A DNA stretch of 64,000 bases. Origin: Mesodorylaimus sp. YZB2_4. Taxonomy: Eukaryota > Nematoda > Enoplea > Dorylaimida > Dorylaimidae. Below are positions 1 to 64,000 of the stretch, one piece after another. Location of the stretch: NCBI GenBank assembly GCA_030248295.1, contig JASANH010001212.1:465516-529515 (forward strand). The letters run 5' to 3'. The translations under genes and the position numbers were made by a program. The notes under the pieces are model-generated. The model was not told the DNA's origin, did not search any database, and saw nothing but the letters and a program-made list of their open reading frames with translations. Positions within the stretch are counted from its first letter, which is position 1. Each line of letters starts with the position of its first letter.

Positions 1-552
1 ACTGCAAATGTACTCATCAATTAAGCTTACTGTATACATATTGATTGAAAATCGGCCTAAGAAAAAGATAAGACACCTGGATGACTAAAAAGTGTGCTTT
101 AGTGAAGAAAATAAGCTCATTGGCAAAACACAGAAAAATACAAAAAATCTTGATCCCAACCCATCCCTGCTGATCGTGAGTTTGATGCATACTGGTGCTC
201 GCCTTTGTTTTCTTGAGCATAATGATGGAACGGTTGGGGATGAGGGTATGGCTGTCAGTGAGAAAATATACTGTATGAGTCAGTTTGTGAAGTATAGCAA
301 AGTCATTTGTCAGCGTAAAAACCTCCTCAAAACTTGCCAAACTCCCTCCTTAAACTCATCAAAAGCTCCTCAAATTCTGGTCTTGCAAGGTGCTTGGGAA
401 CCATGTCAATTGTACGTGTCATTTTATGAAAGTTTCCCGCCACTTTTCAATTTAATTTTTCGTTGACCTATACTGTATTTCTCACTACAGTTACAGTGCA
501 CTTAAAGAGTTGGTCTCATCACATGAATAAGCATTGAGTATCGACACTGCAG
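1..552. other. Unassigned left edge of window
   Basis: I see no exon here that I can connect with confidence. Two overlapping open frames (one on each strand, about 100-120 codons) have no splice support and no recognisable family. The stretch probably holds introns and upstream exons of the gene whose last exons start at 553. Confidence 0.35.
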
Positions 553-1442
553 GCTGCTCGTTCCCCAAAAGCAATCGTGGGCGACATATAGTGAGCAATG
601 GGTAGTCTTCATATATACTTTAAGAATTTTCAGAGAAACGAATCGTACAATATTTGATCTGCGATTTGGCCAATTGCGTACGCAATATCAGTAACATGAG
701 CGACATGAGAGATTATTTTGGAAATATTTTGTCAGCTTATCGTCGACAAGCATTGACCGCTCAGCGCACAAGTAAGTTCTTACATTCTTATTTATCATCC
801 TTGATAAAATACTTGATTTTTTCAGCCGATGGTGCAAACCCATTGGATTTTTCAGCCGACGCCCTCTGCTCTTTGAATCCATTTTGTATTCCCAACAATT
901 TGCTTCTGGAGATCCCCACTCAACTTGTCGGAGGAGGTAAGTCCGATTTCCTATCGGAGGCTCAGCTGGTTAAACCCCCGACCAGGAGGAGTGGCAGTTT
1001 AGGAAGCCCGTTCTTAGAATGGGGGCCGGTCTTTGACGGCGATTTGCCATCCGTCGCTGGCCGCATCTGGCTCTGGGCGACTCATCCAGTACGAGCAAAT
1101 GGGGCACGCTGAACGAGTCAGGAAACTGGCCCTTGAAGACCAGTCGGGAAGGAGCCTCCTTTCTCGGCTCGGCTATTCCTTCTCCTCCCTAGCTATCATG
1201 GGGACGCTGATGCTGGCACAGATGCCCCTAGCGGAGGGACCTGCCGTGAGAGTTGTTCGCCGCACAGGGTTCGAATTTCCATGAGGAAATTTAAACCCAA
1301 CTCACAAAAATTAATGTTGTTTTCAGGCGAGTTCGAGAACGAAGATGCTCGATTGGGAGAAGATTCGGCAACAGATGGAAATGATGGCCCGAGCACTTCA
1401 TTCAGTGTCGGTGTGAATGAATCGACTTCGATGGATGTGTGA
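553..1442 (+). CDS. Unrecognised protein, 3' terminal exons (partial)
   Basis: Four exons join with consistent phases: 553-590, 634-771, 826-936 and 1327-1442, ending in TGA. Introns 1 and 2 are 43 and 54 bases; intron 3 (937-1326) is enlarged by a SINE-like repeat. The spliced product runs through a helical stretch (QYLICDLANCVRNISNMSD, then DYFGNILSAYRRQ) and ends in an acidic, Ser/Thr-rich tail finishing SMDV. I do not recognise the family. A second TTTCAG acceptor 30 bases further on (at 855) keeps frame and could give an isoform 10 residues shorter. The 5' exons lie upstream, partly or wholly outside the window. RBM7 follows on the same strand 239 bases downstream. Confidence 0.5.
955..1300 (+). 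repeat. SINE-like repeat, family B, inside an intron
   Basis: This block fills the last intron of the upstream unrecognised gene. It shares several diverged blocks with 49490-49640 (ARMH3 intron 16), for example CTGGCTCTGGGCGACT and ATGGGGACGCTGATGCTGGC, and ends with a B-box-like GGGTTCGAA. Similar body sequence is attached to the tRNA-derived element at 17480-17735. Confidence 0.55.
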
Positions 1443-1681
1443 TAAGAAATGATTCATAAGGTTAGCTTTGGTTTGATCTGCTGGACGTTGTGGCTGGCAA
1501 GTGCTGATAGGTTCTCGAAGGACAGTAAACTTTGGTTTTGATGATGATATGGTTATGACCGATGAATGCGTTACTGGCGTTTATTTGATCATTTGGTCAA
1601 TCCACGTAAGGAATCAGCTTTTTTATAGGGAATCGCTGATTGAATTGCGTCAGTGAATTGGATATCATTTTGTAACCGAAG

Positions 1682-3023
1682 ATGTCAGTGGCGAAAAAGA
1701 GGAATGCATCTGTGGAAGAATTGGAACGGACTTTGTACGTTGGTAATCTCGATGAAAGGGTGACCGAGGATCTGCTTCAGGAATTGATGATTCAGGTAAT
1801 GAAACAATTGGGTCATTTAAGAGAGGTCACTTTCCCAACTGACGTCCAAAATCTTCACCATAGTGAGTGTCTGCCCTGAATTTGGGGCTTATCTATGATG
1901 GCCGAGATGGCGGTCACAATCACCTAGGCCAGTGTAACCCTCGTGCCTGGTAGGCCATGGCGAGTGGGAGAGTAATCGAGACGTTAACCCCTCGGGTTGA
2001 TGTTTCAGCCGCAAGACTTGCTTTGCTCTAGTCGCAGTTTTTGTCCCGCCGACTTCGGTCGGCCATTCTCTCTTTCGCCTGCATGGCAAACTTGCGCCAG
2101 TCAAATCAACATCGCTGAATGGGTATCCAAGGTAGTGCAGACCGCCCTAAAAGTAAAAAATATTTGGCAAGGGGCACCCTGGACATTTTTTAGACCCTTA
2201 TGTTTCACTTAGATTCCCCTGTTTTGGGAAGACGATCTGACCCCCTTCCCACAGATGAAGTCAGCGATGTTGACCATGATGTACAGTAGGATAGGACTTG
2301 GGGTGCCTGCGAAACCGGTCACATGTGCATCAAGGAACTCACTAAAATCTCTTTTAGGCTGGCCCTGTAGAAAAGGTTGCACGGCCTGAAAAGCATCCTT
2401 ATGCTTTCGTATTATTCGAAGATGAAGAATCGATTCCATACGTCATGAAACTATTTCGAAACGTCAAGTTATTTGGGCGATCACTGTCGCTGAAACCACG
2501 CGAAAATACGGAACAAGAGCGTAAATTCAGAATGGCAATGGCATCAGAATCGAGGCGTGTTCCCGTCTTCCCCAACATACCGATTCCGATGTCACCTTGG
2601 GTTCAGCACTCGTTGCCCTGTCCATTTACGATGGCCTCGCCGAATCAGTTCAATCAACACATTCCGGTCAATCCGTACTTTGCTCAAGCTGGTACGCCGC
2701 CTCGTCCATTCTTACTTCCACCACCGAGTACTGCCACATTCGATTTCCGAACCAACCCTTCGATCGGCTCCCACGAATCTCAATCTCCGTATTTCTTCAA
2801 TTTCCCCCCAAATCCTACATCGTTCCCGCAGGGGTCGTTGCTGCCATCATTCCCATTGCCGCCACAGCCGCTGATCCCAGCTCGTCCTTATCCCGCAACC
2901 ATGGAGAGTCATATTGGGCCGTACGACCAAAGCCATCCCTACGAGTATGCGAGCGGCGAACGGGGGCATTCGGAAAATGGTGCGCCTAAATGGTGTCAGT
3001 TTCGTAGACATAAGAAACGTTAA
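1682..3023 (+). CDS. RBM7: RBM7-like RNA-binding protein (NEXT complex type)
   Basis: Two exons, 1682-1795 and 2358-3023, join in phase 0 to give 259 residues. The N-terminal RRM (about residues 15-85) has RNP2 as LYVGNL and RNP1 as HPYAFVLFE. The intron falls between LMIQ and AGPV, and the frame then reads AGPVEKV, as in vertebrate RBM7/RBM11. In other animals RBM7 recruits the nuclear exosome to non-coding transcripts together with ZCCHC8 and MTR4; that role is inferred by homology. The tail from about residue 100 is Pro/Phe/Ser-rich low complexity, ending in a basic FRRHKKR. The 562-base intron carries a family A repeat, unlike the short introns elsewhere. RBM11 is an alternative name, as only the RRM is conserved. 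Confidence 0.88.
1885..2115 (+). repeat. SINE-like repeat, family A, in RBM7 intron
   Basis: It shares long near-identical blocks with the reverse complement of 54862-55075, including TCGTGCCTGGTAGGCCATGG and GTTGATGTTTCAGCCG. Other diverged copies lie at 10455-10650, 17155-17300, 32745-32890, 33145-33265 and 42045-42240. In this orientation the repeat carries a TGTTTCAG that resembles a 3' splice site. Confidence 0.7.
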
Positions 3024-3586
3024 GTTAATTTTTGATTTGTGCCTTCGCTTATGAGCTTTCCAAATCGTCAGATTCTACTCGTGTTCCATTTCGAATGTAT
3101 CTCAATCCTGAGCCTTATAAGTACATAACTACTGCATGATTGATTTGACTTTGAGATTTACTCTTCAGCAGGGCGCCTTAAGAGAATGGTCAAGGTCGGG
3201 TATTTATACTCTGAGTAAGCAAACTCGATTAGTCCAACACGTGAACACAACTGGACACAATCCAACGACACCTGCCACGTATCGCATCTAAATTCTATGA
3301 ATGCCCGACTAGGTAAGTTCCCATTAAAGCAGCAAACGGAAAGCTGACCCAATCATAATGCTTGAGCTGAGTCGCAGTAATCATTGCGCTCACGAACAAA
3401 GAAAACCAGATGAACACAGAACCCCTGCAAACTCGAAAAAGCAAAGAAAATCAAAGCTTACAGCAACTGGTGGCAGCAAACCAAAGCATCACAACGAAGA
3501 AAAAGAAAACCACTCGCTATATCCTAGTTCAACTATGATTACCATATATTCTGAATACCTTTGTCAACTCACAAACACTTTCGTTA
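3024..3586. other. Intergenic, no gene seen
   Basis: This is the convergent 3' flank between RBM7 (+) and the IQ-motif gene (-). I see only short open frames without splice or family support. It presumably holds both 3' untranslated regions. Confidence 0.5.
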
Positions 3587-6338
3587 CTATGACTCACCCC
3601 CCTCAGCATTGCGGCCCGATCTGTCGTGCTTGTTTTGCCTGACCATATGACCTCTGAACGCCGCTTGAATTTTCGTTGCTGCTGCTTCCTCCGCATCGCC
3701 TGGCGATCCAATGCCGTCATCACCGACGTGATTCTGTTGCCCGGGCACACCACCGGCTCCGATAGGTGACGTGGACGATGAGGGCGACACCCCACCGCTA
3801 CGCATATGTATACCTTGCTTTTCTAAGTGCTTCCTCGTCAAGTAGCCCCTAAATAGAATAAGAGCACAGCTATCCATATTCAGGATCAAAACTTGCGTTA
3901 AACGTCCCCTCTTCCTCTAAGCAGGTGCAGAATTACTTAAACATGCCAGCCCCTATCATATTCCCAGCCGAACGAGTCCATCAAGAAAGAACGAAACAAG
4001 AAAATTGCACGCCGCTAATCCAGCCAGCTCGGCAACGGCCCGCCTCCCCGGGACGTCGGCAGTTGTCACAGGCAGCAACCCAGGGGCGAAACTTTGCCAA
4101 GAAGAAGTCGAGAACCCCGCATCGTGTAAGAATGATGAACTGCTCCCTAACTTCGTCGGATAATTCTCAAGTCTGAGCCTAGCTTACCTTATTCCGGCTT
4201 GTATTTTCGTTGCAGCATCATCCACATTCGCGATTGTCACTCGTCTTGTGTCCGTATTTGCATTTCTCGCAGGGGACTTTCGCAAACCTTCGTTTTCTAA
4301 GTGCTTTCGGGTTAAGTAACCACTAAAACAAAACAATGCTTTGCCCATTCCATATTCCGCGGACAAACGCTCTTTCTTACCGGACATTAGCCTGAATCTT
4401 AGCCGCAGCCATATCAGCATTCGAATCATGCTCTTCTGGCATTTGCGCACTTTTCGGACGCGAGTGATGAGTAGGCGAGTGAACGGGAACGCCCCTGGCT
4501 GCTAATTGTTTCCTCGTTAAATAGCCTCTGAAAAACTAGGAGCTGTACAATGTCATGGGAATTACACTCATACTTCTCCAACCATTACATTTAGAATTCA
4601 ATTATGCTCTCATGCTAAAATGCCAATCCCATCATATACTTGCTATGCATAAAACCAACCTGGCACCAAACACCGCAAGACCAACTCAGCTCGGCTCGGC
4701 TCACTACGCCCGTCCAGCCCATTCCCAAAGAAAACCTCCAGGGAATAGCAGGAAGGAAGATCGCATTGCAATGTTTTGACGATCAGCAGAAAGTTCAAAC
4801 GATTAAGCGATGAAGCCATCGCGAAAAGGGCACGCATCTGTCAAGAGCCCAGAAGTCTAATACTGTAGATCATCTTATCAACCCCCCTCCAAGAATAAGC
4901 ACACCAAAGAGAACCCGTTTGCGCGCTACTATGACTTCCACTAGGCGCGCAGACACAGTGCAATTGACAAACGTGCAAGCAACACTGACCATCTCAATTT
5001 AAGCAGGAATTCGGGCAAACGACTACGCACCCCAGAGGAGCAGATAAAACTAACCTGACACCAGCTTGAATTTTTGCTGCAGCAGTGTCGGGATTAACGC
5101 TGGGCGAAGTCGGCGTGCGGCTGCCACCAGAAACCGGAGATCGCGACGTGTGAGACGTCGGAGACTTGACTGGGATACCACGAGTTTCGAGCTCCTTCCG
5201 AGTTAAATATCCCCTGAAACCGATTTAAGATTGATGAAAATCCTCAAACCGTAACATTCTTCCTTACCTGATACCAGCTTGAATTTTGGACGCAGCTTTG
5301 TCTTCCAACGTTGTAGGCCGTTTAGGTGCATTTATATTCTTTTTTGGCCCCCGCGGTGCAGGTTTTAATGTACCGGCTTTGTAATGTTTTCGAGTCAAAT
5401 AACCTCGAATATTTGCCTGTATTTTCGTTGCCGCTCGACTCTGGTCATCGCCGCCTCCACTTCGTCGACTACCTCCATCAGCTTTGTCTTGTTGGTGATG
5501 ACCATTCTTGTCGACTTGGTGGCGAGCAGTGAATCCACGATACGTAGCTTGAATCTTGAGCGCTGCCTTGTTCAAGTCAGGGTCCGTCAAATCGATATTC
5601 ATGTGCTCTCCGCTGCCACCCGCCTCCTTGCCAGATTGACTAATTGCCTGAAAAAGAAAACAATTCGCAGCAAGGTACCACAAAAATAAGTTTAGATTTT
5701 CTTACCTTTCCAGCAACATGCGTGGCAGAAAATGCTGATAACAAAGAGGGGCTAACGAGGTTCTCTTGGGCGGCCTGATGAAAAACGAGAAGAAAAGCGT
5801 CATTCTCGCGGAATAAGAAACCCGACGGGATGTCACTTACCGCTGTGAACAATCGACGTTTGAATTTATCGTATAATTCCGGTCTCTGAATCGGATTCTC
5901 TCCGCTCAGTTCTAAAAAGCCATGCTGCACGTCATGTCCGAAAAAGGGATTGCTTGACAAGGCAGTTGGCAAGTGGGCAAACACAGTTGGATTGGAGGTC
6001 GGTGGATCAATAAGGTGCCTGCCATCTCTCAGACACCAGAAACGTGTCACTCAACTATCAAAGTAAATAGCACGTTCAATTTAGCACTGCTTCGAGCAGG
6101 ACCCGGGTAAAATTGCAAATGGCGAATCGGTGAAGATAAAATTCAAAAATCTATGCAAACACATACCGCTTCGCATATCCAATAAAACCTTAAAAAATAA
6201 TGCCGAGAAAGCATAGATATCGTCCGGCTGACCGCGTAGTACTTCCCTGGCCAATGCTTCGAGTAATTGTCTGAAACCGTCCGGAACAGGGTATCGATTG
6301 TCGGTGGCCCCGGCGCGATCGCCGCTTCGGCCGTGCAT
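3587..6338 (-). CDS. RIIa-domain protein with seven IQ motifs (SPA17-like)
   Basis: Eight exons in consistent phase (6167-6338, 5841-6025, 5706-5774, 5268-5647, 5055-5213, 4381-4527, 4188-4322, 3587-3848) give 502 residues. Residues about 16-57 (YPVPDGFRQLLEALAREVL onward) form an RIIa dimerisation/docking domain like that of sperm protein Sp17 (SPA17), which docks A-kinase anchoring proteins. From about residue 165 seven IQ motifs of the form AAxKIQAxxRGYLTRK follow; these normally bind calmodulin or EF-hand light chains. Sp17 has one. Five of the seven are split by an intron at the same place, between the Arg and Gly codons in phase 2, so the exons look tandemly duplicated. A sperm or ciliary axoneme role is inferred. 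The last exon has a possible GTGAGT donor before its stop, so a further 3' exon is possible. Confidence 0.88.
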
Positions 6339-7771
6339 GGTCTACGTAATTTCGAGTCAGTTAGTCCCGGCTTTCATTAAGTAACTATACCGCAAACGCA
6401 TCCGCTTAAAGCTACTTAAAATTCGATCGATTCAATCTCGAGCCAAAATTTTTTCACAAAAAGGCAGCTAAAACAAAAACCTATGTTTAATTAGCTTCCG
6501 AAATGTGATCCATACCTCCAAACAGGTCACCGCCGAGAAAGAAAGAAAGAAACTAACCGCAGCTATGCTAGTCTAAGCGGCATATGAAGCTAGGGCCAAG
6601 CAAATCGGATGTTTCAACTATCGCGCTAAGAATAAACAAAAAAATGAGAGCAAATAATTCTTTTCTGGCTGGGTTGAGGCTGCGCGGGCCACACTGGTGG
6701 AGTGATATGTCAGCAATGACCGCGCATTACATGCTAAGCAAACATTTGGTCGTGTACAAGAGCCATGTGAACACTCTGCCCGACAAAGCTACTTCCGAGA
6801 AGTCAATTACGTATTTTTCACTGGCTCGCCGGAAATCAAGCGCGAACGAAACTAAAATTAGCCGAGTACAGTTCTTCGACAACAGACCAACAATACCCGC
6901 CCCCAGCCATTGCACACATACACGCCACCCGCGCAATCGAGAAGAAAAGGAAAGCTCAAACGAACTTCTCTTCTCTCCACCCCTCTGTCGATCGGTTGGC
7001 GAATGGGTGCGTGCACGCTCCTCAAGCGCTGCCCTTGGCTGGTTTCAAAAGGCAAAGAAATATAAACGTCGATGACGAAGCGGCCGGGCAAAGGCAACAC
7101 ACGACGCCGCCTGTAGTTGGGCCACGAGAAAGCTCATACAATTTGCTCCAGCTGTTGGAACTAGCGCTTCCTCTCCTAACGACTGACTTCTCTCAGCCGC
7201 GCAGCCCTCGCATCGGATGAGGGCGACACGATCGACGATGCGCCTTTACCTAACACCATGCATGCAACGAAAAAACTAGAAACGGGAAAAGGCAGGCCCG
7301 AGCAAGTAAAAGCAGTCATCTAGCTACCTCTGCTACATAGCTAGGAGGTCGGCCAATCAGCAGTCTGCAACGAGCGCCGTCTGGATGGAAGTGAATGAGC
7401 GGATCAATTTGTCGTAAGCAGTCAACAGATGTGCGCTGTCTATTGGTCGCTTTGCAAAACGCGCAGTGTATTTTTCGTGGTTCTGTATTTTGGAGCTTCC
7501 TTGGTGCAAAAGTGGTTCTTTGACGTTTTTTTCACTCGTGTTGATCATATTTGCAACAAGGCCATTCAAAAGGTATGTTTATTGTTTGTTCAAGATGTTC
7601 ACTCACCGTTCACGTTTGGCCAGTGATGCAGAACTCATTTTGCTGATGAATCCATTGATTACCTCACCAAGATCTCTGAGACGAAATGTTGCAGTATCAA
7701 GAAAGATTGCTTATTTACGTTTTTATGCTGTTTATCGGTTTTTGCGTTCTCTTTTAGATCTGATCCAGGCG
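6339..7771. other. Intergenic between divergent genes
   Basis: This is the upstream flank of both the RIIa/IQ gene (-) and the PAF acetylhydrolase gene (+). Two long frames (6584-7075 on plus, 6858-7100 on minus) overlap each other and lack splice or family support. An acceptor-like TTCTCTTTTAG ends at 7757, 14 bases before the acetylhydrolase ATG. A 17-base string TCACCAAGATCTCTGAG occurs near 7666 and again near 8008. Confidence 0.45.
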
Positions 7772-8873
7772 ATGGGTGATAATCCGGCTGCACAACCACG
7801 TCCTCAAGACAATATCGATGGTGACGGTCGATGGATGAGCATTGTAAGTCCCGTCCCGGTTTCTGACTAGTTTTGATAGTGCGCGCGGGGTGTTCCTGCT
7901 CGCACGGCGGACTGGATGGCTGCTGCATGCACGCGTCTCCATGTTGAAAGAGATTTCACTCTCTTGCCGATGATGTTAACATTTAACCATGATAAAAAAT
8001 GATCTTCACCAAGATCTCTGAGGCAATATTTATGCGCCCCAGCTATTTGTCTGTTCTCTGCAGCATATGCACAGTACAGTAGTCGGCAATGTTTTTCCTT
8101 GCAGCATGAACGATTCTTGGCCGAAGTGAAAGAGAAGGAGCCCGAAGTGGTATTTATTGGTGATTCGCACATTGCATTGCTCGAACAGTCGGACGTGTAC
8201 AAGGAGTTTTTTGCTCCTTTACACGGTCTTTGCTTGGGTATTCGAGGGGATACAACATCGAACGTTTTGTGGAGAATACAAAATGGTGAATTAGAAGTAA
8301 TTAAGCCAAAAGTGACCACGTTAATTTACTTTCAGTGAAAAGGTGCCTCCTAGAATACTTTATTTTCAGGTCATAGTCCTTTTGATTGGCACAAACAATC
8401 GAGATCAAACTCCGGAACAAATCTTAGGCGGTATTAGAGCTATCGTTGATCACATAGTCAAAAAACAGCCTCAAGCGGCGCTCTTTGTCGCGGTAAGATT
8501 CGGCGAGTACGTTTGATTTTCGATTTACCTCACACAGCTTTGTTTTCTTTCTTGTAGAAAATCCCACCTCGTGGGGAGAAACCTAATCCAAAACGGGAAT
8601 TATTGGCTAAGGTTAATGCCGGTTTGCAGCACGCTCTTGCTGATGTCCCTAACTGTCGTATTCTGGACATCGATCCCGGTTTCATAGGTAAGGGACTTTT
8701 TGATTTATGCATCCTTGCTAGTGTACAATATCGCATTGGGTTTAGGAGCCGACGGGACGATAGATCATCGAGATATGTACGATTATTTACATTTTACCCC
8801 GCAAGGGTATCGAAAGGCGTTCGAGATTGTGCACGTAGCCGTGACGAGCGTTTTGAATCCAGACAGCGCGTGA
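7772..8873 (+). CDS. PAFAH1B2: PAF acetylhydrolase 1B catalytic subunit
   Basis: Five exons (7772-7843, 8105-8311, 8370-8492, 8558-8687, 8746-8873) give 219 residues, close to the 229-231 of vertebrate alpha subunits. The enzyme removes the sn-2 acetyl group of platelet-activating factor and forms a cytosolic complex with LIS1. The catalytic Ser is in FIGDS (residue about 44) and the Asp/His pair in DYLHFT near the C-terminus, so the triad is intact. GTNNRDQT, QPQA, PRGEKPNP and DMYDYLH match the family almost residue for residue. The start is the ATG of MGDNPAAQP, which aligns with the family N-terminus and sits 14 bases after an acceptor-like site. The vertebrate 1B2 and 1B3 paralogues cannot be told apart here. 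Confidence 0.95.
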
Positions 8874-9198
8874 TGGGCAAATGGAGGTGCATGGCTTATT
8901 TCGCCTTTCTTCGTCGCTTAGCCTACGTTCTATTCAATCTCGCTTGTGTGACATGGCCGTGGCGCACATTCCTCATCTGCTGGTAATGTGGCATTTGCTT
9001 TTTACGTTCTTAATTGCATTCTCGTAACGTGTCTATATGTTGTGGTGGATGTTGTGTTTTGATATTAACTGTTTTAGCGCTTTAACGTAGGTTTAGAGAG
9101 GCAGTATTTGATTATGGGCTTTTACTTTTTTATGTCCTCTAGGATAATAATTGAAAGCATAAGTAGTTTGACTTTTATGCAAAGCATAGAATAGGAAA
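8874..9198. other. Convergent 3' intergenic, nothing seen
   Basis: This is AT-rich sequence between the acetylhydrolase stop and the stop of the minus-strand gene. I find no frame with splice or family support. It presumably holds both 3' untranslated regions. Confidence 0.5.
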
Positions 9199-10036
9199 CT
9201 AGTTTTTGTCATTTTTTGACGAAGTGAATGCGGCCACTTGAACTGCGCTCGGGATCACTTCATTGTACAAGAACTGTTCAACATCGTCATAGAGCGAATT
9301 GGCTTCTGAAATGCCAAAAGCCAAGATTTCGTTGGCTCGGAATACGGACAATGAATTGACCGATTCACGAAGTATGGCATCGACAAGTGGCTTGATAATG
9401 TCGTTTTCTACCAAAGCCTGAAACAAGGGTAATGTGTTGATGGTATGGGCACAGTGAGGTGGAGATGTTAGCTATGAATGCTCTGTATGCTCGTATGTGC
9501 TTTGTGGGAAGAAAGATGTTCCTCTTGATTGAGGCTAAGGGTGATCGGTATTGTGGACTGACTGTTCGCCTTGCGCTGAGGGTTGAGTGCAGACAACTTA
9601 CGGAATCGACCAGATTCACGTCTAAGGTGGATCGATTGACCGATTGCGACTTTGAGTCTTGACAACACGTGGAGCAAGGGGTTGCATTCGTTGAAGGCGT
9701 GTTGAGAATGCTCGCAGCACTCCGCTCGCTTTCTGATTCCCTTGATGCACTGGACTGCTTTTTCATCTTCTCCATATCAGTACGGCTACCCCCTGGTTTG
9801 GAGTAGCGGCTGCTGAAATAGGCTGTGAAATGTAGGGATTGCATGTGCTTGATGGAGCATGCCTACCGTCGGACAAAACCTTTGCTTCCAACAGCGGGCT
9901 GAGCAGGTAGGGCACGAGGCGGACGCGGTGCCGTGGGAAGTGGACGATCGATGGATTGAGGAGAGGAAATGGTTTGCTTCTCTTGATCGCGTAGAATACG
10001 CAGTGCTGCAACGAAGAGTTGGAATTGGTTGTCAGC
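9199..10036 (-). CDS. Unrecognised small protein, 5' end uncertain
   Basis: Three exons read in consistent phase: about 9867-10036, 9602-9812 and 9199-9417. Internal phases (2 then 0) match and all junctions are GT-AG. The product has an N-terminal helix (QFQLFVAALRILRDQEK), a Pro-rich stretch, a Ser-rich basic middle, and a C-terminal helical domain (KPLVDAILRESVNSLSVF ... DDVEQFLYNEVIPSAVQ). I do not recognise the family. No in-frame ATG is visible at the 5' end. The first exon either starts after an acceptor near 10037 or extends towards the 15-base G tract at 10062-10076. Confidence 0.5.
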
Positions 10037-10089
10037 CTGTACATCTGGCTTTTCAGCCAACGGGGGGGGGGGGGGGCAACTTCATACGT

Positions 10090-10445
10090 TTGTCTCTGTC
10101 ATGTTGCCTTTTAGCCCAGCCTGGTCGCTCTAGGGAGGTTATAGCCCTTTTACCGTGGACTAGGGGGCCAGCAAGGACCACATCATGCCTGGCCATCTGA
10201 AATGCATGATGGGCAAGAGAGCGTGTCTGTTGCCACGCCCTCTGATGTCGGCTTTTCCCCCTGGGGTAACCATACCCAGCTGGGTGAGGGGACCCTGATT
10301 CGAGGGCCCACCCACAAGGCTTTTCCTCCTCAATAGACCCTGGAGTATAAAAAGTAGGTTGGCTAGCAAGTTCTCCCAGCTAATGTGGCAGATGCCTGTA
10401 ACAGCTACGGCTTCAGGGTCTTGGTTTTGATCGGGCATGGAGAAT
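10090..10445. repeat. Dispersed repeat, family D
   Basis: It shares diverged blocks with 26575-26885 (TTC1 intron 3): GATGTCGGC, GTAACCATAC, GTGAGGGGACCC and a run of GAGGGCC/GAGAGCC in the same order. No coding frame is supported. It lies upstream of phosphofructokinase. Confidence 0.5.
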
Positions 10446-10454
10446 AAGGACTGG

Positions 10455-10650
10455 TGAGAGGCATCCGCAGGAGAGGATGCGACCGACGAAGACTACGAAT
10501 GGAGCTAGGGGGCTTTGCGACTGCTGTACACCTGCGGCCGAAACATCAACCAGAATCGTTGACATCTCCTAGCAAAGGGAGATCAATAATGCACTCTTAC
10601 ACGCAATGGCCTGCACTACTAGGGTCACACAGCCATGAACAGTATGCAGT
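10455..10650 (-). repeat. SINE-like repeat, family A (reverse orientation)
   Basis: This is a diverged family A copy in reverse orientation, recognised by CTGCGGCCGAAACATCAACC and the following GTTGACATCTCC. It ends about 160 bases before the phosphofructokinase ATG, so it may lie within that promoter. Confidence 0.55.
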
Positions 10651-10810
10651 GTAAATATGTGTACCCAATGCAACCGACAGGAGTTCACGCCAACTTTACA
10701 TTTCTCGTATTGAGACGACTGTGCCCTCTAGTGGCCAGTATTCTGTTCTCGTGGGTGTGAAAGTGATTGCGTCGTGTGGCCACTGCTGGCCGTGAATCGA
10801 TTCGGAGAAG

Positions 10811-13609
10811 ATGAGTCTGTCGAGCATGTCGTCGGTCACTTCGCCGATCGCGATGGAAAAGGGAGCCAGTAGCCTGAGCGTCGAATCTCAGCTGCGTTCG
10901 GCGGGAGTGCAGCGATTCTTGTATCGAGGAAAAAGGGTGGCCGTGTTCACGAGTGGAGGCGATTCGCAAGGTAAGACGCTGTTGTGGTGGGGAAGTGGTT
11001 GGGATTTGCATGGCATTCTGGAATGCAGGAATGAACTCGGCCTTGCGAGCTGTTGTGCGGATGGGGTTGTACTTGGGTTGCCGGGTCTACTTTATCCGAG
11101 AGGGTTACCAAGGCATGGTCGACGGTGGTCCCAACTTCATTAGCACAAAGTGGAACAGCGTGTCTGACATCATCCAAAAGGGCGGCACCATCATCGGCAG
11201 TGCCAGGTGCAAGGCATTCTACACCCGAGATGGCCGACTGAAAGCCACGGAGAACCTTCTCAAGTATCGGATCACCAACTTGGTGTGCATCGGTGGTGAT
11301 GGATCGTTGACTGGTAAGAGGGGCAGCCACAGACATGGGAACAGAGTGTTGTCAGTCCGGCCTGTCATTCTTTCATTTCAGGGGCCAACCTGTTGCGACA
11401 AGAATGGTCCGACCTGGTATCGGAGCTCGTCCGTTCCAGCCGCGTGCCCAAGGAGCGTCTGGACGACTGTGGGAACATCAACATCGTCGGTTTGGTGGGA
11501 TCGATCGACAACGACTTTTGTGGTACGGACATGACCATCGGTGCCGATACGGCATTGCATCGAATCGTGGAAGCGGTGGACGCGGTGACGGCCACTGCTC
11601 ACAGCCATCAGCGATCGTTCGTCATCGAAGTGATGGGACGTCATTGCGGCTATCTAGCCTTGGTGGCGGGCCTGTCGACCGAAGCTGACTGGATCTTCAT
11701 CCCCGAATGGCCATCGCCGGGTGACTGGCGCGAATTGATGTGCCAGAAAATGGAAAGATCGAGGCAGCAAGGTTAGTAGGTTCATTTCACTGATCAGAAA
11801 TAAGATCTGTCTTATTCAGGCCAAAGGAAAAACATCATCATCGTGGCTGAGGGGGCAATTGACAAAGAAGGAAATGCCATCTCGTCCGAAATGGTGCGCA
11901 AGACGATCGTCGAGCGTCTCAAGTTCGATACTCGGATCACCGTCTTGGGCCACGTACAACGAGGTGGATCACCGTCTGCTTTCGATCGCGTTCTCGGATG
12001 TCGCATGGGCGCCGAAGCCGTCATGGCTTTGATGGAAATGAACAACGCCAGCGATCCTTGCGTCGTTGCTCTCGACGGCAATCAGATGGTTCGTAAGCCG
12101 CTGATGCAATGCGTCGAGAAAACCAAGGAGGTAAGGTGCTGTTACGTCGTTTGCCCTTATTGGTAGTGAGTTGCTCCTGTTTAGGTGGTTAAAGCCATGA
12201 AAGAGAAAAACTTCGAAGCAGCAGCCGAGTTGCGCGGTCGGTCGTTCCAACGCAATCTGGAAATGTACAAGCTGCTGTACAGGATGCAGCCACCGTTGGA
12301 GAAGGACAATCTGAGCAAGGGCAACTCGTTCAACTTGGCCATCATGCACATCGGGCCACCCGCTTGCGGAATGAATGCCGTTGTCTGGTCATTCGCACGT
12401 TCCGGCATCTACCACAACTGCCGAGTGTTCGCGATCGAGGACTCGTTCGATGGACTGATTCGTGGTCAAATTAAGGTCATACGACCATATACGAATGTCA
12501 TTTTTCTTTTATAACTAGCATTTTACTGCAGGAAATGAAATGGATGGATGTGGTCGGTTGGGTGTCGCAGGGCGGATCAAAGTTGGGAACAAAGAGGCAA
12601 ACACCTGAGCGTTTCTTGGATCAAGTGGCTAAGTCATTGGAAGCGCACAAGATCCACGGGCTGGTGATGGTAGGCAGCTTCGACGCTTTTGAATCGGCCT
12701 TGCTCATGTGCGTGTATCGACGCCGCTATCGCCCTTTCTGCATCCCGATCGTGGTCATCCCTGCCACCATCAGCAACAACATCCCTGGCACTTCGTTCTC
12801 CCTGGGCACTGACACGGCCTTGAACGAGATCTGTCGGCAAATCGATACGATCAAGCAGTCGGCCACAGGTACCAAGAATCGAGTGTTCGTGATCGAGACC
12901 ATGGGCGGACACTGTGGCTACTTGGCTACCCTGTCAGCATTGGCTACAGGAGCAGACAATGCCTACGTCTTCGAGGAGAAATTCGGGGTCAAGGACATGA
13001 TGGTAAGCCATCCACAGCTCGTTTTCTTTGGGTATTTGTGCAGTTAGTTGTTGCAGGACGACGTGCGAGTGATCATCGAGAAGCTGAAGAAGGGCGTGCA
13101 GCGCTACCTGGTGACCTGCTGCGAAGGGGCCAACCCGAACTACACCACTGACTTTGTACGGCGTCTGTATGCGGAGGAAGGCAAGGACTACTTCACGGCA
13201 CGAAGCAACATCCTGAGCCACGCTCAGGAAGGAGGCTCGCCTTCCCCCTTCGACAGGAACTATGGTGAGCTTTGATCAGCGGGTGTCTCGGTAGTGGTCG
13301 ATTCGGAACCCGTTTTCAGCAACAAAGCTGGCTGCGCGAGCCATCGAATTCCTGATCAAGCAAGCCAATGAGAACAAACAAAAGGATGGAACTGTGTTCA
13401 CCAAACTGGACGAGTCGGTGGTGCTGGTGGGCGTGGTCCAACGTCAGATGCTCTTCACCCCCGTCCAGAATCTTCGTGCCGAGGTCAGCTTCGACTATCG
13501 CCTGCCGAGAAGCCAATGGTGGTTGTCCTTGCGCCCACTGTTGCGCATCCTGGCCAAACACGAAAGCATCTACGAAGCCGAGGCCGTCGAAGAGGGAAAG
13601 ACCGCTTAG
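10811..13609 (+). CDS. PFK: ATP-dependent 6-phosphofructokinase
   Basis: Eight exons (10811-10970, 11029-11313, 11382-11771, 11820-12130, 12185-12475, 12532-13002, 13057-13264, 13320-13609) give 801 residues, the usual size of the duplicated animal enzyme. It phosphorylates fructose 6-phosphate to fructose 1,6-bisphosphate, the committed glycolytic step in the cytosol. The catalytic N-half keeps [10 protein letters not shown] and [10 protein letters not shown] (ATP site), [10 protein letters not shown] with the catalytic Asp, [12 protein letters not shown] (substrate) and [14 protein letters not shown]. The C-half repeats the fold with [24 protein letters not shown] and [11 protein letters not shown], normally an effector-binding half. 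Exons are GC-richer than neighbouring genes, which suggests strong codon bias. No reading-frame damage is seen. Vertebrate muscle, liver and platelet isoform labels do not apply. Confidence 0.97.
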
Positions 13610-14098
13610 GTGTGCCAGCTCCAGATGATCAGGCTACGAGAGGAATGTGATGCTCTCTCGACCTTGAAATGTTGGTGTGCTATGTACATGAAGGAACTCT
13701 TTGTGTACGTGGAACAAATCACCACAGGACTCTCAGATGTGTCCTAAAGATGAAAACGCGATGGCGGAGAGCACGAATCAAAGTAGGTAGGTCATAAAGC
13801 AATCCCACTGGATTCGATTTCGCCTTGATGAGCACAGATTCGAGACGAGGAAGTTCATGCAGGGCCCAGTGCCAACTTTTCCGAGCGCGGGTGCGACTGC
13901 GAGTAAGGAGCGACCGAGGTCTGACAAGGGAGCCCAATAAGCTTCCAGTTTGATGTAATCCTTGCTTACAGCTCCACCTGCCAGCTATTGTACGTGATTT
14001 GTGACTGGGCAGTGCTGCTCTAACAGTTCTAGGGGCATACTGTAATCGCATGGGTTCCCGCATACCTTTTCACTCCTCGTGACTGGACATGTGCTTAC
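13610..14098. other. 3' flank of PFK and of the minus-strand gene
   Basis: The stretch holds the PFK 3' untranslated region and probably the terminal exon of the minus-strand gene at 14099-15190. Two phase-compatible candidates exist for that exon, after acceptors near 14044 and near 13744; each would add only a few residues before a stop. Confidence 0.4.
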
Positions 14099-15190
14099 CT
14101 CTGTCATGCCGTAGTTGAACATGCTTCAGTTTCTCCTCGATTTCCTGCCGCAGCTTTTCGCCTCTCCAGGCCAGCTTTTCTCTGATCTCCTTCATGGTGT
14201 TATCCTTCCGTTCAATATTTATCAGTATGGTCGTGCCCGGTGAAGGTGTCGTGGTGAAGCGTTTAGATGGCGACGGGGTCCTTCCTTGCCTGCTCGTATT
14301 GGTGTCCCCGCGTTTTAGGTCTGATGCACGATCAGAGTTTGACGATAGCACAAGGCGAACATCTCTGGCATCGATGTCGGGTAGCGATGCATCTGTGGGG
14401 GGCGCTGATCCGCAGTAACCGTTGGGCATTGACTTAATTGGGTGAGACCAGTGCGAGTGGTCGTTCGAACATCGACTGCAATTGGTGCATCGATTGCGAC
14501 TGCCATACAGACGATCAGAGATGGCTTGAATGCGACTCGAGCTGCGGGTCGACTGATACCCACTGCTGCCAGATCGATTGCTTAGCTCTATTGGCTTCTT
14601 TTCTATCCTGCAAGTCAGCAGAGTTTCCTATCGGTTATTCAGGGGAGTGCATTCAGCTTGGCGCGCCCGATATTTCACATGCAATGCTGCTAGGTGTGAG
14701 TTAGTTTCCAATGAGTCACAGTTTCTTATTGAGGCACGCATACTGTTTTACAGCAGGGGGTGCAAACGCGTCTGGAGCTAGAGAGCATGCAGGCACAAAG
14801 ACCTCAGCAGGCCAGCTGGCTATTCTCTCCGATCGAAGTTCCCTGCATATTCTAATGTACTCATTGTTTGGCGCGGTGGGTAAACGTTCTGATGGGAGTC
14901 ATGGAACAAAAGGGTGACGAGTGCTGCGAATCTTACCACTCTTCCAAGACAGGACTCGTCGTTTTTAACGGAGCTGTGACCAGACCCGATCGCAATGGCA
15001 GCACCAGTCGGCCACTGTCCGCCGAGAATGGCCTGAAACAGGGGCAAGAAAAATTGCCAGAGCTGATCCAATTAGACGGGTGTCACTAACGCGTCGTAGT
15101 ATTTGAATCGATTCACTCCTCCCACGTCGCCGCTGCAGTCGAGTCGAGCTTGCACGACAGGTGACACGAAATGGGTCTTTTCCGTGGGGT
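14099..15190 (-). CDS. Unrecognised Ser/Arg-rich protein with C-terminal coiled coil (partial)
   Basis: Three internal exons read in one continuous frame with matching phases and GT-AG junctions: 15091-15190, 14937-15032 and 14099-14607. The product includes DCSGDVGGVNRFKYYDAPF, a basic Ser-rich stretch (SGSSGYQSTRSSSRIQAISD), a Cys/His cluster (RCTNCSRCSNDHSHWSH) and a charged helix (MKEIREKLAWRGEKLRQEIE). I do not recognise the family; a cytoskeletal or scaffold protein would fit the composition, but that is a guess. The 5' end continues upstream; a phase-compatible exon ending at 15325 is possible. The 3' terminal exon is unresolved. Confidence 0.5.
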
Positions 15191-17154
15191 CTATAAGAAC
15201 CACGAATTAAAGATCCAGCAAACATGCGAATGAGAAAACAGTCCTCTTTGGGCATGAATGTTCAAAAAGTCTACGATAATAAGATGCGCCGTGTCCAAGC
15301 AACAGAAGTCGGAATTGAGGTTACCAAGGTTGCATGTGGACACGGAAGCGTGACGGACGGAAGCCTCAGCTTTTCTGGGATAATTGAAAGGGGTGCGCAG
15401 GAAAGTGAACGGGATATTGTCGATGAGACAGCTATTCATGTGAATGAGAAGCGTGTGCTTGACCAGGTGTCGAGACAAAGGAACAAGTGGAATAGGATAT
15501 GGGAGCAGGACAGGTGAGGACGTCAATAATGCAATCGGCCATACGCACTGAAGGATAGATGGTAAGGCTGTGAAGTGACCATCTATATACGTGGCATCCA
15601 TGTCCACGCTTTACATGCCTCATCCATGAATATGTCAAGAAGGTGCGACAAAGGTGCCTACATTACATATGCATTAAGGTGCGACTGCCTTCACAATACA
15701 GTCATCCTGGCAGGTAAAGCAATCAGGTAGTGCCGTATAACATGCAGGATTGCTAAAGCAGCAGCTGGGCACCATTGCTTACTCTCCTCTCCACTCGTTA
15801 GGCTCTTTTCCTTTCCACTCTTTCTGGCCGTTCTCGCACTGTGGTGACCATTGGTCATCTGGTTTACCACCGGGTCGGCCATATTCGGATCCTGAAACTC
15901 ATTTTATGTGCGGATCAGAATTCAATGATCCCTGTTTCAGTCCTAATCTCAAAAAGGCATCATCTGTTAGTCCTTACCGATCGAGCAGAGATTATCTTTT
16001 CTTTGGTCTTAATCATTTCATTCAGGTCCGAGTGAACTCGAAATAGGTTCAGCAGTCACCAATATTCGGCCCGCACAAAGGGTGCCCCTCTCTATCAGCT
16101 TATCCCGATTGCGTGACAAGCATTCGGCGAACAAAGCTCTCGCAGACTGGATTCACAGAGAAGAGCGAATAGTGAATTGTGCCGGTTGCTATGTAGTCGC
16201 CCGTTTCCAATAAACTGCCTTACCTCCCACCGTTTCTGACTAAGCCCAGGTATACACATCGATTTGTATATTAGCCTTGAGTTCGAGCAAAGAATTCTGG
16301 GACAGATCGATACATGGAAACGAGCTTGCTTCTATCGTTGCGCAGGACCCGACGGGGGTAGGGGGGGGCAGGTGGATTGACGTGACGATGGCAAGGAAAT
16401 AAAGATAAAATTTAATAGAATATACCCACCGACAGAGATGTAATTAGAAGGTTTTCCGACGATAAACCAAAGTGGTGACAGGCCGCGAATGGAAAGAGAA
16501 TACGAAAAAGACGATTGTGCCACCTTGTGCATTGCTTTGGGCCATCCGACAGCGCCAGCAATATATAGAACGGGTGAAAAATGGCTCTTTCGCGAGACTA
16601 CTCAGACAACAAGTTAATAGTGCCCTCGATAAAGCGGTAGCTATCAGCCAGGATAAATCGGAGTAATTATCCGACTATCCAGTTGTCCCAACTCAAAATA
16701 TCCGGGCAGATGTTTTGCTTTAGTGAGACCACATTGGAGACTCCTGCATTGTTTGTTTAGATCCTACATCGTGGCAAATAAATAACTGGTGCAAAAACTG
16801 AGCGACTAAATTAGGCCATTAGACTTGAATAAAGCCAAATTAGAAGGCACACAGGCAAAAACTTGTGGTTTAAGTGCCGGACTCGCTCGCCTGGATCAGC
16901 TGAAGGTTCAGGGCATCAGGGATTGAGATTCCGTGTGTGTGCGCCTCGGTTTCTAACTCTGACGTAAGTCTCATTCTGCGATACATCATGTTTGGACCAA
17001 ATTATTCCAGTCGCACTGATATTCCTAGGATTGGATTGGTTGATCCACTGACTCGGCTTTTGGGAAATATACAGCCTCAAGCCATACCGGATCGCTGATT
17101 CAAAGTGGTAGCAGGTGTACTGCTTATAATCCAAAACAATTCATGGCGCTGGTC
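15191..17154. other. No gene supported
   Basis: Apart from a possible upstream exon of the minus-strand gene near 15325-15520, I see only short unsupported frames. There are G-rich runs near 16355-16372. Composition is mixed and looks like decayed repeat sequence. Confidence 0.4.
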
Positions 17155-17300
17155 TTATATAACTGCTGGTGTCCAATGTAACCAGCATTAGCTGTCTGGA
17201 GATCAGTACTCCACTGGTTGATGCTTCAGCCGCAGGTATAGTCACAAGACGTGCTTTGGTCAAGCTGGGGTTTTTCTCCTAGAAACTTTGGTCTGTCGCA
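17155..17300 (+). repeat. SINE-like repeat, family A (diverged)
   Basis: Recognised by GGTTGATGCTTCAGCCGCAG followed by TATAGTCACAAGACGTGC, the same order as in the copies at 1885 and 42045. Confidence 0.5.
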
Positions 17301-17479
17301 TCCTAATTTACTGTGCGTCCGCCTATCAGAGGGTAGAGGTGGGCTTGATACATGCTATTCGTGGAAATCGTTGTATTTCCGTGTTGTCATAACCTGCAGA
17401 AATGCTGCGGTAAGAGAAACAGTGGAACCTTGGTGACTGCCTTAGCTACCAGGAAATGCTAGCCTGTCTCCCTTGGTGA

Positions 17480-17735
17480 GGTAGCCATGTTTACTTGATA
17501 TCATGCCAGCCATGCGAGCACCTAACCAGCGTGTCTCTCCACTTGGGACACCTCGACCGTACTAGGTGAGTCACCCACGGCCTGGCGTGCAAGGTCAGCG
17601 AGGGTTTATGGCTCGCAAACCGACTTCTGTTACCAGGGATCGAACCCGGGACGAGCCTAGCCACTCGCTCCCAAGCAGTATGGAGAGACGAGTACCCGAA
17701 CCGCTGCACCACCGCGGCCGCCCCGACTTCGAGCT
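17480..17735 (-). repeat. tRNA-derived SINE
   Basis: On the minus strand the element starts with a tRNA-like head: an A box (GGTGCAGCGGTT) and a B box (GGGTTCGATCCC) about 60 bases later, the internal RNA polymerase III promoter arrangement. The body that follows contains GTGGGTGACTCACCTAGTAC, matching the family B body at 49500-49545. The head does not fold as an intact tRNA, so I do not call a tRNA gene. Confidence 0.7.
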
Positions 17736-18390
17736 GGTGATATCCTTTGCACGTATCCCGTTGGTTTCACTTCGAGCTAGCAAGTAGGTATCTGATACTT
17801 GGTTCAAGTGTTGGCCATATTCGCTGAATACTCCACTACTTCGACTGTTTGAACAAGCGACACGCTGCTTTCTTGTAATGATGTGTCATTTCTTTTACTT
17901 ATGTGCGTCTTTGTGTGTGTGTACGCGCAATTCTGATTCTACAAGAAATTCTTTGAGAAAAACAAGGCCTCTTATCCCGTTATTATACTGTAACCGTTGA
18001 CATCAATGACGCACAGTACATATACGGCAAGTGATATGAAAACGTGATTGCTGACCTCTGCGTCGTTCTAGTGAAGTCTTGGTGAGATGGCTGGAATGCA
18101 ATCCCCTAATTTTAGTGAGTGGAAGAAAGCGACGAGGTGAAATTCCAAACCAGTCAGTATTGCGTGGCTCATTTATTAGAGCTAGCCTACGTCAGTGTTC
18201 AATCGACCCTACAAGCTCCCCAAGGACGAACGCCGAATCACGGCACCATCGCGCGACCTGACCCGACCTGACCGTGCTTACACATGTGGAACGCATGTCT
18301 CAAACTCGACCCGGTCACCCGTTATCTTCCGACACCCAGAACACAGTCTCATCGGACAGACATTGCACGCACAGTCACCACCGAGGCACA
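17736..18390. other. 3' flank of duplicated gene, no other gene seen
   Basis: From about 18136 the sequence is part of the segmental duplication and corresponds to the 3' untranslated region of the duplicated gene. The 17736-18135 part is AT-rich with a GTGTGTGTGT run near 17913 and no supported frame. Confidence 0.5.
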
Positions 18391-20265
18391 TCATCGATCG
18401 CAAATCACTTGGCGGGCTGGCCGAGCTTCGAGCCGAACACATTCATGAACACTTCTTGGATGATGGGGAACGAGACTTGACCCTTGTCGTCGGCCTCCGT
18501 CTTCAGCTAGGCCTTGGCCTGGTTCACTTCGTCCGCCGTCCAGCATCTCGATCGGCACCGTCACGCCCTGACCCATCTGCTTCAGTTTCTGAAAAGGGAA
18601 TGCGCGTCAGCCGACACCGCCTCTCGCCCAACCGAGTCCTTACCTCGAACACCTCCAGGAAGTTCATCTCGCCACCAGGGGCACCGGCCGCAACGGGAGA
18701 CTTGGTACTGGCAGTGGCGGGAGACGCCGTCACGGGGGAAGCCGACTTGCCTGTGCCGCCTGATTGCTTGCCGGAGGTCGGGGCTGGCTGGGCTGTGCTC
18801 TTGTCGATGATGGTGCTGAAATGAGAGCATGCTCTTTCGAGTAAGATCACGACCAATGGGACTTACCGGAAGGAGACGGCCATGGGGTCCTGCTGGTTGA
18901 TCGACCGCAACGTCATGGCCACGCTCTTTTCTCGATCCAGTTCGGCCACGTTCGTACCGATGAGCAGGATGTTGGTCAGGTCTTCGATCAGGGCCCTCGC
19001 CGCCGGGTGTCCCGCCGCGTCCAGGTGCGTGAAGTTGGCTCGTTGCGGTCCGCAGGCCATGTGCCCCGCCAGGGAGGTCGTGATGGGCATGGAGGCGAAT
19101 TGCTTGTCTTTCGGCACGTCCACGATCTGAAACACACAACTCGTCAGCGGCGGTCAGGAAAAGCCGAGTACACTAGCTTACCTGGTAGTAGCCAGCCTTG
19201 GCCGCGCCCCATGGCACTGGGCCATAGGGCTGCCCGAGGCGGCGGTAGGTGGCCGCTCGACCGTCCTTGGCCGCATCCATTCGATCGGCGACGGCGTCCC
19301 AGAGTTGATCGGGCGTGAACGTGGCGGCGGGTACCTTGGCGGTGATCTCGTCCACTTCGGCCGTGTCCACCACTCCGGAGCTGACCAAGGCGAGCACGGC
19401 GGGTTTGAGGACGGCTTGGGGCAGCGACATGATCTTGGCCAGTTCTTGCAGCACGTCGACGGTCTCTTGCAGCACCGGTTGCTTCGATTCTTTGACGGCC
19501 TCGTCCACTTTGCCCATGGCTGCCAGCAACGTTGGGCTCGCCTTCGGCTGAAACCGACGAGAGCCCTGCTCCCCTGGGGACCCGACTCGTACAAGGCAGC
19601 TACTTACGTCGGACGCTTGCTTGACTTGATCGGTGGCCGCGGCGAACGGGCCGCTTTTGAAGTCTTTGCCGAGGGGCAGCTTTTGCTGGGCGATGCGTTG
19701 GAGACGGAAATGCGGTTTCAGGAAGTGCTTGCACGTCGCTCGAGCGTACGACACTTGGCTTCGCAACGACGGCGGGACCTGCTTGACCGTGGCCAGGGCC
19801 TCGAACAGGGACGACAGGAACTGCGCTTTGTTGTGCATGGCGATCGGATCGGGCTGAAAATGAAGAAAAGAGTTATGATGAGGAGAAGGCGGAAAGGCCG
19901 ATGACTTACGGCAGCCATTCTTCGCACACTTCGACTCGACGATCAACCAAATCACTCGCACACGACACGATTCGACTTCGACTTCGACACGGGAGCTCAC
20001 TTTCGAAGAAGCGCTCACGACGGGCAGCGAAAGGAGGAATGACGAGGCAGGTGAGGAGCGGGTCCTCCTGAAATCGACCAGTGTAAAGTAACCGGAAGTA
20101 GCCAATCAGGAGCCTGTTCCTATGGTCACGTGACATTGAACACTGTAAAGTTCGTGAGGAAGGTGTAAATATAACCCTGGGGAAGTTTCATGCAAAATAG
20201 TCTCTGTGCGGCAAATCTCATCGCATGCTTATCAGTGAACTTTGGACGTACGATGGCTTTCGCAG
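18136..20265. repeat. Segmental duplication, copy 1
   Basis: About 2.1 kb, nearly identical and in the same orientation to 59103-61290. The exonic offset is exactly 41,005 bp. Identity is almost complete across exons 2 and 3 and falls off in both flanks; the upstream flank (beyond about 20130) is recognisable but diverged. A 38-bp deletion in the last exon distinguishes this copy. Confidence 0.9.
18391..19918 (-). CDS. Unrecognised duplicated protein, copy 1, frameshifted C-terminus
   Basis: Six exons correspond to the intact copy at 59372-60923: 19910-19918, 19608-19853, 19182-19547, 18867-19126, 18644-18815 and the last from 18588. Exons 1-5 are open and almost identical to copy 2. In the last exon 38 bases are missing, relative to copy 2, just after the codons for IEMLD. 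The shifted frame then reads about 43 unrelated, Arg/Gly-rich residues to a stop at 18391, instead of the conserved FAQLVSGNV tail that would end at 18405. The C-terminal EF-hand-like segment is therefore lost. It may be an incipient pseudogene or a variant protein; splice sites are all intact. Confidence 0.65.
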
Positions 20266-22856
20266 CCAGCGGCTTGGTTTTGGGCTGCACTGTTGATGGT
20301 ATGTTGCCATTCCATCCTCCGATTGCAGTTATCTTCCAGCATGCTCTCTGAATACCGTTTCTTAGCTTCTGACAGCAATAGTTGGATCCACACCATAGCC
20401 ATGACTTGATCGCCATCGCAGTCGCAGCTCTGTCTGGCTGACCCCATGGTCAAAATGAAGCTAAGGAGGTTAGGTTGGATACAGAGCTTTCTCGACGCCT
20501 CCGCTACCCTGTGCTCTGGGGTGAGCCAGATGCTCAAGGATCCGTTTGTCTGGGGCATGTTCTTCGTGCTGGTCAAGTTACACCAAGTCTATAAGACCAC
20601 GTGTCTTATAGAATAGGTTTATTACTCGACCGCACCGAGTACGCACAGGCATAACCACTGATTAGTCGAACGAGCGTCAAGCCAAAGAGCAAGAGTGCAC
20701 TGACACAGAACAACAAACAACACAAATCAGACAAAGGGAGACGAGTTCCACACACAGCAATCCCCAGATATCACCAGACAGGCCTGATTAGACGATGTCG
20801 CACTCATTTACATAACTTGATCTTTATTCCCCCTTACAGGTCCAGCTGTCGCAGAAGAAGGCCAAGGAAGAGTCAGGTGGTGGTTTGGAGCACAGAGAAT
20901 TCAATTGGCATTCCAGTAAAATTTGCAACAAGAGCGTTGTTTTCGGAAGAATTTTGAGTTTTAACTCAAACGACGCACACCAGGCGCCATACTTGATCAG
21001 TAATGCGTTATGTTACTGTGCCAACTACCTGCCATATTTAGAACTGACTCCGCTTCACCAGCGCTGCCTGGTGACTCCGCTAGGTACCTTGGCCTTCATT
21101 CTTACCCCCGTTCACTTCTTACTCCTTTACCGTTGTCTGGGCATCACAGTCGACCAAGGGGGCAGTCATATACTGACGCGCCTTACCAGTATTATCTCAC
21201 CAAATCAATCAATCAATGGACATGCAGTGCTGACCTACATACTGGGGTGTGTTCGGCCCCTCACGCTGACGGAATTCGCCTCGGACAAGATAGTGGGCTT
21301 CCCCATCTACTGGCAAGCCAATTGCATCTCCCTGCACTGGCTCTACCTGCCTGTCGTCCGAGGACCTGGGGAACTCCAGAGGATGATCTTCTGTCCCCTG
21401 TTTAAGCGTCCCTACCGGCCTCGTTGCCTGCTGGGTTAGGCGTCTGCCTGTCACGCCAGGTGCGCAGTTACGGGCGAGTGTTCGACTCGTGGACCGGTAA
21501 ATCATTTCGTGTAAAATGTGTCCCTTCACCCTCGAGTGCGCAAAAGCGTTTGGTGATGTGGTAAAACATGAACATGAACATGAACTTATCATTCACCTTG
21601 CTTGCAGTTGTCACCAATGAATTATGGGATTTTTAAGTGAAGCAAGAAGCGCAAGAGGCCCCACCAGATTCGGCTGATCGCGCCGACGACGGGAAACGAG
21701 TCGATGGCAGCGAGCTACGAGCAACAGCTGATGGACAAAGATCAGGCAGTGATTATGCCTGAGTGATGGGAAATGATCGGCACATGTGAATCAGTCTGAG
21801 TCTTGTAATGTGTGCTAAAAATGATTTTGATCACGTGGTCAAAGCAGCCGAACCAGCAGAAAGCACGGGTTGCATGTGGACAAAACAATGATACCAATGG
21901 ACAGAGAAGCGGCCACCGCGACTGCACCAGGACTCCTTGACACGCGCTCAATAGACTCGGCGAAGGGAACACTGACGATGGGATGCAGCCTCATACAAGC
22001 AGGGTCCTGTACACTACTGTGTACACGGCGCTGGTGCTGGCATTGACTAGCTTTATGGAGACAAATGGTGCAAAATACAGATTTGTCTGCTTGGCTGATC
22101 TTCATCCCCTAAAGCCACCATCTTAGGGGTCCCTACTCGGATGGACCTCTGCAGGTTCGAATATTTCACTGCGTGGTCTCCCCGCGACAGCGAGGGTTGG
22201 AAGACCAAAACCAGCAACTGGTCTAAACGCATATAGTAGCCCGTGTGGTAACCTGAAGGAAATCCCTGCCTTGCAGAATCATCCTGCCGTGGTCTACATC
22301 AGGAACTTTTACACTTTGGGTAAACAAAGCAGGAAGCGGCTTTCTTATGATATGCTTGGCTGACAGACGCAACTCTCATACGTCAACGTAGTGTAAAAGA
22401 AATAGATTTCTGCAACAGGCATGTGTGCTATGCTGCGTGATAATGACCAACAGCCGCCATGTAATTTTAAACTCGCGCCTTTTATGTGCTAAGCATAGCT
22501 TACTTGCTTTCCGGTGTCCGCAACCTGCCCGTGGTCCCGTGTGCGCGTACCGTTCTCTCTCTAGCGGGCAGGTACATTGATCATGTTTCAAGGGGCCGTA
22601 TACTAAAGTGTAAAGGAATTTTGCATGTTTATTATTCTCAAAATGGTCCTTCGATCGACAACTTTTAGTGTTATTGGTACGAAGGCGCAATAGAGAACTC
22701 TTTCAAGAAATCAAAATCGAGACAAATCTGTGCGGGTAAGAAGAAGTTGGAAAAAAGGTAAGATTGAGGCCACGGGACGTGTTTTATTGCCGCATTGTTT
22801 TTATGGTCCTGTTGCTAACACTATCGTCTGATATTGTTATAGGGTATCTCTGGACA
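20266..22856. other. No gene supported; repeats and a short hairpin
   Basis: A 184-codon frame at 20885-21439 (+) and overlapping minus frames exist, but they show no family, no splice context and uneven composition. An exact 10-bp inverted repeat (TCTATAAGAC, 5-base spacer, GTCTTATAGA) lies at 20588-20612. A B-box-like GCAGGTTCGAA near 22151 recurs near 62962, indicating a dispersed repeat. Acceptor-like TTGTTATAG ends at 22842, 14 bases before the PWWP gene ATG. Confidence 0.4.
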
Positions 22857-25799
22857 ATGGCCGATGATACACCACCGAGCAAGTCGGGCGACAAGGCTCC
22901 ATCGTCATCGTCGAACGTCGATGCTGACGGTTCGAAAACGCTCAATGTCAATGTGGACATTTCCAGTGATCGATGGATGGTCGTTTCGTATCGCGATGAG
23001 AAAGGAGATCTATTCCACGGCATCTTACTGAAAGCAAATGAAACGTAAGTTGAAATGTAAAGATTTCTCAAGAAGCAACGTAGGCCCAAGTTTCGTAAAT
23101 TTAGATCCAGCGCGGAAACATCTTCAGTCGCAGGAGGGGTCAAAAGCGGGTTGCCTTCACAAGACCCGGAAGGATGGAAGAAAGCCAAGGAACGTGAGGC
23201 AATTGGATGGATGCCGAAGCTGGTGAACTTAAATGGTGTGGTTCGATCGCCCCCGTTTCCAGAGTGGGACCCAAGCAAGTTGGCAGCCATCGCCCTGCGT
23301 CGTACGTCAAACAATGGAACGACAAAAGCGGATGATGAGTTCAATTTGGCGAATTCTAAACCGGCTCTGGGCATTCGAAGATTAGAGAATCGTAGCGTTC
23401 GGCTAAGGTTAGCTTTGACCCAGCATCGACCGATCCGACCCGGCCTATCCCGAGGCCTGGATCCCGATCCCGACCCGGCCGATCTGTACAAAAAACAGAA
23501 GATAGATGGGGACGACGTGTTTGACACTGCGTCCTCACCAACCTGCCATGGTTAATCGCTGTCACTCTCTGCTGGACCACTCCAAAGGACATAGGAGAGC
23601 TAAGCAGCACCTAAAGCGGGATTAAGTACTGATTTGAGAGGAAAAACGGGATTTTCTAGTTTTAGTTTGTCACATTTCATCACTTCCCAGCAAATAAAGC
23701 TCGAAAAATATTAGTTGCCGATCCGGCCGATCTAGCAGTCAAATTGGATCGGGAACCGATGCACCCCTCGGATCGGCGGATCGGTCGATGCCGGGCTTTG
23801 ACTCGAGTCGTTTTATAAAGCGAGAATCACAAGTCCCTCATGGCGTCGTTGTTAAGCACGTCGGGGCTCTCAGACCCCGTTTGAGCAGAGTGAAACAGTC
23901 GATCTCTGAGACTTTTTTAGTTCTGGCATGAAAATTCTTATTTTATTTCAGACCGACTGCCAGCCAGAGAAGTACCGTGCTTTGCGCCAAGTGTCAGGAA
24001 CAGCGTGTTTGGCTTCCGCCATCTCGTCGATCCGTCACAAATGGAAGTGTTGATCGGAATCGACATGGGCCAGTTTCATTGTTTTCGTCAAATTCGACGA
24101 TCCCGAATTCCAGTGCGACATCTAAGAGGCGATTGAGCGACGCTATGGATCCATCCTCGAGTTTGTCTTCAACAAACAGCTCATCGGGCTCCAAGAAGTT
24201 CAAAACACGGAATGGCTCATCGATAGCAGCGGCTGAGGCAGATCAGGCATCGTCAGCCGCCCTGCCGTCCTCGTCGAAAGTTGTTCTATCATCTGACAAT
24301 GAAGGCGCTTCGAAAATCGAAAAGTCGGATCCTGGTACGCCTTCGACTGAAAAGGTCTTGCTCAAAATACCGAAGCTGAAAATATCGTTTGGAAATAAGG
24401 AAGGGAAAACGACGACTATAATAACCATGCCGCCCGCCGACACAGTCAAATTGAAATCGAATCACGATGTTGCCGACGATGTTGGTGAGAGCTCGCTCGG
24501 GTCAAATGGAACGGTAGATAAGAGTCCGTCAGTAATGACGACAGTGTCTTCAAATGGCGATTCATTCGACCAACGTGAGGGCGTGCTTTTGCCCGGTGGA
24601 CTACGAGTCGGCGATGTCGTTTGGGCGAAAATGCCCGGTTCGCCTTATTGGCCAGCGAAAATATTTAGCGCTAGTGGAAGCGCTGCTTGTGTGACTTGGT
24701 GCGGGTCGCGACAGTACGGATTTGTGGAATTTAAAGGTAAGAGTGTCAATTTTTGCGTACAAGGAAAGGGCGGTGCGGGGATGATGCCGGGAACAAAGCG
24801 GCTTGTTGTCGGTGCTCAGAATTCAAGCGGTTTTATATTTTAGCGATGGAGCCATTCAAGGAGACGTTTCGGAAACGTTACAACACGAAACGAAACACTG
24901 GTGGTTATCAAAAAGCTGTGGCTGAAGCGATCGTAAAATGTAGCGGCAGTGACGGTGATCAGGAAGGCGATCCAATGAGATCGGACTCGTACTATTATCA
25001 ACATATAATTTCTGCCGCTTGTTGGAAATATTTGACAGGCTCGAAGAATGTCACAAAAGCGCAATCCCGAAATGGCGATCGAAATCGAAGACGGAACAGC
25101 GGAAGGGGTTATTCCACTGCGAGTAGTGGTCGTGGCAGAACACCTAAATCAGGAAAACATTCGTTCCATGCCGTCGACGGCATCGATTCCGAGTCAGTTA
25201 CGTCCGTCAGCTCCCTCAATTCGCCCCAGTCCAATGTGACAACACCCAGCACCGAGTGGCAACCGAGAGTAGTTATTAGGGCCGTGGATCAGGAAGTGGC
25301 GAACAGGAAAGGACGGAAACAGAAATTGATGTCGAAATGGAATAGTTCGATGGAATCGAGTTTCGAGAAGCCGGTCTTCGAGAGTCCTCTGAAACCGCCG
25401 GCGAGTGCGCAGTTCTATATCGAGAATGGACCAGTTTCACCGTTGCCTGTGCAAAGAAGTGAAGACGACGACGAGGACGACGACGATTTTAAGAAATTGG
25501 AGATCGATGAATCGGCTCAACTCGATGACGAGGATGAGATGAATGGCGACCACGGACAGTCTTTGTCGACCTGTGCACCAGTCGCTACTTTAGCTCCAAC
25601 TGCGGCCACTGGCACGACTCATCGATCGATCCCTGTTGTGCAAAATAATGAGACGAGAATTCAAGCGCAGAGTGGAGATACGCATGGACAGGTTCGAACG
25701 CGTGTGGGAGAAGGATCCGATGATTTCGAGAGTGCATTGACTGAATTGCAGGAAATGAATGAACTTTGTGCGGGCACCTCGGTCTTGGCGCCTTGTTAG
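22857..25799 (+). CDS. PWWP2: PWWP domain chromatin protein, PWWP2A/B-like
   Basis: Four exons (22857-23044, 23105-23407, 23952-24736, 24844-25799) in consistent phase give 743 residues. A PWWP domain spans about residues 380-470: LRVGDVVWAKMPGSPYWPAK holds the motif as PYWP, and the C-terminal helix is PFKETFRKRYNTKR ... YQKAVAEAI. A CxxC (VLCAKCQ) preceded by VRLRP, near residue 165-177, resembles the internal conserved block of vertebrate PWWP2A/B, as does the N-terminal WMVVSYRDEKGDLFHGILL. Those proteins bind H2A.Z or H3K36me3 nucleosomes and recruit MTA1/HDAC; the role is inferred. The tail is acidic and low complexity. Intron 2 contains a 375-bp transposon starting 12 bases after the donor. 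Confidence 0.83.
23412..23802. mobile_element. Non-autonomous DNA transposon (MITE), 8-bp target duplication
   Basis: The 375-bp element at 23420-23794 is flanked by the exact 8-bp direct repeat GCTTTGAC (23412-23419 and 23795-23802). Its ends are inverted: CCAGCATCGACCGATCCG at the left and, read on the other strand, CCGGCATCGACCGATCCG at the right (17 of 18). Sub-terminal GATCC(C/G) repeats lie inside both ends. No transposase frame is present. Target length is that of hAT elements, although the terminus is not the usual hAT consensus. Confidence 0.82.
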
Positions 25800-26061
25800 T
25801 TAAATTTAATTGGCTTTGTCTTTAGATTTTTTATCTGTAAAGTGAGCTTGTAAGTGGACACGAATTTAGGCTAGGAGGGGGTTTTCAGAGTAGTTGCCAT
25901 AAGTGATCGGGGATGAATGTATTTTCGTGCAGTTTATGGCACACTGGTGAGTTCTAATCTCCAACTCTTTTATGTGTATAAATTTGGATCTATTTTCGCA
26001 CTTGACATTGGTATTTGCATAAACATGACCTTATTATAAACATGGATCAGGAAAAAGTAGG

Positions 26062-28100
26062 TCATTTTTTCATCTGAATGGAATAACCCCCTTCGGCATT
26101 TTGTTCTAGCTTGAAATTCTCGGTGGACAAACCAAACGGGCGTAGGAACATGTTGCCGAGATCTTTCAGCTTATCGATCATATCGGCCTTCATGCGTTCG
26201 TTCCGTTCGTTTATCATTGGAGGCAGCCGCTGGAAAACACAGGTGAATAGGTTGAAGGTGTGATCAACGGGAGAGGACTTGCAAAGTGAAAGAGTGGCGG
26301 TTACTAGACTCGACCAGCACACTGCACGTTCTAGCAGACCCTCCTTGTCTCACGATCAGCCAGCTGACCAGCAGAAAATAAGGTGTCATGCCATACTTTA
26401 TCCATAGCCAAGCACCATAAGGCGCACTCGAGGGCTAAGGAACACATATTTGACAATCATTTTTTAACCGTGGCGGGAGTCGAATCCTCCCCTATAAGTG
26501 CTAGATATAGAGGCTGGAGGGCATAAAGACGTTGTTTCTGGCGTGGTGCAAAAACTCCTATCGCTAATAAGATTTTTTGATCCCTCCTGGTCGTTCCAGG
26601 GGAGGATCGACTTTTGGTCCTTCTCCCAGGGGCTAGGGGCTTGGTTAGTTGGCCTTATCTTGCCATCGACTAGGGTCAATCCATGATCCACGCCGAGCAG
26701 GAGCGCGTGTTAGTCGCTACTCCGCGATGTCGGCGGTTACCCTACTGTGCGTAACCATACTCAGCCTGTGCCCCGTGAGGGGACCCAGATGCGAGAGCCT
26801 ACCGGGTTAGAAGGACTCTCCTTAGTTCTGCCAAGCAAACTGTGACAGACGCCTTTCATCGCTAAACCACTGAGGCGGCTGCCGCTAAACAACCAGGTAC
26901 TGTACTTACAGTTAAGGCAGCCCGTGCCGCATTATTACTCGGTTCCAATCGAAGCAGGCTTTGATAATCGTCCAATGCCTTGTCCCACGTATCTTCTTTT
27001 ATTTCGTACAATTGAGCGCGACGAAAATAAGCTTTGGAGTAGGCGGAATCCAGTTCAATGGCTTTAGAGCAATCAGCGACAGCTTTTTCATTCATTTCCT
27101 GAAAACTCCAATGGCCTCAAGCGGTTTGAATACTTGTGAACATATACATTGCAGTGCGCTCCCATCCGCCGCGCGCCCAACCATTTTAAGCCAGTCCAGT
27201 TTTCGTAACCAGACTTCTACACGACTGGACTTGGAAGCGCTAGTGTGTAATCCAACTATACTTCACACACTATGTTTAGGGGGCATCTCTGAACCAGGAC
27301 TCTACACTCACCATTTTGATAAAGCAGGCGGCTCGATTACTGTAGAATATAGCTCGGACATTGGCAAACGACGGCGGGCATTCGATAAGAGCTTTGGTGT
27401 AGCGTTTGGCTGCTTCTTCCCATTTCTGCTCAATAAATAACGTGTTGCCTTCTTGCTTAATTTCCAGTGACCGCTGATGATGTCGCTGAAAAAGTAACGA
27501 GCTTTCTCGAAAAGTAAGGCACACCGTTTCTGTCAGACATGAATCTGTCCATAGGAAGGTCCTGCCTTGCGGGATTACATAGTACCGGAGGGGGTTTTTG
27601 AGGACATATATCATATTCCCTAAATTAGAAGGGCTACCCGTAGATTACTAATAGACCCATGTACGGGAAAAGTCTGGATCCTGAGTGGAGACTTCCCCGC
27701 CATTTTTTAATTTGAATTTTTGCCATTTTTTAAAAGCTGAGATAATTCACTCGTTTTATCCGAACCTTCATCTTTGCCTATCACCGTTAGGGTAAGACAG
27801 GTCTATGCGGTCTCGATGGTAGGGAGTAAAACGTCCCAACTTTTCAGGAAGGGGTTGCCTCCTATCCCCTCCCGCAATACATACATCTCGCTCCTCATCC
27901 GACATCATATTCTCCAACTCTTTCAGATGCTCATCGTCGACAGTGTATTCATCAATTTCCTTCACAGTCTCTTCCGACTGGCCAGCAGGTTCCTGCAAGT
28001 TCGCTTCGGATGGATCCAAGGCTGTGGTAACTGCATCGCCAGCACTCGTCGCTTCCTCGCATTGACAATCGAAAAACTCTTCCTTATCGTCTGATGCCAT
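26062..28100 (-). CDS. TTC1: Tetratricopeptide repeat protein 1
   Basis: Four exons (27885-28100, 27312-27485, 26910-27098, 26062-26229) give 248 residues (vertebrate TTC1 about 292). After an acidic N-terminus come three TPRs, about residues 75-190: KQEGNTLFIEQKWEEAAKRY, then NRAACF ... VADCSKAIELDSAYSKAYFR, then LYEIKEDTWDKALDDYQSLL. The C-terminus KDLGNMFLRPFGLSTENFKL is diagnostic for TTC1. TTC1 is a cytosolic adaptor reported to bind Hsp70/Hsp90-type chaperones and G-alpha16; this is known for the family and not visible here. The start is 15 bases after a strong TTTTCTTTTCAG acceptor and 147 bases after the MRPS26 stop on the same strand. Intron 3 (680 bases) is filled with repeats. Confidence 0.95.
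26340..26890. repeat. Dispersed repeats (family D and tRNA-like fragment) in TTC1 intron 3
   Basis: 26575-26885 matches the family D copy at 10090-10445. At 26467-26490 the minus strand reads GGATTCGACTCCCGCC, a B-box-like tRNA remnant. These repeats explain why this intron is about ten times longer than its neighbours. Confidence 0.55.
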
Positions 28101-28247
28101 TCGAAGTCGATTTTGCTGAAAAGAAAAAATGTGAACTGAGCCAATTGGTTTCTCTTAAAGAATCTGCGGCTATAGTCCGCGTTATCAAAATCACAGATCA
28201 CGACCAATAAATCTAATCGTTTACTAGAACACGAAACATAATCAAAA
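28101..28247 (-). promoter_or_regulatory. MRPS26-TTC1 intercistronic region with 3' splice acceptor
   Basis: Only 147 bases separate the MRPS26 stop from the TTC1 ATG. A long pyrimidine tract ending TTTTCTTTTCAG (acceptor at 28116) precedes the TTC1 ATG by 15 bases, and no upstream donor or coding exon is evident in between. This is the layout of a trans-spliced operon junction. A cis-spliced 5' untranslated intron is the alternative. Confidence 0.5.
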
Positions 28248-29587
28248 TCAGCTTGGAGAAGGAGTACCATCTTCGTCAAGTTTTACAATCTTTCCCGTGC
28301 CCTCGTCGTATTTTCCAATCTTTCGTAAAGGCGCTGAGACTTCAGAGACGGGGACCGAGGCTAGAGGCGTTTCGGTCAAGTACTTGAGTGATACGTCCCC
28401 TTGATAAACGTTTCCGTGTATATCCATCGCGTAATTGTATTCTTTGGGATTCTCTAAAGCTTCTAGAATCTTGTCTTCCATATTTTCCATGGTTAGGAAG
28501 TTCTTAGAACGTTCCTAGAAAAGGCAAGAATGTGTAAATCCAAGAAAAATGGACAGCTAATTCTGCCTTACAGTCATTGCTAACACCTCGGCTTCTCGGT
28601 CACGGATTTCCTGCTGCTCCGATTTGATAAGTGCTTCGATTTCGAGCAATGTTGCTTCTTCGAGACGCTTGATTTGATCATTGATTTTTGCTTTCCTAAA
28701 CACAAGATTAAAGACTTATTTGATGGAAGAAACCAAGACTCGAGAAATTCTTACCTTTTCTCACCGATTCGACGATTTTCTTTATCATTTTCGAGCAAGA
28801 CTTGTCGGAATTCTTCATCCTCACGTCGTTGAATAGCTTCTTGTCCCATAGCACCTTTCATTTGTTCTTCGTTCATGCGCTTGTACATGGCTCTAAAGTC
28901 AAATACTAATTACAGGTAGAAGAGGGTCTCGGAATAGCAGAATTATGCCTTGTCTAAACTGTGGGCAAAACCATTTTCTTATCAGTTCCCATAGTCGGAA
29001 TCTTAACATCGCAGATTTAGCAAGTTGAACCGTGGAAGTTTAGTTTTGCAAGTTGAACCGTGGAATCGATCCTACTGCTGCGAAACGAACCATGGTGATG
29101 GACTTGGTATCTTCCTAAATCTCGTCTGACAAGATTTTTCATGCACTGATACGTGACGTGTGGGTTGGGTACGCTTAAGAGATAATCTCCATTCTTCGCT
29201 CGAAGAATCGCGCTCACAATGAGAGTTTCCCTTTTCTTAATTTACATCAAGCACGTATGTAGCTGCCTTCATACTATAAATGGACACGTACCTGTAAGTG
29301 GACAAGGCATCATTGTAGGTGTGCCTTCTCCATAGCATTTCCTGAACATCAGCCGCATCTTGCCAAGGCGTATGAACAACCGTGTATCGCTTGGTCCTTG
29401 CGGGAGGAATCAAAGGCGCTTTCCTGCGAATGGAAAATCATGAATCATACGCGCCATTCTGAAACGGGCACATTGCTATGATGACTTACGCAGGTGGATT
29501 CGGAAGCCTCGTGACCGATCGTCGAAGAACAATTAGTCGTAAATTACTCGATAAAGCGCTGTTGAGAAGTTCAGGAACGAACATCAT
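28248..29587 (-). CDS. MRPS26: Mitochondrial small ribosomal subunit protein mS26
   Basis: Five exons (29490-29587, 29292-29423, 28755-28892, 28572-28695, 28248-28514) give 252 residues. The long charged helix (REDEEFRQVLLENDKENRRI ... AEVLAMT) is followed by SKNFLTMENMEDKILEALEN and YNYAMDIHGNVYQG, which matches the mS26 pattern of N-F-[IL]-T-x-E-N-[LM]-E ... A-L-[DE] ... YNxA in mammals. The N-terminus (MMFVPELLNSALSSNLRLIV then RR) suits a mitochondrial targeting peptide. mS26 is an animal-specific component of the mitochondrial 28S subunit. The C-terminal extension of about 40 residues after YQG is longer than in mammals. Start choice: first of two adjacent Met codons. Confidence 0.87.
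28893..29291. other. MRPS26 intron 2, no feature recognised
   Basis: A 399-base intron, longer than usual for this window. It contains a tandem AAGTTGAACCGTGGAA near 29021 and 29050. No coding or repeat family was recognised. Confidence 0.4.
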
Positions 29588-30015
29588 TGTCGCCAAGAAT
29601 AGTATGATCTGCCCGACTTTGTTCTTGCGGATTCGAAAGTTGTTTCCAAGGCTAACAGAAAAAATTAAGCTACACCACACGGCGCGTGGCCTCTGGGCAG
29701 TCGGGGAATTAGTCCGTGCTGCATGTAAAGTGTAGAAAGAATCGTGGTAGTGGGAATAAAGCTGATTTTGAATCACTGGATCATATTTAGGTCGATCATA
29801 TTGTCCCGTGAATGATCATCCAAAGGAAAAACGATGCAAATTTTGCGTGATCATACCACTGGACTGCCATAGAATAAGTTGGTCGTGTCGAGCAAACAGG
29901 ATCTGCGGATTACTGTAGCCGTTGAACGAGCCGGAAATATATCATCTATTGTAGCTAGATATCATTGCGATGACATAATTCTCACAAAAGTTTTTCAAGG
30001 CGCTATTTTGTCAGA

Positions 30016-33000
30016 ATGTCCCGTGGTAACGGTGTAACGCTGTCGAAAGCGCTTCTGTTCATTTTCAACGCCTTCCTTTGGGTAAGCTGATATTTTGCAC
30101 TCAGTTTGCTGTCCGTGCAGGGTTTCGCCGTCCCTCTCTCTTCTGTGTACAGAGTTAAAATAAAAGCTCATTGAAGACGTATCAGGCTGTTTGTTTAGGT
30201 TGCTGGTCTGGGAATACTCGCAGTTGGAATCTGGATGCTGGCTGATCCTAGACGGTCATATATTTTGGATTTGGTCAACTACTACGAGAACGATCCTTTC
30301 CTCTTATTCGCCGCTTATATTTTCCTCGGTGTCGGAACGATTGCGGTTTTTGTTGGCATTCTCGGTTGCTGCGGAGCTCTGCGAGAAATTCAGTGTATGC
30401 TGGCCTCGGTAAGTAGACCATGTTTAGGAGCCTGAAAACTGACCAGCTGCAAATGATTGTCGTTTTAGTACTGCTTCGTTCTGGGCATTATTTTCTGTGC
30501 GCAAGTGACGGCTGGGATCATGGCGGTGGTATTTAGAGAACAGGTTTGTTTTTTATTCTTAAAATGGGTGGAACGGTTGCTTCAGCCGGTCTGCCTTAGT
30601 CCTAGCTTTGGGTCTTACTTCTTAGAGGTTGGTTTCGTTGGGCTTTGCTTGGTCGCTGTTCGTGGCAGACTGCTATTGCTATAGACTCACGTCAGTCAGA
30701 TCCACAGCTTCTAAATCTGTTATTTTCATGATTTCAGATCACTCGCGACATGAAGTGGTATTTGTACGATCTGTCTCACAATCGATACGAGCGCCAAAAA
30801 TGGGTGACTTCACTCGTGGATACAATCCAGTTTTATGTAAGCTGCTGCTTTTATCATCTTAAGACACCACCGATTCTTGAAATCCTTAACCAGAACATGG
30901 AATGCACAAAACTCTGAACTCGCCACTGAACCAAAATCCTTCGCGAAGTCTTGCATGGTGAATAGGTTCGACCTGTTGATCTACTTGCCAGAGTCGGAGA
31001 GGCGACCTTTATTAGCTATTCTGGCTAGCTGCGTATTCAAAACGATAAGGACTCCTCTCTCCCATCATCGACCCGCTGGGTCGCCCTCACGCCTAGCGAT
31101 ACGGTCTCCCTCTCAGCTTATCCAGGCCCTGCCATATCCAGTGTTGCTGGTGGGTTCTAGGAACGGCCAGCCGCACTGGTAGTGGGCATGTCAGGATTCA
31201 AGGAGTGCAATGTCCTCATCGTCGATACCGCTCAGTGGAGGATGCGGCATCTCGTACGGCCCAGTGGCCGAGTAGCTATACGATCACGCGTCACTGGGAG
31301 GGAAGGCTTATAGCTTCAGTCCACTTTACACTGAGGTCACTGCAAGTATGAGCGTCGCAACTGCGCCGTCAGGAACCCGTCTTACCGAGACTTATGCATT
31401 CAGGACCATTCACCATCATCGGCCAACTCCACGTTTCAGCTTCTGTATGTATTCGCGTATTTTTTCTTGATAAAGATTTGAGCTCGCCGGGATTAGAACC
31501 CGGGGCATCCAGTTCGCCAGTCGAAAATCATATCAACTCGACCACGAGGGCCATACAAATATGAGATTTATTACGGGGGGGGGGGGTTTAAGTTCGAGGT
31601 GGAGAAATAATACATAGGACGAGTTCAGCTGGCTGAAAAGATTCGGTCGCACAAAAACTGAATCTTGCATCTACCCGCACGTGCGTTATCCATTTCACTA
31701 TACTGGCCGTCTCGACGTCCACAAATTTTCCTCTTGAGACTCAATGTGAACTGTGGGTAGCGTTCGTTCGGGATCCCGGTCCCGATCCCGATTCCGGTCG
31801 GGATTGCCCCTCCCGAACCCGATCCCGATCCCGATAAAAAGTGTTCGGGATTGGGGACTGAATATTGTGGTGATAGAATGTTTTTATTGCAACAGGGAAT
31901 GGGGCTGGTGTATGGGAAACGAGCTGTAGGGGTGATAATGGCATGATCGGATGAAAGTACTCCCATAAAATGCACAAGTCCTGCTTTTTCTGATGTACGA
32001 TTTGCGCCCAGTTGGATACAGTAACAGCCCGCATTTCCCTTCATTAGATGGTGGGCCTGCTGCAGAAGCTGGCGACATTCTGCTTGACACTGACTCAGAT
32101 GGTCATGGCCATCAAAATATTTCAGAAGGGGAAATATAGAGACCTTGGCGGATGATTGAATTGATAGAGGAGAAGGAGGGGATTTGTTTGCTGATTTGTA
32201 ACTGATTCTTCGCTTGCCTGATTTTGAATGCAATGATAAATACTGCACTAAAAATTATCCAAGGAAAGGGAATCTGTGGCTTTTAATTTGCTGGCTACTC
32301 AGGGTGGGTTGTAGGTCATCTATAGCCAATGAAAAGCGCTCTCTTCACAAAATCCCGATCCTGTCCCGATCCCGATCCCGGTCGGGATTGAGCGAGTCCC
32401 GATCCCGATACCGATCCCGAAAATAATGATCCCGAACGAACGCTAACTGTGGGCTGTATTTAATTCTTCGTATTTTAGCAAAAATGTTGTGGCTCGAATA
32501 ACAGCACCGACTACGACATGAGTTTCTGGCAGATATGGAACACTCAACGTGGTGCCGTGCTTTACGTACCTGTTTCGTGTTGCGCACAAACTCAAGATGC
32601 CTACCCGCCTGACAATTTGAGACCGATCGATGATCGATGCCAGGAATTCACGTACGGCAAGGCCCCAGTGGGTGCTGTGTATCACGAGGTGAGGATGATT
32701 TGATGCTTGTGTGGTCTCCGATTATGACATCCCTGAGTCAGAGATTGGCTGGTGGAAGGCGGGTGCAACCACACTTGGCACGGGTAGGAGAGGAGACCCG
32801 AAGTTGGTACAACAAAAACTGGAGCAAGGCGAGCCAAGGAAGCCTGTGGCTGAGACATCAGAGTAGTTGGTGCTGCCCTGCCAGAGATCAATAATTTTTT
32901 TTCACCCGCGAAGTACGAGGGTTGCATTCCCCCACAGGCAGAAAAAGCGACGATGCAGCCACTTTTCCCGGGACTAAGACCCCTTGTCTTGGAGGACTTG

Positions 33001-33984
33001 TCCTGTCTCAGAAGGCTGTCCCTTCACTGCCTCCACGCGGCCTTGGTACTATCCCTGGACCGCGTGGAACGTGATAGGGCCCAGCTGTTCGGCGAGGACT
33101 TACGAGTACATCTCCATGGATGGCCCTAAGTTTGTGACACCAATGTAACCAAGCTTGGCAGGCATAGGAGAGAATGTGACCGACCAAAGTTGGTGGGACA
33201 GAAGCTTACAATCAGATCGGAGCAGGCTACACAAAGCCGTGGGGGAGCTAATGCATTCCACATGAAACTTACAATCAGAGCACATTCGAAGGCAAGCGAA
33301 ACATCAAGCTGACTGGTTCATGTGCACTGGTCTCCCCTGCGGTTATCGAGAGACCTCCGAGAGAAGCACTGCCTCGGCTCTAAACCTTGTCACAGCTACA
33401 GACGGGGTTGCATGATGGATGCATTATCAGTCACGGGTGATCATCTAGGCCACCATGACGTAGGATGAGGCTTGGGACACCTATTGCGTGCCAGGCTCGC
33501 CGGAATGTTGCAGGCACATCAGTGCGAAAGACTAATGTTCAACTAAGTTGCCCGCATCGCAGGCCTGCTCAGTCTTGAGATCCTTGCACCGAAAGACCTG
33601 CTGTTGATCTGGCAACGCGCACGATGGCATTTGTATCCTTGCTTGACTGCGACTGCGTTTTTTCAGGGCTGTTATCAAAAACTCATGACCTACTTCAACG
33701 AAAATTCTCTCATATTTATTGTGCTCGGATTTGGAATTTCGGCATTCCTTGTAAGAACATTGCGTCTTTTTTGGGTCATCGGGTATTTTTGTGTCACCAA
33801 GATCCTTCCTTTCTTAGTCCAGCTTGTCACCCTTAATCCTCCAGATGGTTAATCTGGGATTAGCATCTGGCTCAGCAGCGTTGCTAAAATCCTAGCATCT
33901 TCTGCTAATTGCCCCTGATTTCAGGTCGTCGGCATTTGCTTATCGATGTGCGTCTGCCTAAGCATTCGGCGTAAAATGATATGA
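30016..33984 (+). CDS. Tetraspanin
   Basis: Seven exons (30016-30081, 30199-30408, 30469-30543, 30738-30836, 32479-32688, 33667-33750, 33925-33984), all phase 0, give 267 residues. Four membrane segments are visible at about residues 10-33, 58-80, 93-113 and 234-258. The large extracellular loop holds the CCG signature (residues 153-155), a second CC pair, and single cysteines in DDRC and EGC, six in all. A GCCGALRE follows TM2, as in CD151/TSPAN-type members. Tetraspanins organise membrane microdomains with integrins and other receptors. No specific vertebrate orthologue is assigned. Introns 4 and 5 (1.6 kb and 1.0 kb) are swollen by a MITE, a tRNA-like sequence and family A repeats. TCAG lies one base before the ATG. 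Confidence 0.95.
31000..31470. repeat. GC-rich probable repeat in tetraspanin intron 4
   Basis: Composition is unlike the flanking exons, with no supported frame. I did not find a convincing second copy in this window, so this is called repeat only from composition and position. Confidence 0.25.
31480..31552 (-). repeat. tRNA-like sequence (degenerate)
   Basis: On the minus strand a perfect T-arm (CCGGG TTCTAAT CCCGG) with a B box, and an A-box-like TGGTCGAGTTGATA about 45 bases upstream, give a 73-base tRNA-like unit. The acceptor ends pair only 5 of 7 and the anticodon arm is not convincing. It is probably a tRNA pseudogene or SINE head. Confidence 0.5.
31750..32453. mobile_element. hAT-type non-autonomous transposon in tetraspanin intron 4
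   Basis: The 688-bp element at 31758-32445 has perfect 18-bp terminal inverted repeats (TAGCGTTCGTTCGGGATC) and an exact 8-bp target duplication ACTGTGGG (31750-31757 and 32446-32453). An 8-bp duplication with a terminus of the form YARNG is the hAT superfamily hallmark. Degenerate GATCCC hexamer arrays sit just inside both ends. A 207-codon minus-strand frame (31625-32248) crosses the left end and I see no transposase motif in it, so the element is probably non-autonomous. Confidence 0.88.
32745..33265 (-). repeat. Two diverged family A repeats in tetraspanin intron 5
   Basis: Copies at about 32745-32890 and 33145-33265, both reverse orientation. Each starts with CAACCACACTTGGCACGGGT or ACCAAGCTTGGCAGGCATAG, followed by GGAGAG, GACC, AAGTTGG and GGAGCA in the same order as the copy at 54862. 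Confidence 0.5.
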
Positions 33985-34191
33985 TTCAGGTGATTCCACA
34001 CTTTTGTACTTGCCTTGTTTGTTATTTCACTGCCTGCATTTTGTTCAAACCTTTGTACATTCGTTTCGAAAGCGAGGCGAGAAAGCAACATTATTTTTCA
34101 AAATCCATGGAGCACGAGGTGACCATCAACAACAAGTCACGTCAAGCATCAAAACGTAACATAAATGTCCAACATGTCGTCTCGTCCATTG

Positions 34192-36354
<2,163 letters not shown>

Positions 36355-37405
36355 ATGGACCTATGGAAAAGGGTTTTGATTTTTGCAACCTTTATTTTAT
36401 TTTCTTGTGGTATCGCTTTGATCAGCACTGCATTGGCCACTGATTATTGGTTTTCTGCCAGACCTGTTTTCAACACATCTTTAGCTCTTTCGGCATTGGA
36501 TAATCGGCCATCAGCAGATGGGGAATCGCTCTCCTCTTCAACGATCGGTCAGTTACGACCAGTCGCACTGAATAACGAAATCGCTGTTCACAGCGGATTA
36601 TTCAATGGAGTTCGAATATTGGATTTCGGATTGGGTGTCAGATCAACGTCCTTTACTGGTAAGTGCCGTTTCAGTTTTATGATGTCCGAATATGCACTTA
36701 CATAGGTTTCTATCGAATGCTGTCCTTTTTCAGTGCGGGATGAAGTACGATCCGGAGACAGCTTCATGTCCCCTGGTTTGTGGGTAACCATCATTTTGTT
36801 TGCTGCATTGGCTCTTTTATGGGGCGTTGTTGGAATCGTTTTTGCCTTGATCAATACGGTTATCGTTCCGTACGAGACGATCACTGGGCCATTAGGTCTG
36901 TATCTTTGGAGCAGCTTGGCTGGTAAGAAATGTCTTTTTGTCTTTGGGTATGTACCTCGTCGGAATCCGCATTCGATGCGTTTCCGATTTTAGTTCTGTG
37001 CACATTCATCAGCATATTACTGTTCGTTGTTCAATACTATACAACCATATTTTATGATGTACTGTTGAAGGAGCATACCAGTGTTGGATATACATCGACG
37101 GGATTGACGCGGTATGATTGGTTTTCTCCTACCTTACCGTACACTCTGATAACCCAAAAGAGGCATTCACAGAAGGTCCCTAAAGTTGTTAGAGCTACTA
37201 CAAAGCTCTGCTTTATGGCAATCGTTTTTTAGAATGATTTTCCGTTTTTTTTAGTTTCGACTATTCCTTCTGGATGATGCTGGGAGCACTAGGTGCATTC
37301 GCCGCCAACATCCTTCTTCTGTTATTATCTGGCTTGGAGACAAAAACCAAATATGCATCGGACGAGAAGGAAGCTACAGTCGATAATGGAGTGCTCATGT
37401 ACTGA
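36355..37405 (+). CDS. CLRN: Clarin family four-pass membrane protein
   Basis: Four exons (36355-36658, 36734-36922, 36994-37111, 37255-37405) give 253 residues (clarins 226-232). Four hydrophobic segments lie at about residues 7-29, 112-138, 165-182 and 207-232. Family marks: a glycosylation site NTS in the first loop (residue 40), GLFNGVRILDFGLG, then PYETITGPLGLYLW between TM2 and TM3, SFWMM at the start of TM4, and a C-terminal GVLMY like the clarin DLMY. Clarin-1 mutations cause Usher syndrome 3A; the proteins act at sensory cell membranes and ribbon synapses, but the role here is unknown. The donor of exon 3 was set at GCG|GTATGA to keep phase. Confidence 0.88.
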
Positions 37406-37933
37406 GCCAAGAATCGATATCCTAAGATATTTATACACACGCTCATTTTGGTAGCTATCTGCATCGGGATTCCTTTAATCTGTTCTTAACCACTTGTGTA
37501 TATTTGCATTTCATATTTCTGTTTGGATAATCTCCAGGACATTCCAAATTTCCTGCCAGGCCATTTCACAGCTAAGAAAAAAGGTTATGAAACATTCCAG
37601 ACTGCATTTTTTGAGAGATCTTTCATTTTTTATAAATTTCTTTTTTATTTGTGCCCTTTTTAATATTTGGACCATGCCATTGTGTCTTGCATAATTTTGT
37701 ATGTTTTGAATGGAAATGTTTTATGTGCAATATCGTCTTGGTGCTGGCAGTGGTAAAAGTGTTGGTTGGCGAGTGGATGTTTGATTGACAGGACGCCGTT
37801 TATGAAATGCGGCTCAACTCTATTTTGTTCGGGGTGACGGACATTCAAGTGCGCAATGGCCGTATCTATGATCTGACCTTATTTGAATGCGACCTACTTT
37901 CCCTTTTTAGGGCGTGAGACTAACGGCGAGAAA
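37406..37933. other. Spacer between clarin and NOC3L
   Basis: AT-rich 3' flank of clarin followed by the 5' flank of NOC3L. An acceptor-like TTTCCCTTTTTAG ends at 37910, 23 bases before the NOC3L ATG. No gene is supported. Confidence 0.45.
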
Positions 37934-40900
37934 ATGGTGAAACGGAAAAAGGGACGATTCGCGAATGGAAAAGATGTGAAAAAGGCAAACAAAACGAGGA
38001 ACAAATTAGCGAAACGAGGAAAATTGAAGAAAAAGGATAGAAAATTACTCGGCGCATGGCATAGAAAAGAGTCGGAGAAGAGAAGGCGTGTGGAAGCCGA
38101 GGTTATGCACAAGGATTTAGAAAAGCAAAGACGGAGCCAGGAGGACGAGGAGGAGGAGGAAGCGCTGCCACTGGACATGGTCGACTCGGGTGATGAGTGG
38201 GCAAAGGTCGATGTGGAGTAAGTGATGAGCCACCGGGCGGACACAGCAATTATAATGGGCTAGATAGCCCTAAAGTAGAGAACATACTACTGGCAGCGGA
38301 TGGTCTCAAACACCCTCCAGGTAGTCTCGTAGTCGTGGGAGTCCAAGACATCAACCCGACGGATGACATTTTCCAAATCCTGAAAGCCTTCTTTCATCTC
38401 GCGGGCTGGAACCTTCGAAACCCTACATTCCGCTGGGAAGCAGCGATGGCACGCATGCTCACGGATGGCTGTAGATGGCTGCAGATTTGAGAGGGTACTG
38501 CGGGTAAGCACTCTAGGCAGGTCTCGTAGTCATGGGAGCCTGAGATATCAACCCGACGGGTATCTGCCTCGCCTGGAGGTGGGCATCAAGGGGCTGTGTG
38601 TGGCGGCCAGTCAAGACAGCCAGATACACGACTCTCTCAACAGGCCGAACCCGCCTACAGTATTACACTGTGGCGGATACAGAGCGAGGGTTCGACTCCC
38701 CTTTGCGGGTGTACATAACATTATATCTGCATCCTTTCCAGGCCAGATCCTGAACGATCAGCGCCGGACTATGAGGAACAGACTCGGTCATTTGGCAGTT
38801 GTGAGCGCGGTCGTGTGAAGCATTTGCTGCCGATCAAGAAGAATGATGGTAGTATCGTAGCACAGGCCGTGATGGTGAAGGCGGAAGACGAAGATGAGGA
38901 CGAGGCCGAGACATCAAACTCGGGAATCAATGGAAAAACGTCAGCTGAAACTGACGAGCTGGACGATTCGAAAGATCCACCGTCTGTAGTGGAATTGTAC
39001 GCCAAGCGAGATCAGCTATTGACCGAGTACAAACAACGAATATCGTCCTTGTGTTATTCTGTTATTGAAAATCCACAGGAAAGGGTATGAGAAAAGTGAG
39101 AGCCATCGATCGATGGTTCATGTTTTGCCTTTAAGATTCATAAGTTGAAAGAATTGGTGACTTTGGCCGTTGGAGAATCGGAACCGTTAGTTATTCGATT
39201 TACGGTCCAGAAACTGGCCACAGTATCGCTTATGGAAGTGTTTCTAGATATCATACCTGGATATCGTGTACGGTTGCTTACTGAAGAGGAGAAGCAGCAG
39301 CAGGTATGTCGTCATTGTCTCCTAGGGTCATTTGAATAATGATGGGTTTTCAGATGAAAAAAGACACGCGCCAATTGGCTTTTTTCGAAGAGGCACTGTT
39401 GCGGAATTATAAAAAATACTTGCAGCTTTTGGAGAAGCTGTGTAATAGTAAGTGATGTTTAATGAAAGCATGCCTCTGTGTGTGTAAAATCGACCCTCAC
39501 TGATACCCTCACTTTGCACTTTGTTTGAGGATTACCTAAGAAAGGAGTGGATCTAAGTTCATCAAGTGAACATAGAAAGGACGTGTTGGGCAAGTTGGCC
39601 GTTCAGGCATTGTCTAAACTGCTAACGACTCATCCTCACTTCAATTTCCGATCGAACGTGATAATCCTGTTGACTCCTCTGATGAGTCATTGGACCGAAG
39701 AGGTACTCGGTGTAAGCCAATTGTGCGTTGATGTTTGTATTCTGATGCTTATTTTAAGATACGAGAATTCGCTGCGAATGCGATGGAGCAACTGTTTCGA
39801 ACGGACCGTGTTGGCGAGGCTACATTGGATGCTGTCAAGTCCATATGTCGCCATGTCAAGACGAATCCCAAAACGGCTCATTCGCGAATGTTATCGACCC
39901 TGCTGCATTTGCGAATCAAGGTAGGATGGGGCATCGTGCTGATCGATTGAAGGGACGAGCCTTAGTGTCTTTTAGGAAGTGGAAAAGAAAGACGAACGAG
40001 GAAAGAACAAGAAGCAATTGATCATGGAACGAAAACGAAAATTGATGTCTATGAGCAGGAAAGAAAAGAAGATGCAAAAACGATTGGAGACGCTGGAAAA
40101 GGAGTTACGGGAAGTCGAGCTGGAGCAGAATACTAATACCACATTGAAATTGGTGAGTGTGTTTGGGGTTATTTATGGCCCGTGGTGTTGCAATCGTTCG
40201 GCGGGGTCTACCATACTGCTTGATAACGAGCGGCTGAGAATGGGTTCATATTCCTGGCGATAGAGATCGGTTTGTAGAAACCTATAGGGCCTTGGTGTCT
40301 CACCTGTTATCGAGGTGGTCGAGTGAGAGACAGAAGCCAGACTAAGTAGGACATGCTCGGCAGGAGCCGGGACCCGCGCATGAGGGTATTTTGTCCTGTG
40401 CAGCCCTTATATGGAGATGCTTCAAGTGGAGACACAGGTAAAACTTCCCGTCCCCGCGCAGCTTCGCTCGCAAGTCAGTGAGGATGATTTGACTATTGGC
40501 CAAAAATGGTCAAACAGGCTTGGCGACTACGATAAGTTTCAAAACTGATCAGCTACAGTAAGTGAGGAAGGGAAAATGTGCGGGCATGAAAAGACTCAGT
40601 CAGTCGCCACTTGCAACTTCACACAGTCAAGTAATGATTATATTAGTGCTGGTCCTTCTTGCAGCACACAAACATCATGAACGAAGTGTTCGCCACATAT
40701 TTCCGCACTCTTCGTCGTAGTCCAACATCCAGACTGCTTCCGGCAGTTTTGGCTGGCCTGTCTAAGTTCGCTCACTTGATTAGTGTCGAGTTCGTGGACG
40801 AAGTGGTGACTAGTCTACGGCAGCTTGTCGATTCAGAGGTAAGGCAGTGCTGTTTTAGCATATATGGATGCGTCAAGAGGTTCTACTTTTGCAGAATTTG

Positions 40901-42594
40901 AAACCGCTAGAGAAACTGCATTGTATCCGAACTGTGTTCGTGATTCTGTCCGGCGAAGGACAAGCTCTGACTGTCGATCCGTACCGTTTCTACGTCAATC
41001 TGTATGCACTTCTGCCCATGATCATGCAAGAAACGTCGAGAGGTAAGATGCGGCAGGCGAATCTCCTACAGTTAGTTATGAGCTCCTAATTGAAATTGGG
41101 TAAGGCCCCTTTTTCCGATGCTATGTGTTCATGTAATAGGTGACTCCTTCAGCGGAAACAAGTCCAGTACTTAAGATGGCAGTTTTTTACTTTTATTTTG
41201 AGCAAATACAGTGGGTCTTTAGGAGGTGGTTTTTTAAACAAAAACTGCTGTACCTTAAAATTGTCGATCGAAAATCGATATAGAAAATTGCGTGTTAGGC
41301 CGGTCACTTATAATCCTAGGGCCTACAAATCGTAGTTAATGGTACCTTCTTTGCAGAGATCCAATTGAAACAATTTTCGATTTGTTACGAGTGCTTGGAC
41401 TTGATGATCAACAGGAGGAGGAAGCAGGTGAGATTGTGATGATGCTGTCGTAATTGATTTTCAAGCAGGCTGTTTTGAACGCAGGTATCTCTGTCGCGTG
41501 TGGCCGCATTCACGAAACGGCTTTGCCTATTGTGCTTGGTTATGGCTGATCCGGAATGCGCTGCTTCGTTAGTAGCCGTAAGATCATTTTTCATTGTAAG
41601 TCGAGTTGCGGGGATGAAGTGAATAGGTTAGTAAAGTGGTGATTTTCCAGGCCCACCCTCAGTTGGAATCGTTGTTGGACGATGAAGAGCGAATAAGCGG
41701 GTCTTATAGGCCTGACTTGGACGACCCGGAGCACTGTAACGCCCTTAGTACAACCATCACCAAGGAGTTGGACTTGTTGTCGGTGAGTGGATTGGATGCG
41801 TCTTTATTGTGTACTTGAAGTTCTGTGAGGAGTCAGCTTGGCCAGAGGCGAGGTCGTGGGTCTCACAAACAGTACAGGTGGAATGGGGATGAAGGAGCAG
41901 AAGTGTCATACCCATCGAGTGGGTATGACACTTCTGCTTGACATATGCTTATTATGCTTACCTATGCTTACACTTTTGCTGCTTATGCTCCTTGACCAGG
42001 GCTTAGGGTCACGGAGGAGTTGCGTGCTAGCAATTCGGGGTTTCCATACTGTAGAGCAGCAACCCTTATGCCTGGCGGACCTTGGGAAGTCGTAGAGAGT
42101 AATTGATAGTCTCCCCTTCCTAGGAGACGTCAACCCGTCGATTTGATGTTTCAGCCGCAAGTATAGTCGCAAGACTTGCCCAGTCGCAGTTGTCCCGCAG
42201 ATTTCCTACCACACACAGGCTTGGTTGCAGAGCATTTGGGCTTACATGCATCGCTTTGCCGTTTCAGGCGCATTCAAATGAGGTTATCAGACGACTGGCT
42301 TCACATGTGCGATACAAGTTGCCGTCCCAAGGACGGCATAAGTTGTCACCCGATTTGGTCACTGCTGCGCCTTCGGAGTTGCTGTCGAAGATGGCTTCAA
42401 TGACTGAAATGGCTGGTATTGCATCCGTCGGGTCTCGAAATGTGGTCAAGGAACGGCTCAAGCGTTTTCCTAAGGTACGGATTTTGCCTAGTTAACGTAG
42501 CGGCCTGCTAAGAACCAGTCCGTTTTAGGGTTCAAAGGAATCGATGGTCGAAGAACTGGGGAGAACTGTTAGTGGGATTATGAAGTTTGTGTGA
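37934..42594 (+). CDS. NOC3L: Nucleolar complex protein 3 homolog
   Basis: Fourteen exons (37934-38217, 38742-39084, 39136-39303, 39354-39447, 39530-39702, 39759-39920, 39976-40152, 40665-40838, 40895-41042, 41357-41427, 41485-41595, 41651-41782, 42268-42474, 42529-42594) give 769 residues (human 800). A highly basic N-terminus (KKKGRF ... RKLLGAW) precedes [12 protein letters not shown] and the NOC3p domain, e.g. LPHFNF-like [11 protein letters not shown]. The CBF/Mak21-type region includes [25 protein letters not shown] and [16 protein letters not shown]3 works with NOC2 in 60S pre-ribosome maturation and export from the nucleolus, and has a reported replication-initiation role in yeast. 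The exon 5 acceptor is uncertain (39529 or 39544, both in frame). Introns 1, 7 and 12 carry repeats. Confidence 0.94.
38218..38741 (+). repeat. Internally duplicated repeat in NOC3L intron 1
   Basis: Two direct copies of a motif starting GTCTCGTAGTC(A/G)TGGGAG and continuing to ATCAACCCGACGG lie near 38323 and 38521, about 198 bases apart. The block ends with a B-box-like GGGTTCGACTCCCC near 38691, so it is probably a tRNA-derived repeat. Confidence 0.5.
40153..40664. other. NOC3L intron 7, probable repeat insertion
   Basis: A 512-base intron in a gene whose other introns are near 50 bases. No coding frame; no copy recognised elsewhere in the window. Confidence 0.35.
41896..41938. repeat. 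Perfect 19-bp inverted repeat with 5-base loop
   Basis: AGCAGAAGTGTCATACCCA, spacer TCGAG, then its exact reverse complement. It lies in NOC3L intron 12 immediately upstream of a family A repeat. The transcript could fold into a stable hairpin. Confidence 0.9.
42045..42240 (+). repeat. SINE-like repeat, family A, in NOC3L intron 12
   Basis: Contains TTGATGTTTCAGCCGCAAGT and GTCGCAAGACTTGCCC, and ends with AGGCTTGGTTGCAG, which is the reverse complement of the start of the 54862 copy. Confidence 0.65.
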
Positions 42595-42736
42595 AGTGTT
42601 GATGCTTCTATGGAAAGTAGTAAAGTCCTGTTGAAGAGTGGCTGTGGTGACTGCTCTAATGCTTTGATCGCTGACATGCTTGATCGAGTGTGGGTCGAAT
42701 ATGACTGGATGTAGCCGCCTATTAAGTTCTAGTTAT
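42595..42736 (+). promoter_or_regulatory. NOC3L-HMG20 intercistronic region with 3' splice acceptor
   Basis: Only 142 bases lie between the NOC3L stop and the ATG of the HMG-box gene. An AG acceptor (AAGTTCTAG ending at 42732) sits 4 bases before the ATG. No AATAAA signal and no separate promoter motif is evident. Operon-type trans-splicing is the inferred explanation. Confidence 0.45.
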
Positions 42737-44916
42737 ATGGAAGGCCTTACAGCGGAGACGTGCTCGTTCGACGGTTCGAGGCAGACGAATTATGTGCAGT
42801 TGTTGTCATTGGCGGACGGAGATAGTTTGACGCAGCCTGCTTTTAGCAATTTGACAACGTGAGTCGTGATTTTCTTATGGTTATAATAGCCATGGTTTAG
42901 GATCGTTGGATTCCTGCTTAAAATTTTGAAGAAATTCCTTCTTTGGTGGGGCGCTCGATGACCCGGCCACCCGTTCCCTGCGTCCCTGTGTAGGCTGTAT
43001 GCGTCTGATTCCAGGTATCTGACATCGGTTCCTAGTACTGCTGGAGTGGTCGGAAAGGCGAACGGCGACGTGGTGGTGTTACAGAGTAGTGCACCCAGTG
43101 TCATTTTGGCCGATGCTTCGTCCGATTGCGATGGATTTGGCACCACCGTGTCCCAGGTGAGTTGGCTTGGTCTGTGTCTGGTCGTGGGGTAACATGTTCT
43201 CGGGTTTTAGTCCCAGGTGTTGCTGGCGTACGATTTGGGCGATGGTCGATACGCTATAAATGGTCGTGTTCTGACCACGCCGTTGAATCCGATCGATTTG
43301 GTATCGACGTCATCGGATTTTGTGAATGTGAATAACGGGTGTGAATCATCGAACGCGCATTTGCCATCCGCTCCATCGTTCGACACTGAGGCGCAGTTGG
43401 AGGCGCCAGTATGCGCTCGAAGTGCCATGATCCCTGTTGCACCGGCGGTCGAGCCGTCAGTGAACCAAATGGGGACGAGTCGACGAAAACGGAAATTGGC
43501 TCGCATAAAATCGAATGTTGGAAATGGCAATAATGGACAGTCGGAAAGCGAGGCCGTTGTGGCTCGAAGTGGTTGGCCGAAAGGGAAACAGAGAAAGGCT
43601 ACTCATCCAACCTTGAAGGAACCTGTCGCGCCTGCTACAGCGTAAGTAGCGTGTGATGGTGGGGCACCTCCTTTGCAGCCTCTGAGCATATGCTCTGAGC
43701 AATACGGGCCCCGTTTCACCCCCCCCCCCACCTTTTTAATGGAAGAGCGCGAATGCGATGTCCTGATCAACTGGTGGCTTGTTCGAGATCGATCCCTTGT
43801 TAGCAGTGCCCTCTGATACTGCAAATCGATGCGTGTCGGGGCAGAGGAGCGTAGGCAGTAAAGAGGTGTCTTTGCACCCACTTTTGCTCTGGGTGACACC
43901 AGCGATGCGTCTTTCAGATACGTCATCTACTCTCGCGAGCGTCGGCCGTTGTTACGAATAGAAAATCCAGAATGCAGCAATGCCGAATTGACCAGGCTGA
44001 TCGGGAACGAGTGGACAACGTTGTCCAAAAATGAGAAGAGGGTACTGTCCTCGTTGTTGCCATCCATGAATGTCATATTTTTGGTATTTTCGTTATAGAA
44101 ATACATGCAGAAAGCTGTGCTAGACATGGACCGGTACAAGAAGGAGTTGAAAGAGTATCAGCAATCACCCGAGTATCGGGCATTCGAAGACGATAAACGA
44201 GAACAGAGGAGACAAGAAGTGGAAGCTGTAACTAGAAGGCAGCAAGCTGATTCCGACTCACAACAGACGACGAATGGACTTTACTGCGCCGATTGCAATA
44301 TGTATTTTTTCAATGCCCACAACAAGTCGGAGCATATGAGGAGTCAGAAGCATCGTCGTAGCACACTCGGTGAGTACCGTTTTGACCTTCCATTCTTTTC
44401 GGCCTAGAATGGCTATTCTTTCAGGTGCATTTGAAAAGTATTTGTCAAAAACGGGTGCCACAAGTGCGTCCAACAATCAGCCAGTAGATGAACACGATGG
44501 ACCGATAGTATGCACTGCTGCCACCTTACCACTTCCCGATCCTGTGGATGTGGAAGAATTTATTGTAGAATATATGAACAAGAATAATGGTAAGGCTGTG
44601 GTTCCTATTATGGCACGATCTACCTAAGACTACTTTTAGAAAGGAATTTGGAGTTGGAGGAACTTCGGAAGACAGTCGAAGCTAAAACAATGAAACGCAA
44701 TCAAATGGCGGAAATGGTCGACCAGCTTTCCGTAAGATTCATAGGCGAGTATAATGGCTGGTTATGAGTATGCTTGTGCTTTAGACCCGGCACGAGAAAC
44801 TCAAAGCAGATATTACCCAAACGAAACTACAAAGGCTTGTTCACGAACGGCAGTTATCGAATTTGCAAGCAATACCTTTACTTTTCGAAACTGAGTTCGG
44901 ATTTTTCCCCGCTTAA
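42737..44916 (+). CDS. HMG20: HMG-box protein, HMG20A/B-like, with an extra C2H2 finger
   Basis: Eight exons (42737-42858, 43015-43156, 43211-43641, 43918-44041, 44099-44369, 44425-44589, 44640-44731, 44785-44916) give 492 residues (HMG20A 347). SGWPKGKQRK and the HMG box (about residues 230-295: YVIYSRERRP ... LTRLIGNEWTTLSKNEK ... YKKELKEY) match HMG20A/B, as does the C-terminal VDVEEFIVEYMN followed by a coiled coil (RNLELEELRKTVEA). Vertebrate HMG20 proteins join the LSD1-CoREST complex through that coil; the role here is inferred. Between box and coil lies a C2H2 finger not known from HMG20: CADC, 12 residues, H, 5 residues, H (C336, C339, H352, H358). The N-terminal 200 residues are low complexity. 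Confidence 0.82.
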
Positions 44917-44952
44917 GAAAGCTTGATCTTTATGGTTCCTTATTTCTTTTCG
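44917..44952. other. 36-bp gap between convergent stops
   Basis: The HMG20-like stop (44914-44916, plus) and the PBDC1 stop (44953-44955, minus) are only 36 bases apart. The two 3' untranslated regions must overlap or be extremely short. Confidence 0.8.
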
Positions 44953-45964
44953 TCATGAATTTTTATATAAATCTCGAAAAATATGTCGTAGTTTTGAGTT
45001 GCATCCTTCACGATTTCGAGCCACTTCGATGGCCAAGAATTGTGTTCGGGGCACTGAAATATGCATTTCCGACAGAATTACTACCGTCAAATGGACGAGG
45101 GCCTCACCAAGAGTTGTGTTATCCGAATCGTACAGGCCATTCGAGTCCAATCGAAGTAGCGTACCGAAATTATAGTCTTCGATTTTTTGTTTGAATTGTT
45201 CCATGAAAGTTCGCCATTCCTGAATAGAATAGTGAATAGTAAGGGAAATCGAGGACATTGATGCCATTAAAACGTACTGTTTTGGCTTCTGGCGATTTTA
45301 AAACATCTTCAGTGACCACTTCGATCGACAGATTTGGAAACTGCTGCCTGAACTTTTTGTAGATTTCATCATCGTGTTCGCTCAGCTTGAGAAAACCAGG
45401 GTCGCACGAGATGATGAGCTGCAACAGGTTACGTGAAGCATGAGACTTGTACTGTGAGGTGAGTGGATCTTACGCTCAGATGAACTTGAGAGTTTTCGTA
45501 CGCCTTGATCGCCCACGCCGCTTCGATACTGGGCTGAAAATAAATAAAGGAACATGAAAATTGTTGGAAGAGAAAGCAGTGAGGTGAGTAACGAAGTATA
45601 ACAGCACGGATTAAAGTTAGAAATGGTCGCCTCTCCTTCACGCTAACCGCGTTCGAGGCATCATTATATTGCCCCCACCCCCCTCACCCAGAGGTTCATC
45701 GAAGGAGGATTTCAGGATTTCAGCACTGCTACCCGCAATAGACACGCCAGTAGGTCGACAACCCGAATATTCCAGGTGCAGGCACAGAAAATCAACTTAC
45801 ATCGTTGATGTATTCTTCGCCCGAACCAGATAAGGCATTGGCGATTCCATACGCTTCCGGGACACCCTGAAAATTCAAAAATCACTTGATCGTTTGATGT
45901 GACGGGCATGTTGATCACAAATAGAACTTACCACTCCTTGAATAAAATCATCTATCGACTCCAT
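44953..45964 (-). CDS. PBDC1: Protein PBDC1
   Basis: Six exons (45932-45964, 45801-45866, 45474-45533, 45278-45418, 45108-45219, 44953-45053) give 170 residues. The frame follows the PBDC1 core throughout: EEYINDPSIEAAWAIKAYEN, CDPGFLKLSEHDDEIYKKFR, DYNFGTLLRLDSNGLYDSDN and FLAIEVARNREG, each with a close vertebrate counterpart. PBDC1 (yeast YPL225W) is a small cytosolic protein; the yeast one is reported to assist folding of elongation factor eEF1A, a function assigned from the literature and not from this sequence. The repetitive acidic tail of the human protein is absent. The first exon encodes only 11 residues. The gene faces away from ARMH3. Confidence 0.93.
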
Positions 45965-46484
45965 GACCGAACTCGTGAAACATTAAGCCGCGACACACGA
46001 CTGGCAAGTCGATATCCATATCGATCCCGCCACTCCGAACTCCGATAATAGAAGTCGTTCCCGCTTCTAGCAGACAATCATTGTAATCTTAGTGCTGCTT
46101 ATATCCAAGGCGTTACTTACAAATTGATATTTTCATTTCATTTTCTACTCAAAAACCGGAATTTTGCAAAGTTATATGATCTGTTCACTTTTTACATTCT
46201 CCTGTAAAAACTTGTTTGTATTTTGGGGACTTTTATTTATATTTTGTGTTTTGTGGCGCGAAAGTTCTGTGCTGCTCATTGGTCAGATTAGGGCGATGAC
46301 CGAATACATACCCAAAAGGCATCTTGACTACACCACTCTTCCCATCTACCGCCTCCAGTGTTGGAGTACATGTCCGTTTCAGCGTCCGTGTCTTCTCTTA
46401 CGAAAGGCTACGCGTATTTCCGACGTCACAATAACTAGTTAACAGATCCGTTTACAGAGTCAGTTACCTACTGTAGGGTACGTC
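45965..46484. promoter_or_regulatory. Divergent PBDC1/ARMH3 upstream region
   Basis: A 520-base spacer between two ATGs on opposite strands, so it should hold both promoters. A 92-codon plus frame (46164-46442) has no splice or family support. AG acceptor-like sites (TTTACAG, CTACTGTAG) precede the ARMH3 ATG within 30 bases. Confidence 0.4.
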
Positions 46485-49400
46485 ATGGACAGAGGCGATA
46501 CGAAGAAGCCGCTGAAGGAAAAAGTAGTGCTTTTGTACGACCAAATTTTACGGGTAAGAGCCAACTGTTTGACTGTATGTTCTCTTTTCTAATAAACTAG
46601 GTTCTCTTGCAGGGAGAAGAGCCTTATGCGCGGAATCCATCCTTTTGGCAAGATTTTTTCCTTTTATGGCCAAACACATTGCATTTGGAACGAGAGCTGT
46701 TAGCTGACGAGATCGATTTGGTGGAGATAAAGGTAAGGTAACGCTTGCTCTCCTACAGTTCTGTCTGTACACATACCGTGTGTGGTCCCTATCTCTCTTG
46801 CCATGTTGACCTATGCGACCGTTGCACTTTGTCATAACAGAGAAGATGTGATTTTCGAGATCAGGGCACATTTATGATGCAAACTAATGTCTTCCTTCCT
46901 AAAATCTGCAGTGTATTGTCAAATGGCATTTCGTCGTCAGTACGGTATCTCTAGTTATCCTTTTCAGCCCATAATACACACGTTTGTGGCCAATGCTATT
47001 CATATCTTGAAGGAGGACCAAGGAATCCGCGCCGTCAACTGTCTCCAGGTACGAAAGTTTTTGAATTTCATAATCAAGTTCTAAAAATGCATTTCTTATA
47101 GACTTTAAGCGTTTTAATTCGAAGTTTGGCCAAGAAGATTACATTTGCTGTTGACGTTATCGAATTGCTATTTGGAATCGACCATGCTGACAGCCTTATG
47201 CAAGTTCGTTTACCTTTTTAACTTTTCGACCAAAGTCCTTTGATATTGCACATATGTTTGTGTTTTCTTAGGTGTTGACAGACAGAGTATGCCAGTTTAT
47301 CGGCGGGGATTTCGCCCCTATTTTGAAGTCCTTATCACTGCGGCTGCTGCTAAACGTCGCTGCAGTAAGTCATTGCTAGCTTCCACTTACCGGCTGTTTA
47401 TTGTGAATTTATGCTCATTCTCTCTTTGCAGGCCACGGACAATGTAAACGAGAACACCATACTGGAATATTTTCTTTTAAACAGCGTTTTCGAATCGGTT
47501 GTACAGGTGAGTGTGTGCACTGTCTCACAGGGCTTGATAGAAAGGAGTGGTAGGACACGGCGTCGTCTCTAATTTCCATAATCGATAATGCTGAAAGCTG
47601 TTAAGGCGTATATTAAAGTTCTGTCGCCAAGTTTTTCTCCCGTTTGAATTTTGATGTCTGTTCTCCCATTTCTCGACATCTTGCTTATTGACTTTGCATT
47701 TCAGCTTCTGAGCACTCCCATCGAACGAGCTATTCATGGTCGCGACGCTTTGCTGCTATTAACGCTTTTGGCCAATTACAGAAAATATGATGTAAAGATG
47801 ATCATATTTTTCGTACTTCCATCTTAATTTCTTTGTTTTAGAATTGCAATCAATACATTGCAAAATTATCGATTTTGGACAACGAGCTGGCTTTGAATGT
47901 ATTGGATTTTTGTTCCCGACGAAGCTCTTGTGGTGATTTACGGAAATTTCTTTCAGGGTTACAGTTACACAGTGTCCAGTGCTCTCTCGCAACAGAACAA
48001 AGCGTTCCATGATCACATTGAAACGACGAAGCATACAGGCTTTTTCACGTCGTTTACAAACTTGGTAAGTCTTTATAGCGGAGTAGATTTAGCCAAAATT
48101 TGTCACTCGTTTTCTATTTGAGGTCGGAAACTGGCTGGTCGGTGAGGATGTTCCAGTCGATTCTATTCAGTGAGTGATCGATATCACTAAATCGTTGGTC
48201 AGTGTTTTCCAATTTCTTATTTCAGACCTGACCTGGCAATGTTGCTGGCGCTTTACGAGGCGGTGCATTTGAATCGTAATTTTATCACGACATTGACCAC
48301 GGTGAGTTCTAACTGACTGACAATGAGCGGAAGCGGGTGGTGGTAAGACTCGGGTTTATAGGCTTCGACCGAAGCGAATGGCGCCTTTTCGTTCTCACCT
48401 AGCGTCGATCCTCAAGCACCATCCGCAGCTCAACACCAATCACCGCAAGGTCAAGAGTTGGCGGATCTGACTTGCAGTACGAATTTATTGACGTCGTTTC
48501 TAACCTATACGTCGATAATGCAGCAACATCTCAAATGTGAGTTGAAAGGTGTGATAATGCGAGTACCGAGGACTGAAGGGGCTTTGTGGTTTAGCGGAAC
48601 GTTGCGAAAATGCGGCTCGATTATGTACGATTATTATGATCTGCATCTCAGAGGTAATGTGGAAACCTGTCGTGCTAGGTACCTTGCCACTTGGTTTTTA
48701 ACTTTTTAGGATCAATATGCAAATACGTTGATGCACGACGTAAACATGATGTTTAAAGTGCCGATTTTTCGAGCAGTAAGTCTTGTTCGCAGAATACTAA
48801 GAGCACTTGAATTAAGGTACTTTTTTCAACCCTGTTTTGTGGTTATAATTTCCCTCAAATAGTTTACCCGATCTGTGAGTTACACATGGCCTGCTGTGTG
48901 ACGTGTGACTTGCACAGTGGATATCTTGCCATGAATTTTTTGCATGGGTGGTCCCAAAGTTCCTTATGTTGCACCTATTTGACATAATTTTTGTGGAATA
49001 CTGTAGTAGTAAGCATTTTACGTGGCACCACTTTATTTTTTAGCCGATGCGTCATCGGAAAGGCGCATTTGATCAAACGATCCAGTCTCGTCCATTGGCG
49101 TGTACAGTGCTTGACTTGTGCGTGGAATTCATACTCAGCCATATGATGCGCAATTTCCCAATGGACTTGTACCTGTAAGTGTTTCGATTGTGCATGGCCT
49201 GGTAGACTATGTTTCATTCGTGTTATTCCATTTTAGGAGGACGTTGGGTGTGGTCCATAGGATATTGTGCTTTGAGAAGAAATGTAGAGTACGTCTGGAT
49301 TATCCATGGCGAATGTTGTGGAATGGTGAGCACCTGAACTGACTCGAGCAAGGGGTTGGATCAGTTGGGTAGGCGCTGGTCCCGCATTTAGACAGCATCC

Positions 49401-50940
49401 CTCACGGGAGGGCACACTTCTGTTCAAGCTGGGAATGTTAGTTTAGTAAGCCAGAGCGGGCCCAGTCTCTTCGACAACCATTCAGTACATCCGTCGCCGA
49501 CCTCGCACACCTGGCTCTGGGTGACTGACCTAGTACCTTCGAGTGGCGGACACCAAACGAGTGGTGGTTCTCGAACACTAGTCGGGGAAGGACCCTCTTA
49601 TGGGGACGCCGGTGCTGGCGCAGAATGCCCTCGACTTATATACCTTCAGTGGAAGCTGCGGAGGGAAGCTATCTTGTGAATTGTTTGCTTCACGCCCTGC
49701 CTTATCATGACTGCTGGCCAGCCATAGGCAGAATGGGTTGGAAGTACAGTGCGAAAAGTGGGTCGGCATGGGAACCAGCCCACAAAATATCCTTTAAAAA
49801 AGTTGATTAAAATGCGTGTTCTTTTCAGCACTGGTCTGCCTTCTAAAATTTCTGGTAGCTCAAGAATCGCATTTATTGTCGGCGCAAGTAGAAATTTTTG
49901 TATTGTTTCAAAAAGTAAACTATTTGATAGTGATGAGCGGCTAGGATAATGATTGGCTGTTTTTTTAGATTCTGGTCATCCTGAATTTATTCATAACTTA
50001 TGGAGACACGTTTCTTCCGAATCCTGTTTCTTATGACGAACTGTATTACGAGGTGAGACGAATATTTTTATTTGGGCAAGGCTCAGATACTGTGGATTGG
50101 TTTCACCAAACCAATCTTTCACAAGTGAAGGGCTTTCGGCGTTGGTGCTTGCATCATGGGAAACTGCGGAGGAAAGCTATCCTGTGTATTGGGATGTTCA
50201 GGCTCGGCAATTTTCCATGAGGCCCAAGGATATGGGGTAAAAGAGAGTCACAATCTTTTGGACGACCTCCCCTTTGCTTGCACCATACCCACACATGTTA
50301 CTCCTGCCTGTCTATTACTTTTCAGATCATCCGGAATGCCGACGCGTTTGGAAGTCTGTATTCATTGCGTAAGTGTAGCTTTGTTGCGGTTTTGCAGTCA
50401 TTTTTACATTTTCCGACTTTTAGTTTTACGGCACAGTTCGAGCGAAGGCAAATACAAGTCGGTTGCGACGAAACTTTGCACCAACATGGTTAACATTCGG
50501 TAGGATTGCTGGGTTGATTGGGTAGGGATGGTGGTGGAGCTGTATCTGTTGTAGGGCGATCCTTAGCCATTTCCAGCCGAAGATCGAAGAGCTACATGTG
50601 TCGACGTTGACGGAACATGAGGTTAGTCGCGTCTGCTTATTTTTCTGCCATTCTGTAAAGTGGCAGTTTTGCAGATCTTTGATATTGTTCGGAATCATTA
50701 CGATTCTCTGACTCTGAAATTGCAAGAGAACTTGGACTCGTATGAACGATACAATGAACAGCCGCAGGAATCGTCTTTCTTGATTCAAATGGTAAGCGTG
50801 CTGTGGGTTGTAAGGTGGGCTGGATGACGAACGTAGTGGCCTTGCAGGTGAAAGTTGTGGCGACGGATACGCGACTGAAACTGCAAAAGACGACATTGGA
50901 TCATCAGGCGGTCCTCAAAGAACTGTCCACTATAAAGTGA
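46485..50940 (+). CDS. ARMH3: Armadillo-like helical domain-containing protein 3
   Basis: Twenty-three small exons run from 46485-46553 ([20 protein letters not shown]) to 50848-50940 (VLKELSTIK, stop) and all join in phase to 666 residues (human C10orf76 is 689). Matching blocks in order: [135 protein letters not shown] and LVNI-like MVNIRAIL. ARMH3 binds GBF1 and PI4KB and supports Golgi function; that is family knowledge. Further exons: 46613-46732, 46968-47048, 47102-47203, 47272-47364, 47432-47506, 47705-47791, 47842-47898, 47957-48064, 48123-48169, 48226-48301, 48362-48536, 48595-48653, 48710-48775, 49044-49174, 49237-49325, 49829-49914, 49969-50052, 50326-50368, 50424-50499, 50555-50621, 50675-50791. 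Confidence 0.95.
49326..49828 (+). repeat. SINE-like repeat, family B, in ARMH3 intron 16
   Basis: Most of this 503-base intron is repeat. 49490-49640 shares diverged blocks with 1050-1245 and with the body of the tRNA-derived SINE at 17480-17735 (GGGTGACTGACCTAGTAC). Confidence 0.55.
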
Positions 50941-51105
50941 TACTGAGTCTGAATTCTGCGCATAATGGTACTTAGCGGGTGTATTTATTAGTGGGCAATA
51001 AAGAAGGCATATTCTCGGATTGGTTTTGCATGTTGACTCGAGGCCATGCGCCATCAGTCTTTTGTCAATGCGTGCGAAGGTGCGCAAAGTGGTCTTGGTT
51101 TCAGC
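50941..51105 (+). promoter_or_regulatory. ARMH3-AACS intercistronic region with polyA signal and splice acceptor
   Basis: The gap is 165 bases. AATAAA occurs at 50998-51003, about 60 bases after the ARMH3 stop, and GGTCTTGGTTTCAG (ending 51104) leaves one base before the AACS ATG. This polyA-signal-then-acceptor order is what a trans-spliced operon junction shows. Confidence 0.55.
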
Positions 51106-54100
51106 ATGGAGGCTACGTCGTTGTGGTCGCCGCGTGTGCCAGTCGATTCGTTATCGCCGTATGAGCGCTTCCGTCGCAGAGTGGCGAAGAAGTTTGGCGT
51201 GCGAGTTGGTATGTTAACGTTATTCAGATTGTGATAGAGGATCGGGGCTGATTGGGCACTCTCTAGATACCTACTGGGACCTGCATAAATGGTCGGTGGA
51301 GAACCACACCAAGTTCTGGGCCGAGGTGGTTGAGTTCTGTGGCATGAAGTATTCGGGTGATTGGAAAGAGGTAAGTTTAGGGGGAGGGATACATGCGTCT
51401 GCAATAGTGATGGATTGCAGGTGGTCGATAAGAACAAAAGGATAGACGAAGTGCCCAAATGGTTCCCTGGCATGCAACTGAATTACGCTGAGAACCTACT
51501 GAGCCGAGATGACGACGGAGTGGCCATATATTATACAGGTCAGGAGGGAGCAAGTACTGCAGAACATGGAACTGGTCGAAGAGGGAGAGTGTCGTATTAA
51601 GACCAGACCAGGGACACATCTTGTTTTATCCTTAAATTCGTTTCAGGCGAGTACTTGACTGGAGAGGTCGAGCAGATCACGTTTAGAGAACTGAGAAAAA
51701 TGGTTCAAACCTACGCAGCTGCACTGAAGAACGTGGGAGTGAAGTGCGGCGACAGGGTGGCAGGTACTGTGATCTCAACACTTTTTAATTGATCTCCTTT
51801 TCGCATAACTATTGTAGGTTATATCCCGAACTGTCCCGAAAGCGTGGTTGCCATGTTAGCCACTACATCGATCGGTGGCGTGTGGAGTTCGGCATCTCCT
51901 GATTTTGGTGTTTCAGTACGGATTGCTTTCTCGAACTTTGGTGTGTTGTAATCTAAGATGATAAGATTGTGTGGCCTTTCAGGCTGTGCTAGAACGATTC
52001 GAGCAAGTCAAACCGAAGTTATTATTTAGCGTCGAGGGGGTTGTTTACAACCAAAAATACCACGATCATGTCGAGAAGTTGAAGGAAGTTGCTGCGGGTA
52101 ATGCTAGCGTTCGTATTGATCTGACCGATGCGCGTAATATCATCCGTTCTAGCACTGCCATCTGTGGAGAAGATTATTATCGTCCCTCATGTCAAGTCTA
52201 GAGAAATCATCGAAAACGGGCATGGAGAGCCCCATATCAAGCCTCATGAGGCACATGAAAAGGAATATGTCAAAAAGAGGTACGGCTCGTCATTGATTTT
52301 TTAAAATCTTATTAGTATTTTCGATTTTTCAGTGTATCGCTCAAAGAGTTCTTGGAGGGTGGGCGATTAGCCGATGGATCTTACCCTAGTTTGCATTTCG
52401 AGCACGTGCCATTCGACCATCCGTTATTCATCATGTTCTCGTCTGGAACGACGGGTGCCCCCAAATGCATGGTTCACTCGGTGGGGGTAAGTTGGTAAGT
52501 CGTGTCCATGTGCTTATCACGCATGTTTCGATGTGTTCCAGGGGACGCTTGTGAAGCACTTGGCTGAACTTATCTTACAACTGTGCCTGACTCCATCCGA
52601 CGTTATGCTTTTCTATACGACAACTGGGTGGATGATGTGGAACTGGCTGATGACGGCACTGGCAGTAGGCAAGGCTGTATATTGTCCGCTTCATCATAGC
52701 ACTTTCTTACCCGAAATCTTCAGGCTCGGCAATTGTTCTCTACGACGGGTCGCCATTTCTGCCTCATCCAGACATATTGTTCGAGTTGATCGATCAGATC
52801 GGGTAATCTATTGATACGAGATATGTTCGGTATGATGCAGGGCAAATTTACTTTTTCAGAATAACTTACCTGGGTATGGGAGCGAAGTGTTTTGCAACCT
52901 ACGAGCATAAGAAACTGAATATAAGTAAGTCAGGAGGCTTCCATTGTGGGCAATAGTCAATGGTGTCTAATTTTTTAGTGCAAACGCACAAGTTGGATAC
53001 ACTGCGGGCTGTGCTGTCGACGGGCAGTCCTCTGATGCCGCATACCTTCGAATATATTTATCGCCAAATAAAAAAAGACGTGTTAATCGGATCAATTTCT
53101 GGTGAGGACGACAGTTATCTTTTGTGCTTACTAATCGACAGATGTCTTGTGTTGTAGGTGGGACGGATATCATCGCCTGTTTTGTGGGAGCCAGTGGAAG
53201 CTTATCAGTTCACAGTGGCGAAATTCAAGCACCTTGTCTCGGATGCGCGGTTAAGTGCTACAACGAAGCAGGTACGAAAAGAATGCTGCTTTCTCGAGTT
53301 TGCGAGTTCTTACTTATAGTCCTTTACAGGCCAGGCTGTGTTCGGCGAGCGAGGTGAGTTGGTTTGCACAAAGCCTTTTCCCTCGATGCCAACTCACTTC
53401 CTGAACGACTCGGATGGAGCGAAATATCGAAGAGCTTATTTCGAGAAGTATCCAGGTAGGTGGTCTACGTTGGCAGAGTATGCAGGTGACCTAGGCGAGT
53501 CTTGTACGTTGCAGGCGTTTGGGCGCACGGAGATTATTGTATGATAAATCCGTCCACGGGCGGTATAATCATGCTGGGTCGTAGCGATGGTACTTTGAAC
53601 CCAGGCGGAGTACGATTTGGTAGTGCCGAGATATATCACGTTGGTAAGCTGTTCGGCTCCTTGCTTTTTGGGGGCACTTAATGTATGCGTTTGGTTTAGT
53701 GGAAAAGTTCGTGGAAGTGGCCGATAGTCTGTGTGTCGGTCAGAAACTTCCAGATGGTGATGAGCGTGTTGTGCTATTCTTGAAAATGGCCAGTGGATAC
53801 GCTTGTGACGAAAAATTGATTTCGAGGGTTCGGCTGAGCATTCGTGAAAGCTTGTCTGCTCGTCACGTTCCGTACGCAATTTTGCCGATCGAGGATATTC
53901 CGGTAAGAGGCGGTAGGGGCATGGGAGGGCATGATGGACTGTGCTAGTGGTGAGTGGATCGCAACTCTATTAGCGTTACTGGTGGCTGGCATATTCTTAT
54001 TGTGTCTCTGGCATTGCTCTAGTATACCACGAACGGGAAGAAGGTGGAAGTGGCCGTCAAGCAAGTACTGTCTGGCGAGAAAGTACCAAATCGCTCCGCT

Positions 54101-54208
54101 TTGGCTAACCCCCAAGCATTGGATCTGTACGTCGACATTGCAGAGCTGAGAGATACAAATGAACCTGGAGTGACCTTTAGGCGATTCAGTACTGCCTCGT
54201 TTGGGTGA
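51106..54208 (+). CDS. AACS: Acetoacetyl-CoA synthetase
   Basis: Seventeen exons (51106-51208, 51267-51370, 51421-51538, 51647-51763, 51818-51915, 51983-52097, 52153-52279, 52333-52486, 52542-52668, 52724-52802, 52860-52924, 52979-53101, 53158-53271, 53330-53455, 53515-53643, 53700-53902, 54023-54208) give 695 residues (human 672). It activates acetoacetate to acetoacetyl-CoA in the cytosol, feeding lipid and sterol synthesis. Adenylate-forming motifs are complete: [15 protein letters not shown] (P-loop), [43 protein letters not shown] and the catalytic Lys region [14 protein letters not shown]. Introns are mostly 45-105 bases. The intron after 52668 must use a GC donor (GTAG|GCAAGG) to keep frame and match the family ([12 protein letters not shown]). 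A Glu/His-rich insertion of about 20 residues follows PHVKSRE. Confidence 0.96.
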
Positions 54209-54854
54209 TTGGTCAAGTCAAGTGCGTCAATGTTTGAAGTGAGTAATCTTTGACAGCTGATAGCTGTCCCTTTTTTCAGAGCAGAGGCGGGAGTAACCTG
54301 TGCAGCGGCGCGGCACTGGAAGATGGACCTGGTGGAAAGATAAATTTATTAGGCATTGTATTCTGGGTAGTTGTGATTTCGGAACTGTGAACCGTGAACC
54401 GTGTGCTCATGACATGTGATGGGGAAATCGTCTCGCCTGTCTATTACAGCTAATAAAATGGGAATCACATTTAGCGAACACTCACTGACACTAGTGTTTA
54501 TGGAGGAACGGGAAAGATTCGGAACCAGAATTGAAATTTGAACTCACGAAAACACGGGTGGTGTAAACTTTTGTCATCCTCCACCCTTTGGTCTTGCTGA
54601 AGCTGAACCCAAAAGCCCATCTCAAGGACCAATAGGAAGACACTATGTGCACTGGTCAGAAACACCTCAGCAAGCCATTTACCAAGGTCGCTGAAGATTC
54701 ATGAATTTTCCTCGATGTAGCTGAAACCGAGGCAGGCCGCTCGCTGCCAGCTGTTATCTATGATCAGATGAACGCTCAGTCGCCGCAACCCCTCGGCTCC
54801 ATGATCGCCGTTTTAGGCCCAGTTTTTGCATGATTTATTCGCACTAGTCATACA
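54209..54854. other. AACS 3' flank, no gene seen
   Basis: An AATAAA at about 54452-54457, some 245 bases after the stop, is the likely polyadenylation signal. Beyond it I see no supported frame. Confidence 0.5.
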
Positions 54855-54861
54855 CGTTGCA

Positions 54862-55075
54862 GACTGCAACCAAGCCTGGCAGGCGTAGGAGGGAGGTGGC
54901 CGACCGAAGTCAGCGGGACAAAAACCTCCGACTGGAGCAGGCAAGTCTTGCGACCATACCTACGGCTGAAACATCAACCCGAGAGGTTGACGTCTCCCAG
55001 CCACGGGGGAGTACCGATTACTCTCTCCCACTCGCCATGGCCTACCAGGCACGAGGGTTACAAGACCACATGAAT
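54862..55075 (-). repeat. SINE-like repeat, family A (best preserved)
   Basis: Reverse orientation. Starts with CAACCAAGCCTGGCAGGCGT and ends with ACCAGGCACGAGGGTTACAA. Compared with the 1885 copy it has long identical runs, so these two are the youngest pair of the family in the window. Confidence 0.7.
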
Positions 55076-55119
55076 CGTCGATCATCAAGTCACATTACAA
55101 CACATCCATCCGTTGTGTC

Positions 55120-55737
55120 TCATCGCCGCTTGTTGCCCTGCAGTATGCCTTGCAGCTCGCTCAGCTTCATCTTCCCTCTGCCGGCCGCCATCAGCACCTC
55201 GCATCGCCGCTCCATATCCTTCGCCTCGTCGCTCGCCATCAGCCGGTCCTTGACCATTTGCTGCAACACGGCTCGCATCTTCACACGATCGATGTACAGC
55301 GTGTCCAGCAGCTGGTCCAACTTCTGCAACTAGAAAGATCCGAGTTGCGCATTGAGGCCAGGGGCGTGGGACACACCATCACCTTTACCAGTTGCCTGCC
55401 GTCTATAGTGCCCATTTGCGAGAGGTGCTGCCGCCTGCGCGTCGCCCCTCAATGACTCTTTGTACTTCTCGGCTGCAGCACGCTCCTGAACCGAAGAGGG
55501 GTTCACGAAGCGAAGAATGATCTCTTCTCCCACTTAAGCTGTATCAGCGTCTTCTGCATGTTTTCGTCGTCAAAGCTCTTCACATCGGCCAGTCGCGTTT
55601 GGACGAGGATGATCCGGGCCATCTCCACTTGCCATTGCACTTCGTCGCTGGGGTCTGATCTTGCTTAGATTCAAACAGCGCCAACCAAAAGTCTCGGATT
55701 TCCAGCGCCAGACCACTTCGTTTGGAACCTATTTAGA
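55120..55737 (-). pseudogene. Decayed coding relic, unrecognised protein, several frame breaks
   Basis: On the minus strand, protein-like segments follow one another in different frames without splice sites to explain the shifts: GLALEIRDFWLALFESKQDQ (about 55675-55737), DEVQWQVEMARIILVQTRLA to MQKTLIQLK, then GEEIILRFVNPSSVQERAAA. After a GT-AG intron-like gap (55332-55394) comes LQKLDQLLDTLYIDRVKMRA to ILQGNKRR and a TGA. Phases disagree at three joints. The segments are helical, charged and GC-rich in codon use. I do not recognise the family. Single-base assembly errors could explain some breaks but not obviously all. Confidence 0.5.
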
Positions 55738-58700
55738 AAGAAAAGACTGGTTGTGGGCCACCGTTCGATCCTTATAGAGCACTTGGTATATTCATACCCC
55801 TTGTTTGCCAGCTCTTGGAATGTAGGCACGGTATGCTCTCCGACCTATCGATGCTTGGTTCAGGGAACCGGTCCGCTTCTCATAAGCCAGGGCCGGCATG
55901 AGACTGATCGTGAGAGTGAGAGCGAAATCGAGGTCGGGCGTCCAGTTTGCTTTGCAGGCATCGGTAGAGGACCGATGCCTGTACTTGCTTGTCTGAACAG
56001 CTGTGTGAGCACTTTGGGCTCAGGCCCGCCGGAGCCCCTTCGGCCGACACGTGCGGCTTATTTCCGAATTGAGAATCTACTCGGCCCTTGTGATGCGGCG
56101 GCAATAATCTGTGGCTCGAGGTGTGCGTGGGCTCGAGCATGCCTCTGGTCAGCCCTTGTTTGCCCCTGGCGAGCCAAGTATTTCACCTTGAAATCAGCAA
56201 AGACTATGCTCCCCTGCCAAGTCTGTATTATAATAGGTCTCTAGTGGTACTAGGTCGTAGTATTCTGTGTTTCACGATCAGTGAATGCCATTTGCGTAAT
56301 GCATTTACTGTAGTCTAGCACGCGGTACACTGCTCTGTCTTTCTCTTATTCAGGGTCCTCTCGGTCTCGCTCGACTGGTTCTCCCATTTTTTGAGAGATT
56401 GGTAAGACTGGTTACTTGACTGATGGTCGTACAGGACAAGCGGTTTCAAGCGGATCATCTACTCTTATATATATTTTTTCCACGTTTAATTGCATATAAA
56501 CACGAAAACTACAAGAACCGACTAAATCGACTCCATTTATCACCTTTATAGTTTTTGTTATCATTAGTATTTCTGTTTTGGTGGTCCTGAAAAACCACTT
56601 AAGATAAGCCATTTGTCAAAAAACCTGGCAAAACCTCTTATATATGTCTGCAGTGTGTGCCGGCCACGAGCTAGCAAGTGTAGACAGCATTCGCAATCGC
56701 AATCAGTAGGTGTGTTTGGCCTGTGAAGAAGCTAGTGTATCTGGTTGCCTTAACTGGCCGCCTTATGCACGGAGCAGTGTGTGGTTGCCTTGACTGGCCG
56801 CCACATACAGCGTATCAGCTGCCTTGTTTGGCCGTTCGATACGCTCCTCCAGGGTACTGTTTCACCACAGCTTTAGCAATGCTAAAACCAACGTATCTGT
56901 GTTTTGCAAAAAGCCTGCCACGCTGAACGATGGCCGGTCGATACGCTCCTCCAGGCGAGGCTGAAACCTGTCGGGTTGATGTCTCAGGCACCTACGACTA
57001 GGTGACCTGCCTGAATACTTCTTCTTCATGTTTGGATTGGTCTGAACCAGCTTATCCATGCAGGACTCCATTAGCAAGTGATCATCAGGCATTGGTGTTG
57101 TCATGGCTGAAGCCTCGGTATGCTCTGTCCCAGGTGGTCCGATTCCGGGTGGGCTCATTTCAGCCGCAAATGTCGATAGCAATAATAGCACCTCCATTGA
57201 AATCGCAGCTCTCAGACAATGGTCCATCGTCTTTTTCGTTAACGAAATACTTTGGGCTGCGTGTTTTCGTAAGCCGCTTTCAAATCATTCGTTTTGAAAA
57301 GAGCAAGTTTTTCGTCAGAACCTTGGAAATTGGACCAAGGTCAAAAGGGAGCAGCAAGAGTGCGATGTCAAGATTCCGTCCACTGTGCTCTCACCAGCGC
57401 GATTGCCTGCCTGGAGTATAGATCTGTCACTCCTGTCCACGCAGATCTGTTCTCTTGGCTGGGATCACTTTTATTTAGGCGCAAATGGTAGTTGTGATCG
57501 TCGGGCCAAGAATGGCTGTTTATTGCGTATTCGGTTCATATATTCAGAGCGGAGGTAGGTAAGTGAAAGTTATTCTTCGGCTTGCAAACCAGTCCCCATC
57601 TTCATCTTGCTATGCACCACGTGGGTGTACGCGATAGGAAGAAGTGACATGGCAGTTACTGTTTGGGCGGTTATTGGGTACAGAGTCTGTTCAACTAAAA
57701 TGAAGAACTTGGGCCAAATCGACGACTTGTTCCGCCCTCCCACGTAGCAACGCCTCGCAATTTGGAGCAAAAGAAAGCTTTCTCGCCAAATTTCCTATCG
57801 TCATAGAGGTGACACAGTTCTGGGCCTTACAGTCTGCATACTTATGCATGCATGCTTCTTTCCCACAATTGCCACCCTTTCGTTCTGACCTTATTTTCAC
57901 CAGCCGCAATAAAGTTAAAGTTGCGTGATTGCGGCAAGACCATGTCACCCGCGGCGGTTTGGGATTGGTGTCAACGCCTGCAGTAAAATCTGTAATTGCT
58001 ACTCTGTGGCGGGGATGTACGATATTGATCTCACCCAGGCTCATAAAACGACAACATGCCAAATGAACAAAATTTAATTTTTGGTTGTGTCGCTCGCTGT
58101 TTATTTCCTGCCATGATGATCAAGGTCATGCTAGAAACTGGATGCTACAGTTTTGGTTTGGACAGGCGTGAACCTCACAGAACAGAATAGCTACACGGTG
58201 AACGAGCTAGGCAGACGAGCAACGTTTTGTTCAGGTGCCTCCACCTTCAACAGTTTCTCAATATGCCAGCAAACCCAACATTTGATATGACAACGTTTGC
58301 ACTGACGTAGGTTTCCAAGCTAAAACCGGTCTTGAGTGATAACACTCTTGAGTGATACAAATAACGTCAGGTATATCCACGCTTAGTGCATTCGATCCCC
58401 ATAACCAAGCTGGTGATGCAATTATGCAACTGTATCAAGAAGTCCGTCGCCTGACTCTACATAATTACTGTACAGTATAATGACCTAGTTCTGAAGCGAT
58501 AGCCTGAATCCATTACCCAAAGCAACCTGTATCCAGTTCTCGAGCGGCGCAAGGAAATGTGTGAATCTTAAAGATATCGTAGGTGAACATAGTAGCGGCT
58601 AGGTTCGAAACGAATGGACCAGCCAAGGAAAAGACAATGCCAAGATCGATACACGAATTGAGATACGAACGTAATAAGCTCTGCATGAATGACGACGGCT

Positions 58701-58970
58701 CTCGAGACGAATCCGCAAGATCGCAAGACCAATGAGCCAATAAGAAATCCAACAAAATGGTATGCCTACACTATCTAGCCTGTACTCAAGCCGCTCTGAA
58801 AGATTGTCCCTACAGTAAGCATCACCTCCATCTCTTCCCTAGGACCAGGTATTACCAGACGAGCCACCCCGCCCACCGCCCACCTCTTGCTAGATCAGTT
58901 TGACGGTTTTACGAATGGCTATTTTCCGAATGGCCCGCTAGTAGGAACGTCGATCCCTTGCACCACCCTA
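55738..58970. other. No gene supported; local tandem repeats
   Basis: There are many short frames, none with splice or family support. Local direct repeats are present: GGTTGCCTT(A/G)ACTGGCCGCC twice near 56740 and 56785, a third diverged unit near 56820, and CGATACGCTCCTCCAGG at 56838 and 56940. A diverged family A core (CGGGTTGATGTCTCAGGC) lies near 56973. Confidence 0.4.
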
Positions 58971-58971
58971 G

Positions 58972-59102
58972 CCTGACCTGACTACGGCTTGCACGTCACT
59001 CGGTCACCAGTAGTTTCGACACCCGAGACACATCCACTCATCGGACACACACTGCACGCACAGTCACCATCGAGACACATCATCGATCGCAGATCACTTG
59101 GC
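58972..59102. repeat. Extra partial copy of the duplicated gene's 3' end
   Basis: This block repeats, with changes, the sequence at 59222-59382: GACCTGAC, CACTCGGTCACC, CGACACCCGAGACACA, GCACGCACAGTCACC and the run up to CATCATCGATCGCAGATCAC. It adjoins the left edge of the segmental duplication directly, so it is a tandem partial duplicate covering the 3' untranslated region and the stop codon area. Confidence 0.75.
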
Positions 59103-61290
59103 GGTGAAATTACAAACCAGTCAGTATTGCGTGACTCATTTATTAGAGCTAGCCTAAGTCAGTGTTCAATCGACCATACAAGCTCCCCAAGGACGAACGC
59201 CGAATCACGGCACCATCGCGCGACCTGACCCGACCTGACCGTGCTTGCACATGTGGAACGCATGTCTCAAACTCGACCCGGTCACACGTTATCTTCCGAC
59301 ACCCAGAACACAGTCTCATTGGACAGACATTGCACGCACAGTCACCACCGAGGCACATCATCGATCGCAGATCACTTGGAGGGCTGGCCGAGCTTCGAGC
59401 CGAACACATTCACGAACACTTCTTGGATGATGGGGAACGAGACTTGACCCTTGTCGTCGGCCTTCGTCTTCAGCTGGGTCTTGGCCTGGTTCACTTCGTC
59501 CGTCGTGGCCACGTTGCCGCTCACCAACTGCGCGAACACGGCGTCCAGCATCTCGATCGGCACCGTCACGCCCTGACCCATCTGCTTCAGTTTCTGAAAA
59601 GGGAATGCGCGTCAGCCGACACCGCCTCTCGCCCAACCGAGTCCTTACCTCGAACACCTCCAGGAAGTTCATCTCGCCACCAGGGGCACCGGCCGCAACG
59701 GGAGACTTGGTACTGGCAGGGGCGGGGGACGCCGTCACGGGGGAAGCCGACTTGGTGGTGCCGCCTAATTGCTTGCCGGAGGTCGGACCTGGCTGGGCTG
59801 TGCTCTTGTCGATGATGGAACTGCAATGAGAGCATGCTCTTTCGAGTAAGATCATGAGCAAACGGACTTACCGGAAGGAGACGGCCATGGGGTCCTGCTG
59901 GTTGATCGACCGCAACGTCATGGCCTCGCTCTTTTCTCGATCCAGTTCGGCCACGTTCGTACCGATGAGCAGGATGTTGGTCAGGTCTTCGATCAGGGCC
60001 CTCGCCGCCGGGTGTCCCGCCGTGTCCAGGTGCGTGAAGTTGGCTCGTTGCGGTCCGCAGGCCATGTGCCCCGCCAGGGAGGTCGTGATGGGCATGGAGG
60101 CGAATTGCTTGTCTTTCGGCACGTCCACGATCTGAAACACACAACTCGTCAGCGGCGGTCAGGAAAAGCCGAGTACACTAGCTTACCTGGTAGTAGCCAG
60201 CCTTGGCCGCGCCCCATGGCACTGGGCCATAGGGCTGCCCGAGGCGGCGGTAGGTGGCCGCTCGACCGTCCTTGGCCGCATCCATTCGATCGGCGACGGC
60301 GTCCCAGAGTTGATCGGGCGTGAACGTGGCGGCGGGTACCTTGGCGGTGATCTCGTCCACTTCGGCCGTGTCCACCACTCCGGAGCTGACCAAGGCGAGC
60401 ACGGCGGGTTTGAGGACGGCTTGGGGCAGCGACATGATCTTGGCCAGTTCTTGCAGCACGTCGACGGTCTCTTGCAGCACCGGTTGCTTCGATTCTTTGA
60501 CGGCCTCGTCCACTTTGCCCATGGCTGCCAGCAACGTTGGGCTCGCCTTCGGCTGAAACCGACGAGAGCCCTGCTCCCCTGGGGACCCGACTCGTACAAG
60601 GCAGCTACTTACGTCGGACGCTTGCTTGACTTGATCGGTGGCCGCGGCGAACGGGCCGCTTTTGAAGTCTTTGCCGAGGGGCAGCTTTTGCTGGGCGATG
60701 CGTTGGAGACGGAAATGCGGTTTCAGGAAGTGCTTGCACGTCGCTCGAGCGTACGACACTTGGCTTCGCAACGACGGCGGGACCTGCTTGACCGTGGCCA
60801 GGGCCTCGAACAGGGACGACAGGAACTGCGCTTTGTTGTGCATGGCGATCGGATCGGGCTGAAAATGAAGAAAAGAGTTATGATGAGGAGAAGGCGGAAA
60901 GGCCGATGACTTACGGCAGCCATTCTTCGCACACTTCGACTCGACGATCAACCAAATCACTCGCACACGACACGATTCGACTTCGACTTCGACACGGGAG
61001 CTCACTTTCGAACAAGCGCTCACGACGGGCAGCGAAAGGAGGAATGACGAGGCAGGTGAGGACCTGATCCTCCAGAACTCGACCAGTGTAAAGTAACCGG
61101 AAGTAGCCAATCAGGAGCTTTCTCCGATGGTCGCGTGTAAAGGGCGTAAAAAAAGTGCATGTAGAATGAAGACTGTGAAGTGCGTGAGGGATGCTGCAAA
61201 GAAGTGTAAATATAACCCAGCGAAGTTGAAAAATAGTCTCTGTAGGGCTCATCCCATGCTTAGCAGTGAACCTTGGACATGCGGTAGAAA
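59103..61290. repeat. Segmental duplication, copy 2
   Basis: Same orientation and content as 18136-20265. The left edge is sharp at GTGAAATT(A/C)CAAACCAGTC in both copies; the right edge fades through diverged but alignable sequence (GTGTAAATATAACCC, AAATAGTCTCTGT). Confidence 0.9.
59372..60923 (-). CDS. Unrecognised duplicated 424-residue protein, intact copy
   Basis: Six exons in consistent phase: 60915-60923 (MAA), 60613-60858, 60187-60552, 59872-60131, 59649-59820 and 59372-59593. The N-terminal half is helical and basic (AQFLSSLFEALATVKQVPPS; RATCKHFLKPHFRLQRIAQQ), followed by VDVLQELAKIMSLPQAVLKP and DQLWDAVADRMDAAKDGRAA. Then comes a compact-looking stretch (QFASMPITTSLAGHMACGPQ), an Ala/Pro/Ser/Thr linker of about 45 residues, and a C-terminus (VTVPIEMLDAVFAQLV ... 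KADDKGQVSFPIIQEVFVNV) that resembles a degenerate EF-hand pair. I recognise no family and assign no function. No signal peptide or membrane segment is seen. Codons are strongly C/G-ending, unlike most neighbours. Start: the three-codon first exon has the only in-frame ATG with a matching donor; the internal Met eight residues later is an alternative. Confidence 0.75.
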
Positions 61291-64000
61291 AAACAACATT
61301 CTAATTCCAATGGATTTAAACATTTCAAATGCTTTGTTTTGGCTCATTACCATGATCATATTTAAAAATTGAGTTGAAAAGATCTGATCTACATAAAAAA
61401 ATTGTTCTAGCGGTTAGCTTGGTTTTTGCTTTGATGCTGCCCCACGGCCGACGCCAGACGAGGCTCCACCACGATGCTTCGCCTCCGCCAGACCCCCCTT
61501 GGCCGCAGTCCGAGATGAATGAATTGGATGGCCTCCTTCGACTTTTTTTCTTTGGGAATGTGCACGCTGCATTACACTCCGTTTACTAGAACCGCTTCCG
61601 GCGCAGATAACAGCAGCACTGACTCACAGACAATAAAGAAGGCATCTTATATACCCCAGAACCAGATCACTTTGCATGGAACATGCTGATATCACCAGTT
61701 ATCCTCTATTACTCGTACGACTGGACTGGATTCCCTTGCTCGTTGTCAGTATTGATCGTCCTCGAGTGTTCTTGCTGACGACCAGGAACTGGATAGATGT
61801 AGGCCTAGGTAAAGACGTACTACCTCATCGATGGAGGAGGGCTACCACTGCCCGATAGCAGGTGGAGTTGTCAGTAGTTCTTCTTCACCATCGTTCTGTT
61901 CGATGCGAACACGTCGAAAAATTGCTCGAAATCATACACGTCCTCTTCCGGCACCACCTCGCACTTAGCTGCCTGTGTTCGTGTAAGGCATCGCACAGGG
62001 CGAGGGGTCCGTTAAACTAACCCGTGTCTGCCTGTCGTAATAGCTATGTAGCTGCATCTTGCTCGAATAGGATGACCGCTGGCCATGGGTTCCTGAACTC
62101 GCAGGCATTGCCCAAAACAATCGACCAGGTGTCGATTCCAAATCACTAAGCGTTGGCAAACCAGTACAAGTTTTCTTCCATTCAGTCGAGCTGACTATCC
62201 GTTTTCGCAAAAGACGTGTAAGTGCTGCTAGTTCACTACATTCAGATTCTAAACAAACCCCAAGGCGTATTGCTTCCAATTTCGCTTGTTTTGCTGCCAG
62301 ACGTGAGCTTTACAGCAACGGGATTTGTGATGGCATGGCAGGGGGCGGCATCGCTCGACCTGCTGCAGGGCTTGAAGCTAAAGCTACGTCTGAAATCCAT
62401 GAAGCCACTGGTGCTGAAGTCACTTGTTCAGTCATTTTCGATATGTCAGCATCAAAAAATTGACCTCCTTCGTGTACTGATGACCCTGCCGCGGATTGTG
62501 CATCATGCTATGATTGTGCAGCGGGCACAGACTCGTTATCCATCGCGTCGGAAGCTTCTAACAGTACCTTTCGCAACTGGCATCTCCGTTAGGGTTGTTC
62601 AGCCCACGGCATCCCCTGTAACAGGTGTGCCAGCATCGATTCCTGCTAACTCGAGCAACGGCAAGCTGTCCCGTGTCAGCACCACTTGAGACTTCTGGAT
62701 GATGAATTGCAGGATCAGCAAAACTGACTGGCTTTGGTTGTTCTTCCAGGTAGGCACATGGAACTATGTATGCCGCGGGGGGCAAGATCTTGGATCTTGA
62801 CAATTCAAAATAGTCGTTTCAATCGCATACTCCACTTAGTTTTGTCATGATTTCTATGAACCACGCAGCCGCCAATCGCAAATTGAAATTTTCCTGCACG
62901 ATAATGATCGAAATGTGACTTCGACTCCTCGCACGGGTGGGGGAGCCTACACGAGTCTCTGCAGGTTCGAATCACTCACTGCGCGGTCCCAATAGCCGGA
63001 CGATCGCAACGTACTAGGTTTCCTATGCCGACTAGCGGACACCTCCACGATGGGTTGATCGTACACGAATACACGAGCGTATATATGAAGGGCGAGAGAG
63101 AGCCGAACGCTAGCAGCCAGACACGGGCGTACTAGACGGAATCACCAAAGTGACCTGAGGACTTAGAGACCGCACCGTGTCAAGTAAGCCGACGGCCTAG
63201 AACCCGTATGGAGAGATACCGGTTTGATCTGGCTAGATCTGACCCTGTGCCGGGACGGGCAAGACACGTGGAAGTAACTCACGTGCTGGAAACACACGTG
63301 CCATGCGGATGAGGGGGGAAGGAACCACTTGCACGAAGAGGTGCGGGTTACAGAAATCACGCTTAATTTTTGCTTTCGACTTCTGTTGACGCTTTATTTT
63401 TGCTCTGAGGTGAGCCAGGGCAGGGATACCCGAGGCGTTCTCGTCAGGCTCGCTGCTTCTGTCGCACCATTCAAGGTTCTTTCTGGTTCAATTGTCGAAT
63501 GAAAGATTTGATCGATTTCTTTCTTTGATTGATGTCCAGTGGCTTCGAATCGACGAATCCTGGTGTTTCTGCAAAAATGTACCCAGTGCCCCTAGCTAGT
63601 CTGTCTAATTCGACATGTCAGTCCACTGACAGGATTGAGAAATCGACTGTCAGCAGATGATATCGAGCTCTGACCTGATCTCTTGTCGACTTTCAGTCAG
63701 AGATCAGGCCAGCCAGGTCTTACTTTGTACATTTGGTCAGTCAGAACCTATTAACCCTCTAGCCAGGAAGCAAAAGTGACCATCACTGATTTGCATGAAA
63801 TCTTGTAAATAGGGTCCCCGGGTCCAAGGAACAAAAGTTCTGATGTTAGAAAAATTTCTGGACCCCCCTGATCAGAGATCAATAATCCACCAATTGGTGG
63901 AGGTCCCTAGCAACGGTGTTACTGATCAGAAATAAAAAATACACAAATTTGTGGAGGCACCCGGTAAGCTTCATGGATTTCAGACGTAGCTTTAGCTTCA
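61291..64000. other. No gene supported; repeats and inverted fragments
   Basis: A minus-strand stretch near 62335-62570 reads as protein-like sequence (MDNESVPAAQS, an in-frame TAG, then QSAAGSSVHEGGQFFDADIS and on) but is interrupted. 62371-62402 recurs exactly, inverted, at 63969-64000 at the window edge. 62962-62990 carries a B-box-like GCAGGTTCGAATC seen also near 22151. A 10-bp inverted repeat (CCTGATCTCT / AGAGATCAGG) lies at 63674-63708. Confidence 0.4.

Follow-up and report, generated by a model that had tools for sequence, protein, structure and literature searches.

The ARMH3–AACS junction of a nematode genome carries features of an operon that is probably resolved by trans-splicing

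The DNA analysed here (the window, 64,000 nt) carries two adjacent genes on its forward strand, ARMH3 and AACS, together with parts of their neighbours (Table 1), and the genome to which it belongs (145 Mb in 1067 contigs) was searched as well. The exon borders of ARMH3 and AACS were set by the reading frame, the splice signals and the human orthologues. The ARMH3 model matched Pfam ARMH3_C with an E value of 4.7e-72 (profile positions 1–230 of 231, model residues 421–645), and the AACS model matched TIGR01217, acetoacetate--CoA ligase, with an E value of 1e-264 (profile positions 5–652 of 652) and also matched PDB 4wd1, an acetoacetate-CoA ligase. The profile matches back the identities that an earlier note, made from the letters of the window, had assigned to both genes, and both genes look real and complete. 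ARMH3 is a Golgi- and PI4KB-linked protein. Two similar pieces (gcggagg.aagctatc.tgtg.attg) were seen by eye at window 49650–49683 and 50160–50193, both inside ARMH3 introns (503 and 273 nt), which suggests a repeat common to the two introns. An AACS intron at window 52669–52723 has a GC-AG border.

The PBDC1 gene is divergent from ARMH3 and stands head-to-head with it, and its candidate start codon, chosen by eye at 45964, is located 520 nt before the ARMH3 ATG. Downstream of AACS, the open frame of 69 residues on the opposite strand may be the last part of a convergent gene; a Pfam search found no family match in another frame of that region. LRLKHQ..LTSP-like text was noticed by eye in translated frames at window 41906–42205 (−) and 54834–55073 (+), which flank the ARMH3/AACS region on both sides and point to a dispersed repeat. 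ARAGORN called a tRNA-Asp(gtc) at window 16055–16152 (−), and the length of 98 nt points either to an intron or to an erroneous call. The Rfam search of the window gave 0 matches at gathering scores.

Table 1. Coordinates of the features in the window and of the leader loci elsewhere in the genome.
Feature	Position	Strand	Basis or remark
PBDC1 orthologue (partial extent)	45082..45964	−	Pfam PF04669 on two ORFs
ARMH3 orthologue, predicted 23 exons, 666 aa	46485..50940	+	exon model; Pfam ARMH3_C PF08427
ARMH3's own last donor (intron 50792–50847)	50792..50797	+	score 8.26, earlier 34-intron matrix
Weak possible donor AAA/GTGATA across the ARMH3 stop	50937..50942	+	score 3.53
Intercistronic gap	50941..51105	+	165 bases
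Possible cis donor ATG/GTACTT	50968..50973	+	score 4.91; 137-nt intron to 51104
AATAAA, likely ARMH3 polyA signal	50997..51002	+	hexamer scan
In-frame ATG upstream of AACS	51046..51048	+	20 extra residues, outside family match
GGTTTCAG, candidate trans-splice acceptor	51097..51104	+	matrix score 7.94
AACS orthologue, predicted 17 exons, 695 aa, stop TGA 54206–54208	51106..54208	+	TIGR01217; PDB 4wd1
AATAAA 3' of AACS	54452..54457	+	
Open frame, 69 residues, 3' of AACS	55120..55329	−	ORF only
Candidate SL RNA gene	C50:273685 (L054)	−	leader GGTTTTAACCTCTAGTCGTAAG, GTAAG donor, AAATTTTGG
Leader-family contigs	C5, C9, C24, C33, C50, C72, C109, C159, C254, C257, C561 twice, C865		
Leader-family locus labels	L099–L108, L045, L096		

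The end of ARMH3 reads AAG TGA, with the stop codon at 50938–50940, and AACS begins with ATG GAG GCT at 51106, so that the two genes are adjacent on the same strand with a short gap, as expected for an operon. The earlier note had claimed a gap of 165 bases, an AATAAA at about 50998 and an acceptor GGTTTCAG one base 5' of the AACS ATG. All of these are present as described, except that the hexamer starts at 50997. When five hexamer variants were scanned from the ARMH3 stop onward over about 400 nt, this AATAAA was the single match. There are 60 copies of the hexamer in the window, counting both strands, and the chance of finding it in any 165 nt is therefore about 7%. The acceptor ends at 51104 and is followed by one C and then the AACS ATG; it is 102 nt from the end of the AATAAA at 51002, close to the roughly 100 nt looked for in an operon. 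No TAYYTT is present in the span from the AATAAA to the acceptor (51003–51104). This Ur motif is a feature of C. elegans and is not known to define the operons of all nematodes.

Three ATGs in the gap had been missed by the earlier note. The ATG at 51046 is in frame with AACS and has an in-frame stop upstream of it at 51034, and those at 51030 and 51068 are in other frames. The query for the TIGR01217 and 4wd1 searches was AACS with the 20-residue extension from 51046. Position 5 of TIGR01217 aligns with residue 25 of this extended protein, 4 residues after Met 51106, which places profile position 1 on residue 21, namely Met 51106. The alignment thus favours 51106 rather than 51046 as the true translation start of AACS.

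To score the splice sites, matrices were built from the 38 modelled introns of ARMH3 and AACS, of which 37 are GT-AG and one is GC-AG. Their lengths range from 50 to 503 nt, and 31 of them are 50–68 nt long. The score of 7.94 for the acceptor at 51104 is higher than that of 15 of the 38 true acceptors and lies inside the range of the introns of both genes. The gap has 10 AGs in all, and none of the others scores above 3.02. Acceptors of this quality or better occur once per about 795 nt in the window. This frequency agrees with a rival reading in which TTTCAG stands before the ATG only by chance, AACS has its own promoter in the gap or in the last part of ARMH3, and its mRNA is translated from 51046 or 51106 without being spliced there. 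The open frame from the in-frame ATG 51046 also agrees with such an mRNA. However, the family match starts at Met 51106 and excludes the 20-residue extension, the mRNA could carry the out-of-frame AUGs 51030 and 51068, and an acceptor scoring at least 7.94 lies within 3 nt upstream of just 11 of the 2216 ATGs on both strands of the window, the AACS ATG included (32 of 2216 within 10 nt). A separate AACS promoter is rather unlikely on these grounds.

The acceptor might instead belong to an ordinary cis intron, in which an AACS 5' exon with its donor in the gap (50968) or inside ARMH3 (50848 or 50792) is joined to 51105. The introns from 50968 and from CAG/GTGAAA at 50848 (score 5.19; 257 nt to 51104) would be within the length range seen in the two genes, and the donor at 50792 has a high score. 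On the other side, 29 of the 37 true GT donors outscore 50968 and 8 are lower, and one GT per 242 nt reaches a score of 4.91 anyway, with 0.47 such donors expected by chance in the eligible 115 nt. For 50848, 9 of the 37 true donors score lower; 50792 already serves an ARMH3 intron that is required by the protein model, and every such intron would enclose the polyA signal. Another GT in the gap, AAG/GTGCGC at 51080, scores 5.82 but is just 25 nt before the acceptor. Altogether, a cis-spliced 5' exon is unlikely. Readthrough splicing from 50937 to 51105 would delete the ARMH3 stop and produce an ARMH3–AACS fusion protein, given that the frame is kept across the junction (ATA AA/C ATG). The donor for this event scores 3.53, but 32 of the 37 true donors are higher and 5 lower, GTs of at least 3.53 occur once per 133 nt, the frame would be kept by chance in one of three junctions, and ARMH3 and AACS each match their own family separately. 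We consider the fusion highly improbable. The statement of the earlier note that there is no convincing cis donor was only partly right: the donors in the gap are indeed weak, but possible donors exist at 50968 and 50937 and, within ARMH3, at 50848 and 50792, and the note was too confident about their absence.

Trans-splicing at 51104 would need a spliced leader, and both the type of the genome and its candidate leader genes were examined. The 18S rRNA of the genome (L006) holds CGCGAATAGCTCATTACAACAGC and, on the opposite strand, GGGCGGTATCTGATCGCC, both without mismatch. CGCGAATAGCTCATTACAACAGC appears as a primer in papers in which nematodes are mentioned, and we take GGGCGGTATCTGATCGCC to be its partner primer. 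With both sites of this nematode primer pair present, the genome looks like a nematode-type genome by its 18S rRNA, and the 18S letters around the primer sites are, we assume, closest to Dorylaimia. Additional 18S copies look degenerate by eye: one at L007 2480–4537 (−) has an insertion and is damaged in its 5' part, and the match at L008 1512–2719 (+) covers just 1208 nt. A search of the genome for the 5.8S family gave no match among the 39 scored of 5087 candidates.

A candidate SL RNA gene was picked by eye on contig C50, among the matches listed for the first SL-gene pattern. Here GGTTTTAACCTCTAGTCGTAAG is followed by GTAAG and a hairpin; AAATTTTGG starts at offset 69, with another hairpin behind it. 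The locus has the leader of about 22 nt, the GT donor and the Sm-like site behind them that are looked for in an SL RNA gene. The leader is 22 nt long, and 14 of its 22 letters, including the first ten consecutive ones, are the same as in C. elegans SL2 as printed in PMC548690. The hairpins are no better than modest: among 500 shuffles, stem I was reached by 167, stem II by 34 and stem III by 48 (87 with a longer cut). Shuffled sequences fold as well as the whole RNA (z −0.31 to −0.72). In the 104-nt form, the predicted minimum-energy structure has some of the Sm-like run paired to the donor region.

Overall, the SL-gene pattern searches did not exceed their controls. The first pattern gave 126 hits versus 113 in the reversed-pattern control, the second 14 versus 95, the third 24 versus 47, and the pattern allowing mismatches 89 versus 326; the last of these misses the 22-nt C50 locus because it was built with 10, not 9, free bases. 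A lax Sm expression fits 4 of the 14 hits of the second pattern (L050, L054, L055 and L057), and AATTTTGG is present only in the C50 locus (L054) among these four. Rfam RF00198 (SL1) had no match in the genome among the 50 scored of 31302 candidates, and SL1 was not among the 3 Rfam matches at E up to 10 for L045, a leader-family locus. When the C50 gene alone served as a DNA query, the sole match at E up to 10 was C50 itself. No paper in the literature searched contained any of three leader strings, and the accessible portions of PMC7346339 and PMC12964723 held no leader sequences of use. As side observations, C5:1300272–1300299, C275:96174–96201, C556:21318–21345 and C845:17932–17959 share ACATACGTTGATTTGT(C/A)TCTGCTATGGT, perhaps as a repeat, and L064 and L065, 6 kb apart on contig C57, have a common upstream sequence and a GGTTTGAAT...CTAAG/GTAAG block, perhaps as exons of duplicated genes.

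The C50 leader belongs to a family of similar loci. Among the 20 of the 89 mismatch-pattern hits that were inspected, 2 share the block of about 40 nt upstream of the C50 leader. A pattern made from this upstream block gave 21 hits (14 in the control), of which 17 were inspected and 4 were omitted as sharing another sequence, the ACATACGTTGATTTGT(C/A)TCTGCTATGGT noted above. Four of the hits, on C47, C77, C38 and C284, were dropped by eye as lacking both the block and the leader, and 13 loci remain. In these loci a 27-base core lies about 45 nt upstream of the leader with 23–27 of 27 positions matching, and the leader reads about GGTTTTATCCTCTATTCCTAAG by eye. A donor was found in the tested span of 6 of the 13 loci and no donor near +22 in the other 7; by eye, C257 has a seventh donor slightly beyond the tested span. 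The Sm-like run is present in 3 of 13 loci (C24, C50 and C72) versus 325 of 5000 random 75-mers of the window, and donor and Sm-like run occur together in C50 and C24, where C24 has a shorter run, ATTTTG, that starts at offset 43. In the 12 other loci the sequence after the leader is unlike that of C50, and some of them share a short GCGC..TTACGAT piece among themselves. The upstream block was not found in the 64,000-nt window. This composition supports the presence of one or more SL RNA genes in the genome, plus several decayed or unexplained copies. If these 12 loci are expressed, spread of the leader cassette may have occurred without the remainder of the SL RNA, its copies serving as cis leaders or unusual donors while junctions of the ARMH3–AACS type rely on one or a few true SL2-like genes; this scenario is decidedly unlikely.

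Two genes on one RNA that are cut apart, the second receiving a standard leader, are usual in nematodes. ARMH3 and AACS are probably an ordinary two-gene operon of this type, resolved by trans-splicing. The nematode-type 18S, the SL candidate, the distance of 102 nt and the acceptor beside a start supported by homology are best explained by what the earlier note suggested, an operon junction at which a leader would be trans-spliced; the possible cis donors count against it. A single promoter in the interval between ARMH3 and the divergent PBDC1 would drive a bicistronic pre-mRNA, and the AATAAA at 50997, judged by its motif, would direct the cleavage and polyadenylation of ARMH3. The acceptor at 51104 would then receive a spliced leader of about 22 nt from the SL RNA, which would remove the AUGs 51030, 51046 and 51068 and make 51106 the first AUG after the leader in the AACS mRNA.

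PMC1657053 gives about 100 bp from the polyA signal to the acceptor in C. elegans operons; for other nematodes, the distance that separates polyA site and SL site in putative operons is put at 89–838 bp. The junction is like the SL2-type operons of C. elegans described there in having both genes on the same strand, a short gap and, at the downstream ATG, an acceptor that follows the polyA signal by about 100 nt. The genome also has a candidate SL2-like leader, as in C. elegans. In contrast to those operons, the junction has no TAYYTT (Ur) between signal and acceptor, and its bicistronic precursor and AACS leader are predicted from sequence. According to PMC7986045, Trichuris muris and Trichinella spiralis have operons and several diverse leaders, three of SL2 type in each species, and their SL RNAs were searched with AT{4,6}G located 20–50 or 25–50 nt behind the leader, a pattern that the C50 locus fits. 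The median intercistronic distance reported there for T. muris is 517 bp; the 165 bases that separate stop and ATG in the present case are therefore short for the clade, which is presumed from 18S features.

A full-text literature search for an ARMH3–AACS nematode operon gave 3 papers, which looked off topic and of which none named ARMH3. Nematode operons often join unrelated genes, so the meaning of pairing ARMH3 with a ketone-body enzyme is not obvious. The junction is probably a new operon of a well-known kind that would not surprise a nematode specialist; what is unusual is the leader family. If the operon is real, one more operon and a candidate leader would be on record for this nematode genome, and 51104/51105 would provide a clean test site for which leader resolves its operons.
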